In this document: piece after piece, positions 1 through 49,817 of the stretch
Layout: every line of letters starts with the position of its first letter
How positions within the stretch are numbered: the stretch's first letter is position 1
Source of the DNA: Promethearchaeota archaeon Loki_b32
Lineage (GTDB): Archaea > Asgardarchaeota > Lokiarchaeia > Sigyniarchaeales > SOKP01
Assembly: GCA_005223125.1 (NCBI GenBank)
Contig: NJBH01000030.1
Span: 1-49,817, forward strand
Direction: 5' to 3'
DNA length: 49,817 bases
The notes under the pieces: model-generated
Databases searched by the model: none
Seen by the model: the letters and a program-made list of their open reading frames with translations, nothing else
What the model was told of the DNA's origin: nothing
Position numbers and translations under genes: made by a program

Positions 1-95
1 CTTTACCGTTATACTTTAATGAAAGGCCTAAATCAGTCATAGGAATATTTCAAAAGTCGATAGATTCTAAAATTTGAAACAAGACTTTCGTAAGA

Positions 96-779
96 ATGGG
101 AATTACGGGGATAATTTTTTCTATTTCAACATTCTTTTATGTCTATGCTTTTGAGACAGCAGGTACCGTCAGTGCTGCGATTGCTATGCAAACATATCCC
201 TTATTCTCAATTGTTATGGAATTCATTTTATTTAAGAAGAAGAAGCGATTACCTGAGCTTATATTCACATTACTCATGATATTAGGAGTATATTATCTCG
301 GGACAGAAGGGACTTGGCTTATTAGTGGTTTTTCTCCTTGGTTTGCATTGGCATTGATTGTACCTTTTTTATGGGGCATTGCCCATGTTATTATTAAACA
401 CACACTTGATACGTCTCCAATTACTCCAAATCAAGTTACTTTTTTTCGGGTACTCGTATCTTCAATAATCCTTTTCGGAATTTCCTCTCTTCTAAGTGGT
501 ACTAATAACATTTTGGAAGGATTAATAATTATTGAATTTCAATTCTTTGGATTCCTGATGGGAATTGTTTATTATTTAGAACTCATTAATTGGTTTTATG
601 CTGTGAAGCATGTGGAAGTGTCTCTGGCAAGTACAATTACCACACCTACACCTATAATTACTATGATTTTTGCCTTATTCACATTAAAAGAATCTGTTGA
701 AATATACCAAATAATCGCTATGGTCACCGTATTTGTGAGTCTTCTTGGCTTACTATGGTCAGGAAGAGAAAAGAAATAA
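96..779 (+). CDS. EamA/DMT-family transporter, 5'-interrupted
   Basis: A hydrophobic protein of 227 residues with about eight predicted membrane segments, matching the C-terminal four fifths of a drug/metabolite transporter of the EamA type (usually about 290-300 residues, ten segments, two repeats). Substrate unknown; EamA proteins export metabolites or amino acids. The frame stays open upstream to the window edge except for one TGA at 75-77, and the upstream codons read like the loop after the first segments of an EamA protein. The gene therefore probably starts before the window and carries a nonsense codon, with 96 only the first ATG after it. It ends with a basic tail. Family call is firm, integrity is doubtful. 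Confidence 0.7.
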   Translation: MGITGIIFSISTFFYVYAFETAGTVSAAIAMQTYPLFSIVMEFILFKKKKRLPELIFTLLMILGVYYLGTEGTWLISGFSPWFALALIVPFLWGIAHVIIKHTLDTSPITPNQVTFFRVLVSSIILFGISSLLSGTNNILEGLIIIEFQFFGFLMGIVYYLELINWFYAVKHVEVSLASTITTPTPIITMIFALFTLKESVEIYQIIAMVTVFVSLLGLLWSGREKK

Positions 780-856
780 GGAATAATTGATAAATTTTTG
801 CTGGGAAAAATCACATTTTATTGAAATCAATCACTAATGTATAGTTTTTAAATTAT

Positions 857-1513
857 TCATGAGGGAGTCTCCCTAGGAATCAGTTTTATAGTATTTTCAG
901 GACAAGTAGTAACGCAGAGACCACATCCAAAACAAAAATTATGGTTAAAAATAATTTTTTCAGAAGAATCTAACATTCTCGCCCCAAAATGACATCGCTC
1001 CACACAAATATGACATTGAGTGCAAGTTTCTGAATCGAATGTTGCTACAAATTCACTTGGCTCAACTAATCCTTTCATGTTTAACAATTGTAATCCTTGA
1101 AGAGCTTGACAACAACACGGGCAGCAGCTACATACTTCAGAGGGAAATTGGCTATGTGTAATCGATTGATGCATTGCTAAATGGATTAATCCTTTTTCAT
1201 GAGTCTCAGAAACAATGAGTTTAGCTTGTTCCGCAGTTACATATTTAGCTCGTCCATCCTTTACACATGTTTCTGCTCTAGAGTTGAAGAAAATACAGGT
1301 CTCTCTTGGAGAATTACAATTTTGGAGAGTTGTACGACAGACACAACTCCCTAAAGCGATTTTTTCTGCTTGCATGATAATTTGATTGACTCTATTTAAA
1401 TCTAAAGCAACTTGCTTATTTTCTATTTGGATATTAACTGGAATAGTAAAGGCGTACCATCTTTCTTTAAAATCAGAAAGTTCTGCATCTGACCACTGTT
1501 TGTTTTTTTGCAT
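857..1513 (-). CDS. 4Fe-4S ferredoxin-domain protein with N-terminal cysteine module
   Basis: A complete-looking 218-residue iron-sulfur protein. The first half holds a CVCR motif followed by a spaced CNSPRETC motif, then a cysteine cluster (CSCCPCCC) near residue 130. The C-terminal 60 residues form a two-cluster ferredoxin domain (CTQCHICVERC and CFGCGLCVTTCP). This architecture is common among anaerobic archaea and bacteria as a soluble electron-transfer protein of unknown partner. No signal peptide or membrane segment is visible. The ATG at 1513 follows an AT-rich leader. Function beyond electron transfer cannot be read from the sequence. Confidence 0.8.
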   Translation of the reverse strand: MQKNKQWSDAELSDFKERWYAFTIPVNIQIENKQVALDLNRVNQIIMQAEKIALGSCVCRTTLQNCNSPRETCIFFNSRAETCVKDGRAKYVTAEQAKLIVSETHEKGLIHLAMHQSITHSQFPSEVCSCCPCCCQALQGLQLLNMKGLVEPSEFVATFDSETCTQCHICVERCHFGARMLDSSEKIIFNHNFCFGCGLCVTTCPENTIKLIPRETPS

Positions 1514-1803
1514 ATAGAATCCATTAAATTTTTTAAAATAAATAACTCTAATTCTAATTTATAGTCTTCTAAAAACATTATGAAATCCTACTTTCTTAGC
1601 GATTTTTGCAATATATAAAAAAACCCGCAATTACAATAATTTCAATTATAATGCCAATAATATTAACAAAATTATTTTAGAATTAAATTTCTTCTAGACT
1701 TTTCTTGTTCTACTGTTTCTTACTTTCGTTTGATTTTTGCTTTAAATCATGTAATATCTATGAGAGTTGTAAATTATAATAAAAATGAAAGCCTATTTCA
1801 AAA
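1514..1803. other. Intergenic divergent promoter region
   Basis: About 290 bases between the divergently transcribed ferredoxin gene and the methyltransferase fragment. Very AT-rich with several TATA-like strings, but no convincing gene. A short overlapping reading frame from 1730 is out of frame with the methyltransferase and has no recognisable content. Confidence 0.4.
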
Positions 1804-2202
1804 ATGGAAGAAAAGTCAAGTCAGATTGATGATATTAAGAAATTCCGAAGGAAGTACTATGATGCCCATGCGAGAATTTATGATGGAGAATGGAATGAAG
1901 ATTCGATTGAAGAATTCTTAAGTTTCAAAAAAAAAGTATCTATAACTCCTGGAGCTGTTGTTTTAGACATCGCAACGGGAACAGGGATATACTTGATTCA
2001 TATGGCGAAATCAGGTGCCCTCTGTTATGGTATTGATCAATCTCCAAAGATGCTCAAACATTTGAATCTTAGAATCAAAAAAGAAAATGTCGAGCAAAGC
2101 ATAAAGAAAATAAGTGTAGGAGTAGCAGATGATTTACATTATCCTGATCAATACTTTAGGGCAAAAAATAAATGGAAAAGGATGATAAGTCTCTTAAAAT
2201 GA
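1804..2202 (+). pseudogene. Class I SAM-dependent methyltransferase, truncated
   Basis: The 132 residues begin like a complete small-molecule methyltransferase, with an N-terminal helical cap and then the SAM-binding glycine motif VLDIATGTGIYL (about residues 53-64) and the acidic loop GIDQS (about 78). The reading continues to a motif of the form ADDLHYPDQYF, where the family normally has the fourth core strand. It then turns into an unrelated basic tail and stops. The remaining half of the Rossmann fold is absent, so this is most likely a 3'-truncated remnant. The start ATG fits the family N-terminus. Confidence 0.6.
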
Positions 2203-2348
2203 TCAATGCATCAATTTAATGAAAAATCGAAACAAACTAGAGAAAATTTGAATAATACCCGTAATATTCCAACCCATCAAAAACAAAAGAGATAGAAGAC
2301 TTTATTCCCAAAGAGGTTTTATTTGGACTTTATTTCCAAGAAGTGATT

Positions 2349-2948
2349 TCACGTACAAATATGATTAAATCGAATTAATTTCCATTTTTTAAATGTTGTC
2401 TGGTATTCAATTTCCATAATCCCACATGTATCTACTCGAAAATCCCATCTTCGATACACGGCAATTCCTAATATGTAGCACAATAACAGTCGAATCAATC
2501 CATCATGGCTAACAAGAATAATATCCTCCTTGGATACCAGTCTGTCTTCAAAAAACGACTTGATCCGGTTTCGGGCATCTTCTCCACTCTCTCCTTCGAG
2601 AAATTGAAAATCACGATCCCTATCCTTAAAAGCATTCCAAACATCGGGATATCTCTGCTGTAATACTTGCTCAGATAATCCTTCAATTAAGCCATTATCA
2701 ATTTCGTTTAAGCGACTATCAGCAATCGGTGATATCTTTTTTTTTTCAGCAACATATTTAATTGTTTGTTTAGTTCGAATATATTCACTAACATAAATTT
2801 TATCAATCGACTTATCTGAGAAGTACGAAAATAATTTTTGTGCCTTTAAATGTCCTTTTTCACCAATTGGCTGATCATGATGCCTTAAATCAGGATTATA
2901 AAAATCTCCTTGTTCTTTATCAGCATGCCGAATTATATACCATTTCAT
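2349..2948 (-). CDS. Histidine phosphatase (phosphoglycerate mutase-like) family protein
   Basis: A 199-residue protein with the signature of the histidine phosphatase superfamily: the N-terminal RHAD motif with catalytic His8, an arginine in EYIRTKQT, and the second catalytic histidine in VSHDGLIR near residue 150. Length is normal. Family members dephosphorylate small phospho-metabolites or proteins; the substrate here is not predictable. RHAD instead of RHG/RHA-E is an acceptable variant. Monocistronic on the minus strand, with a long AT-rich region upstream. Confidence 0.8.
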   Translation of the reverse strand: MKWYIIRHADKEQGDFYNPDLRHHDQPIGEKGHLKAQKLFSYFSDKSIDKIYVSEYIRTKQTIKYVAEKKKISPIADSRLNEIDNGLIEGLSEQVLQQRYPDVWNAFKDRDRDFQFLEGESGEDARNRIKSFFEDRLVSKEDIILVSHDGLIRLLLCYILGIAVYRRWDFRVDTCGIMEIEYQTTFKKWKLIRFNHICT

Positions 2949-3294
2949 TTTAAAATCCTTTTTCTAATTATTCACAACAGATGATTAATAATTATCTATA
3001 TATTATCTACTTTATTTTTACTCATAACTTGTATGATTTTCTTGCTTCAGACAATCCTGTAGATTCTATATATAACAAACCTAAATGTTATGGTTTTACA
3101 ATTTAAGGTAAAAAAAAATGCTATTAAGATCTTAAGAATTTATAAGGTTAATAAAAAAAAAGATAGGCTCTGAAATTACCTTTCCACCCCAATTTCGCTC
3201 ATCGCTAATCCTCAAATTATAAGTATAAATAATGTAAGGGATAATTATAATTTAAATTTTTTATCATGCGGCAGCGGTCGATAATTTAAAAGCT
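2949..3294. other. AT-rich intergenic region
   Basis: No gene is visible. It holds the promoter side of the phosphatase gene and poly-A/T tracts, and runs up to the short remnant at 3295-3411. A further roughly 200 bases between that remnant and the gene at 3620 are also empty. Confidence 0.4.
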
Positions 3295-3411
3295 TTGCAT
3301 GATAATGTGTTAGAAATTTTAAAGGCTTCATTTACTCCACGGGAGATTCGGATGCGATTGCGAGAGGTGGAGTATGACGAGAAGGAAGCTGAGCAAGTAT
3401 TTCCTTTATAA
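3295..3411 (+). pseudogene. Short gene-tail remnant with YDEKEAE motif
   Basis: A 38-codon reading frame that looks coding (higher GC, helical charged residues: PREIRMRLREVEYDEKEAE) but has only a TTG to begin with and no complete domain. The same YDEKEAE motif recurs at 4460-4512 on the other side of the neighbouring gene. Probably the tail of a decayed gene of unknown family. Confidence 0.3.
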
Positions 3412-3619
3412 ATTTTACAAATTTTTATTTATCGCTTATTTTTTAGATTTTTTCTATATTTGAATCAATTATTAAATTTCCAAATGGTGGCATAGCCAAG
3501 AACTACCAAATCTTTATTGGATTTATATAAAGAATTGCAATTAATGGACTCCTATTGATTATTCAATTCTCTTTGAGATCGATATATTAGATACCTAAAT
3601 ATTAAATTTGAAAATAAAA

Positions 3620-4363
3620 ATGTCAAATATAGGAGTTAATAAAGAATTCCATGATTTTGGGAAATATATTCAAGTCGTTGCAATTTTAACGATTGTAAGC
3701 ATTACTACAGGAATGGCAGGTTTTATAGCAATGATTTTTATTTTTATTGCAATGAGAAGTCTTAAAAGGGCAAATTATACCTTAAATAACTCGTCGTTAC
3801 ATGAATTTCGATCAAAATATATCAAGGGTTTTATATCAAGAATATGTGGCATGATCATCTTGATTATCGGAGGTGTTAATCTTGCGTTATTTTTCTTTAT
3901 CCCTACCTCGATCCCTATTTATATCTCGCTCTCTATACCTATAATTCTTATAATATCGGGTATAGTGTTTATATATGTAGGCGTAGCAGCTGAAATGAAA
4001 GCGTGGAAAAATCTCAAATTATTTTTTGAGAATAATTTTAGGATGTTTCCAGTCAATATATCTGAGGAGGCAATTGAGGGTTGTGAAAAACTTAAAAAAG
4101 GTGCCCTTTTAAGTTCATTATGGTTTTTAATCGTTCCGGTAATCATTGGATTTATCTATCAAGTTAAAGGGTATTTTATGCTAGCAACATTAAACAAATT
4201 GTCGACTAATGACGCTCCAGAATCTACAGAACTGCAATCAGACTTATATAAACCTCAATTAATAAAAGATCCTGAAAGAAAAATTAATTTTTGCCCAAAT
4301 TGTGGAACCAAATTATCTGAACTAGGAAATTTTTGTGCTTTATGTGGTTCAGCGATTAGCTAA
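3620..4363 (+). CDS. Membrane protein with C-terminal zinc ribbon
   Basis: Start taken at the ATG at 3620; an in-frame TTG at 3608 would add four residues. About 247 residues with four to five predicted membrane helices in two groups, a cytoplasmic basic loop between them, and a C-terminal zinc ribbon of the form CPNCGTKL...FCALCGS. This double-CxxC ribbon is a common C-terminal or N-terminal cap on archaeal membrane proteins. No enzymatic motif is seen. A long T tract follows the stop codon directly. Confidence 0.65.
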   Translation: MSNIGVNKEFHDFGKYIQVVAILTIVSITTGMAGFIAMIFIFIAMRSLKRANYTLNNSSLHEFRSKYIKGFISRICGMIILIIGGVNLALFFFIPTSIPIYISLSIPIILIISGIVFIYVGVAAEMKAWKNLKLFFENNFRMFPVNISEEAIEGCEKLKKGALLSSLWFLIVPVIIGFIYQVKGYFMLATLNKLSTNDAPESTELQSDLYKPQLIKDPERKINFCPNCGTKLSELGNFCALCGSAIS

Positions 4364-4369
4364 TAATTA

Positions 4370-4390
4370 TTTTTTTTTTTTTATTTTTTT
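4370..4390 (+). terminator. T-tract terminator after the zinc-ribbon membrane protein gene
   Basis: Thirteen T residues followed by A and seven more T, starting seven bases after the stop codon. Archaeal RNA polymerase terminates on such U-rich runs without a hairpin. Confidence 0.6.
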
Positions 4391-4459
4391 ATAAATATTT
4401 ACAAAATTATTGTTTTAATGGTATTTACTGTTTTTAGATAATTTTTGAAGAAATTTTCA

Positions 4460-4512
4460 TTGAAGTATGATGAAAAAGAAGCCGAGAAATTCAAAGTTTT
4501 TTTGGAGGATAT
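4460..4512 (+). pseudogene. Second YDEKEAE gene-tail remnant
   Basis: In the frame beginning with the TTG at 4460 the bases read LKYDEKEAEKFKVFLEDM, strongly resembling the tail at 3295-3411. It runs into the 3' end of the opposite-strand hydrolase gene and is not a complete gene. Related degraded copies on either side of one gene suggest a past duplication or insertion. Confidence 0.25.
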
Positions 4513-4514
4513 GA

Positions 4515-5603
4515 TTATTCTTCTAGACTTTCTTTCAAAACAATGTTTATTAATAAGTCCTGGTACTTCTCTTTTTCTTCAATTATTAAAAAGTGTGCTG
4601 AGTTTTCAAAAATGACAAGTTTTTTACCTTTTTCAGCGTCTAAGTTTTTATAATAATTCTCAACAAGAATTGTGGGATGGATCATATCATATTTACCTGC
4701 AAAGAAGTATATGGGAACTTTTATAGACTGTATTTCATTTGTAAAATTGATATTTTTTATTTCATCAAACAAAGCGTTCGTAGTAAAATGCAATCCTTTT
4801 CCTCTTAAAGTTTTAATTCCTTCTCTTAATGAATATTCAGGTGAAGTTAAATAGCTTAAAATAATTCCTCCAATTAATTTAATAGATTTATGATGCGTAA
4901 ATCCTCCATATCGCCCAATATACCTAGATTTTTCGAAGAATTTTTTCGGTGTTTCATAAGGCGGAGATCCAATTGCTTTTATAGCTTTTAATTTTTTTAA
5001 ATCTCCAGATTTTTCAGCTTCTTCAACTATAAAATTATAAGATATTCTTTCTTGTTCATAGTCGTTGATAATTTGCCCCACTCCTACATAAGCTTGGATT
5101 TTTTCTGGATATTTATAAGTAGTTTTAATTCCAATTACTGTTCCTGAAGAGTGTGCGACAATAAAAACTTTTTGAGTGTTAAACTTAATTCGTAAATAAT
5201 CAATTAACTCATTACAGTCTTCAACCAATCTATCCAAAGTCATTGAATAGACTGGGATATCACTATTATATGATTTACCTGCTCCTCGCTGATCCCAATG
5301 AACTACTGTAAAATGTTTAATTAATTCAGCATCTAATTTACGCGAACTTGACATACCCAATGCTGGTTCACCAGGACCCCCATGTAAAAATATCAAAATT
5401 GGGTTTTTTTGATCTGTACCTCTAATGAATATCCATTGTTTCAAACCGCCCAGTGTAATCTCTTCTAATGAACTTATACCATTAGAAGTTTTAATTTTAG
5501 TTGAATTTCTCAAACTGTTCCTGTATATTAGTAAACTAATAAAAACAAGTAATAAAAGGACTATTAAAATGAATACAACACATATAATAATCTGTAAATA
5601 CAA
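4515..5603 (-). CDS. Membrane-anchored alpha/beta hydrolase (proline iminopeptidase-like)
   Basis: A 362-residue protein with one N-terminal membrane anchor (about residues 5-27) followed by an alpha/beta hydrolase fold. Visible motifs: oxyanion loop HGGPG at 74-78, DQRGAG near 106, nucleophile elbow AHSSG with Ser154, the acid in GKYDMIHP and the catalytic histidine in NSAHF near the C-terminus. HGGPG plus DQRGxG is typical of the proline iminopeptidase branch (family S33), so an aminopeptidase or esterase acting at the outer membrane face is likely. The start is a TTG. Complete length for the family. Confidence 0.8.
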   Translation of the reverse strand: MYLQIIICVVFILIVLLLLVFISLLIYRNSLRNSTKIKTSNGISSLEEITLGGLKQWIFIRGTDQKNPILIFLHGGPGEPALGMSSSRKLDAELIKHFTVVHWDQRGAGKSYNSDIPVYSMTLDRLVEDCNELIDYLRIKFNTQKVFIVAHSSGTVIGIKTTYKYPEKIQAYVGVGQIINDYEQERISYNFIVEEAEKSGDLKKLKAIKAIGSPPYETPKKFFEKSRYIGRYGGFTHHKSIKLIGGIILSYLTSPEYSLREGIKTLRGKGLHFTTNALFDEIKNINFTNEIQSIKVPIYFFAGKYDMIHPTILVENYYKNLDAEKGKKLVIFENSAHFLIIEEKEKYQDLLINIVLKESLEE

Positions 5604-5784
5604 TTTCGCCTCATTCTCTTTTTAATTTAAACTTCATGTTACTTCGAGGAGTTCTTGCTATTTTAATTTTAACTTTAAGTTTTTCCATTGAAATTTCATT
5701 GAAATCAGACTCTGAATTTACCTTTCCATTCCAATTTCAAGGGAAATTGGGACAAAATTTAAAAAGAAAAAATATAAATCCTAA

Positions 5785-6531
5785 TTAACTCGAAGTGTAG
5801 AAAGGAAGAGTGCTGAGTTTCTTTTGGATTTCGTTAAATGGGTGTAAAACCATTTTTTTGGTGAGTTCATAAACATCTTTTGCATCTGAATAAATACTAT
5901 GCCATTTTACGGCCTTTCCAAACACAGTTTTTAACGTTGCCTTCTTATTAAGGAGGACGTCCTTTGCAACATCCTTTGGCATATTTGCCATTGTTTCTTT
6001 AAAGACTTTATCTATAGCAGTTTTTACCTTCATTTTGGGTTTATCCTGTAGTTTTTTAACTACATTATCCATATAGTCTTTATATTCACTTAAATAATCA
6101 AATGTCTTTTCAGCATAATTAACAACTTTTTGAGCGTCAATTTTACTCGCATCAAAACCTTGAATTGTCTCTCCAATCCTTTCTTTCGCTTTATCTACAA
6201 GTCCATCTTTAATTTCCTTAATTAGAACATCTATTGAGCCTTCACCAGATAAAACATCATTAGCCTTCTGTTCTAAACTTGAGAGGAGACTTCTTTCTAT
6301 TTCTATTGGTGAAGACTGAGTGCTTTTAAGATTATTTTTCATTCTTTTGGTGTGTTCTGTATCATATTTATTCATTATATGATCCTCTGCACTTTCTTGC
6401 TGCATTTGATTTTCTTGTTGTTCTCCTGCAATGCATGAAGAACAAATTCCGTTATATGTATGTACCTCACCTATCCAGGTTTCAGTATTATATACCCTTT
6501 TACACTTCTCGCAATGATTATATTTTACCAT
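5785..6531 (-). CDS. Hypothetical protein with N-terminal CxxC/CxxC zinc finger
   Basis: 248 residues. The first 35 residues carry a probable zinc-binding module (Cys7, Cys10, Cys30, Cys33). A polar linker follows, then a long mostly helical region rich in Lys and Glu (about residues 60-240) with no catalytic motif. There is no membrane segment. The helical region resembles a scaffold or amphipathic bundle rather than an enzyme. I do not recognise the family. Confidence 0.6.
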   Translation of the reverse strand: MVKYNHCEKCKRVYNTETWIGEVHTYNGICSSCIAGEQQENQMQQESAEDHIMNKYDTEHTKRMKNNLKSTQSSPIEIERSLLSSLEQKANDVLSGEGSIDVLIKEIKDGLVDKAKERIGETIQGFDASKIDAQKVVNYAEKTFDYLSEYKDYMDNVVKKLQDKPKMKVKTAIDKVFKETMANMPKDVAKDVLLNKKATLKTVFGKAVKWHSIYSDAKDVYELTKKMVLHPFNEIQKKLSTLPFYTSS

Positions 6532-6774
6532 AAATAACTCATACCTTGTTTTTAAGTGAATAAAATTATTATTTTTAATTTTTAACTTGAGTTTATATTA
6601 TTTTCGCTATATTAGGAGAATAAAATTTGTTAGTGATTTATAATTAGGTTAATTTTCTTTATTAACATTTAGCGAAAAAATTTTCCCTATTTTTATAAAA
6701 TTTATATGGATTCTAAGTGTTAAATATATTTAATAATTCAAAATATTAGGTAAAAGTAAAAATCCTAAAACACA

Positions 6775-7394
6775 TTGATGAGAATGGTAGATGAAGAAAA
6801 TGAGCAGAAAAAGAAAATTGCAGAAGCAGAAGATTATTATAAAAAAGGATTAGTTTACGGTCAGGAGTCTGATGTTAACGGGGCGATTGAATGTTGGCAA
6901 AAAACTGTGGAATTGAATCCTAACCACTTTGAAGGATGGTACAATTTGGGCAATGTATATGACATAGGAAAGGGGGATTTAGAGCGAGCATTAGAGTGTT
7001 GGAATAGAGCGTTGGAACTCAAACCAGATGAGGTGATGTGTTGTATAATATGGGCAACGCTTACAGAGAAAATAAATATTACGATAAGGCAATAGAAAGT
7101 TATAAAAAAGTAGTAGAAATAAATCCGGAGGATCATGAAGCATGGAATAATATGGCGAATGCTTATCGCGGTAAAGGTGAGTTAACTCAAGCGATTGAGT
7201 ATTGGAAGAAAGCTCTGGAAATTAAACCCGACAAATATGAAACATGGTATAATCTAGGAGTTATATATAGAGAACTAGGGGAATTTGATCTGGCGACAAA
7301 TTGTTGTCAAAGAATCCTAGAGAGATACCCTAACTCCTACGAGGTGAAACGTTTACTAAACACAATTAATGAAGAAAAAGAAAGAGCAAAATAA
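6775..7394 (+). pseudogene. TPR-repeat protein with a frameshift
   Basis: Two overlapping reading frames together encode one tetratricopeptide protein of about 205 residues. The first (6775-7095) has two TPR units (EDYYKKGLVYG..., EGWYNLGNVYD...) and then loses homology at about 7050. The second frame (ATG at 7038, to 7394) resumes with a unit starting YNMGNAYRENKYYDKAIE and continues for two and a half more units. The units line up without a gap if one base is restored near 7041-7046. TPR proteins are protein-interaction scaffolds; nothing more specific can be said. Whether the deletion is real or a base-calling error is not decidable here. Confidence 0.7.
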
Positions 7395-7482
7395 AAAAAA
7401 TAAGTTTTTCAAAACAAATGGATATGTGCGAGAAAGTTTTTCCTTTATAGTTTTTGTATTTTTTTTTATTTGGAATAAAAAA

Positions 7483-7653
7483 TTAAGAGTAATTTAAATC
7501 AACGCACAGTTCTTTTGCGATGATAAACAGCGCTTTCTTATAGGAGATAAATCCAGAAAAAGCATCTTTGTTCTGATTAACCCTATTTTGAAGTTCTTTT
7601 CTGGAAAGTCCTGTTTCTTTAATTATCCTTATGATACAATCTTCAATATTCAT
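7483..7653 (-). CDS. Small protein resembling the N-terminal helical domain of archaeal RPA/OB-fold proteins
   Basis: Starting at the ATG at 7653 the product has 56 residues (a TTG at 7734 would give 83). The sequence IKETGLSRKELQNRVNQNK... followed by ...IAKELCVDL resembles the short helical module that precedes OB-fold domains in archaeal replication protein A homologues (consensus: TGLS-x-EE-I ... I-AKELGVDL). The OB fold itself is absent and the sequence downstream is non-coding, so this is a stand-alone module or a truncated gene. Identification is by motif resemblance only. Confidence 0.5.
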   Translation of the reverse strand: MNIEDCIIRIIKETGLSRKELQNRVNQNKDAFSGFISYKKALFIIAKELCVDLNYS

Positions 7654-7797
7654 TATTAAATAAATTATGAATCTGCTCTTTTTATGTCGTATGTCTCTAT
7701 AGATTTTCAATAATTTTTCTATCGTTTTTTCCAACTTTAAGTCCCAAAATAAGTTAATATATACTCTAGCCTTGATTATTAATATTTAAAGTTATAT

Positions 7798-8754
7798 TTG
7801 AATCATCAATTGAAGGATAAATTAAATTTGATCCCTCTTTATTATTTCAGTGCATCAGGAAACACTAAATACTGCTCTCAGCTAGTTCAACGTGGATTTC
7901 AAGATAAAAGCGTTTCAATTGAGCTAATTAGAATAAAGTCTGTACGAGATCTTACATTTCCAGATAAAAGTAAGTCATATCCTGCTATAGGTCTTGCTTT
8001 CCCTATATATGAATTTATGGTCCCTCGTATAATTTTGATTTGGTTAAACCAATTACCCACTGCTAATCAAACAACTCCAGTATTTATTATTGATACTAGT
8101 GGAGGATTACCCTGTAATTCTGCGGAAATTGCAATGGATTTATTACGGAAAAAGAATTATGAGCCTATTGGGGTTTTAGAAGTTCCAACACCTACAGTTG
8201 AGCCGTTTTTCGATAACAAATATTACCCAGCTGGATGGAATCGGGAGATTCTTGATAGATGCTATTATTTTGGTGCTTTACTCGCCAAAAAGTTACGGAA
8301 AGAAGATAATAGATTTATTGATTTACGCCTCGGACGCTTTCGTTTTCGCAAATTAACAAAATATATGTATCGATTTTTTATTGAGGGATGGTCCTCTTCA
8401 GCTGGGCTAATTAGATTTGATCCTTCTAAATGTAATAGATGCGGTGCATGTGAACGGGTATGTCCTATGGCAGCTATTAATATTCAACAAATACCTAATC
8501 TTATTAATCACAACCGTTGTATGTTTTGCGCTACATGTATCCGAACTTGTCCGTATCATGCGATTAAGATTTCTTATCGCCCTAAAAAAAGCCCTCCCTC
8601 AGCAATATGGACCCCGAAATCTCGTCCGGGATATATCGATCCTGAAAAATATCATTATAGTAAAAACCCTAGTCTCGGTAGTGGATATTTACGTCTTCTT
8701 ATAGGTATGATGAGAGTTAAGAAAATTTTAATGAATAAGAGAATTAATGGTTGA
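7798..8754 (+). CDS. EFR1-type flavodoxin/ferredoxin fusion
   Basis: 318 residues. The N-terminal half is a flavodoxin-like domain opening with a YYFSASGNT FMN-phosphate loop (about residues 16-24). The C-terminal part carries two 4Fe-4S motifs, CNRCGACERVCP and CMFCATCIRTCP (about 213-252), followed by a basic tail. This is the layout of EFR1-family ferrodoxins, soluble electron carriers of anaerobes. There is no ATG near the N-terminus; the TTG at 7798 is the best start, with further TTG codons at 7810 and 7828. Alone in its transcription unit. Confidence 0.8.
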   Translation: MNHQLKDKLNLIPLYYFSASGNTKYCSQLVQRGFQDKSVSIELIRIKSVRDLTFPDKSKSYPAIGLAFPIYEFMVPRIILIWLNQLPTANQTTPVFIIDTSGGLPCNSAEIAMDLLRKKNYEPIGVLEVPTPTVEPFFDNKYYPAGWNREILDRCYYFGALLAKKLRKEDNRFIDLRLGRFRFRKLTKYMYRFFIEGWSSSAGLIRFDPSKCNRCGACERVCPMAAINIQQIPNLINHNRCMFCATCIRTCPYHAIKISYRPKKSPPSAIWTPKSRPGYIDPEKYHYSKNPSLGSGYLRLLIGMMRVKKILMNKRING

Positions 8755-8813
8755 TGCTAATGATCTTTTTTATGAGATTTCTGTCCTTTCAATGATTTAA
8801 CCTTAATATTACA

Positions 8814-9053
8814 TCAAAAAAATAGTCGTAGAGTTCCGAGAATGATGGTAATGATCACAATTAGAATTGTTATTCTTCCTAGCCATTTATGAAAAAGTCT
8901 GATTGAACGAATCTTCTTAGGAGGTCTTTTCTTTTTCACAGCCCAGAATATAGATTGACCAATTAGTGGAGTAAAGCTTAAAAAACTTATGGATATTAAA
9001 CCAAAAACTGAATGAATGTTATTAATATGATTATTAAAATTTTCACCGACCAT
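8814..9053 (-). CDS. Short cytochrome b561-like membrane protein, probably truncated
   Basis: 79 residues with two predicted membrane helices. The second half, with an RLFHKWLGR motif followed by a hydrophobic helix, and a His near residue 14 (NIHSVFG), resembles the haem-binding helices of the cytochrome b561/ferric reductase fold. Family members have four or more helices, so the N-terminal part is missing. Its start codon abuts the broken 5' end of the HTH gene on the opposite strand at about 9050, which suggests a rearrangement junction. Confidence 0.4.
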   Translation of the reverse strand: MVGENFNNHINNIHSVFGLISISFLSFTPLIGQSIFWAVKKKRPPKKIRSIRLFHKWLGRITILIVIITIILGTLRLFF

Positions 9054-9198
9054 CCTAATTCCTAATCCAACTAAACAAGAGAAAACAAGAGATTTAATTA
9101 GATTAGGACTACTTGAATCCTATACAAAAGATGATGAAATTCAACCAGGTAATATTAAAAGGAAGTATTATCGACTAAGTCAAAATTTTGATTCAATA

Positions 9199-9672
9199 AT
9201 GGAGAAAAAAGAGTTTGATTTGGAAAAAGCAATAAGAGAAAATAATTGGGAACCTCTTCTTGAAAATTTAGTAAAATATTCCTTTGAGTATAAAAAAATC
9301 AAGATGATTTCAGAACATTTAAACAATTATATAGAGGTGACAGAAAATCAGCTTCTAACGTCTGTAGCAATTGAAGAATTGCCGATGATTGAAACAATTA
9401 ATTTACTCATGGAGAGATTGGAACATATTTTAATTAACTTTCACTATTTGTCGGAAAAACAGTATAAAAAAGCAATTTCTTTAAGCTCTGAATTTCATAC
9501 AAAATTGGAAAAGGTGTTAGAAAATGATGATAGTTCAGAAAAGCCATACTTATACATTGATATGCTATTACCTATTCTAATTATTACAAAATTTGGGAGT
9601 AAATCTTACTTAAATCTATTAAAACTACGTCAGGCGGTTAAGGATACACAAAATTCAAAATTCAAGAAATGA
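9199..9672 (+). pseudogene. ArsR-like winged-helix regulator lacking its N-terminus
   Basis: The frame from the ATG at 9199 gives 157 residues of mostly helical sequence. The same frame is open upstream to about 9030 and reads as the second half of a winged-helix domain: EKTRDLIRLGLLES, then a wing-like KRKYYRLSQ. No ATG, GTG or TTG lies upstream in frame, and the recognition-helix half of the domain is absent. The gene therefore appears cut at about 9050, beside the b561-like fragment. The C-terminal helical region probably mediates dimerisation or ligand sensing. DNA binding is unlikely from this remnant. Confidence 0.5.
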
Positions 9673-9910
9673 AGTAAAACTAATTGCAGACAATGAATAT
9701 ATCGTATTTGATTTATAAAATTTGAGATAAACATCAATTCAAGGAAATTTAATTACATATCCAAGAAAGTTTTTCAATTCTTATTTTTATTTTTAATATT
9801 TTTCTTTTCGAAAACCTTACATTTTATAATTCAAAATAATAAATATGTTGATTAATTTCAACACTTAAGATTAAAAAATTACTTTTTGTAAAAAACTGTG
9901 ACAAAAAAAA

Positions 9911-10582
9911 ATGGTTATTATAACTACTAAGAAGCCAGTAGATGAAGTTCTTAATGTTCTGAAAGATAATAATGCTAGAAAATTGTTTCTTGTAAGTTGT
10001 GGAGTTTGTTCCGCGTTATGTCAAACAGGCGGCGAAGAAGGCTTAGTGGAATGGAAAGAAATCTTAGAGAATGAAGGATATGATATAGTTAATGGCATAG
10101 TTGTAGATGATGTTTGTGATAATAGGGAAATGGCAAAGGTCGTACGTAAAAATGACGCTGATGTTCAAGAAGCTGATTCCATTATTACTTTAAGCTGTGG
10201 ACTTGGTGTTCAATCTATAGTCCAGGTGCTTTCTAAGAAATATCCTGAAAAGAATGTGTTTGTTACAAATAATACAGAATTTATGGGTATGACGGAGCGA
10301 ATCGGCAGATTTTATATGCGATGTCAAGGCTGTGGTGATTGTCTCTTAAATGAGACTGGCGGTATTTGTCCAATAACTACGTGTGCTAAATCGCTTATGA
10401 ATGGTCCATGCGGAGGAATGGTTAATGAAAAATGTGAGGTTGGTAATTACGAGAAAGATTGCGGTTGGGTATTAATTTATAATCGATTGAAAGAGATAGG
10501 AAGATTAGATTTATTCTCCAAATTAAGAGATCCAGTAGATTGGAGCGAATCTGGTCACCAAAGAGAAGTAGTATGGAGGTAA
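9911..10582 (+). CDS. metV: MetV-like zinc/iron-sulfur subunit of methylene-tetrahydrofolate reductase
   Basis: 223 residues matching the MTHFR C-terminal-domain family (the MetV subunit). Cysteine pairs are distributed throughout: SCGVCSALC near residue 30, a Cys in VDDVCDN, LSCGLG near 95, and a C-terminal cluster RCQGCGDC...CPITTCAK...GPCGG. In acetogens MetV partners MetF and carries an iron-sulfur cluster feeding electrons to methylene-tetrahydrofolate reduction in the methyl branch of the Wood-Ljungdahl pathway. metF follows after 7 bases, so the pair is one operon. A strong Shine-Dalgarno for metF lies inside the last codons. Complete. Confidence 0.85.
   Translation: MVIITTKKPVDEVLNVLKDNNARKLFLVSCGVCSALCQTGGEEGLVEWKEILENEGYDIVNGIVVDDVCDNREMAKVVRKNDADVQEADSIITLSCGLGVQSIVQVLSKKYPEKNVFVTNNTEFMGMTERIGRFYMRCQGCGDCLLNETGGICPITTCAKSLMNGPCGGMVNEKCEVGNYEKDCGWVLIYNRLKEIGRLDLFSKLRDPVDWSESGHQREVVWR
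10574..10579 (+). promoter_or_regulatory. Shine-Dalgarno sequence of metF
   Basis: GGAGGT placed 10 bases before the metF ATG and inside the metV 3' end, indicating translational coupling within the operon. Confidence 0.6.
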
Positions 10583-10589
10583 AGTCAAA

Positions 10590-11522
10590 ATGGCAGAAAA
10601 AAAAGTTTATTCCAAATTAGGTGAAATGCTTGCGAATGGGGAATTCATTTTAACAGGTGAGCTTGAGCCTGAAAAAACTTGTGATTTGTCACATACAATC
10701 CAAGAAGCCAAGGAAATAGCTCCATACGTCGTTGCTGCCAATGTAACTGATAGTCCACTTGGAATAGTGACAATTAATAGTATGGCAGCCTCTCATATTA
10801 TCCAAAAAGAAGCCGGATTAGAAGTGATTTGGCAGCTTACAGTAAGAGATGTAAATAAATTGGGGATAGCTGGAATGATTATGGGTGGACATGCATTAGG
10901 CTTGAGAAATGTGTTATCTCTTACTGGTGATCATCCTGCTCTCGGAGATATGCCTGAATCTAAACCTGTATTTGACCTTGATTCAGCAACTTTAATTAGA
11001 TTAGTAAAAGATATGGTTGATAAAGGAACAATAAATGGTCATGAAATTGAAAATCCTCCAACTCTTCATGTAGGTGCTGCTGCGAATCCAAACTCAGATC
11101 CCATGGGTGCTGAGATTTTAAAAATTGGAAGAAAAGCTGAAGCAGGTTGTGAATTCATACAAACTCAAGTTGTATATGATTTGGATCGGACTATTGAATT
11201 TTTAAGTGAGATCAAAAAGTATAACGTTCCCATTTTACTTGGAATTTTTCCAATGAAAAGTTATGGTATGGCTAAGGGTTTTGATACATTTGTTCCTGGA
11301 GTTGATGTACCAAAAGATATTTTGGCTAAATGGAAAAGCATCAAAACAGAGTTTAAGGATGATAAAAAGGAACAGAAAAGATTATATGATCAAGCGAACT
11401 ATGAGTTTTTCAAGCCCTTTATTTCAGAGCTCAAGAAAAAGGGTTTGCTAGCTGGTGTGCATTGCATGGCAGTTCATTATCCCCGAATTTTTCCTAAATT
11501 GATGGAAGTTATCAAAGCTTAA
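10590..11522 (+). CDS. metF: Methylene-tetrahydrofolate reductase catalytic subunit
   Basis: 310 residues forming the FAD-binding TIM barrel of MetF. Recognisable are the N-terminal GELEPEK motif (the catalytic-glutamate region), the RNVLSLTGDHP motif that contacts FAD, AAANPNSDP, FIQTQVVYD and the substrate-loop motif GIFPMKS. It reduces methylene-tetrahydrofolate to methyl-tetrahydrofolate. With metV directly upstream this is the two-subunit MetVF form, used in the methyl branch of the Wood-Ljungdahl pathway. CdhD, of the carbonyl branch, is encoded 35 kb downstream. Length normal, no damage seen. Confidence 0.9.
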   Translation: MAEKKVYSKLGEMLANGEFILTGELEPEKTCDLSHTIQEAKEIAPYVVAANVTDSPLGIVTINSMAASHIIQKEAGLEVIWQLTVRDVNKLGIAGMIMGGHALGLRNVLSLTGDHPALGDMPESKPVFDLDSATLIRLVKDMVDKGTINGHEIENPPTLHVGAAANPNSDPMGAEILKIGRKAEAGCEFIQTQVVYDLDRTIEFLSEIKKYNVPILLGIFPMKSYGMAKGFDTFVPGVDVPKDILAKWKSIKTEFKDDKKEQKRLYDQANYEFFKPFISELKKKGLLAGVHCMAVHYPRIFPKLMEVIKA

Positions 11523-11548
11523 ATTAAATAAGGAAAAACAAATTCAAG

Positions 11549-11577
11549 TTTTTATTTTCTTTTTTACTTTTTCTTTT
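11549..11577 (+). terminator. T-rich terminator after metVF
   Basis: Four consecutive T runs of four to six residues separated by single other bases, shortly after the metF stop codon. Confidence 0.5.
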
Positions 11578-11624
11578 AGTTAGAAATTCTAAAATCACTA
11601 ATTAATGTATCTTTTTCACAAAAT

Positions 11625-11634
11625 AGTATAAATA
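11625..11634 (+). promoter_or_regulatory. TATA box of the LLM oxidoreductase gene
   Basis: AGTATAAATA about 55 bases before the ATG, matching the archaeal box A consensus. Transcription would start near 11655. Confidence 0.4.
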
Positions 11635-11686
11635 TTAGATTATACTCACATTACTTACCATTCAAGAAATTCAAAGGTAAATAAAA

Positions 11687-12844
11687 ATGGATATTAGTGA
11701 TTTAAAAATAGGAATGGAGAATTCATATACTCCTCCTTTTGAAAATAATCTCAAAAGAACAAAAACATTTGAGAAAGATGGATTCGATTCTTTGTGGTTT
11801 TCAGATCATATAATGAGTTGGTGGCCTGATGCAATTTGGACTCCGGATATTATCAACCTAGCTTCTCTTCTTAAAAGTCCACATGATTCGTATAACTTAT
11901 ATCCTGTAATGGCAATCGTAGCTAGCAACACTAAAAAAGTTAAAATAGGAACATCAGTTACGGAAATTTTTCGCCATCCTCCATCATTACTGGCTCATAT
12001 GATTATAACTTTAGATCATATTTCAAAAGGTAGGATAATCCTTGGAATAGGTGCTGGTGAGAAAGAAAACATTGTTCCTTATGGCATCAAATGGGAAAAA
12101 CCATTTAGTAGATTAGAGGAAGCTATTAAAATTATCAAACTCTTATGGAGAAAAGATAAAAAAGTGGATTTTGATGAAAAATTTTGGAAATTAAAAGATG
12201 CTGTTCTTTCTTTAAAACCAATTAAAAAAAACAGAGCTCCTCCTATATGGATCGGGGCGTTTGGACCTAAAATGCTTGAGTTAACGGGCAAAATAGGAGA
12301 TGGATGGTTACCATTCAATTTGAATTCTAGAAGATATAAAGACAGTCTCGAAAAAATTCAAACATCAGCTAAAAATCATGGGCGGAATCCAGAAGAGATA
12401 ACACCAGGTAATGAATTGTGTTTAATTATCGATGAAAAACACGACGAATGTGATAAAATGGTTGATAGTCCTCTTGTAAAAAATCAAATGTTGACATTAC
12501 AAGATGAAATATTTAGAGAGTATGGTATTTCACATCCATTTGGGGACAATTTTCATGGTGGTTTAGATTATATTCCAACTAGGTATGATAAAAAAACTCT
12601 AATGGAAGCTTATGATAAGATCCCGACGGAGATGTGTAAAGATTTTTTTGTTGTTGGTACACCTGATGATATTATTGGGAAATTCGAAGAATATGCCAAA
12701 ATCGGAGCAAAACATATAGTAATTGTTAATTACACAATAATGTGTGATCTTCGCAAGTTTCAAAGTTCATATAATTGTATCAAAAAGGTATTAGATTACT
12801 TTAAAGACTCATCACCTAAAATTGTCCAAAAAATTGAAGTTTAA
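11687..12844 (+). CDS. LLM-class (luciferase-like, probably F420-dependent) oxidoreductase
   Basis: 385 residues of the bacterial-luciferase-like TIM-barrel superfamily. Motifs: GFDSLWFSDHIMSWWPDAIW near residue 30, then TSVTEIFRHPP, HISKGRIILGIGAGE (the phosphate loop near 115-130), PFSRLEEAI and GDGWLP. The superfamily contains the F420-dependent methylene-tetrahydromethanopterin reductase Mer. This protein is longer and looks closer to the F420 dehydrogenase/ketoreductase branch, so Mer activity is not claimed. Its own promoter separates it from metVF, but the proximity is notable. Complete. Confidence 0.75.
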   Translation: MDISDLKIGMENSYTPPFENNLKRTKTFEKDGFDSLWFSDHIMSWWPDAIWTPDIINLASLLKSPHDSYNLYPVMAIVASNTKKVKIGTSVTEIFRHPPSLLAHMIITLDHISKGRIILGIGAGEKENIVPYGIKWEKPFSRLEEAIKIIKLLWRKDKKVDFDEKFWKLKDAVLSLKPIKKNRAPPIWIGAFGPKMLELTGKIGDGWLPFNLNSRRYKDSLEKIQTSAKNHGRNPEEITPGNELCLIIDEKHDECDKMVDSPLVKNQMLTLQDEIFREYGISHPFGDNFHGGLDYIPTRYDKKTLMEAYDKIPTEMCKDFFVVGTPDDIIGKFEEYAKIGAKHIVIVNYTIMCDLRKFQSSYNCIKKVLDYFKDSSPKIVQKIEV

Positions 12845-12878
12845 ATAATTTGCGCAAGAAACCTTAAAATTTCTTTTT

Positions 12879-13970
12879 TTATGAGATTTTAATAGATTTT
12901 CCAACCTTTAAATCAATATAAGCTTCTTTAAATGTATCTTTAAAAGCATTAATACTTTCCATGCTACTATCATGAGGTGAAAGTGCAACTAGCTTAGGAT
13001 TTCTAGCTTTCAGGTAATCTAAAGTGTAATCTCGGTCACTTTTATGCCATGGTTCCCAAGGGGGCCTTCTTGTAACGATAAATTTAAATATAGGCAATCC
13101 TGACCAGGTTATATCATCACCCGGGAATTCTGGGATAGGTAAGTGTAATCCACCTATAATACCATAAATAGGAGTATCAAACAAAGCTTCGACACGGTCG
13201 ATTATCTTTTGGATCCCTTGATGCCCACAACCAACTATGATTAAAATACCTTTTCCTTCTACATTTATTGCTAAAGATTGTTCGAATACTTCTTCAAAAA
13301 AGAACAGAGGGTTTCGTATAGATCCTATAGAAGCGATACCATTTGCAATAACAATTGGTTCTTTCACATGATGAATTTTGGCTGTGGGGTGATTCATTGA
13401 TACTGGTGTGAATGCTTTCACATGACTTATGTTGGCTTGTGTTCCTGAGAGGGAAAAAGTTTTTTTACTAACCCATTTAGAGCCTCCTACATGGTCTCCA
13501 TGCAAATGGGATATGACAACATAGTCGAAATCTTCTAATGTGATCCCTAATGACTTCATATTTTTCATAAGTGGAGAAGGATGTTTTTCCTCATCATTTA
13601 AGCCTGTATCAAATAAAATACCAGTATTATCCGCTTTAATATAATAGGAAACACCCTTCTCTGTTGATAAATCACCTTCACCATGATAATCAATAAGAGG
13701 GAGTATTTCTAAATTCTTAATAGTACCCATATTGTCTAATTTCTTTACCTTAGTACTAGACCACTCATTCTCAGCAAGTTGTTTATTCCTTTCAAATCTC
13801 TTATTCAATACCATTAAGGTGAAAAGAGGGAGCGATAATTGAAATGCTCGCGTCAATTCCATCTCGGAAAGTTTATCCCCCTCTATAATTTTAGAGATAA
13901 TCACACGATCCTTTTTTAAGGGATATTCTCTAAGTAACTTCTTTATTTCTTCTAATCTTATACTACTCAA
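12879..13970 (-). CDS. MBL-fold metallohydrolase (COG1237-like)
   Basis: 363 residues: an N-terminal helical extension of about 80 residues, then a metallo-beta-lactamase domain with the metal motif SHLHGDHVGG (about 154-163), DTG in the second strand and a GCGHQGI motif near 245. HGDHVGG together with GCGHQGI is typical of COG1237, the group of the archaeal dihydropterin-related phosphate synthase studied in Methanocaldococcus. A pterin-linked role would fit the neighbouring folate genes, but that is inference. Convergent with the LLM oxidoreductase gene, with only 34 bases between stops. Confidence 0.75.
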   Translation of the reverse strand: MSSIRLEEIKKLLREYPLKKDRVIISKIIEGDKLSEMELTRAFQLSLPLFTLMVLNKRFERNKQLAENEWSSTKVKKLDNMGTIKNLEILPLIDYHGEGDLSTEKGVSYYIKADNTGILFDTGLNDEEKHPSPLMKNMKSLGITLEDFDYVVISHLHGDHVGGSKWVSKKTFSLSGTQANISHVKAFTPVSMNHPTAKIHHVKEPIVIANGIASIGSIRNPLFFFEEVFEQSLAINVEGKGILIIVGCGHQGIQKIIDRVEALFDTPIYGIIGGLHLPIPEFPGDDITWSGLPIFKFIVTRRPPWEPWHKSDRDYTLDYLKARNPKLVALSPHDSSMESINAFKDTFKEAYIDLKVGKSIKIS

Positions 13971-14058
13971 TTCAAAAACCAGATTTTAATATTTAAGTAA
14001 TTTTTTCAATTCTCGATTTTTTTTATATCTTATTATAATAATCAACCTATTTCCACTT

Positions 14059-14634
14059 CTATCCGAAGGAAATTCCTCCTGATTTTGTTAATAAACCCCA
14101 ATCTTCCCAAGCATAACTGGTGTCGATCATCGTAGGTGAATTACAACTGTCGCATTTCTCAGTATCTTTTAAATATTGTTGGAACCGTGGTAAACTCATG
14201 GCATTTTTAACTGAAACTTTTCGTAAATTTGCTATTGGTTTATCTAATCGAAGACAATCTTCAATATCAACATTAGAATTAACAAACATGAAGACTTTTC
14301 TCGCATGACATCGATAAGGTTTTTTACCTCCTATGAAGTGTTTCAAATACATTTCTGAATTTAGGATATGAGATCCATTCTTTTTCGCTTTTAAAATTCT
14401 TGAAAAGGCATCACTTATTTCTTGGTTGGTTGCAGAAAGCTCTCCTTTTTCATCTATATCACCATATGAATAGTGACGTATAATATTTATCACATTGAAT
14501 GCTATGGGAATTTCTCTTTCATCACCGAGTGCAATCATTTCATCAACACGATGAATATTATATTTACTGATAGAAAAACTAAATTGTAAAGAAATAAGAG
14601 GATAATCTCTTTTAATTATTTCAACTGATTTCAT
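14059..14634 (-). pseudogene. Radical SAM/SPASM-type protein, C-terminal part
   Basis: 191 residues forming the second half of a radical SAM barrel and a C-terminal cysteine domain: CHARKVFMFV...DIEDCLRL and, near the end, KCDSCNSPTMIDTSYAWE, a SPASM-like auxiliary cluster pattern. It is in the same frame as the fragment at 14656-14940. The only break is one TGA at 14656-14658, and the codons between (PGLYDNI) are themselves part of the conserved sequence. It is therefore the continuation of the upstream piece and not an independent gene. Product class is clear; substrate unknown. Confidence 0.65.
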
Positions 14635-14655
14635 TATATTATCATATAATCCAGG

Positions 14656-14940
14656 TCATTTTCTAATTTTATCATGTTCTTCTCGTATAGGAGAATCAAG
14701 AGACATAAGAATGAGGTCAAGATCATCCCCAAATTCAGAGATTCGTTTAGGAATAAGAAATCCATTGGTCACCATTCCTATAAAAGCAAAATTAGCTTCA
14801 TGCTTCGCAAATTGTATAATGTCTGTGATGTCTTTACGAAGTGTAGGTTCTCCCCCCCAAAGAAGAGTTATCAAAAAACCTTCCTCTTTAGCTTCCAAAT
14901 AAATGCGTTTAATTTCTTCTAATGTTAATTCAATGTGTCT
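14656..14940 (-). pseudogene. Radical SAM protein, middle part without the CxxxCxxC motif
   Basis: Reads LTLEEIKRIYLEAKEEG followed by TLLWGGEPTLRKDI, the classic GGEP strand of radical SAM enzymes, then TNGFL and SLDSP. The preceding cluster-binding CxxxCxxC segment is missing: upstream of about 14940 the frame meets a stop (14944-14946) and the sequence belongs to a glycoside hydrolase in another frame. Only a TTG at 14898 could start it. At the other end it is cut by an in-frame TGA at 14656. Without the cluster motif the product could not be an active radical SAM enzyme. Confidence 0.65.
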
Positions 14941-15677
14941 TGATCAATTATGATTTGACCTTCTGTCTCAAGAATAATTGCATGTATAATATCATTCGGT
15001 TGTGGACTATCTATATTCACTTTAAGGTATAGAGTTTCATTATCAATATTTGGAACCATTTTCAAACTTTCAATATAGGTATCTGAGACTGGTTCAAACC
15101 AAACTGTCTGCCAAATGCCTGAAACGGCGGTATATAATATTATATTTGGTTTTAAAGATTGTTTACCATGTTCCTGATGTTCCCTGTCAGTGGGATCCCA
15201 GACCGATAAGATTAACTCATTATCTTCTCCTTTTTTCAAATATTCTGAAATTTCGAAATAAAATGGTGTAAATCCTCCTTTATTAACACCAACTAACTTT
15301 TCATTAATCCAAATTGTAGCTTCCCAATCTACAGCTCCAAAATTTAGAAGTATTTTCTTACCCTTCCAGGAGTCTGGGATTGTAAAAATCCGACGATACC
15401 ATAGTATTTGTTCTGGTTTTAATTTCCCTTTCACACCAGATAAAGCAGATTCTACAGGAAAGGGAACAAGTATTTTCCCTTCAAATTTTTTAACAAATAT
15501 AACATCTTTGGGGAGTATAGCATAGTCCCATAGTCCATTTAAATTTATCCATTCTTTACGTTTAAGCTGTGGTCTTGGATATTCAGGAAGTGGGTATTTA
15601 GGATCAATTTCACTAACCCATCGAGTCATTATTTGATCTTTTATGGGTTCCCAGGAAGAATTATCAATTTTTTTCAC
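14925..15677 (-). pseudogene. Glycoside hydrolase family 2 protein, truncated to its N-terminal domains
   Basis: 250 residues from a GTG start covering the jelly-roll sugar-binding domain of GH2 enzymes (beta-galactosidase/glucuronidase type): the LNGLWDYA motif near residue 46, WYRRIFTIP, NFGAVDWEATIWIN, GGFTPFYFEIS and SGIWQTVW near 190. It continues about 50 residues into the immunoglobulin-like domain and ends abruptly at the junction with the radical SAM fragment. The catalytic TIM barrel is entirely missing (typical length 600-1000 residues), so it cannot be an active glycosidase. Confidence 0.75.
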
Positions 15678-15693
15678 AGAATATTCACTCTAT

Positions 15694-16284
15694 TTAGCGT
15701 TTTTTCTTAGGAAAGAACATACCTGTTTGGTTTATGTAGTCAATATAGGGTTTTTCATATCTTATTATTAAATCTTTTTCTTCAGCTTTACAAAACCAAT
15801 AAAATATTGGAAACCAGACTATAGAATATAGAAATAGAAATGGGGAGTTTAGCAGTAAGGCAGCAGCCCACCAAATGAATACTTCTCCTAAAGCTTGAGG
15901 ATGACGAATTTTTTCATATATTCCTCCATAAAGAGTATGTTTCTTATCTGGAAAAAGAGCTTCTCTCCCTGCATCTTTAACTCCTTTAAGCATAATATAT
16001 AAACAAGGAATTAAAATGACTATACTAAGAACTACAGAAATCCAATAATCCCAAATAAAGAATTGAGGTATAGGAATTGGTAGAGGGAAAAAGAAGTAAA
16101 AAATAAAATTGATTATTGTAATTAACTCAAAAAAACTCGCAATAATTCGATAATTCCCGCATCTTTTATAAGCAATTTCACCTATTTTTTCTTCTAATTT
16201 TGCAGGTCCTACACTTTTAATATAAAAAAAAGCCATTAACGTAGTTGAGATAACTAAAATTAAGAAATTAATCCATTCTATCAT
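15694..16284 (-). CDS. Isoprenylcysteine carboxyl methyltransferase/phospholipid methyltransferase-like membrane protein
   Basis: About 196 residues from the ATG at 16284 (a TTG at 16296 would add four). Five predicted membrane helices and the C-terminal signature KIRHPQALGEVFIWW...EEKDLIIRYEKPYIDY, which binds SAM and the substrate head in the ICMT/PEMT superfamily. It would methylate a lipid or prenylated substrate in the membrane. The gene lies 16 bases after the TTG-started MBL gene's stop and in the same direction, so the two are probably co-transcribed. Confidence 0.75.
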   Translation of the reverse strand: MIEWINFLILVISTTLMAFFYIKSVGPAKLEEKIGEIAYKRCGNYRIIASFFELITIINFIFYFFFPLPIPIPQFFIWDYWISVVLSIVILIPCLYIMLKGVKDAGREALFPDKKHTLYGGIYEKIRHPQALGEVFIWWAAALLLNSPFLFLYSIVWFPIFYWFCKAEEKDLIIRYEKPYIDYINQTGMFFPKKKR

Positions 16285-16299
16285 ATAAATTTCCAAAAA

Positions 16300-17322
16300 C
16301 TAGCAATAATATAAAAATTTTCCATTTTTCTCAATTTTTTTTACTTTATCCTGAGCTTGAAGATATAAGAGATGGCCTAAAACTTCACTTAATGCCATAT
16401 AGGAATTTATTTCATCTAAATCTTCTCCAAAGTGGATTTGAGAAAGTTTGTAGGCAGTGATGGGATTATCTTTAATTACACTCGAAATCTCAGCTAAACG
16501 ATTTTTATGATGCTCTTTAATCTGTAAAATTCGTTCATGGGGATTATATATAATTTCTTGATGACCGGGGAAAATTATTTTTGGACTTAAATTGTCAATT
16601 TTATCTAATGAAGCTAAGTAATGTTTTAATATATTATTAAAGTCATAATCTTTATATTGTTCTGCTAGATGTGAAGGAACTACAAAATTCCCAATGTGAG
16701 GGGTAATTCGGCTCAAAATATGGTCACCTGAAAAAAGATATTTCTTATTTTTATCAAAAATACAAATATGGCCAAAACTGTGTCCTGGAGTCCAAATTAT
16801 TTCTAAATCTTCAAATACAATGTCTCTATCGTGTACAATAATATCCGGTTTTTGATATTGTAAGAATTTTGGCCAATAAGTGAAAAACTTCACAATTCTT
16901 TCTCCTTGTTCTTCACTAATCCCATATTTTATTAGTTGGTCTGCAATTCCTCTGGCTTCTTGCTCTAATTCTTTTAAATTATCATCACTAGTTTCCCATT
17001 TCAATAATTCATGAGTTATATCATGCATTAAGATTTGAAGGTTAGGGTTTTTTTGTTTGAGAAGCCGAACTAATCCTATATGGTCAGTGTGTAGATGGGT
17101 TATGATACAATAATCGATATCTTGAATTGAAGTGTTTAATTCTTCAAATGCGGAAAACAATTTTTTTTTCCAATTACCCATATTCAAACCGGAATCAATA
17201 AGGATGTTCTTTCCGTTTAATTTAAAGAGGTAAAGACAAACAAATTTAACTGCGAAAGGTACATCTATTTTAATTTGATAGATACCTTCAATTTCATTAA
17301 TTTCAGATTTATAAGTAGGCAA
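16300..17322 (-). CDS. MBL-fold metallohydrolase (glyoxalase II-like)
   Basis: 340 residues from a TTG start. Metal-binding motif THLHTDHIGL (about 74-83), a histidine in WTPGHSFGHICIFD, the aspartate in LFSGDHIL and FPGHQE near residue 255, followed by a C-terminal helical domain of about 70 residues. This arrangement matches MBL hydrolases of the hydroxyacylglutathione hydrolase/LACTB2 type. Substrate unknown. First gene of the probable two-gene unit with the methyltransferase. Confidence 0.75.
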   Translation of the reverse strand: MPTYKSEINEIEGIYQIKIDVPFAVKFVCLYLFKLNGKNILIDSGLNMGNWKKKLFSAFEELNTSIQDIDYCIITHLHTDHIGLVRLLKQKNPNLQILMHDITHELLKWETSDDNLKELEQEARGIADQLIKYGISEEQGERIVKFFTYWPKFLQYQKPDIIVHDRDIVFEDLEIIWTPGHSFGHICIFDKNKKYLFSGDHILSRITPHIGNFVVPSHLAEQYKDYDFNNILKHYLASLDKIDNLSPKIIFPGHQEIIYNPHERILQIKEHHKNRLAEISSVIKDNPITAYKLSQIHFGEDLDEINSYMALSEVLGHLLYLQAQDKVKKIEKNGKFLYYC

Positions 17323-17749
17323 TGATGACGTTTTTTATATTCTTACTTTATTAAGGAAAATTTTGAGAATTTTTGTATTTTCCGATATGAGTGAGATTTA
17401 ATTTAATATTAAAAAAATAGGAGTCCAGATTTTGACCTATATCAACAATCTGTTTACCTTATTTTTTATTGATTAATATTAATCTTGAAATATGAATACA
17501 TAAGTAAATAAAGTTTTAGTAAAGATTTGAAAATTTCATCTTCATCAATAATAGATTTCTTCTTCCTTTTTTTATCAATAAATAAGTCTATTCTATTTAG
17601 TATATATATTTGCTCTAAGTAATAAGATACGATAATTTCTGAGCATCTTCTCCCAATTAATAGTTATACAATAATATTAAAAATAAGTAGTTCTATTATT
17701 CTAATTACATAATTTTGAAATATAATACTTATTAAAAAGATGACAAAAA
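17323..17749. other. Intergenic divergent promoter region
   Basis: 427 bases of AT-rich sequence between the divergent MBL hydrolase and membrane protein genes. Several TATA-like strings are present but no coding signal, tRNA or repeat is seen. Confidence 0.4.
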
Positions 17750-19222
17750 ATGGAAAGAGACCTAGAAAAGGATTTAGCAAAAATTCTCAAAAAAGAAAAA
17801 TTACAAGGGAACATGATAAGTTACATGTCCAAGGTAGGGAAATTATTGCTTTTTACACTTCCTATAGTACTTGTAGTAATAACAATACTTTCATTATTCG
17901 CTCCTCTTGATCTTACATTAACAATAATATTTTATGCGATTCTATCTGTCTATTTATTCAATTCAGTTATGCTATTATTAGGCGCTAATTCGACTGAATC
18001 TTCCCTTAAATTACGTTTGGATTTTGAAAGAAAAAGGGGTCGACCAATTGATAGTCTTGATGGTTTTGATTTATTGGCAAATAACGTAAAAAGAGTAACT
18101 AATTTATTGAAATTTATTTCTCTTATTTGTTTTGTTGCCTTAATATTATTTGTAGTAATGATATTTCTTGATGATCTTAATTTAGGATTTGCAGCGGCAG
18201 GTTTTGCTTTAGTAGGTTTTGGCTTAGCATTATTAATCCGGAGTTTAAACCTAAATATACATGATGTCAATGGTCTTCAAGACTTTTATAAACCAACAAC
18301 CCATCAAATCTTCTTAGACAATTTTTTCGCTGAAATATTGTCTAACCATTTAGATCCAGTGACATTTCTTAAATGGGATGAATATTTAGCAGGAATTAAT
18401 CAAATCTTGACTCCATCCTTTATACAGAAAGTGAAAGAGCAAGAAGCAGAAGAATTACCAATCACATTTGCTATTGAAAGAATTCTATTTCTTTATTACT
18501 TGAGATTTCAAGATGTATTAACAGAGGAACAGTTTATACAAGAATTAAAAGAAGTAATTGATGTGGATTCGGATATATTTGATATTAAAAAAGGCTTAAT
18601 GATTGAAAATCGTTGGTATTTTGGTGCCGCAGATATTACAAAACTTTTTAATTATATAAAAACCTTTAATCCCGGATTTTTCAACATTATTGATAGATTA
18701 CAATTAGAACTTGCAGACAATATTGAACGTGTGTCAAAAGATCCAATTTATATGGATTCTACTGCTCAAGAAGTTGTTTATCTAGACAGTGAACTTAATA
18801 TTTTTTGCTTCTTGTATAACAACTCTCCAGAGGCTAAAAAATATATTTTAAAAGTAAACGCCCCTGGATTTGAACCCAAAAAATTGAAGCTTAATATCGA
18901 AGTAGAAGGAAGGGGCACATTTGTGATACCAAATACACCTATCTCGCTAATATCCTCTGAAAGTAGGGATATTGCTGGTGTATTGTCAACAATGTTAGAA
19001 AACGGAGATACTACATGGTTAACTTTAGAACCTCGAGAAACTGGGGAACAAACAGTCCAAATTTTCTTACTCTCCGAAGATGGAACAATCATCGAGGGAA
19101 AAACTCGTGTAGTCAAAGTAACGAAAAATATAAAGGATTATCTTAAAAAATTGGGCTCGATTGGCTCCCTACTTGGCGGTCTTGCAGTTCCACTGGCAAA
19201 AATCTTACCCTCGATGTTATAA
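17750..19222 (+). CDS. Four-helix membrane protein with large soluble C-terminal region, unknown function
   Basis: 490 residues. A short helical N-terminus, a pair of membrane helices (about 32-78), a loop, a second pair (about 118-165), then about 320 soluble residues. The soluble part has a helical section (170-330) and a beta-rich section (about 345-450, e.g. LNIEVEGRGTFVIPN) that looks like an immunoglobulin-type fold. The C-terminus ends in a hydrophobic, glycine-rich helix that could insert in a membrane. I do not recognise a family. Complete, monocistronic, with a T-rich end after the stop. Confidence 0.6.
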   Translation: MERDLEKDLAKILKKEKLQGNMISYMSKVGKLLLFTLPIVLVVITILSLFAPLDLTLTIIFYAILSVYLFNSVMLLLGANSTESSLKLRLDFERKRGRPIDSLDGFDLLANNVKRVTNLLKFISLICFVALILFVVMIFLDDLNLGFAAAGFALVGFGLALLIRSLNLNIHDVNGLQDFYKPTTHQIFLDNFFAEILSNHLDPVTFLKWDEYLAGINQILTPSFIQKVKEQEAEELPITFAIERILFLYYLRFQDVLTEEQFIQELKEVIDVDSDIFDIKKGLMIENRWYFGAADITKLFNYIKTFNPGFFNIIDRLQLELADNIERVSKDPIYMDSTAQEVVYLDSELNIFCFLYNNSPEAKKYILKVNAPGFEPKKLKLNIEVEGRGTFVIPNTPISLISSESRDIAGVLSTMLENGDTTWLTLEPRETGEQTVQIFLLSEDGTIIEGKTRVVKVTKNIKDYLKKLGSIGSLLGGLAVPLAKILPSML

Positions 19223-19437
19223 ATAAAAGTATTTATACATTTTTTTTATTTTTTCTAACAAATTTTCATTAAATTTTTTTTAAAATTATTACAATCTTTA
19301 TGAGAATGTCCCCCCTTATGTTTTCGACGCATAAGTTTAAATACAATTAGTTGACTAGATAAATGGTTTAAAGGGTTAATTGAATTGATTTTAAAATAGT
19401 TAATGATTTACAAGAATCAGAAAAGAAATATAAAACA

Positions 19438-20901
19438 ATGATAAAGAATTTAAACATTGGATTTTTTAGAGTAGATTTAGTGGATGGAAAAATTCTAAGT
19501 CATAATCCAACTTGTAGTAAGATTTTAGGATTAGATCCTGAAGAAAATCTAATTGGTAAAAAAACTATTGATTTTTATGAAAATCCTGAAGAACGCACTT
19601 TTATTATAAAAAAATTAAAGGGAAAAGGGTTTATTAAGAACCATGTAGTATCAGTGATAAGAAAGGATGGGAAAAAAATCATTATTCAAATGGATCTCCG
19701 TATTATAAAAAATGATAAAGGAGAACCTATCTATTCAGAAGGTACATTTGTGGATATTACTGATAAGTATTATCTTGAACAAAAATTAAGAGAATCAGAA
19801 GAAAAATTTAGAATGCTTGCTGACCAATCGTTAATGGGGATAGGCATTCTCCAAGATGGTGTCTATAAATATTTCAATAATGCATTAGCTACTATTGATG
19901 GGTATGAGGCCGAAGAAATTCAAAATTGGGAACCTTATGGATTTTTGGAACTTATTTATCCAGATGATAGAGAGTTTGTTACTAATCAAGCAAAAAAGAA
20001 ACAAGCAGGCGATAAGGATGTTGTCATTCAATATCAATTTCGAATCATAAAAAAATCAGGAGAAATTCGATGGGTCGAAATCTATTCAAAAACTATTAAT
20101 TACGAGGGAAAACTTGCAGATTTTATAACTGTAATTGATATTAATGAAAAGATTGTAGCTGAACAAAAATTAAAAGAATCTGAAGAAAAATATCGAAAGG
20201 CATATTATCAAGCTAATCTCTACAGAGATATCTTCGCTCACGATATTAACAATATACTTCAAAATATAAGTTCCTCTGCTGAGCTTAGTTCACTTTATCT
20301 AAATAACCCTGAAAAATTTCACACTCTTAAAGAATTATATGAAATCATTAATGAACAAGTCAATAGAGGTAAAAAATTAATAAATAATGTCAGAAAAATA
20401 ACTGAGATCGACGAATCCGAAATTATTGTAGAAAAAATTTATACAAATCGTCTTTTAAAAAATGCGATTGAATTTATACATAATAGTTTTCAAACTCGAG
20501 ATATTGACATTCAGCTCAATAATCCTACTAAAAACACATATGTAATTGCAAATAATCTCTTGTTGGATGTATTTGAAAATATATTAATAAATGCCGTGAG
20601 ATATAATGACAAATCCAAGATTGAGATCATTATTGACATTAGTAAAGAAGAAAAAGACGAGAAGAAATTTATTAAAATGGAATTTAAAGATAATGGTATA
20701 GGTATTTCTGATTATCGGAAGAATACCATATTTGAAAGAGGATCACGAAAACGCTACAAAAGTAAGGGATTGGGTCTTGGATTGTCTCTTGTGAGAAAAA
20801 TAATTGATACTTACAATGGTGATATCTGGGTTGAGGATAGAATTAAGGGGGATTATAAACAGGGAAGTAATTTTGTAGTTTTAATTCCATCCAACCACTA
20901 A
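19438..20901 (+). CDS. PAS-domain sensor histidine kinase
   Basis: 487 residues: PAS domain 1 (about 1-110, ending ...FVDITDKYYLEQKL), PAS domain 2 (about 118-245), a phosphoacceptor helix with FAHDINNILQN (His268), then an HATPase domain with N box ENILINAVRYN, G1 motif DNGIGIS and G2 motif KGLGLGLSLV. No membrane segment, so it is a cytosolic sensor. Codons upstream of 19438 stay open and read DLQESEKKYKTM, a typical PAS-linker coiled coil, but contain no ATG, GTG or TTG; the true start may lie upstream. The response regulator at 31.1-31.5 kb is a possible partner. Confidence 0.85.
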   Translation: MIKNLNIGFFRVDLVDGKILSHNPTCSKILGLDPEENLIGKKTIDFYENPEERTFIIKKLKGKGFIKNHVVSVIRKDGKKIIIQMDLRIIKNDKGEPIYSEGTFVDITDKYYLEQKLRESEEKFRMLADQSLMGIGILQDGVYKYFNNALATIDGYEAEEIQNWEPYGFLELIYPDDREFVTNQAKKKQAGDKDVVIQYQFRIIKKSGEIRWVEIYSKTINYEGKLADFITVIDINEKIVAEQKLKESEEKYRKAYYQANLYRDIFAHDINNILQNISSSAELSSLYLNNPEKFHTLKELYEIINEQVNRGKKLINNVRKITEIDESEIIVEKIYTNRLLKNAIEFIHNSFQTRDIDIQLNNPTKNTYVIANNLLLDVFENILINAVRYNDKSKIEIIIDISKEEKDEKKFIKMEFKDNGIGISDYRKNTIFERGSRKRYKSKGLGLGLSLVRKIIDTYNGDIWVEDRIKGDYKQGSNFVVLIPSNH

Positions 20902-20987
20902 TTATCTATTACTGCATGGTTTGTGTTTCTAATATCCTTTAATTTATTACTATAAACTTTAAAAAGGATATAGATAAAAATGAAATT

Positions 20988-22508
20988 ATGGAGACTTATG
21001 ACATTATAGTTATTGGAAGTGGAGTAGGATTAAGTGTTTTAAACGTTGGAATTCAAATGGGAATGAAATGTGCTCTTGTAGAAAATACTAAAATGGGGGG
21101 TACGTGTTTAACGAGAGGTTGTATTCCATCAAAAGTATTGGTCTATCCCTCTGATTTAATTCGAGAATCACAGCATGCTAAAAAGGTTGGAATAAAATTC
21201 AATGTAGAAAATATTGATTGGGACTTAATTGCTGAAAGAATGTGGTCACAAATCGATGAGAGTAAAATGATGGATAAAGGACTTTCAACTGTTCCAAATT
21301 TAAAGGTGTACAAGGGTGTTGGAGAATTTGTTGGAGATTATGAGATGATCGTGAGAGACACTAAAAACGGTAAAGAAATAGGACATTTTAAAGGTGAGCG
21401 ATTTGTAATTGCATCGGGTGCAAGGTCTTTCATACCTCCTATTCATGGAATTGAAGATGTAGACTATATTACAAATGAAAACTTTTTTGGGGATAAATTT
21501 CCGAAAAGTCCGTGGAAAAGTCTTATAATTATTGGTGGTGGAGTCATTGCAGCAGAATTTGCCCATATCTTCTCAGCAATGGGTACTGAGGTGACAATTG
21601 TAGAGATGCTTCCACGGTTGGTTATAACTGAAGAACCCGAAATCAGCCAACTATTAGAAAAAAGCTTCAGTAAGCATATGACTGTATTATTAGATGAAAA
21701 AGCCATCAAAGTATATGAGAAGAAAAAACAAAAAGTAGTTTTATTAAAAAATACACAAACTGGTAAAGAAAAGGAAATAGCAGCAGAAGAAATTCTTATA
21801 GCAGCAGGTCGTCGTTCAAATGCTGATTTACTAAAAGTTGAAAATACAGGAGTTGAAACAGACGAAAGAGATTGGATAAAATCTAATGAATACTTAGAGA
21901 CAAGTAAGAAAAATATTTGGTGTATTGGTGATGCCAATGGTCTTTATCAATTTAGACATAAGGCAAATTATGAAGCAGAAATTTGTACAAATAATATATT
22001 TGGTCCTGAGGATCAAAAAAGATCTGTTGAATATTCGGCAGTCCCATGGGCAATCTTTACATACCCACAAATAGGCCATGTTGGAATGACTCAAGCAGAA
22101 GCTATTGAAAAGGGACATGAGATATATGTTGCAATAAAAAATTATTCCACAATAGCAAAGGGTTTTGCAATGGGCTACGAAACAGGTGAAGAAGATGATG
22201 GTTTTGTAAAATTAATTGTTGATAAATCATATAGAATATTAGGTGCTCATGTTATTGGACCTCATGCAGCTCTTTTAGTCCAACCTTTTGTATATTTGAT
22301 GAATTCGGGTTTTACATGTTCCTTACCTGAACTTAGGGAGGAGAAAGATATTCCTAATGTACAAAGAGCATGTCCTGAGGCAGGTTCATTTATGCCTATT
22401 TATCATTCAATGGTGATTCATCCTTCTCTCAATGAGGTAACAGGTTGGGCAATTGGTAATTTGAAGCCAATTAATATTAAAATGAGCCATCATGAACATC
22501 ACTCATGA
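20988..22508 (+). CDS. Dihydrolipoamide dehydrogenase-like flavoprotein disulfide reductase
   Basis: 506 residues of the class I pyridine nucleotide-disulfide oxidoreductase family. FAD motif GSGVGL (10-15), redox-active disulfide GGTCLTRGC with Cys40 and Cys45, NAD(P)-binding GGGVIAAEFAHIFSAMG near 180, CIGDANGLYQFRHKANYEA and the C-terminal HPSLNE motif carrying the catalytic His-Glu pair. Between them is an insertion with PNVQRACPEAGSF that ordinary E3 subunits lack, so the true substrate may differ from dihydrolipoamide. No 2-oxoacid dehydrogenase subunits are nearby. Complete. Confidence 0.85.
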   Translation: METYDIIVIGSGVGLSVLNVGIQMGMKCALVENTKMGGTCLTRGCIPSKVLVYPSDLIRESQHAKKVGIKFNVENIDWDLIAERMWSQIDESKMMDKGLSTVPNLKVYKGVGEFVGDYEMIVRDTKNGKEIGHFKGERFVIASGARSFIPPIHGIEDVDYITNENFFGDKFPKSPWKSLIIIGGGVIAAEFAHIFSAMGTEVTIVEMLPRLVITEEPEISQLLEKSFSKHMTVLLDEKAIKVYEKKKQKVVLLKNTQTGKEKEIAAEEILIAAGRRSNADLLKVENTGVETDERDWIKSNEYLETSKKNIWCIGDANGLYQFRHKANYEAEICTNNIFGPEDQKRSVEYSAVPWAIFTYPQIGHVGMTQAEAIEKGHEIYVAIKNYSTIAKGFAMGYETGEEDDGFVKLIVDKSYRILGAHVIGPHAALLVQPFVYLMNSGFTCSLPELREEKDIPNVQRACPEAGSFMPIYHSMVIHPSLNEVTGWAIGNLKPINIKMSHHEHHS

Positions 22509-22615
22509 AAAAAGCAATAGATCAGTATAATGGAAAAATATGGGTAGAAGATAGAATGAAAGGGGATTATTCTAAAGGAAGCAATTTTATTCTATTAATT
22601 CCAGAGGGAATTTAA
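22505..22615 (+). pseudogene. Remnant of a histidine kinase C-terminus
   Basis: 37 codons reading AIDQYNGKIWVEDRMKGDYS then KGSNFILLIPEG. This closely matches the last 36 residues of the kinase encoded at 19438-20901 (TYNGDIWVEDRIKGDYKQGS...). It overlaps the flavoprotein stop codon in an ATGA and has nothing upstream in frame, so it is the surviving tail of a second PAS kinase whose body has been replaced by the flavoprotein gene or deleted. Confidence 0.65.
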
Positions 22616-22686
22616 GAAAAATTTATACTAACATTAATAGGTATAACCATCAACTATTTAGATTCTTAATCCAATATTAAGATTAG

Positions 22687-24651
22687 ATGGTAATAAAAAA
22701 CTTTAAATCTAAAAACGATAATAGAATTGGGCAAATCTTTACTCCAAGTTATATTGCTAAATTTATGGTAAATAACATCTTGAATTTTATCGAATTTAGC
22801 GGAAAAAAGCCACAAACTTTAAGTGCCTTAGAGCCTTCGGCAGGAGAAGGTATTTTTTTAAAATTTCTCTTAAAAAATAACTTATTAGAGATAACAGCCT
22901 ATGAAATGGATATCAACTTGAAAGAAAAACTTTTGAAGTCTTATCCTAACGTGCAATTTAGATTTGAAAATTTCTTGGGTTCAGATCCAAATAAAAAGTT
23001 CGATCTTATAATTGGAAATCCACCATACTTGGGTCAAAATTATAATGCTGAAGTTTTTCAGGAATATGTAAGAGAGTTTCCTTTTTGTGCTAAATACTTT
23101 GTAGGTAATATGGATCTATTCTATTTTTTCATTCACTTAGGGATTGAAAAATTAAATCCCGGTGGATTTCTTTCTTTTATTACAACTAATTATTGGATTA
23201 CAAAATCTAAGAAAACTGGAATAAAATTATTAAAGCCTCATGTGTTAGAAGAGTGTTTTTTGGTTCAATATATAGATATATCACATTTGAAGGTATTTGA
23301 GGGAGCTAAAGGTCAACATAATAGCATTGTTGTTATACAAAAAAAAACTGAGCAAGAAAAAATTCAAAAAGTAAATAAAAAAATTGAAATAATTCATTTA
23401 TTTGGCACTAATCGTTATAATCAAAAAGATAAATCATTTAATGAGGAAATTTTTAAAATCTTAGCTCGTAAAGGGAATTCAAGCTATATAAATAGATATA
23501 CATCAGCATTAACTAATAATGATTTAAGAAAAGATGAAAGTTGGAATCTTATTTATCCAAAGGCCGTTCAGGCCATTGTTAATAAAATTGAAAATTTCTG
23601 TAAGATTGAAGGAAAAACTACATTATTAAAAGATTATTTTGTAATTCGCAACGGGTTAATTCTTATTAAGGATTCTATCTTTATTTTGAGTGAAGAAAAA
23701 CAAATAAAAATTAAGGATAACGATTTTTTTATCCATGTTGATGGGGATTATCTTAAACTCACTGAACTTGAGAAAACTCGGCTTAAAAAAATATATAAGA
23801 GTAAATCAATTAAGCCTTATGGGTATGACCAAAATGATTATGTAGGATATGTAATTTATTTTAATAAAGATGAATTTAAACCACAAACTTCTCTTAAAAG
23901 GAATGATTTACTTAGAAAGAAATACCCAAATTTAGCAAAATATTTGCAGCAATATGAAGAAGAATTACGCGAAATCTTAATAAATGCCAAGGAAAATCCA
24001 GATGATTTTTATTTTCCAAGAAGAGGGTCTTTTATCCGTCAATTTGAAGCTGAAGATAAAGAAAATCTAATTGATCTTGAACCATTATATGATAAAGCCG
24101 AAAAAATCTTCTTTAAATTTATCTCAAAAGAAAACATTTTTGGGTATTCTAATATCTCATATTATGCTACATCTGACACATATTTCCTTTGGCCAAAAGT
24201 ATTTGATAAAAAAATCGACTATTTATTTATCCTTGCGTATTTAAATTCCAAACTTGTTTATTTCCTGTTTAAAGGGAAAAATATTTCAATAAAAAGAAGC
24301 AAAACTAAGCTCGAACAAGGGTTACCAATACCCAATATAATTAATTTCGAAAAAAAAGAAAAGAAACCTATTATGGAATTAATAAAAATGCTTACTTACT
24401 ATTTAGTTAAAATATCTGATGATGGTTTTAATAAAAATATAGAAATCTTTATTGAAAAAATACTCACGTCAGATTATTATATTTCCATCAAAGATGAAGC
24501 GTTGAAAGAAAAAGTCCTGAATTTTTTAATGAAAAATGATAGTAAAAGCATACAAAAAGCAATAGATCAACTAATATTTCAGCTTTTTGACTTAGATGAA
24601 GATGTAATAAACAAATTATTAAAAGAATATTATGATCTTCAATTAAACTAA
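22687..24651 (+). CDS. Eco57I/TaqI-type N6-adenine DNA methyltransferase
   Basis: 654 residues. Opens with the GQIFTPSYIAKFM helix typical of Eco57I/type I M proteins, then SAM motif I EPSAGEGI (49-56) and the catalytic NPPY (111-114), the hallmark of N6-adenine methylation. The C-terminal half, with YSNISYYATSDTYFLWPKV and ILAYLNSKLVYF, corresponds to a TaqI-like specificity domain for target recognition. No nuclease motif is seen, so it may be a solitary methylase or the modification half of a system whose nuclease lies elsewhere. Low GC with lysine-rich coding is consistent with transfer but not diagnostic. Confidence 0.85.
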   Translation: MVIKNFKSKNDNRIGQIFTPSYIAKFMVNNILNFIEFSGKKPQTLSALEPSAGEGIFLKFLLKNNLLEITAYEMDINLKEKLLKSYPNVQFRFENFLGSDPNKKFDLIIGNPPYLGQNYNAEVFQEYVREFPFCAKYFVGNMDLFYFFIHLGIEKLNPGGFLSFITTNYWITKSKKTGIKLLKPHVLEECFLVQYIDISHLKVFEGAKGQHNSIVVIQKKTEQEKIQKVNKKIEIIHLFGTNRYNQKDKSFNEEIFKILARKGNSSYINRYTSALTNNDLRKDESWNLIYPKAVQAIVNKIENFCKIEGKTTLLKDYFVIRNGLILIKDSIFILSEEKQIKIKDNDFFIHVDGDYLKLTELEKTRLKKIYKSKSIKPYGYDQNDYVGYVIYFNKDEFKPQTSLKRNDLLRKKYPNLAKYLQQYEEELREILINAKENPDDFYFPRRGSFIRQFEAEDKENLIDLEPLYDKAEKIFFKFISKENIFGYSNISYYATSDTYFLWPKVFDKKIDYLFILAYLNSKLVYFLFKGKNISIKRSKTKLEQGLPIPNIINFEKKEKKPIMELIKMLTYYLVKISDDGFNKNIEIFIEKILTSDYYISIKDEALKEKVLNFLMKNDSKSIQKAIDQLIFQLFDLDEDVINKLLKEYYDLQLN

Positions 24652-24703
24652 TAACTCATGCTTTTCTCCTTTATTTTTAAGAATCGATAAGTTTTCTTGA
24701 ATC

Positions 24704-25588
24704 TTAGGGATAGTTATAAAATTTATACTCAATTTTAAAATTAGCATTGCTTAGAAAAGAAGGAATTCTATTTATATTATTCATCCTAATGTACAACTCT
24801 TTTAATGATATAAAATCTCTAATGGATTCTGGTAATGTCGTAATGTAATTATTATCTAACGACAGAAATTCTAAAGATTGGAGTTTAGTTAAGGATTCAG
24901 GAAAATTTGTAAATTCATTATAATCTAAATAAAGAGTCTTTAATGATGTTAGTGTGGAAAATTCTTCTTCGATATATTTTATCTGATTAAATTCTAAACT
25001 CAAAGATTCTAAATTTACAAAGTTATAAAGTGAATCAGGGATTGTATTCAGCCCTTCCCCTTGTAAAAGGACATGGCGAATGTTGTTAATATCTTCAGAA
25101 TTGGATTTCTCTATTAATTCATTTAATCCAATAATAACTTGCGACCTACTATCTGAATAAAGATTTTGATTTCCATTAAAATACATTAATCTTATAGGAT
25201 GTAGTTTTTGTTTAGTTCCATGAGCTTGGATTTTTTCTTGAAAGTCTTTAAGATATATCTTTCGCTCCATCTCATCGTCTTCCATGACCCAGCAACCTTC
25301 TTCGGCAGAAAACTGCGTGTTATTTAATATTTCTTGACGTAAAGACTCTAAAACTTTAATACCAGTGATTAATATCAAATAACCAATGACAAAATAAGAA
25401 GCTCTTCGAAAAGAACGATTTTCCACCATCTTTAATAGTACACTAAAGTTTTTTTCGAGATTTTCCTTAGTTAACACTCGCTCATCAAAAAGAAAATCCC
25501 TAGAATCAATGGCACACGCATCTAACATGAAATCTAGAAGGTCTATCTCCTCATCGTCATCTAATATTTGTGCGCTACTTCTTGCCAT
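24704..25588 (-). CDS. Leucine-rich repeat protein
   Basis: 294 residues. An N-terminal helical region of about 150 residues of unknown family begins with an acidic patch. It is followed by five leucine-rich repeats of the plant/bacterial type (LxxLxLxxNxIxxIPxxLxxL), roughly residues 175-285: LESLSLEFNQIKYI, LKTLYLDYNEFTNFP, LEFLSLDNNYITTLP, LKELYIRMNNINRIP. LRRs form protein-binding solenoids. No signal peptide or membrane segment, so it is cytosolic. Convergent with the methyltransferase gene, only 52 bases apart. Confidence 0.8.
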   Translation of the reverse strand: MARSSAQILDDDEEIDLLDFMLDACAIDSRDFLFDERVLTKENLEKNFSVLLKMVENRSFRRASYFVIGYLILITGIKVLESLRQEILNNTQFSAEEGCWVMEDDEMERKIYLKDFQEKIQAHGTKQKLHPIRLMYFNGNQNLYSDSRSQVIIGLNELIEKSNSEDINNIRHVLLQGEGLNTIPDSLYNFVNLESLSLEFNQIKYIEEEFSTLTSLKTLYLDYNEFTNFPESLTKLQSLEFLSLDNNYITTLPESIRDFISLKELYIRMNNINRIPSFLSNANFKIEYKFYNYP

Positions 25589-25665
25589 TGTATTTAAAAA
25601 AAAATAATTAATTATTAATATTATACAAATTTACAAATATAATCTTTAAGAGTCCCTTTAATTTC

Positions 25666-26430
25666 TTAAACTAAATCTCCAATAAACCCTGACGAAGATT
25701 GAATCTTGGCTCGTTCGTATGAAGTACCAAATAACTTGTGAATTTTTTCATTAATACGAACAGTTCTTTGCCATGGTTTTAACTTTTGAAAACCTGAACC
25801 AAAACCCCAACCAATATCTTCCAATAAACTGAGTGCGTCAGTACTGCTCTCAATCGAAAACCATGCAAGAGGTCTTAAATATAACTCAAGATTTAAATTT
25901 GCAAGAAACATACTCGTCTTTTCCCTAACGAAATTCAATAAAGATTGGACGTAACTTAACCCTATATGATCCGCTAATGGCTTATAAGAACTATACATAA
26001 AACTATGCCCAGAATCAATATGAGCTATACCTATACTGATTAATGTTGTGATAATTTTAATTTTATCTCCAATTAGTTCAGCTTGAATTTCAGAAAATTT
26101 CCTACCTTGATGAGTATCTTTTATCCTATCAGAAAGTGCCGATATACTCATATCAAAATAGTCAGCAAGCTTATAAAGTTCAAATCCATGCGATACTAAA
26201 TGATCAAAAGTTCTAACAAACTCCTTTGTACCATGTCCTCCTCTCTCTTCTGCAACATGGAGTCCTGCGGCTCCAGATGCTACATTATACCCTGTAGGAC
26301 GAAGTGTTCCTAATGTATTCATATAAAAATCTTCAAGTTGTTCAATAATCTTTTTATCTTGACTATAAGAATCTGATATGAACATAATTTCTATTATTTC
26401 AAGTTTAAATGTATCAATTATAGCATTCAC
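25666..26430 (-). pseudogene. GIY-YIG-like endonuclease remnant with C-terminal HTH region
   Basis: 254 residues from a GTG start. The first 60 residues match the last third of GIY-YIG nuclease domains: FKLEIIEI, then a metal-binding glutamate in EDFYMNTL and the terminal PTGYNVASGAAG motif. The GIY and YIG strands are missing. Upstream codons remain open only for a few residues through a GC-rich patch (NAGGGKAGV) and then meet a stop. After residue 80 helical sequence follows, including a probable HTH (YKLADYFDMSISALSDRI), as in mobile GIY-YIG nucleases. Probably a 5'-truncated homing-type nuclease gene. Confidence 0.5.
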
Positions 26431-26706
26431 TCCGGCCTTTCCGCCTCCGGCGTTATCATAAGTAAGACATTAAGAAATTAAAATCTAAGTTTAAAGTAAG
26501 ATGATGAAAGTAATTAAGTCTTCATATATGTCTCCGAAATTTAGAAATTCGAAATAACTCTTTAAAAAGACTTATATGTGTAAAAGTAAAAAATATGTTT
26601 AGCGAATTTAAAGATATTAAAGCATATATAATTGATTTTGATTTATCATTTTAAGATCCTTAAGTTATCAAATTTTCCCAAAAAAATTCCTACCCTAGCA
26701 GAAAAG

Positions 26707-26716
26707 TTTTTATTTA
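26707..26716 (+). promoter_or_regulatory. TATA-like box of the hsp20-cdc48 module
   Basis: TTTTTATTTA preceded by a purine-rich BRE-like GAAAAG, about 57 bases before the GTG start of hsp20. The expected transcription start would be near 26740. Confidence 0.4.
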
Positions 26717-26734
26717 CAAATTCCCATATGTAAA
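26713..26734 (+). promoter_or_regulatory. Inverted repeat, candidate heat-shock operator
   Basis: Perfect inverted repeat TTTACA-N10-TGTAAA overlapping the downstream edge of the TATA-like box and ending just before the expected transcription start. A dimeric winged-helix repressor bound here would block transcription. The ArsR-type regulator at 29744-30529 is the obvious candidate. Binding is inference. Confidence 0.4.
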
Positions 26735-26772
26735 GTATAGGTTGACATAAATTGATCCTTTAAAAATCTAAG

Positions 26773-27390
26773 GTGAGAAATGAATTGGATGATTTTGATG
26801 ATATTATTGATGAAATTAAAAGATATTTTAAATTAGATTCAGATATTTTTGATGTTGATTTCTTATTTATTCCAGAATCCAAAAATGATTTAGATTTAAA
26901 ACCTGAAAATAAGAATGTAAAGGGATTTAAGGTATCATATCATTTTGAGTCAGGGATGGAAAAACCTGAAATAAAGATTGAAGGAAATATTGAACAGAAT
27001 AGAATTCGAGAACTTATAAAGGATGTAGATATTTCAAGATATCCTACACTAAAAAAGATGTTTGAACCAAGACCTTTAAAAGAATTAAATGCTAAAACGT
27101 TGTCTTTAGAATATCCCGTACAAGATGATGATTTATACATTTTAGAACCCCATACAGAAATAAATGATTATAATGAATATTCCGAAATAGTTCTTGAAAT
27201 TCCTGGAATGAGTGAAGAAAATGTGATAATTGATTTCAGTGAAGGAGGGAATAAATTAATATTTAATGCTGAGAATGCGAATCGAAGATTTAAGAAAAGT
27301 ATTCATTTACCTTTCGCATCTTCACCTAACGACATTGAAATGGAAGTTAAAAATGGCTTGGCGATTATTATAGCAAAAAAAATGGAATAG
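26773..27390 (+). CDS. hsp20: Hsp20/alpha-crystallin family small heat-shock protein
   Basis: 205 residues from a GTG start. An acidic N-terminal region of about 120 residues is followed by a C-terminal alpha-crystallin-like beta sandwich: EIVLEIPGMSEENVIIDF, then FKKSIHLPF and NGLAIIIAKK. The C-terminal IxI/V anchor motif of classical small heat-shock proteins is not evident, and the N-terminal domain is unusually long and acidic, so oligomerisation may differ. First gene of a row with cdc48 and an ArsR-type regulator, suggesting a proteostasis operon. Confidence 0.75.
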   Translation: MRNELDDFDDIIDEIKRYFKLDSDIFDVDFLFIPESKNDLDLKPENKNVKGFKVSYHFESGMEKPEIKIEGNIEQNRIRELIKDVDISRYPTLKKMFEPRPLKELNAKTLSLEYPVQDDDLYILEPHTEINDYNEYSEIVLEIPGMSEENVIIDFSEGGNKLIFNAENANRRFKKSIHLPFASSPNDIEMEVKNGLAIIIAKKME

Positions 27391-27465
27391 AAAAAAAATT
27401 ATTATTGAATTTTATAGTTTTAATTGAATTATTGAGCAAAATTAAATAAAAAGTGTGAAAAAAGA

Positions 27466-29691
27466 ATGAGTGGAATAACTCGAGAATATGAGGGAAATGG
27501 AAAAAAAGTAAGGATTAAAGATGCATATAAAGGAGATGCTGGTAGAGGTAGGATAAGAATTGATCCTGATGTTATCAATGAACTCAACCTTAGAACTGGC
27601 GATGTAATTGAAATCTCCCATAATATAGCAGGGAAGAAAACTGCCGCATTATTATATCCTGGGAAATTAGAAGATAAAGGTACAAACACAATTAGAATAG
27701 ATTCTTCATTGAGAAGGAATATTGGTGCTTCATTAGATGATATAGTAGAAATCCGTAAAATTGAAGCAAGTTTAGCTGATAGAATAACATTTGCAGGGAT
27801 AGAAGAATCAGTTATTATAAGGAGATCTGATCAATTAGTAAGAATGTTAGAAAATCGTGTTATTACAAAAGGAGATATTCTAAGTTTTAATGCGATGGGT
27901 CGTAGGATTGATTTTATAGTAATAGATTATTCTCCTAGAGCTGCTGCTGTTAGGATTCATTTAGATACTAAAATTACGATTTCAGAGAAAACTCATAAAG
28001 AACTTGAAGAATTAGAGGCAAGAAGAGTTACTTATGAGGATATTGGAGGATTAGAAGAGGAAATCCAAAAAATACGTGAAATGATTGAATTACCAATAAG
28101 GCATCCAGAATTATTTAAAAGAATTGGGATTGATCCTCCTAAGGGGGTTTTATTGCATGGACCACCGGGGACAGGAAAAACCTTACTAGCTAGAGCTGTT
28201 GCATATGAAACTGAGGCACATTTCATAACCATAAGTGGACCTGAAATCATGAGTAAATTTTACGGTCAGAGTGAAGAAAATCTCCGTAAAGTGTTTGAAG
28301 AAGCAAAAGAAATGGCTCCTTCAATAATATTTATAGATGAATTAGATTCAATAGCTCCTAAACGGGGTGAAGTAACTGGTGAAGTTGAAAGAAGGGTAGT
28401 TGCTCAACTACTTTCTTTATTAGACGGTTTAGAAGGAAGGGGAGAAACCATTGTTATTGGAGCAACAAATAGGGTAAATGATATAGATCCCGCGCTCAGA
28501 CGTCCTGGAAGATTTGACCGAGAAATAGAGATTGGTGTACCCGATACTGATGGTAGATATGAGGTTTTATTAATTCATACGCGTGGTATGCCTCTCTATA
28601 ATGATGTTGATCTTCGTCTTATGGCTGAGAAAACGCATGGGTTTGTCGGAGCAGATGTAGAAGCATTAGCAAAAGAAGCTGCAATGTTAGCAATAAGAGA
28701 GTTATTGCCGAAAATTGATCTTGATAAACCCATCCCTCCTGAGGTTTTACTTGATCTTCAACTCAAAATGAAAAATTTTGAAACAGCTTTAAAAAGTATT
28801 GAACCATCAGCTTTAAGGGAAGTATTAATTACTCAACCTACTGAAACTTGGGAAGATATCGGTGGGTTGAAAGAAGCTATACAGCAATTAAGAGAAGTAA
28901 TTGAATGGCCATTAAAATATCCCGAATTATATAATTACTTAAATTCAAAACCACCCAACGGAATTCTTCTATTTGGGCCACCAGGATCTGGAAAAACATT
29001 ATTAGCTAAAGCCCTAGCTCATGAAACTGAAATTAATTTTATTTCGGTAAAAGGTCCTGAGTTTTTATCTAAATGGGTCGGTGAAAGTGAAAAGGCGGTA
29101 AGAGAAACCTTTCGAAAAGCAAGGGCTGCAGCTCCTTGTATTATTTTCTTTGATGAAATTGATGCCATTGCTGGAATGCGAGGTAGATTTGCTAGCTCTC
29201 AAGTAACTGAACAAGTTGTTTCACAACTACTAACTGAAATGGATGGCTTAGAGGGATTAAAGGATGTCATCTTACTTGCTGCTACCAATAGGCCAGATAT
29301 GCTTGATCCTGCATTATTACGATCGGGTAGATTTGGTAGACATATTGAAATTCCTATGCCAGATAAAGATGCCCGGGTTGAAATCTTTAAAATTCATCTT
29401 CAAAATAAGCCTTTAGCTAATAATGTAAACATAGATCAAATGGAGCAAGATCTAGAAGGCTATACTGGAGCCGATATTCAAGCAATCTGTGAAGAAGCTA
29501 CTCTCTTGACAATTCGAAAAGCAATTATAGACACAAATATAAATACTCAAAATGCTGATTCTATTAAGGCGGTAAAAATTTCAAAAGAAGAATTTGATGA
29601 ATCAATCGAAAAGATATTAAAATCTGCAGATAAAGCTAAAAAATCTCAAGAAGTATATGCAAAAGAACCTTCAGAAGATTTGTATAGGTAA
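27466..29691 (+). CDS. cdc48: Cdc48/VAT-type AAA+ ATPase
   Basis: 741 residues. N-terminal double-psi barrel and four-stranded domain (1-190), then D1 and D2 AAA+ rings. Walker A motifs are GPPGTGKT (232-239) and GPPGSGKT (504-511); Walker B are FIDELDSI and FFDEIDAI; both rings carry sensor-1 GATN/AATN and paired arginines (RRPGRFDRE and LLRSGRFGR). It unfolds proteins for degradation or disassembly. The last residues are Leu-Tyr-Arg, a hydrophobic-Tyr-any (HbYX) tail as used by proteasome-activating ATPases to open the 20S gate. It lies 75 bases after hsp20. Confidence 0.95.
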
Positions 29692-29743
29692 AATTTAACC
29701 AAAAATTTATAGAATTAATGATCAAAAATGAGGCGTAATTAGA

Positions 29744-30529
29744 ATGGAATTGGAAGAACAAGAAGGAAAAGATGCCTTTCTTAATATTAATAATTTACTT
29801 GAAATATTAGGAAATCCTACGAGAAGGATTATTCTATCTAAATTAGCTAAGGTTCCACTAGGTGCATCGGAATTAGCAACTTCATTTGGGAAAAAAATTT
29901 CAAGACAAGCGATTCATAGTCAACTTAAAATGCTTTCTGTTGCAGGGATAATTGAAAGTTTCGGTAATGATCCGAGAAATATTAAATATCGAATTAATAG
30001 TAATCTATCTTTAAGAATTGACATCACTCCAGATTATTATAAGATTAATTTTAAAGTGACTAAAATTAATGATCCTAGAGATAATTTCTCACTAAAAGAC
30101 ATAGGATGCCATATAGACTATCAAAAAATAAAAACCCCTGAAAAGAAACTCAGATTTTTAGGAGAAAAAATAAAAGAAATTGAAGAAAACACCATAATTT
30201 TAGAAGCAAAAAGAAATACCTTGTTGCACAATAAGGAGTGTTTTATAATCGAACTCAAAAACATAATGAGAGATCAGTATGAGGAAGATCTTCAAACCAA
30301 AGAGCAACCCAATTTGGAAAAAGAGATTTTTTATACGTTGTTTTACAATCCTACAAAATATTTTAAAAGAATAAATATCGATAAATTATTAGATGATATG
30401 TTCTTCTCAGAAATGGGGCCTATTAGAAGAGATCAACATAAGGTTTCTATAAGACATTTACTTAGAGATTTATCAAATTTGATGGATTTCTTTCGAGAAG
30501 ATGAAGATGCTTGGTTTTTCGATATTTAA
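29744..30529 (+). CDS. ArsR-type winged-helix regulator (Phr-like position)
   Basis: 261 residues. N-terminal winged helix (about 15-85): LLEILGNPTRRIILSKLAK is the classic ArsR opening, followed by SRQAIHSQLKMLSVAGIIES as recognition helix and wing. The remaining 170 residues are helical and charged and probably dimerise or sense a signal. It sits 52 bases after cdc48 in the same direction. In Pyrococcus the ArsR-type repressor Phr controls hsp20 and an AAA+ ATPase gene, and the arrangement here is the same set of functions. The role as heat-shock repressor is inferred from that parallel. Confidence 0.75.
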   Translation: MELEEQEGKDAFLNINNLLEILGNPTRRIILSKLAKVPLGASELATSFGKKISRQAIHSQLKMLSVAGIIESFGNDPRNIKYRINSNLSLRIDITPDYYKINFKVTKINDPRDNFSLKDIGCHIDYQKIKTPEKKLRFLGEKIKEIEENTIILEAKRNTLLHNKECFIIELKNIMRDQYEEDLQTKEQPNLEKEIFYTLFYNPTKYFKRINIDKLLDDMFFSEMGPIRRDQHKVSIRHLLRDLSNLMDFFREDEDAWFFDI

Positions 30530-30573
30530 GTTAATAGTTTATGAAATAGTATAGTAAGAATATTGGGTGAAAA

Positions 30574-31074
30574 ATGAATCTACAAGAATTAAAAAAGGAA
30601 ATGCCTGTAATATTTGATCAGGTTAAAAAAAATGTAAGAAAAGTGTATGGGCGCCACAGGGCTGGTTTAAATCTTGGACTTATTGAGATGGGTATGTATA
30701 GAGGAGGCTTTATTGGTGGAATGCATTTTCACCCTGGTACAGATATAGTCATGAATAAAACACCACTTAAAATTATATTGAGAGAACAACCTGATGAGAT
30801 CGTCTGGGCTTATACATATCATATTCTTTTACATGAATATATTCATTCACTGGGAGTTTTAGATGAACAACAATGTAGACTTATTACGCTTAGAATAAGT
30901 GAGAAAATTTTTAAAGATGTGGACCATCCTACAATAATCCTGGCAAAAAATGGTATTGGGACTTATTTTCCAAATTTACCTTTAATATATGCTCCACAAG
31001 ATCTTAAGCCTGATGGAAAATCAATTGAATATATCTATAATTTTGATCATGAGAGTTATGATTATTACTCATAA
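30574..31074 (+). CDS. Small zinc metalloprotease-like protein (HEYIH, minigluzincin type)
   Basis: 166 residues with a zinc-protease helix HEYIHSLG at 87-94, followed by DEQQC, where an acidic residue could be the third ligand as in gluzincins. A second histidine-rich loop, GGMHFHPGTD near residue 50, precedes it. The short single-domain length fits minigluzincin-like archaeal proteases. It follows the ArsR-type regulator by 44 bases, so it may belong to the proteostasis module. Activity is predicted only from the HExxH motif. Confidence 0.6.
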   Translation: MNLQELKKEMPVIFDQVKKNVRKVYGRHRAGLNLGLIEMGMYRGGFIGGMHFHPGTDIVMNKTPLKIILREQPDEIVWAYTYHILLHEYIHSLGVLDEQQCRLITLRISEKIFKDVDHPTIILAKNGIGTYFPNLPLIYAPQDLKPDGKSIEYIYNFDHESYDYYS

Positions 31075-31130
31075 CAAAATCAATAATCTAATAAGAAAAG
31101 GAGTTTAAATTAACGTTTTAAGCATATATT

Positions 31131-31511
31131 TCATGAATGTAGTAGCTTCCCCGCATCCAAACACTTATTGAGAGTTGTAATTAACCTTTGGTGTGTAAAA
31201 GGTTTATCCAAGAATCCCATTGCTCCATTTGAATAAACTTCATCTTTAATTGTTTTATCAGCACTAGCAAAAATAACTCTTGAATTGTGATCAATCTGTA
31301 ATATTTCTTTTAAAGCATCCAAACCATTTTTTATTGGCATTCTATAATCTAAAATAATTATATCTGGTTTTTCAGCGAAAGATCTAAACATTTTTATTGC
31401 TTCCTCTCCATTATTAGCAATACTTAACACTTGAAATCCAGACATTCCTAATAGGAGTTCATACAATCTTTGAAGATCTCTATCATCTTCTGCTATAAAG
31501 ATGGTTTTTAT
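31131..31511 (-). CDS. Single-domain response regulator (CheY-like), start uncertain
   Basis: A receiver domain with phospho-acceptor Asp in IIILDYRMP, Ser/Thr switch FASAD and Lys in FLDKPFT. The essential acidic pair (AEDD) lies upstream of the first usable start codon (TTG at 31466), in codons 31467-31511 that are clearly part of the gene. No ATG, GTG or TTG precedes them before an in-frame TAG. The first sensible initiator would be the ATA at 31511, giving a classic MKTIFIAEDD-type N-terminus. No output domain. Cognate kinase unknown; two PAS kinases are in the window. Confidence 0.7.
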   Translation of the reverse strand: MKTIFIAEDDRDLQRLYELLLGMSGFQVLSIANNGEEAIKMFRSFAEKPDIIILDYRMPIKNGLDALKEILQIDHNSRVIFASADKTIKDEVYSNGAMGFLDKPFTHQRLITTLNKCLDAGKLLHS

Positions 31512-31761
31512 TCTTACATCACCTTCGATGTACTTAGCCCCGCTTATACACTAATTATTTTAGATAAATCTAAAATACAAATTTTCACTTACTAATTATA
31601 CAAAACTATTACAGAAATTATAGTATATATGCTTTAACTTTTAAAAGTGAAATCATAATTTAGATTATAAAAAACTTGTTATCAAAAACTATTATCGAAA
31701 ATTTCTTTTGTATGTTAAATTTACATGATCTTAGTACCCTTATAGAAATCAAGAAAAGTGG

Positions 31762-32845
31762 ATGAAAAAAAATTACACAAATAGTCTCTGATGATGAATC
31801 TGCTGATGGAGAAAAAGAATCCATTGAAAAAAATATAGAAATCACACCAGAGCAATTAATACTTAAATGGAAGTTTCAAAATGTTGATAAAAAACTTACA
31901 TATGATATAAAACGATGCATAGGATGTTCTTTATGTAAAATTATTTGTCCTGTTGATGCAATTGAGCTTGGTCCCATTCCGGAAATCGCTCAAGGAATCT
32001 TAGATGAAAATAATCCAAAAATTCTAATAGATCATGAAAAATGCTGTTATTGTATGTTATGTGCTATAATTTGTCCGAATGATGCCTTTCATGAAAATTT
32101 TTTTCCTGAGGATCAAATTAATATTGACGAATTCCCCTCAATTGGAAAGTTCTTCAAAATAGATATGGAAAAGTGTGTTGAGGATCCTAAAAATGAAATT
32201 TGCAAACTCTGTTTAACTGTTAGAGATAGGAATAATATAAAAGATTTTTTTAAAATTCAAAATGAGTGTCCCACTCACTGTTTTTCGATTGATTCTCCAA
32301 TAAAAGGAGAGGTAATAATTAAAAAAAATATGCTCCATAAATGCGATCCCCAAGGATGTAAAGCCTGTGTTAATATTTGCCCTACAGAATCTTTTTTTAT
32401 TCCGGAAAGTGCTGTAGATGTTAAAAAATATGGAAAAATTGCCTGTAATGAAGATGAGTGTTTTTATTGCGGAGCATGTGAAAACTCTTGCCCTGATGAT
32501 TTGATAATAGTTGATAGAAAAGAAGTAGATATAATAGATCCAAAAAAAAGGGGCAACTTTCCTTGGATTCATGGTTGGATTAATAGTATAAAAGAAATAT
32601 TAAGGAAGAGATTAATTCAGGGTAAACAACAAATAGAAATCCCAATCATTGCAGAAGAAGTTAAAAAAGTAAAGGAAAAAATTGAAGAGAAAGTCCCTCA
32701 GCTTTCAGACGCAGATAGAAAGAAATTATCTGAATTAAACGAGAAAATTCAGGCTTTCCTTAGCTCTCCAAAAATTCGATATTGGATAAAGGATAAGAAA
32801 ACTGAAAAAATAACAAAAGAACTAAATAAATTCTTAAATAAATAA
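31762..32845 (+). CDS. Polyferredoxin-like 4Fe-4S protein, frameshifted at the start
   Basis: The reading frame ending at 32845 is open back to 31766 and encodes about 360 residues. Cysteine motifs in order are CIGCSLCKIICP, CCYCMLCAIICP, an irregular set including CKLC and CPTHC, CDPQGCKACVNICP and CFYCGACENSCP, enough for at least four 4Fe-4S clusters; a helical Lys/Glu tail follows. The first in-frame ATG (32054) would cut off the first cluster motif. The ATG at 31762 fits the start but is out of frame by one base across a run of eight A (31765-31772). Electron-transfer role; partner unknown. Confidence 0.65.
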
Positions 32846-33187
32846 ATTTAAGTTTATTCTTGACTTTAATTAGTTCTCCTTATATTAATTGATCTCTAAG
32901 AAATAAAAAGAACCACCAATCATTGGTGCAAAGAAAACCTCTTTAAAGACTATCTTAAAAATATTAATAAAAATAATTAATTACAATTTGACTCTTTTAT
33001 GTATCCAAATGAATTACTCTAATTTGAAGTTAGATAGATATATATCATAAAAGATTTGGTAATTTAGATCTTAAATCTGGATAAGATTATTAATTTAACA
33101 TATTTATCATAAGAATATGACGCTTTGTCTCTCTGTTTAGATGAATTTTACTATAGTAAGAATTTACAGTTAATATAACTTCAGAAT
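32846..33187. other. AT-rich intergenic region between convergent genes
   Basis: 342 bases between the polyferredoxin and ABC permease stop codons. No coding signal, RNA gene or repeat is seen. Confidence 0.4.
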
Positions 33188-34345
33188 TTATTTTTTCATT
33201 TTAAAAACTACAACTGCAAGTACCAAAAATAACGAAGTTAATAATAACATGATTAGAAAATCCATGAAAAACATATCTAAACCAAAGCCATTAATCATGA
33301 TTGCTCTGCTAATCCTTATCGAATATGTCATGGGAATAAAATATGAAACATATTGAAATACTTCTGGAAATGAATTTATAGGAAAAATAAATCCTGAGAA
33401 GAACATTGAAGGAATTAGGAGCAATGGGATGAATTGAAATGCTTGTAGCTCGTTTTGGGCAAAAGTAGAAGCAAAAATACCTAGTCCAACACAGGACATT
33501 GAGTAGATAAAGAGGACAAAAAATAACAATAGAATATTACCAACAATATGGATTTGGAAGAAAAGTACTGAAATTGCTAGCAAAAGTGCACTTTGGACTA
33601 ATGCTATTAATGAGTTCCCCAATAAATACCCTATCATTATTTCGGATTTGGAAGTGGATGTCACCTTAACTCTATACAAAGTTCCCGTCAATTTTTCCTT
33701 AGTAAAACCCCCAGTAACCGTTAAAATCATGAATAAAAAGAGTGCAAAACTGAGAATTCCTGGTCCAAGAGAATCAATTGGTCTTAAATTTGGATCCCCT
33801 GCAATATAGATGAGATTTATTTCTAAATGAGATTCTTCTCCTGATATCTCATTTATCACCGTTCCAATAACTTCTGAGATTGCACCTATTACGGAGCTTA
33901 TCGTCTGTGGATCGCTTCCATCTATATATGTTGATATTTGGATATAATTTGAAATATTCACCATATCCTCCGTAAAGTTTATAGGAATTACGATTAGTGC
34001 ATAATAATCGTTTCCTCCATAGATTTGTTGAATTTCTTCTGAAAGATTAAATGTGTTTAAATTCAGCAATTCGACATCCACTCTATCGTCTTCTTCAAGG
34101 GATCTTATGAAGATTTCAGAGAATTTGGTGTCATTTATCCCCATATAAGGTATACCCTCTCCACCTTCATCAAAATTAACAATCTTGATGGGTACATGTC
34201 TAACAGGTTGTCCAAAAGCATATCCAAAAAGAACCATCATAAGAATAGGCATCATAATGAGTAATCCTACTGTTCTTTTATCATGTAATAATGCTTGGAG
34301 ATTCTTTCGTGTGATTGCCATAATCCTCCTTGAACTAATGCTCAT
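33188..34345 (-). CDS. ABC-2 type transporter permease
   Basis: 385 residues with the ABC-2 export permease layout: one N-terminal membrane helix (about 25-45), an external domain of about 140 residues containing several potential N-glycosylation sites, then five C-terminal helices (about 195-380) with the TGTLYRVKVTS and FIPMTYSIR motifs. It forms an exporter with the ATPase directly upstream, whose stop overlaps this start by four bases (ATGA). Substrate unknown; related systems export drugs, lipids or polysaccharides. Confidence 0.85.
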   Translation of the reverse strand: MSISSRRIMAITRKNLQALLHDKRTVGLLIMMPILMMVLFGYAFGQPVRHVPIKIVNFDEGGEGIPYMGINDTKFSEIFIRSLEEDDRVDVELLNLNTFNLSEEIQQIYGGNDYYALIVIPINFTEDMVNISNYIQISTYIDGSDPQTISSVIGAISEVIGTVINEISGEESHLEINLIYIAGDPNLRPIDSLGPGILSFALFLFMILTVTGGFTKEKLTGTLYRVKVTSTSKSEIMIGYLLGNSLIALVQSALLLAISVLFFQIHIVGNILLLFFVLFIYSMSCVGLGIFASTFAQNELQAFQFIPLLLIPSMFFSGFIFPINSFPEVFQYVSYFIPMTYSIRISRAIMINGFGLDMFFMDFLIMLLLTSLFLVLAVVVFKMKK

Positions 34346-35115
34346 CTTCCTATCCCTCCTAACTTTTTTTCCTTCTTCTCCTGATGGGTGTAATGGATAA
34401 AAACCTCTTCCATATCTGGTAGGCTTTCAAGGTTTTTGAGTCTTCTGACATTCTCCATTAACTCTATGGGTGTTCCAGAGATTAATATCTTCTTATTCAT
34501 CAAACCAATTTGATCACAGTTAATTGACTCTGCCAAATAATGAGTGGTAATGAGAATTGTAACTCCTTTTTCTTTTGAAATTTTCTTAAAATAATTCCAG
34601 AATTCGATTCTAAGTTCAGGGTCAATCCCTACAGTAGGTTCATCTAAAATTAGAATTTCTGGTTGATGAAGTAATGCAACCGCAAGGGAACATCGTCTTT
34701 GCATCCCTCCTGAACATTTGGAGATTAATCTTTTTTTATATTCTGTGAGGTCAATCAATTCAAGGACTTCTTGGATATGAGAATCAATAATAGGTTTTGG
34801 AATTTTATATAAGTTTCCAAAAAATTTTAGATTTTGCTCGATTGTTAGATCTAAATATAGAGAGAGCTCTTGGGGCATAAAACCGATTTTATGATAGACT
34901 TCATTAATCCTTTTGGGGATTTCCTTTCCATCAATCGTTATTTTAGCTCCCGGATCTGGGTCTAATATATCTAATAGAACTAAGATAGTTGTCGTTTTTC
35001 CTGAGCCATTGGGTCCAACGAGGCCAAATATCTCACCTCTTTGAATATTAATATCGAGATTCTCTACAGCCTTGAATCTTCCAAAAGATTTTGAAAGACT
35101 TGATATTTTTATCAT
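34342..35115 (-). CDS. ABC transporter ATP-binding protein
   Basis: 257 residues of the ABC-2 exporter ATPase family. Walker A GPNGSGKTT (about 34-42), Q-loop MPQELS, signature CSGGMQRR, Walker B ILILDEPT, and the H-loop histidine in ITTHY. Complete. Overlaps the permease start by four bases, so the two proteins are translationally coupled. Promoter lies in the region upstream of 35115. Confidence 0.9.
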   Translation of the reverse strand: MIKISSLSKSFGRFKAVENLDINIQRGEIFGLVGPNGSGKTTTILVLLDILDPDPGAKITIDGKEIPKRINEVYHKIGFMPQELSLYLDLTIEQNLKFFGNLYKIPKPIIDSHIQEVLELIDLTEYKKRLISKCSGGMQRRCSLAVALLHQPEILILDEPTVGIDPELRIEFWNYFKKISKEKGVTILITTHYLAESINCDQIGLMNKKILISGTPIELMENVRRLKNLESLPDMEEVFIHYTHQEKKEKKLGGIGR

Positions 35116-35225
35116 CTTTTACTATAAAAAAATTGTATTTTTTGCAATATTATTCAAAACATAAAAACTTAAATATATTACTACTTTGGTAGCAGATTTT
35201 TGGTTTAATTATAATTGATGAAAGA

Positions 35226-35312
35226 CTCCCAAAAATTAGATATTGGATAAAGGATAAAAAAACTGAAAAAATAACAAAAGAACTTAATAAGGGTTTAAAT
35301 CAAAAAAAATAA
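35226..35312 (+). pseudogene. Remnant of a polyferredoxin C-terminus
   Basis: 29 codons reading LPKIRYWIKDKKTEKITKEL followed by a lysine-rich end. This repeats almost exactly the last residues of the polyferredoxin at 32.8 kb (PKIRYWIKDKKTEKITKEL). No start codon or cluster motif precedes it, so it is the tail of a lost paralogue or a partial duplication about 2.4 kb from the intact copy. Confidence 0.6.
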
Positions 35313-35403
35313 GCAATCTAGATTTCACTGAATTAATTCTTTAAAATTCTCCTTGTTTAAATATATAATCTAATACTTAAGGTAAATAATAAGATCATTT
35401 TAG

Positions 35404-35703
35404 GTGCATTATTTTATGAAATTAATTCTGAAAATTAAGAAAAATAAAATCACCAAGAAAGAGAGAATTATTGCTTGGATACAGAAAAATTCAGATTTAA
35501 ATGAGGATGTTCAACAACTCTTCCAACTTTTTAAAGAAAATATTAAAATATCTAAATTTAGCAAATTTTTAAGGTTTTATATTGTGTCTTCTTCTAATCC
35601 TGCTATCATATTGAACATTTTTTCATCTCTTCAAGAATCAATTCCAGATGTTTACTTTAAGAATGAAAATTCGATAGGAATAGAAGATTTTATGGACATA
35701 TAG
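35404..35703 (+). CDS. Hypothetical small protein
   Basis: 99 residues from a GTG start, or 95 from the ATG at 35416. Lysine-rich N-terminus, then mostly helical with alternating hydrophobic residues; no membrane segment, cysteine motif or recognised family. It lies between a polyferredoxin-tail remnant and tRNA-Pro. Could be a real small protein or a fragment. Confidence 0.35.
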   Translation: MHYFMKLILKIKKNKITKKERIIAWIQKNSDLNEDVQQLFQLFKENIKISKFSKFLRFYIVSSSNPAIILNIFSSLQESIPDVYFKNENSIGIEDFMDI

Positions 35704-35755
35704 ACGACCAATAATTAAAATAGAAATTTATAATAAAAAATGGGAGGGGGGGGAT

Positions 35756-35784
35756 TTGTTCGAGGTCCCCGATACGAGAGCCCG
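35756..35784 (-). other. T-loop intron of tRNA-Pro with BHB motif
   Basis: 29 bases inserted after TTCAA of the T-loop (exact edge can slide by up to three bases because CAA is repeated). Central helix GTTC (exon) with GAAC (intron), 3-base bulges AAC and AAA, inner helix GGG with CUC, and the T-stem as outer helix: a textbook bulge-helix-bulge for the archaeal splicing endonuclease. Confidence 0.8.
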
Positions 35785-35816
35785 TTGAACCCCCGACCCC
35801 TTGGTCCCAAACCAAG

Positions 35817-35844
35817 ATTCACGCCGTAGAGAAAAACTCTACAG
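35817..35844 (-). other. D-arm/anticodon-arm junction intron of tRNA-Pro
   Basis: About 28 bases at tRNA position 26/27, containing a perfect 6-bp hairpin GTAGAG-TTTTT-CTCTAC. The flanking bases form only a relaxed bulge-helix, so exact splice sites are uncertain by one or two bases. Confidence 0.7.
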
Positions 35845-35889
35845 TATCATACCAAGCTAGACCACCCTCCCTTTACTAAACAGGTTTCT

Positions 35890-35899
35890 CTTTTTAAAG
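35890..35899 (-). promoter_or_regulatory. TATA box of tRNA-Pro
   Basis: On the minus strand, CTTTAAAAAG about 20-28 bases before the tRNA 5' end, matching archaeal box A in sequence and distance. Confidence 0.5.
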
Positions 35900-36037
35900 A
35901 TTTAATTAAATCCATCTTTAAAGAGATGGGATAATTAATTATACAACTTGATATAAAATCTAATTGTTATATAATACAAACAATAAAAATTAAAATATTT
36001 TTTCAATTTGAATTCTATCTTCTAAAAAGAAATTGAA

Positions 36038-37144
36038 TTAATCTTTATTTAGTGGGAGTGAAAAACAAAATTTGGCTCCTTTATTTCTCCCTTCAGACTC
36101 TACCCATATTTCTCCGCCATGTAATTCAACTATTTTCTTCGAAGTATATAATCCCATTCCCGTTCCCTCAATGCTAATATCCCAACCTTGACCATATCGT
36201 TCAATTTTTCCAAACTGTTTAAAAAGTTTCTTCTTTTCATCTTCTGACAGACCAATTCCATTATCTTGAACAGATACAATTACATAATCCTCAACTTTTT
36301 CAGTTTGAATTTTTATCTCTCCATATGGAGGTGTATATTTTATAGCATTAATGATTAAATGAGTGACAACTTCATAAATTCTCTCTTTCTCAAAATTAAG
36401 AATCATTTTATCTGGAATATCTAAATTTATAAAATTACTTCTTGTTTTTGCTAAACCTCGTAAATCTTTTACGCAAAACCTTATTAAAAACGAAAGATCT
36501 TCTTTACTCGGTTTAAATTGTATTTTACCTGATTCTAATATGGAGCTTTCTAAAAGCTTATTGATAATTGTCTCAAGTCGCTCAGTTCCATTACTGATCT
36601 CACTTAATATTGAGAGGACATCATCATCAAACTTTTCTTTATGTAGCTCTAATAACAGATCAGTAAAACCTTTGATTGAAATAAGAGGTGTCTTTAATTC
36701 ATGTGATGTTCTCTCAATTAATTCTGTTTTCAATTGATTTATTTCTTTCAATTCTCGTTCTGCTTTTTTTTTTTCAGTAATATCCCTTAAAACCCCTATA
36801 ATTTTTGCTTTATTGTTAATTTTTACTAAAGAACCTTTAGCAAACACGTATACGTAATGTCCTTTCTTATGTCTAATTTTATATTCTATAGCAACTATGT
36901 CTTCTCCTCCTATTGCCCTTTGAAAATTTTCAATTATGGTTTCCATATCATCTGGATGGATGTAGCTAAAAAACTGATTCCCAATTACTTCCTCAGGTGT
37001 ATATCCGAGTATATCATAGACTTGTGGACTAAGATATGTAAAGGTTCCATCTAAATCAATCTCAACAATAATATCTAAAATATTATTGATAAGAAATTGA
37101 TACTCTTTACCTGATTTTTTCATTATACTTTTAATTTCAGTCAA
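36038..37144 (-). CDS. PAS-domain sensor histidine kinase
   Basis: 368 residues from a TTG start. One PAS/PAC domain (about 15-130: DLDGTFTYLSPQVYDILGY, then GVLRDITEKKKAE), a HisKA domain with phospho-acceptor SHELKTPL (His near 153), and an HATPase domain with HLIINAIKYTPP (N box), DNGIGLS (G1), GTGMGLYTSKKI (G2). No membrane segment: a cytosolic sensor. Closest to classic HisKA kinases, unlike the one at 19.4 kb. Faces away from the archaemetzincin gene. Complete. Confidence 0.9.
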   Translation of the reverse strand: MTEIKSIMKKSGKEYQFLINNILDIIVEIDLDGTFTYLSPQVYDILGYTPEEVIGNQFFSYIHPDDMETIIENFQRAIGGEDIVAIEYKIRHKKGHYVYVFAKGSLVKINNKAKIIGVLRDITEKKKAERELKEINQLKTELIERTSHELKTPLISIKGFTDLLLELHKEKFDDDVLSILSEISNGTERLETIINKLLESSILESGKIQFKPSKEDLSFLIRFCVKDLRGLAKTRSNFINLDIPDKMILNFEKERIYEVVTHLIINAIKYTPPYGEIKIQTEKVEDYVIVSVQDNGIGLSEDEKKKLFKQFGKIERYGQGWDISIEGTGMGLYTSKKIVELHGGEIWVESEGRNKGAKFCFSLPLNKD

Positions 37145-37324
37145 AATTAACTCAACCCAACGAAATATATTAATTAACTGATTATGATTTGATATAATTA
37201 GAAAGGATTGTTATGAATAATTTAGAAGTTACTTACTTATTTAAAAATTAGCATCTAGGAGTGTAATTTTAAATTTTAATTGATACCTTTTTAATTAAAA
37301 TATGCTTATATTTACATAATTTAA

Positions 37325-37903
37325 ATGATGAAAACTATTAATTTGTTAAAAATAGGAGACCTAAATCATTCTGTCTTAGTGAAATTAAAGAAAAAACTTG
37401 AATTAGGGTTTAAAAGATTTAATTTATCTGTCAATATTGTCCAAGAAGAAATTCCTCTCGAAGAAACAGAGTATAATCCGAGAAAAAGACAATATAATGC
37501 TATAAAAATTTTAAAAAAAATTATAATATATGCTCAGAATAAAAAAGATTTCCATGTGTTAGGTGTCATGGATAAGGATATCTTTTCTAGTGGGTTAAAA
37601 TTTGTATTTGGCAGAGCTATTAAAGCGGAAGGTAGAGCTCCAGAATCTCCTATTGTGGCTCTTATCTCAATTACAAGGCTCAGAGAATCCTTTTATGGTA
37701 GAACTGAAAACAAAGGTCTTTTTGAATTAAGGATATTAAAAGAAGCTATTCACGAACTTGGACATACTTTTAATTTAGACCATTGCAATAAACTTTGTAT
37801 TATGCGATTTTCAAATTCAATATCAGATACAGATGAAAAACCTCCGAAATTTTGTGAAGATTGTGTGAATAAATTAGAGATTTTCTTTAAAAATTCATCT
37901 TAA
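37325..37903 (+). CDS. amzA: Archaemetzincin
   Basis: 192 residues. Extended zinc motif HELGHTFNLDHC (143-154) with three histidine ligands, followed by CIM (Met-turn region) and CEDC, which provides the second, structural zinc site with Cys154 and Cys158. This exact pattern defines archaemetzincins, soluble metalloproteases of archaea and vertebrates with unclear physiological substrate. Length normal for the archaeal form. Stop codon is 6 bases from the convergent ADP-ribosylglycohydrolase gene. Confidence 0.9.
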   Translation: MMKTINLLKIGDLNHSVLVKLKKKLELGFKRFNLSVNIVQEEIPLEETEYNPRKRQYNAIKILKKIIIYAQNKKDFHVLGVMDKDIFSSGLKFVFGRAIKAEGRAPESPIVALISITRLRESFYGRTENKGLFELRILKEAIHELGHTFNLDHCNKLCIMRFSNSISDTDEKPPKFCEDCVNKLEIFFKNSS

Positions 37904-37908
37904 TCATT

Positions 37909-38910
37909 TTAATATCTTCTTTTATATTTGTTATAAAGTTCCTCACTGATATTCAAGATTTTTTTATTATCTTTAGCTAATTTTATTAAATCAGGTGAAA
38001 TATTTTCCAAACCAAAATAAACACCAGCTAAACTTCCCCCAATCGCTCCGACTGTATCACTATCACCACCAGCGGTTGCAAGCTCAAAAATACACTCTTT
38101 AAAAGAAGTAAGTCTTTTTAAAAATATGAAAATTGAACAAATAACTGTACTTATCGTATATGGATGAACAAACGCTTGACCTAAATATTGTTCAATAAAA
38201 TATGGTGATTTAACTCCAGCTTGAGAAAACTTAATCAGTCCCGATTCAATTGGTATGTTCAAATTCGATTTCAATTTATTTAAAATTTGAATGAATTCTT
38301 CCCAAATTTCTTCTTGGGAATTAGAAATTGAGGTAGTAATGACATCAAAAAATTCATCTATGGAAAAACCAGTTTCTGGATCTTTATCAATTAAAAATGC
38401 AATAGCTCTTGCGATAACTACAGCCCCAGCTGAAGCGGCAGGATGAGAATGGGTAATTATACTGGATTTGATCGCTGTTGTTTTTAATGCTTTAATATCT
38501 TTACTGTAAAATAATCCAACCGGTGCAATCCTCATTGTAGTACCGTTCCCACCAGAATTCGATGCAGCTTCTTTCCAATGAACTCCATACTTTAACTTAC
38601 GGATGGAAGAAATACAACCGTAACCTGGGCCAATAGGAGGATCATCTAACCAATTTATATATTCTCTGATAAAATAATCGATATTAAAGCCATTACCTTT
38701 AATTAAAGCTTCAGCCGTATGAAGTGTTAGTTGTGAATCATCAGTATAGGTTCTAAATAATCGTCTATTATTATGTCTAAATTCTTCAAAATCATCGAAG
38801 TAGGAATATATTTCAGAACGAAGCTTCCCTTCAAAAGGATGTCCTAGTGTATCTCCTATAGTAACGCCTAATAGACAACCTTGAAATTTATCCAATAGAT
38901 CGATTTGCAT
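37909..38910 (-). CDS. ADP-ribosylglycohydrolase family protein
   Basis: 333 residues of the DraG/ARH fold. N-terminal FQGCLLGVTIGDTLG, the first metal site TYTDDSQLTLHTAEAL (about 68-83), the THSHPAASAG helix, and the C-terminal metal site TAGGDSDTVGAIGGSLAG. Both dimagnesium sites are intact, so the enzyme should remove ADP-ribose from proteins or small molecules. No ADP-ribosyltransferase gene is visible nearby. Complete, ATG start. Confidence 0.9.
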   Translation of the reverse strand: MQIDLLDKFQGCLLGVTIGDTLGHPFEGKLRSEIYSYFDDFEEFRHNNRRLFRTYTDDSQLTLHTAEALIKGNGFNIDYFIREYINWLDDPPIGPGYGCISSIRKLKYGVHWKEAASNSGGNGTTMRIAPVGLFYSKDIKALKTTAIKSSIITHSHPAASAGAVVIARAIAFLIDKDPETGFSIDEFFDVITTSISNSQEEIWEEFIQILNKLKSNLNIPIESGLIKFSQAGVKSPYFIEQYLGQAFVHPYTISTVICSIFIFLKRLTSFKECIFELATAGGDSDTVGAIGGSLAGVYFGLENISPDLIKLAKDNKKILNISEELYNKYKRRY

Positions 38911-38959
38911 AATAAGTTAGAATTGAGTTAAAATTATAAAATAGTCATTTTTAATTCTT

Positions 38960-39175
38960 TTATTTTTTATGTATGCTTAAAAGATTGAACATAAACTCTC
39001 CATCATTGTACTCAAGAACTTTATATCCTTTTTTATTCAATAAAGTAATCTCACCATTCTTATTGAGAGCAACAAAAATAACACCTGCCAGATCTAAATA
39101 CAAATCTGCTCGAATCTGCTCTTTCTTTAGTCTTTCTTCTATTTTCTCTTTTTCTGTAATATTTTCTAAGGTCAA
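38960..39175 (-). pseudogene. PAS-kinase fragment
   Basis: 71 residues from a TTG. Begins with the PAC-linker TLENITEKEKIEERLKKEQIRA and continues as a PAS domain start (LYLDLAGVIFVALNKNGEIT...NKKGYKVLEYND) that breaks off after about 45 residues. Kinase domains are absent and the upstream frame closes after a few codons. It is the internal piece of a decayed multi-PAS histidine kinase. Confidence 0.6.
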
Positions 39176-39384
39176 ATTAGTAAAAGCGTCCTAATTCTTT
39201 AATAAACATATAATTCAATATTTTTATTCCATATCCAATGATAAAATTTTTGATATTTAACATTAATTATTTCAGAAAAAGTATTGGTATCAGATCACTT
39301 TATCATCACTGAATTTTGTATCTGACCAGATTTTTTTCTTTAAATACACGTGATTCAATTTCCTTATAATGTTATTAATAAGTC

Positions 39385-39392
39385 TTATATAC
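39385..39392 (+). promoter_or_regulatory. TATA box of dapA-dapB
   Basis: TTATATAC about 58 bases before the dapA ATG. A GGAT Shine-Dalgarno-like string precedes the ATG by about nine bases. Confidence 0.4.
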
Positions 39393-39449
39393 GATTTTTA
39401 CTAATAATTGCTTTAATTATTCATTTAAAATTGAAAGGATGATCTATTT

Positions 39450-40349
39450 ATGCCTGGTATTGAAAAATTAAAAAATGTAATCACTGCAATGATCACACCG
39501 TTTAATGATGAACTAGTTCTTGACGAGGAGAAATATAGAGAATTTATACGATTTCAAATCGAAAATGGATGTCAAATCTTGACAATGGGTACAACAGGAG
39601 AAAGTGCTACCATGTCGCATGAAGAACATCACATTGCAATGGATATCGCCCTTGATGAGGCTAAAAAGAGTGATAAAAATCCTTTTGTTTTAGCTGGAAC
39701 AGGAAGTAATTCTACGAAAGAAGCGATTTCCTTATCCCAATACGCTGAAAAAGGGGGAGCAGATGGGTGTTTAGTTGTTGTTCCTTATTATAATAAACCA
39801 GTTCAACATAGTTTAATAGATCATTTTTCAGCAATAGCCGATTCTGTTTCTCTCCCTATAATTTTATATAATGTTCCCAGTCGTACTGGGAGAAATTTAG
39901 AACCGGAAACAGTCTCTAAATTAGCAAATACTAAAGATAACATTGTAGGGATAAAATGCGCTAGCGGAAATATTGATCAAATTACTAAAATTATTAAGAC
40001 AACCCCTGATGATTTTCTTGTTTTAAGTGGAGATGATAGTATGACTTATCATATCATGGCATTAGGAGGTAAAGGAGTTATAAGTGTTGCTTCTAATATT
40101 ATTCCTTTAAAGATAGTTGAATTTACAAGCAGCATGCTTAATAATGATTGGGGAAAAGCAAGAAATATGCAATTAAAACTATATGATCTATTCAAGGTTC
40201 TGTTCATTGAAACAAATCCTGGTCCAGTAAAATTTGCTGCCGAGATTATGGGTTTAATGAATAAAAGGATGAGAATGCCATTGACACCCCCATTAGAAGC
40301 AAATCAAAAGAAAATAAAAGATGTATTACAAAATTTAAATCTAATCTAA
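39450..40349 (+). CDS. dapA: 4-hydroxy-tetrahydrodipicolinate synthase
   Basis: 299 residues of the Schiff-base aldolase family. Substrate loop GTTGESATMS (about 46-55), catalytic tyrosine in LYNVPSRTG near 140, and Schiff-base Lys169 in GIKCASG. Condenses pyruvate with aspartate semialdehyde, the first committed step of the diaminopimelate route to lysine. dapB follows after 20 bases. KCASG instead of the common KEASG is a minor variation. Complete, ATG start. Confidence 0.9.
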   Translation: MPGIEKLKNVITAMITPFNDELVLDEEKYREFIRFQIENGCQILTMGTTGESATMSHEEHHIAMDIALDEAKKSDKNPFVLAGTGSNSTKEAISLSQYAEKGGADGCLVVVPYYNKPVQHSLIDHFSAIADSVSLPIILYNVPSRTGRNLEPETVSKLANTKDNIVGIKCASGNIDQITKIIKTTPDDFLVLSGDDSMTYHIMALGGKGVISVASNIIPLKIVEFTSSMLNNDWGKARNMQLKLYDLFKVLFIETNPGPVKFAAEIMGLMNKRMRMPLTPPLEANQKKIKDVLQNLNLI

Positions 40350-40369
40350 TTTATCACTGAGGCTTAAAT

Positions 40370-41191
40370 ATGATTAAATTATTAATCTTAGGACCAACTG
40401 GTTCGATGGGCAGACTAATAAGTAAAATAGCATTAGAAGATGATGAAATTGAGGTTGTTGCAGCTTGCGATGTAAATAACATTGGTAAAGAATTAGGGTT
40501 CATAATAGGTCTAAACGATCCAAATAAAATAAAAGTAGATGATGTCAATAGATTACAAGAAATTATAAATAAAACTCATCCAGATGTAGCAGTAGATTTT
40601 ACAATTGCAAAAGCGACGGAAAAAAATTGTTTACTTTGTGCAGAAAATGGAATAAGATGTGTTATCGGTACAACTGCAATGTCAGAGAAATTTCTCACTA
40701 AATTTGAAGAATTAGTAAGAAATAATAAAGCACCAGCAGTTATTTCACCCAACATGGCTACTGGTGTGAATATAATCTTTAAAATGGCTTCAATATTAAC
40801 AGAATATTTAACTAATTGGGATATTGAAGTGTTAGAAGCACATCACCATAGAAAAATTGATGCACCAAGCGGAACCGCATTGAAGATAGGACAGATAATA
40901 AGTAATACGCTTGGTTCTGATTTTGAAAAAATAGCTAAATTTGGACGAAGTAGAGGGCCCAATAAGCGCACAGTGGGGGCAATAAATGAAATAGGAATTC
41001 ATTCGATTAGAGCAGGGGATATTGTAGGAGATCATACAATACTATATGCTGGTCCTGGAGAAAGAATTGAATTAAGACATCAAGCTCATAGTAGAGAATG
41101 TTTTGCTAATGGGGCTATAAAAGCAATAAAATTTGTAGCAAACGCTAAAGAAAATAAAATTTACTCTACGAGTGAAGTTCTAGGACTGTAG
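40370..41191 (+). CDS. dapB: 4-hydroxy-tetrahydrodipicolinate reductase
   Basis: 273 residues. NAD(P)-binding GPTGSMGRLI (8-17), the hinge motif TTAMSEK, SPNMATGVN, and the active-site signature EAHHHRKIDAPSGTA carrying the catalytic His-His-His-Arg and Lys-Ile-Asp residues. Second enzyme of the diaminopimelate pathway; co-transcribed with dapA. Length and motifs are complete. Confidence 0.95.
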   Translation: MIKLLILGPTGSMGRLISKIALEDDEIEVVAACDVNNIGKELGFIIGLNDPNKIKVDDVNRLQEIINKTHPDVAVDFTIAKATEKNCLLCAENGIRCVIGTTAMSEKFLTKFEELVRNNKAPAVISPNMATGVNIIFKMASILTEYLTNWDIEVLEAHHHRKIDAPSGTALKIGQIISNTLGSDFEKIAKFGRSRGPNKRTVGAINEIGIHSIRAGDIVGDHTILYAGPGERIELRHQAHSRECFANGAIKAIKFVANAKENKIYSTSEVLGL

Positions 41192-41434
41192 TAGTTAATC
41201 TGACTGAAAATATCAATTAGGATAAGATAAAATTATAAAAAAAATCAGTGCAGATCAGTATTATCATTAATCTTCTTAGTTTTAGATCTTAATTCAGATT
41301 TCATATTGCCAATACTTCATCGAGAGTATTAAAGGGTATCCAAGCCTTAATACTCCCACATTTTATAATTTTATCTCAATAATAAATAATAGATTCAAAT
41401 TTTTATTTTTATTGTTTCACATAACGAAATATTA

Positions 41435-42748
41435 TTATTTTAAATAATCTGGTACTATTTGGTTTCTCAATAAATCGTCATAAGTTTCTTCTTCGCGGAT
41501 TTTAAATGTATTTCCATCATTTATTAAAATTTCTGCGGGTCTTGGTCTTGAATTATAGGGACTACTCATGGTGAAGCCATATGCACCCGCATCTAATATA
41601 GTTAGGTAATCTCCTTCACTTAATTCTGGTAGAACTCTTTCTTTACCAAAAATATCGCCTGATTCACATATAGGTCCAACGATATCGTATTTTGAATTTT
41701 CTTCCTTATCTCTTTCATCACAAACAATTATATGATGATATGAACCATACAATGTGGGTCGAATTAGAGTATTGAATCCCGCATCTATTCCAGCAAACAA
41801 TTTAAAACCATTATCTTTTATGGTATTGACTTGCGTTAAAAGAATACTTGATTCAGCAGAAATATATCGTCCTGGTTCAATAAAAATACAAGGTTCTCCA
41901 ATCTCTCCATTTTCTATACTTTCTTTAAATTTTTTAATTACAATATCGCTATATCTGTTTAAATCAAGGGGATCTGTTTCTGGATGGTATGGTATACCCA
42001 AACCTCCACCAAAATCCACAAATTCAAAATGGATTCCTAGTTCTTTTATGATTTTTTCTATTATTATAAGAAATTTTTCAACAGGCATCTCATAATCGTT
42101 AGCCTCAATAATTCCAGAACCAATATGTTGGTGAATACCAAATTTCTTAAAGCCTAATTCTTTTGCCTTTGAATATACCTTAACCATTTGATGCTCTAAA
42201 ATCCCAAATTTAATATCTTTTCCTGTTGTTATAGTATGAGGATGATGTCCAGCCCCAAATTCTGGATTATACCTAAAAGAAATGAGGATTTTCTCTTTTT
42301 CTAATTTTTCATAAATCTTTGCTAATCTTTTTAATTGGCTGAAACTATCTAAATTTACTAATATATCCTGCTTAACTGAGAATTCGAAATCTTGATCAGT
42401 AAACATATTCCCTGTATAGATTATTCGATCTGGTGGAATTCCCGATTTCAAACATGTATAAATCTCGCCTGTTGATGAACAATCAAAATAAGATCCTTCA
42501 GAGCTTAATATTTTTAAAATTGCTAAATTGGTATTTGATTTTACAGCAAAATAAATCCTATTTTTTTTATATACTAGATTAAGCATATATTTTAATTCTT
42601 TATATCTCTTTCGAATCATCTGTTCATTAATAACATAAATGGGAGTTCCATATTTTTCAGCGATGTCAAGCGTGTTTAAATTCGCAAAGTATAATATTCC
42701 CTGTCTATATTCTAAATCTTTATAATTCAACCAATCAACATAGTTCAT
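41435..42748 (-). CDS. lysA: Diaminopimelate decarboxylase
   Basis: 437 residues of fold-type III PLP decarboxylases. PLP-lysine Lys70 in FAVKSNTN, the HIGSGI motif, the phosphate-binding FGGGLGIPY, EPGRYISAESS, and CESGDIFGKE, which contributes the catalytic cysteine of the partner subunit. Converts meso-diaminopimelate to lysine, last step of the pathway. Lies 56 bases after dapF in the same direction, so dapF-lysA form one unit facing dapA-dapB. Complete. Confidence 0.95.
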   Translation of the reverse strand: MNYVDWLNYKDLEYRQGILYFANLNTLDIAEKYGTPIYVINEQMIRKRYKELKYMLNLVYKKNRIYFAVKSNTNLAILKILSSEGSYFDCSSTGEIYTCLKSGIPPDRIIYTGNMFTDQDFEFSVKQDILVNLDSFSQLKRLAKIYEKLEKEKILISFRYNPEFGAGHHPHTITTGKDIKFGILEHQMVKVYSKAKELGFKKFGIHQHIGSGIIEANDYEMPVEKFLIIIEKIIKELGIHFEFVDFGGGLGIPYHPETDPLDLNRYSDIVIKKFKESIENGEIGEPCIFIEPGRYISAESSILLTQVNTIKDNGFKLFAGIDAGFNTLIRPTLYGSYHHIIVCDERDKEENSKYDIVGPICESGDIFGKERVLPELSEGDYLTILDAGAYGFTMSSPYNSRPRPAEILINDGNTFKIREEETYDDLLRNQIVPDYLK

Positions 42749-42804
42749 GATATCACGAAAGTGGGTTAATGAAAATAATAATTATTACACTTTGAGATAA
42801 ATCT

Positions 42805-43686
42805 TTATATCTCGATTCTCTCAAGTATACCGTCGAATACCTTTTCTATTGGACCTTCCATGAGAACTCTTCTCCCTATATAGGTAATTTTTAAATCTCC
42901 TCCATCATTATGTACAACTATAGGTACATTTTCATTGAAAATACCTAATATCGTACCAGCTACAACTGTAGCACATGCTCCTGTGCCACATGATTTAGTT
43001 ATACCAACTCCTCTTTCAAATACTCTTACAATACTTTCTTCCTTAGAAATTGCTTTAACAAATTCAACATTGACTTTATTTGGAAAACGATCATGAGATT
43101 CTATTGCCGCCCCATACATATTTAATTTATCATCATCAAATTCCTCTTCAGTAAAGATAACGGCATGGGGATTTCCCATTGAAACAGCTGTAAAATTAAA
43201 AATTTTATCCAAAATAACTAAAGGTTCATTAACACATCGATCTACATTACTATCCAAAAGCACAGGGATTTCTTCACAATTTAAAATAGGGGGCCCCATA
43301 TCAATCTCCACGCTTTTCACTCGGTTATTAACTATGTTAAGTTTAGCAACCATGATTCCTTTAAGGGTCTCGATCTTGATCTTATCTTTTTTAACAATAT
43401 TACTTTCATAGATGTATTTTGAAAAACATCTAATTCCATTTCCGCACATTTCTGCTTCTAATCCATCACTGTTAAATATCCTCATTTTTATATCGGCATC
43501 TTTCGATTCACATACAAAAATTAAGCCATCTGCTCCGATTGAAAAATGAATTTCACATAATTTAAGTGCTAAGGTTGACTTTTTATTCTCTGGAATTCTC
43601 CATTTGATATCATCAATTATAATATAATCATTCCCTAAGCCATGATATTTTCCAAATTCTAAATTTTTTAAAATAAATTGCTCCAT
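42805..43686 (-). CDS. dapF: Diaminopimelate epimerase
   Basis: 293 residues. Two pseudo-symmetric halves each with its catalytic cysteine: MCGNGIRC (Cys81) and KSCGTGACA near residue 233. FGKYHGLGNDYI at the N-terminus is the family signature. Interconverts LL- and meso-diaminopimelate, the substrate of LysA. The missing step between DapB and DapF, the LL-aminotransferase DapL or the succinylase route, is not encoded in this window. Complete, ATG start. Confidence 0.95.
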   Translation of the reverse strand: MEQFILKNLEFGKYHGLGNDYIIIDDIKWRIPENKKSTLALKLCEIHFSIGADGLIFVCESKDADIKMRIFNSDGLEAEMCGNGIRCFSKYIYESNIVKKDKIKIETLKGIMVAKLNIVNNRVKSVEIDMGPPILNCEEIPVLLDSNVDRCVNEPLVILDKIFNFTAVSMGNPHAVIFTEEEFDDDKLNMYGAAIESHDRFPNKVNVEFVKAISKEESIVRVFERGVGITKSCGTGACATVVAGTILGIFNENVPIVVHNDGGDLKITYIGRRVLMEGPIEKVFDGILERIEI

Positions 43687-43825
43687 GTAATATCTAAGGT
43701 ATGTACTTTAGACAATAATATTTAATTTTATTCATACTTCAAAAAAATTACTAAAGTGAATTTTAATTAAAACTCATAATTATAATATAATATATTTTTT
43801 TGAATCAGATACAATAACTTTTATT

Positions 43826-44371
43826 ATGAACTATAAAAAGCTCTCAATATCGATTTTTTTACTACTTTTATTAGTACCAATTATTAACGCAAAAGCCTTC
43901 ACCTATATAGATAATATTAAAGATGGAAATTACATTTTTTTTCTAATTGACTTGGAGAGTGGAAATCATCTTGAACTTAGCTTAACTCATGAGGGAAGTG
44001 GTAATTTTACTCTTTTTATATTTAATTCGCGGCCCAGTGATTCAAATGTAAATGAGGATAAAACTCTAAAATCAAAAATTTTCAATAATCCGCCAACTGT
44101 TGATTACAATTTGGATGATAATCCATATATTAATTACACTGCTACAGTGACAAAGATATATTATATAGAAATCATAATCGTTGGTGGTGGTCCAGATACC
44201 TTTACTTTAATATCTACTCGATATCACGCCAATAATTCCTTAAACGATAAGGATTTAACAAGATATTATCTACCAATAATTCCTGGTTTTCAATTAGAAT
44301 ACTTATTAATCTCACTTACTTTCACAATAGGAGTAATATTTATACTACTTAAAAAAAAGATGAGTAATTGA
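43826..44371 (+). CDS. Secreted surface protein with C-terminal PGF-type membrane anchor
   Basis: 181 residues: signal peptide (1-22, cleavage near INAKA), an external domain of about 125 residues with beta-rich sequence and several NxS/T sequons, then IIPGFQLEYLL, a hydrophobic helix and a KKK tail (about 150-178). The tripartite end (PGF, helix, basic cluster) resembles archaeal sorting signals of the PGF-CTERM kind, including forms described from Asgard archaea. The external domain resembles the bacterial pre-peptidase fold only loosely. Function unknown. Confidence 0.65.
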   Translation: MNYKKLSISIFLLLLLVPIINAKAFTYIDNIKDGNYIFFLIDLESGNHLELSLTHEGSGNFTLFIFNSRPSDSNVNEDKTLKSKIFNNPPTVDYNLDDNPYINYTATVTKIYYIEIIIVGGGPDTFTLISTRYHANNSLNDKDLTRYYLPIIPGFQLEYLLISLTFTIGVIFILLKKKMSN

Positions 44372-44475
44372 AAATAATATTTTTAATATATCCAAAAATA
44401 TCTTCTTTTAGATAACTATTTTGAAATTAATTAGAAAAAGTTGTTTTATAAGAGCAATATGTAGAAAGCAATAAA

Positions 44476-44480
44476 GGAGG
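44476..44480 (+). promoter_or_regulatory. Shine-Dalgarno of the acyl-CoA ligase gene
   Basis: GGAGG ten bases before the ATG at 44491. Clear ribosome binding sites are not universal in this window, so this one marks strong initiation. Confidence 0.55.
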
Positions 44481-44490
44481 ATAAATAAAA

Positions 44491-46170
44491 ATGTATGAGA
44501 AAAAGCCTTGGTTAAAATTTTATGATAAGCATGTTCCTGAATATATTGATTATCCAAGAACTACAATGTATAACGCTGTATTAAAAACCTCTGAAAAATA
44601 TCCTGAGTCAATAGCTTATGATTTTATGGGATATGAATCTACGTATAAACAATTGATTGAACAAATTGATCAATGTGCTAAAGCCCTATTCAATTTAGGA
44701 TTAAGAAAGGGCGATCGGATGACAATAGCAATGCCAACAACACCTCAAGGGATTATCTGTTTCTATGCAATAAATAAAATTGGGGCAATTGCCAGTATGA
44801 TCCATCCTCTAAGTCCTCCAAAACAGATTGAATTTTTCTTAAACCTGAGTAATAGTACGTTTGCTCTTACAATTGATAAAATATATCCTAATTTCGAGAA
44901 AATTTTTGATAAAACACCCTTAAAAGCATTAATACTAACTCAACTAAGTCAAGATAAAGTTGAAATACCCGAAAATCCACAAATTACTTGGTGGAAATAC
45001 ATCATGGCTAAAGAATATGGTGATATTCCAAAAATTCAAGTAAATCCTGATGAAATGGCAGCAATCTTATATTCTGGAGGAACGACCGGTGTTCCAAAAG
45101 GTATAATGCTCTCTAATTACAATTTTATAGCAGAAGGAACTCAAACCGCGACATGGATGAACTTATCAGATAGAGATTCAGCTCTTGCAATATTACCAAT
45201 TTTTCATGGTTTTGGACTTGGAATATGCGTTAATGCTGTATTTATGGGTGGTGGAAAAAGTATATTAGTTCCCTCATTTACACCTGATCAAGTTGCGGAT
45301 TTAATTAAAACTAAAAAACCAAACTTGATATTTGGGGTTCCTACGTTATATGAAGCTCTTAACCGAAACCCAAATTTCCAAAACACAGACTTAAGCTTTT
45401 TAAAAGCAGCATTTTGTGGAGCAGATACTCTGCCACGTACTACAAAAGAAAAATTTGAAGAAATTTGTAGAAATAATAGCTCGAATGTTCAACTCCGGGA
45501 AGGATATGGATTAACAGAAGCGGTTACTGGAATTTGTGCTATGCCATTAGGTGAATATAGAGAGGGAAGTATCGGAATTCCTTTTCCTGATATGATAATG
45601 AAAATAGTAAATATTGATACATCAGAAGAAGCTCCAATTGGTCAAGAGGGCGAGTTATGTATCAATGGACCTGCCGTCATGTTAGGGTATCTAAACAAAC
45701 CTGAAGAGACTGCTGAAACTTTAAAAAAACACAATGATGGAAAAATTTGGCTCCACACAGGAGATATCGCAACAATGGATAAAGACGGATTCTTCTATTT
45801 CAAAATTAGACTTAAAAGAATGATAAAATCATCTGGTTTTAATGTATATCCCGTTCAGGTCGAAAATATTCTTTATAAACATCCTGATGTCCTTGAAGCT
45901 TGTGTTATTGGAGTACCCGATGAAAAACAAGTCCAAATAGTTAAAGCATTTGTAGTTTTAAAAGATCCTAAAAATGAAAGTAAAGAATTGGAAAAAGTAT
46001 TAATTGAATACTGTACTGAAAATTTAATCAAATGGAGTTGCCCACGAGAAATTGAGTTTACCAATCAATTACCTAAAACATTGGTTGGAAAAATTGACTT
46101 TAAACAGTTAGAGGAACAAGAAATAGCAAAATTAAAAGCAAAAGGAAAATATATCGGAGAAAAAGACTAG
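44491..46170 (+). CDS. AMP-forming acyl-CoA synthetase (acyl-CoA ligase)
   Basis: 559 residues of the ANL adenylate-forming superfamily. P-loop-like SGGTTGVPKG (195-204), the A5 motif REGYGLTEAV, the ATP-binding HTGDIATMDKDGF, the hinge and KRMIKSSGFNVYPVQVEN, and the catalytic lysine in PKTLVGKIDF near the C-terminus. It activates a medium- or long-chain fatty or aromatic acid with ATP and CoA. It precedes cdhD by about 220 bases in the same direction but with its own terminator-like T runs, so a shared function is not certain. Complete. Confidence 0.9.
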   Translation: MYEKKPWLKFYDKHVPEYIDYPRTTMYNAVLKTSEKYPESIAYDFMGYESTYKQLIEQIDQCAKALFNLGLRKGDRMTIAMPTTPQGIICFYAINKIGAIASMIHPLSPPKQIEFFLNLSNSTFALTIDKIYPNFEKIFDKTPLKALILTQLSQDKVEIPENPQITWWKYIMAKEYGDIPKIQVNPDEMAAILYSGGTTGVPKGIMLSNYNFIAEGTQTATWMNLSDRDSALAILPIFHGFGLGICVNAVFMGGGKSILVPSFTPDQVADLIKTKKPNLIFGVPTLYEALNRNPNFQNTDLSFLKAAFCGADTLPRTTKEKFEEICRNNSSNVQLREGYGLTEAVTGICAMPLGEYREGSIGIPFPDMIMKIVNIDTSEEAPIGQEGELCINGPAVMLGYLNKPEETAETLKKHNDGKIWLHTGDIATMDKDGFFYFKIRLKRMIKSSGFNVYPVQVENILYKHPDVLEACVIGVPDEKQVQIVKAFVVLKDPKNESKELEKVLIEYCTENLIKWSCPREIEFTNQLPKTLVGKIDFKQLEEQEIAKLKAKGKYIGEKD

Positions 46171-46395
46171 ATAGGACATTAATATCCATTTTAAATATCT
46201 TTTGTTTTTTTGCAAGATTCCATAATAAAAATCTTAATTTCGAAAACCGATATGTATGTCTTTTAAATCATTGAGGTTTTCAATAAACAAATTTTATATT
46301 TTGTATAATGTTTTTTTCAATATCAATAAAAATTAAATTAATTAAAGTGATATAAAATTTCCTTCGATGAATTAAGTAAAAAATTAGCAGAGTTT

Positions 46396-47190
46396 ATGAA
46401 AAATATAGAAGAAATTGAGCTCCAAGATGTAGATTTATTCGCAGAATATCTGGAATTTCAAATGTTACCAAGCATAGTTCAAGCTGCCGCTCAAGCAGTA
46501 TTACCAGGAGTTCCTGGAAAAGCTGAGTGGACACCTGCCAAATTCTCACTTGATTTGGATTATCCCGGGAAAATCGAGACAATTGAATTTATTCGCTCAA
46601 ATGGTAAAAAAGCTACTATCGGTGGAGAAGTTGTCCCTCCCTTCTATAACTTTTTGGGACTTGAGAAAAGAAATCCTAATCCTCCGCTCGTTACGTATGA
46701 CGTATTTGATATGGGCGCAAAAATGATGCTTCCAAAACCTATTAAACAAGAATATGGCGAAGTATTAGGAGACCCTGCCGAATGGGCGAAGTTTGCTGTT
46801 GATAAGTTTGGAGCAGAATGCATAACATTCCATTCATTAGAGATCGATCCTGCGATGGGTGATGCTCCAGTTTCACAATCCAGAAAATTTTTAGAAGATA
46901 TTCTTCAAGCTGTTGATGTTCCTGTCATAATTGGTTGCTCAGGAAACAAGAAGAAAGATGTTGAGATGTTTACTGAATTAGCAGCTATCTCCGAAAGTGA
47001 AGTTTTGATGTTATCCGCGGCAGATAAGGCTACATGGGAGGAGGTTATCCCTCTAGCAGTCAAACATGATCATAACTGCTTACTTTGGACCAGTTTAGAT
47101 CTGAACAACCAAATTAAGATGAATAAGGATGCTCTTGAATTAGGATTACCCAGAAACCGTATTGTCATGGACCCAACAGTATGTGCATAA
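46396..47190 (+). CDS. cdhD: Acetyl-CoA decarbonylase/synthase delta subunit (CdhD), 5' part up to an in-frame TAA
   Basis: 264 residues matching the corrinoid/iron-sulfur small subunit CdhD: KATIGGEVVPPFY, YDVFDMG, DPAEWAKFAVDKF, FLEDILQAVDVPVIIG and finally VMDPTVCA, where the family has a conserved DPTTCALGYG-type motif. The frame then meets TAA (47188-47190); downstream the same frame continues with the rest of the protein. CdhD passes the methyl group to the acetyl-CoA synthase. Upstream of 46396 the frame also reads like family sequence (KISFDELSKKLAEF) without an ATG, GTG or TTG, so the true start is unclear. Confidence 0.85.
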   Translation: MKNIEEIELQDVDLFAEYLEFQMLPSIVQAAAQAVLPGVPGKAEWTPAKFSLDLDYPGKIETIEFIRSNGKKATIGGEVVPPFYNFLGLEKRNPNPPLVTYDVFDMGAKMMLPKPIKQEYGEVLGDPAEWAKFAVDKFGAECITFHSLEIDPAMGDAPVSQSRKFLEDILQAVDVPVIIGCSGNKKKDVEMFTELAAISESEVLMLSAADKATWEEVIPLAVKHDHNCLLWTSLDLNNQIKMNKDALELGLPRNRIVMDPTVCA

Positions 47191-47217
47191 TTCATGCAAT
47201 ATATTGGGAAATGCGCG
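47188..47217 (+). other. Candidate BHB intron inside cdhD
   Basis: About 30 extra bases containing the TAA. Proposed fold: central helix GTGC (47183-47186) with GCGC (47213-47216, one G-U pair), 3-base bulges ATA (47187-47189) and GAC (47217-47219), inner helix ATT (47190-47192) with AAT (47210-47212). The outer helix is weak. Removal restores an open frame reading DPTVCATLGYG. A separate palindrome TGCAT-N5-ATGCA (47184-47198) spans the stop and the next ATG. Confidence 0.45.
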
Positions 47218-47583
47218 ACACTCGGTTATGGGATGGAGTACAGTTTCAGTATTTATCAAAGAATGCGCGTTGCTGGATTATTAGGCGAAACTGATTTAGC
47301 TTACCCAATAAGTGGAGGAACAACAAATGCATGGGGAGCACGTGAGGCATGGATGAGTGAAAAAATAGCACCTGAATGGGGATTACGCCAATATCGAGGC
47401 CCCATATGGGAAATCCTCAATGCTTTAGCTTTATGCACAGTAGGCATTGATCTTTGTATGATGTTCCATCCAGTAGCCGCAAAACATGTTAAAGAAATAA
47501 CTTCTCAATTTTTCGCAGAAGTTCCAAAAGTTTTAGACGATAAAGGTTATTATGATTGGGTTTCAGCAAATTTGAAACGTTAG
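47194..47583 (+). CDS. cdhD: Acetyl-CoA decarbonylase/synthase delta subunit (CdhD), 3' part
   Basis: 129 residues in the same frame as the 5' part. After an unmatched MQYIGKCAT it resumes at LGYGMEYSFSIYQRMRVAGL and continues through ISGGTTNAWGAREAW and the C-terminal MMFHPVAAKHVKEI, all typical of CdhD. If translated separately the product would begin at the ATG four bases after the TAA by re-initiation, giving a two-chain CdhD. The pieces together equal one normal C-terminal-complete CdhD. Confidence 0.8.
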   Translation: MQYIGKCATLGYGMEYSFSIYQRMRVAGLLGETDLAYPISGGTTNAWGAREAWMSEKIAPEWGLRQYRGPIWEILNALALCTVGIDLCMMFHPVAAKHVKEITSQFFAEVPKVLDDKGYYDWVSANLKR

Positions 47584-47719
47584 ATTTTTATAAATTTTTT
47601 TTCTTTTTATTCCGAAATTTTTAAAAATATCAAAGGAAAATAAAAATAGTAATTTAATTATTAATTTATACTGATCTTTTTTTCTGAATAAGCGCTTAGT
47701 ATGCATTTCTTTTAAACGA

Positions 47720-47968
47720 TTACCAATAGTAATTTAAATATACACCAATTATAGCAATTAGAAAGAGAAAAAAAATCGCGGCAAAGGACATTCCTAATAC
47801 AGGTAAGAGCCATTCAGCAATAACTCTTGGGTAACAATGGGTTTGATAATCAGATTTTTTATAGCAAAGGTTGTATTCAATAATATTTATTGCCACAAAG
47901 GTTACAAATAGAGTACATACGGTAGCTATTATCAGCAATATTATAATTTGTTTACGACTCAAAAACAT
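47720..47968 (-). CDS. Small two-helix membrane protein
   Basis: 82 residues with two predicted membrane helices (about 8-29 and 53-77) joined by a loop with two cysteines (NLCYKKSDYQTHCY) that could form an external disulfide. A GGGGG Shine-Dalgarno string lies about ten bases before the ATG, supporting a real gene. No family recognised. Confidence 0.5.
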   Translation of the reverse strand: MFLSRKQIIILLIIATVCTLFVTFVAINIIEYNLCYKKSDYQTHCYPRVIAEWLLPVLGMSFAAIFFLFLIAIIGVYLNYYW

Positions 47969-48272
47969 GTTTAATTTACCCCCTTTATAGTTGTTTAATA
48001 TTTTTACTTTTTGTTGAAATATTAATTTAAAAATAATATCTGTATTAAAATTTGAATTTCAAAATTAATTGAATTGTTAGTAATCATAATTTATAATTCT
48101 TATTATATAAGGAACTTAGTGTAGTATGATAAAATTAGCTTTAATAAATTAGTGCTGAAGAATTTAATCAAGACATTTCCAAGAATCCACAAGTAATTGA
48201 TACTCAAAGTATTCATCGTGGATTTTAGATATTGGATGGTTTCATCCTCTTATAGGAGCATTAAATCGTTCT
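47969..48272. other. AT-rich intergenic region with possible coding scraps
   Basis: 304 bases between the divergent small membrane protein and TPR genes. A 26-codon stretch at 48151-48228 and the codons just before 48273 look partly coding, the latter reading as the front of the first TPR helix (ALNRSLEYLKQ), but no complete gene is present. Confidence 0.35.
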
Positions 48273-49277
48273 TTGGAGTATTTAAAACAGAGTTTGGCAC
48301 TAAACCGTGAGTTGGGTCAAGATAGGAGCGCTGCATTTAATCTGATAAATATAACTATAAATTTAATTGATAACAATGATCTTGAAAGGGCGAAGCAATA
48401 TCTTAATGATTTGGAGCAAATGGAAATTTGTTCCAAAGATAATTTCATTAATTTATGGTATCGTTTTTGTAAAGCCTATTTATTGAAAACAAGTCTAAGG
48501 GCTCCCAATCGAGGAGAAGCTGAAGTAATTTTAAAACAAATCCTTGATGAGGAATTTGATGATTATGAACTCAATGTGTGGACACTACTTAAGTTATGTG
48601 AATTGCTCTTAATTGAGGTGCGTACGCTTAATGATTTGGGAATATTAGAAGAAGTGGAAACCCTAATTGCTCAACTATTAGATCTTGCTGAAAAGAGCCA
48701 ATCCTATCATCTTTTAACTGAAATAAATTTTTTAAAAGGAAAAATAGCTCTGTTGACTTTAGATATGAAAGAGGCAAGAAAATCCTTAACTCAGGCTCAG
48801 CGAATCGCAGAAAGATGGGGTTTTAATCAATTGGCAACCAAAATTTCTCTGGAACATGACAAATTACGTAATCAATTAAGCATGTGGGATGACTTAAGAG
48901 AGGAAGAAATTTCCTTATCGGATCGAATAAAGTTAGCAGGTATGGACGAACACATGGAACATCTCCTCCGGAATCGTGCTACTTTAACCACTCAAGTTAA
49001 AGAAGAGCAAATTACAGTACATAAAGAACGAAAAATCTGTTTAGTCTGTAAGGGAGATATATTAGGTTTCATGTACGCCTGCAGTTGCGATGCTCTTTAC
49101 TGTGAAAAATGCGCTCGGGCTTTAAGCGAAATAGAGAATGTGTGCTTGGTCTGCAATACCCCGATTGATATAACTAAGCCTATAAAACCTTACAAAGAGG
49201 AAGAAGTTGGAAAAAAAGATATCGTAAAAGAGCCTCACAAAAATCCGAAGAATAATGATATTCCTTTAAAGAAATAA
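48273..49277 (+). CDS. TPR-repeat protein with C-terminal multi-cysteine zinc domain, 5'-truncated
   Basis: 334 residues from a TTG placed inside a TPR helix, so the N-terminus is probably missing. Helical TPR-like repeats occupy about 1-205. A linker follows, then a zinc-binding domain near 252-298 with cysteine pattern CLVC...CSC...CEKC...CLVC, a treble-clef/RING-like arrangement that often caps TPR proteins in Asgard genomes. The tail is lysine-rich. Probably a cytosolic scaffold; function unknown. Confidence 0.65.
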   Translation: MEYLKQSLALNRELGQDRSAAFNLINITINLIDNNDLERAKQYLNDLEQMEICSKDNFINLWYRFCKAYLLKTSLRAPNRGEAEVILKQILDEEFDDYELNVWTLLKLCELLLIEVRTLNDLGILEEVETLIAQLLDLAEKSQSYHLLTEINFLKGKIALLTLDMKEARKSLTQAQRIAERWGFNQLATKISLEHDKLRNQLSMWDDLREEEISLSDRIKLAGMDEHMEHLLRNRATLTTQVKEEQITVHKERKICLVCKGDILGFMYACSCDALYCEKCARALSEIENVCLVCNTPIDITKPIKPYKEEEVGKKDIVKEPHKNPKNNDIPLKK

Positions 49278-49379
49278 TCACTTTTATTGATAAATTAGTT
49301 TTAGAATAACGCAATATTATGAATCAAACGAATATAAAATCATAATAATTTATTTGAGAGTATATTTAAATTCTAAATT

Positions 49380-49736
49380 GTGATAATAATATACGACAAA
49401 TCTTTATATTTACAACGTGAACCTTTTGGAGAAATTAAGCGAAGAATGTTAAATGATATATTTTTTTATTCAGAACAAAGATTACAACGTTTAGCGCATG
49501 ATCAAATTTGGAAGGGAAAAGGAACAGAAAGTGATCCTTTTGTTATAAAAAATGCTAATATTCTTGGTCAAGCAATTTTAATTAATAACTCATCTTTGTA
49601 TATTTCTTTTGTAAACTGTAACTTTGATCAAGCTCAGTTTGAAGGGTGTCACAATATTCTGTTGAAAGATTGTACTTTTGGGAAACTAGTTTTAAGTAGA
49701 TGTAAGAGTTTCAAAATCAATACGTGCTTTGTATAA
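49380..49736 (+). CDS. Right-handed beta-helix-like protein fragment
   Basis: 118 residues. After about 40 N-terminal residues comes WKGKGTESDPFVIKNANI, typical of the entry to NosD/parallel-beta-helix domains, and then short repeats (NNSSLYISFVNCNF, GCHNILLKDCTF). The chain stops after only two or three turns. Shifting the frame by one base at about 49733 opens a continuation (KKHDLEREGYGS) to the window edge, so a frameshift is likely. Start could also lie elsewhere. Function unknown. Confidence 0.45.
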   Translation: MIIIYDKSLYLQREPFGEIKRRMLNDIFFYSEQRLQRLAHDQIWKGKGTESDPFVIKNANILGQAILINNSSLYISFVNCNFDQAQFEGCHNILLKDCTFGKLVLSRCKSFKINTCFV

Positions 49737-49817
49737 GAAACACGATTTAGAGAGAGAAGGCTACGGCTCAATTTCTAAAACCTCCACTTCAAATCAGGAT
49801 CCAAATTCCACCATAAA

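Follow-up and report, generated by a model that had tools for sequence, protein, structure and literature searches.

Candidate bulge-helix-bulge mini-introns in CO dehydrogenase/acetyl-CoA synthase genes of Lokiarchaeia

An interrupted cdhD gene

How could a gene with a stop codon in its most conserved motif still encode a complete enzyme subunit? The question is raised by cdhD, the gene for the CO dehydrogenase/acetyl-CoA synthase (CODH/ACS) delta subunit. In the window (the whole stretch of 49,817 nucleotides analysed here) its frame runs on the forward strand from 46351 to 47583 and is broken by one stop only, a TAA at 47188-47190. The first-pass annotation had described this frame, and the Pfam CdhD profile (PF03599) is matched by both open parts at abutting profile positions, 7-180 and 179-227. 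The same annotation had placed extra DNA in the conserved DPT...LGYG motif, which was borne out when we aligned about 50 Lokiarchaeal cdhD genes: the source genome (G000) carries 33 additional nucleotides between DPT and CATLGYG that are not present in the intact relatives aligned. Removal of the 33 nt gives DPTCATLGYG exactly, the same motif as in those relatives. The search for a second intact cdhD, which the annotation had suggested, found none in the genome.

The 33-nt boundaries differ from the insert of 30 nt with a central helix GTGC:GCGC that had been proposed at first. A 4-bp helix is found at the 30-nt junction too, but the product there, DPTVCASLGYG, has one residue too many in the conserved motif; this extra residue, conceded in the earlier proposal, disappears with the 33-nt junction, in which the central helix is CCCA:TGGG. 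According to the published rule, cleavage separates the second bulge residue from the third (PMC2738675), from which follows the canonical register used here: exon 1 and the intron each end in four helix bases and two bulge bases. Cuts after the second bulge base on both strands would give DPTCATLGYG in the source genome. The unconstrained minimum free energy fold contains this helix flanked by 3-nt bulges, ACA and AAA (z = -2.7). The inner helix forms all five pairs and the outer helix, which the first-pass annotation had called weak, three of five, with mismatches; the motif is a relaxed one. The palindrome noted at the stop and restart codons corresponds to the hairpin of the candidate intron. 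A search of the window against Rfam returned neither a self-splicing intron nor any other RNA, even at E<=1. A self-splicing intron of group I or group II was rejected because no covariance model matched and 33 nt is too short.

Coordinates of the cdhD features and of the tRNA-Pro gene in the window
Feature	Position	Strand	Description
cdhD exon 1	46396..47177	+	782 nt, phase 2 end, ...GAC CCA AC; PF03599 match
Candidate 33-nt BHB intron	47178..47210	+	AGTATGTGCATAATTCATGCAATATATTGGGAA; in-frame TAA inside
cdhD exon 2	47211..47583	+	373 nt, TAG stop included
Central helix, 5' strand	47172..47175	+	CCCA, 4 bp; exonic
5' bulge	47176..47178	+	ACA; predicted cut after 47177 (AC, then A)
Central helix, 3' strand	47205..47208	+	TGGG; intronic
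3' bulge	47209..47211	+	AAA; predicted cut after 47210 (AA, then A)
Intron hairpin	47184..47198	+	TGCAT-AATTC-ATGCA; conserved in G017
tRNA-Pro(UGG), two BHB introns	35742..35871	-	spliced 73-nt tRNA recognised by ARAGORN
tRNA-Pro intron, 28 nt	35818-35845	-	between D arm and anticodon stem; 4/4 central helix pairs
tRNA-Pro intron, 29 nt	35756-35784	-	T loop; 4/4 central helix pairs

Inserts of the same size in related genomes

We compared the locus with 58 relatives and then with the full set of 65 genomes from its family, all of these sequences being metagenome-assembled. The cdhD frame is unbroken, with no insert, in about 45 genes; six others contain a single insert each, and three positions are involved: site A, between EEV and IPLAV (29 nt in G003, 30 nt in G022); site B, between DPT and CATLGYG (33 nt in the source genome, 32 nt in G017); and site C, between DPTCAT and LGYG (36 nt in both G008 and G071). 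The family was also searched for CdhC and for Prismane proteins (CdhA, CooS), and the split or shortened frames were fetched and aligned, which yielded 15 more inserts. They occupy three sites in cdhC (one in G022, one in G007 and G022, one in G003, G008 and G073), three in cdhA (one in G012, one in G010, G012, G018 and G022, one in G010 and G018) and one in cooS (G017 and G030). In all, 12 genomes contain at least 21 inserts, each 29-36 nt long, which are distributed over ten sites; the count is a minimum drawn from copies with a split or shortened frame. Several sites lie in codons of conserved cysteine or active-site motifs, between CCL and CTYGKC and between MPI and CDMC in cdhA and between GCV and LCQSF in cdhC, whose conserved cysteines are presumably ligands of metal clusters.

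Retention of the insert would introduce a stop in every one of the 21 cases, on which grounds an intein was rejected, and in 11 of the 21 the length is not a multiple of three. The mean folding z-score over the inserts is -2.0. When the inserts are removed exactly, all six interrupted cdhD genes, at all three sites, again encode the family protein, and so do the other genes; in each of the six, the protein-restoring junction is the one with four central pairs. Of the 21 introns, 16 have all four pairs of the central helix in precisely the register that restores the protein, where shuffling of the introns predicts 1.05. This ratio overstates the significance, as several inserts are homologous between genomes and the 21 are not independent events. 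Taken each alone, four separate cdhD introns gave shuffle frequencies of 0.006, 0.025, 0.078 and 0.011. At site A the central helix is preserved in both introns although its pairs differ, GAAG:CTTC in G003 and GATG:CATT in G022. The full 4-bp helix is missing in 5 of the 21 introns, which, together with the imperfect outer helix in the source genome, means that a relaxed enzyme must be assumed.

We looked for similar interruptions elsewhere. There were no such breaks among about 150 listed thermosome genes, in 58 full-length cdhE genes or in NiFe hydrogenase genes with full-length frames, and no inserts in CdhC genes of other families of the class. A comparison of the source genome (419 kb) with G004 (400 kb) revealed no intron-like split in a few dozen shared genes, a sample too small to bound the genome-wide number, with about 70 queries matched per direction and many antisense shadow ORFs among them.

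Splicing machinery and competing explanations

The genome contains two endonuclease (EndA) genes, L041 on contig C18 and L042 on contig C2. L041 is closest to the catalytic chain of the Aeropyrum pernix endonuclease (PDB 3p1z) and keeps the catalytic His; in L042 the corresponding position is not His. This combination fits an (alpha-beta)2 enzyme. The loop motif K44-P45-R46 of the A. pernix enzyme is found as K60-P61-R62 in L041, and this crenarchaeal K-P-R loop has been linked to a broad substrate range (PMC12397907). Hetero-oligomeric endonucleases have been tied to pre-mRNA introns and their splicing (Yoshinari 2006; Yokobori 2009, PMC2738675). RtcB is also present (L065).

A tRNA gene in the window offers a parallel from the same genome. 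The tRNA-Pro with a 29-nt intron, to which the first-pass annotation had drawn attention, is real, and a second intron of 28 nt was additionally found. We located the gene via its anticodon arm, followed by excision of BHB candidates; ARAGORN and Rfam miss it unless both introns are removed. The gene shows that BHB introns occur at unusual tRNA positions in the source genome, and abundant tRNA introns at odd positions have been described in other Asgard archaea, including Atabeyarchaeia and Freyarchaeia (PMC11291895).

From the sequence comparisons we infer that the inserts are very probably BHB introns that would be spliced from mRNA, an interpretation already raised for cdhD by the first-pass annotation and supported by the 20 further inserts in relatives. 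In this mechanism the cdhD pre-mRNA would fold such that exonic CCCA pairs with intronic TGGG and 3-nt bulges flank the helix. A two-subunit endonuclease, with L041 as the putative catalytic and L042 as the putative structural subunit, would cleave each bulge behind its second base, and the exons would be joined by RtcB. The spliced mRNA, with the predicted junction ...GGACCCAAC joined to ATGCGCGAC... after removal of 33 nt, would be translated into a normal 384-residue CdhD with the predicted junction peptide ...VMDPTCATLGYG..., spanning VMDPTCATLGYGMEYSFSIYQR.

BHB-intron splicing explains these data best, by a wide margin; the comparison with relatives speaks against the other readings offered at the outset, a disabling insertion, a split gene or a consensus error. 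A disabling insertion would make the source cdhD a recent pseudogene, as the in-frame stop might suggest, and with a sole cdhD in the genome there is no functional copy to mask a loss. Purifying selection is nevertheless strong on both exons, with dN/dS far below 1 on either side of the stop (dN 0.053 and dS 1.65 for exon 1, dN 0.068 and dS 1.41 for exon 2, between the source genome and G013), and the source genome has intact cdhA and cdhC genes. In addition, all 20 of the similarly sized inserts in relatives can be excised without remainder, most of them in agreement with the BHB register, and none were seen in thermosome or cdhE genes. We consider a pseudogene very unlikely.

Production of CdhD as two chains, the second starting from the ATG at 47194, draws on the position of this codon four bases past the stop and on the conservation of both ORFs. 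The insert positions vary among relatives, however, with three in cdhD and ten in all, the break falls inside the most conserved motif, and the second chain would start with the intron-derived residues MQYIGK, which together make a split gene highly improbable. Translational bypassing, with ribosomes skipping the insert in the manner of T4 gene 60 or of the byp elements in yeast mitochondria, would account for short, hairpin-bearing inserts and for an exactly restored frame. It requires matching take-off and landing codons, but these match in only 2 of the 21 inserts and not in that of the source genome, nor would it predict the helix register seen in 16 of 21; we regard it as no more probable than the split gene. 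Least probable of all is an assembly or sequencing error: the contigs are indeed metagenome-derived, but homologous introns recur in independent assemblies from different projects (a G017 contig at 233x, bin60, 33X4, ABR03, AMARA_1S), and insert size and structure are consistent.

Distribution, spread and relation to known introns

Some of the candidate introns are missing from closely related sister species. The cdhD genes of G071 and G081 are 99.1% identical in their 5' part, and G081 has no intron. At site C, G008 and G071 have almost the same intron sequence, and about 40 nt before and about 30 nt after it are nearly identical as well, whereas the two cdhD genes are 76.6% identical overall and fall into separate well-supported clades, representing two genera. 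An intron and a short exon tract common to two genera with otherwise differing genes imply horizontal spread. At site B, the downstream exon of G017 resembles that of the source genome (91.7%) and not that of its sister G005, and the upstream exon resembles G005 (95%). The simplest reading of these patterns is that recombination transfers introns and co-converts a short tract of exon along with them, and some introns of the family would then have moved between lineages together with such a tract. On the broader proposal, that Lokiarchaeia harbour a family of non-coding, horizontally mobile mini-introns of 29-36 nt in CODH/ACS mRNAs, placed in codons of the best-conserved active-site and metal-ligand motifs, removed by a crenarchaeal-like splicing endonuclease and spread through recombination with short exon tracts co-converted and not by a homing enzyme encoded in the intron, we are evenly divided.

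Archaeal mRNA introns have so far been known mainly from cbf5 of Crenarchaeota, where a few other protein-coding BHB introns have been reported. The cbf5 pre-mRNA intron occurs in Desulfurococcales and Sulfolobales (Watanabe 2002; Yokobori 2009, PMC2738675) and is 16-44 nt long (Yokobori 2009, PMC2738675). It is confined to one site in one crenarchaeal gene and shows vertical descent with losses, in contrast to the ten sites, four genes and signs of horizontal transfer in Lokiarchaeia. The byps of yeast mitochondria are short hairpin inserts scattered in coding genes; the cdh inserts are likewise short and form hairpins, but lack matching take-off and landing codons and have a BHB register. 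Archaeal rRNA BHB introns are much longer and often carry homing endonuclease genes, unlike the cdh introns, which have no coding capacity. Archaeal tRNA introns at non-canonical positions have the BHB motif in common with the cdh inserts, although their host RNA is tRNA and not mRNA. These tRNA introns resemble the cdh inserts also in length and enzyme class, and rRNA introns do so in their conserved sites and horizontal spread (PMC2738675).

No Asgard mRNA introns were found in the open-access journal papers searched. This kind of mRNA intron is known from cbf5; as far as checked, the Asgard host, the metabolic genes, the many sites and the horizontal spread are new. If the splicing model is true, protein-coding genes of the archaea closest to eukaryotes would be spliced by tRNA-type machinery, intron gain and horizontal spread would be directly observable as presence or absence between sister species, and gene callers would misread the CODH/ACS genes of these genomes as broken or missing.

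Some interrupted or incomplete genes have other causes. Contig ends account for the apparent break of cdhE in G018 and for the short frame of CdhC in G041, and CdhC of G038 (L198, G038:C22) was rejected as an intron case, as about 85 internal residues are missing relative to its Lokiarchaeal relatives. In G006, an isolated C-terminal cooS fragment of 70 residues (L130 2738-2950, G006:C46) starts near the intron site of other genomes; it has no upstream half nearby and was treated as a remnant. A strong CdhC match is missing in G005, G027, G068, G074 and others, though cdhD and cdhE are present, possibly through loss of the acetyl-CoA synthase subunit or through assembly gaps.

Two sequence features recur in the family. 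AATTC or ATTC is found in the hairpin or loop of otherwise different introns, at cdhD sites B and C, at cdhA site 253 (G018) and in cooS (G030), and could reflect chance, shared ancestry or a recognition feature. The last 26-34 residues of CdhD are present as detached copies away from cdhD, in G015 about 400 nt downstream of it (L008 3066-3143; G027:C45:21928-22029; G002:C5:3836-3925).
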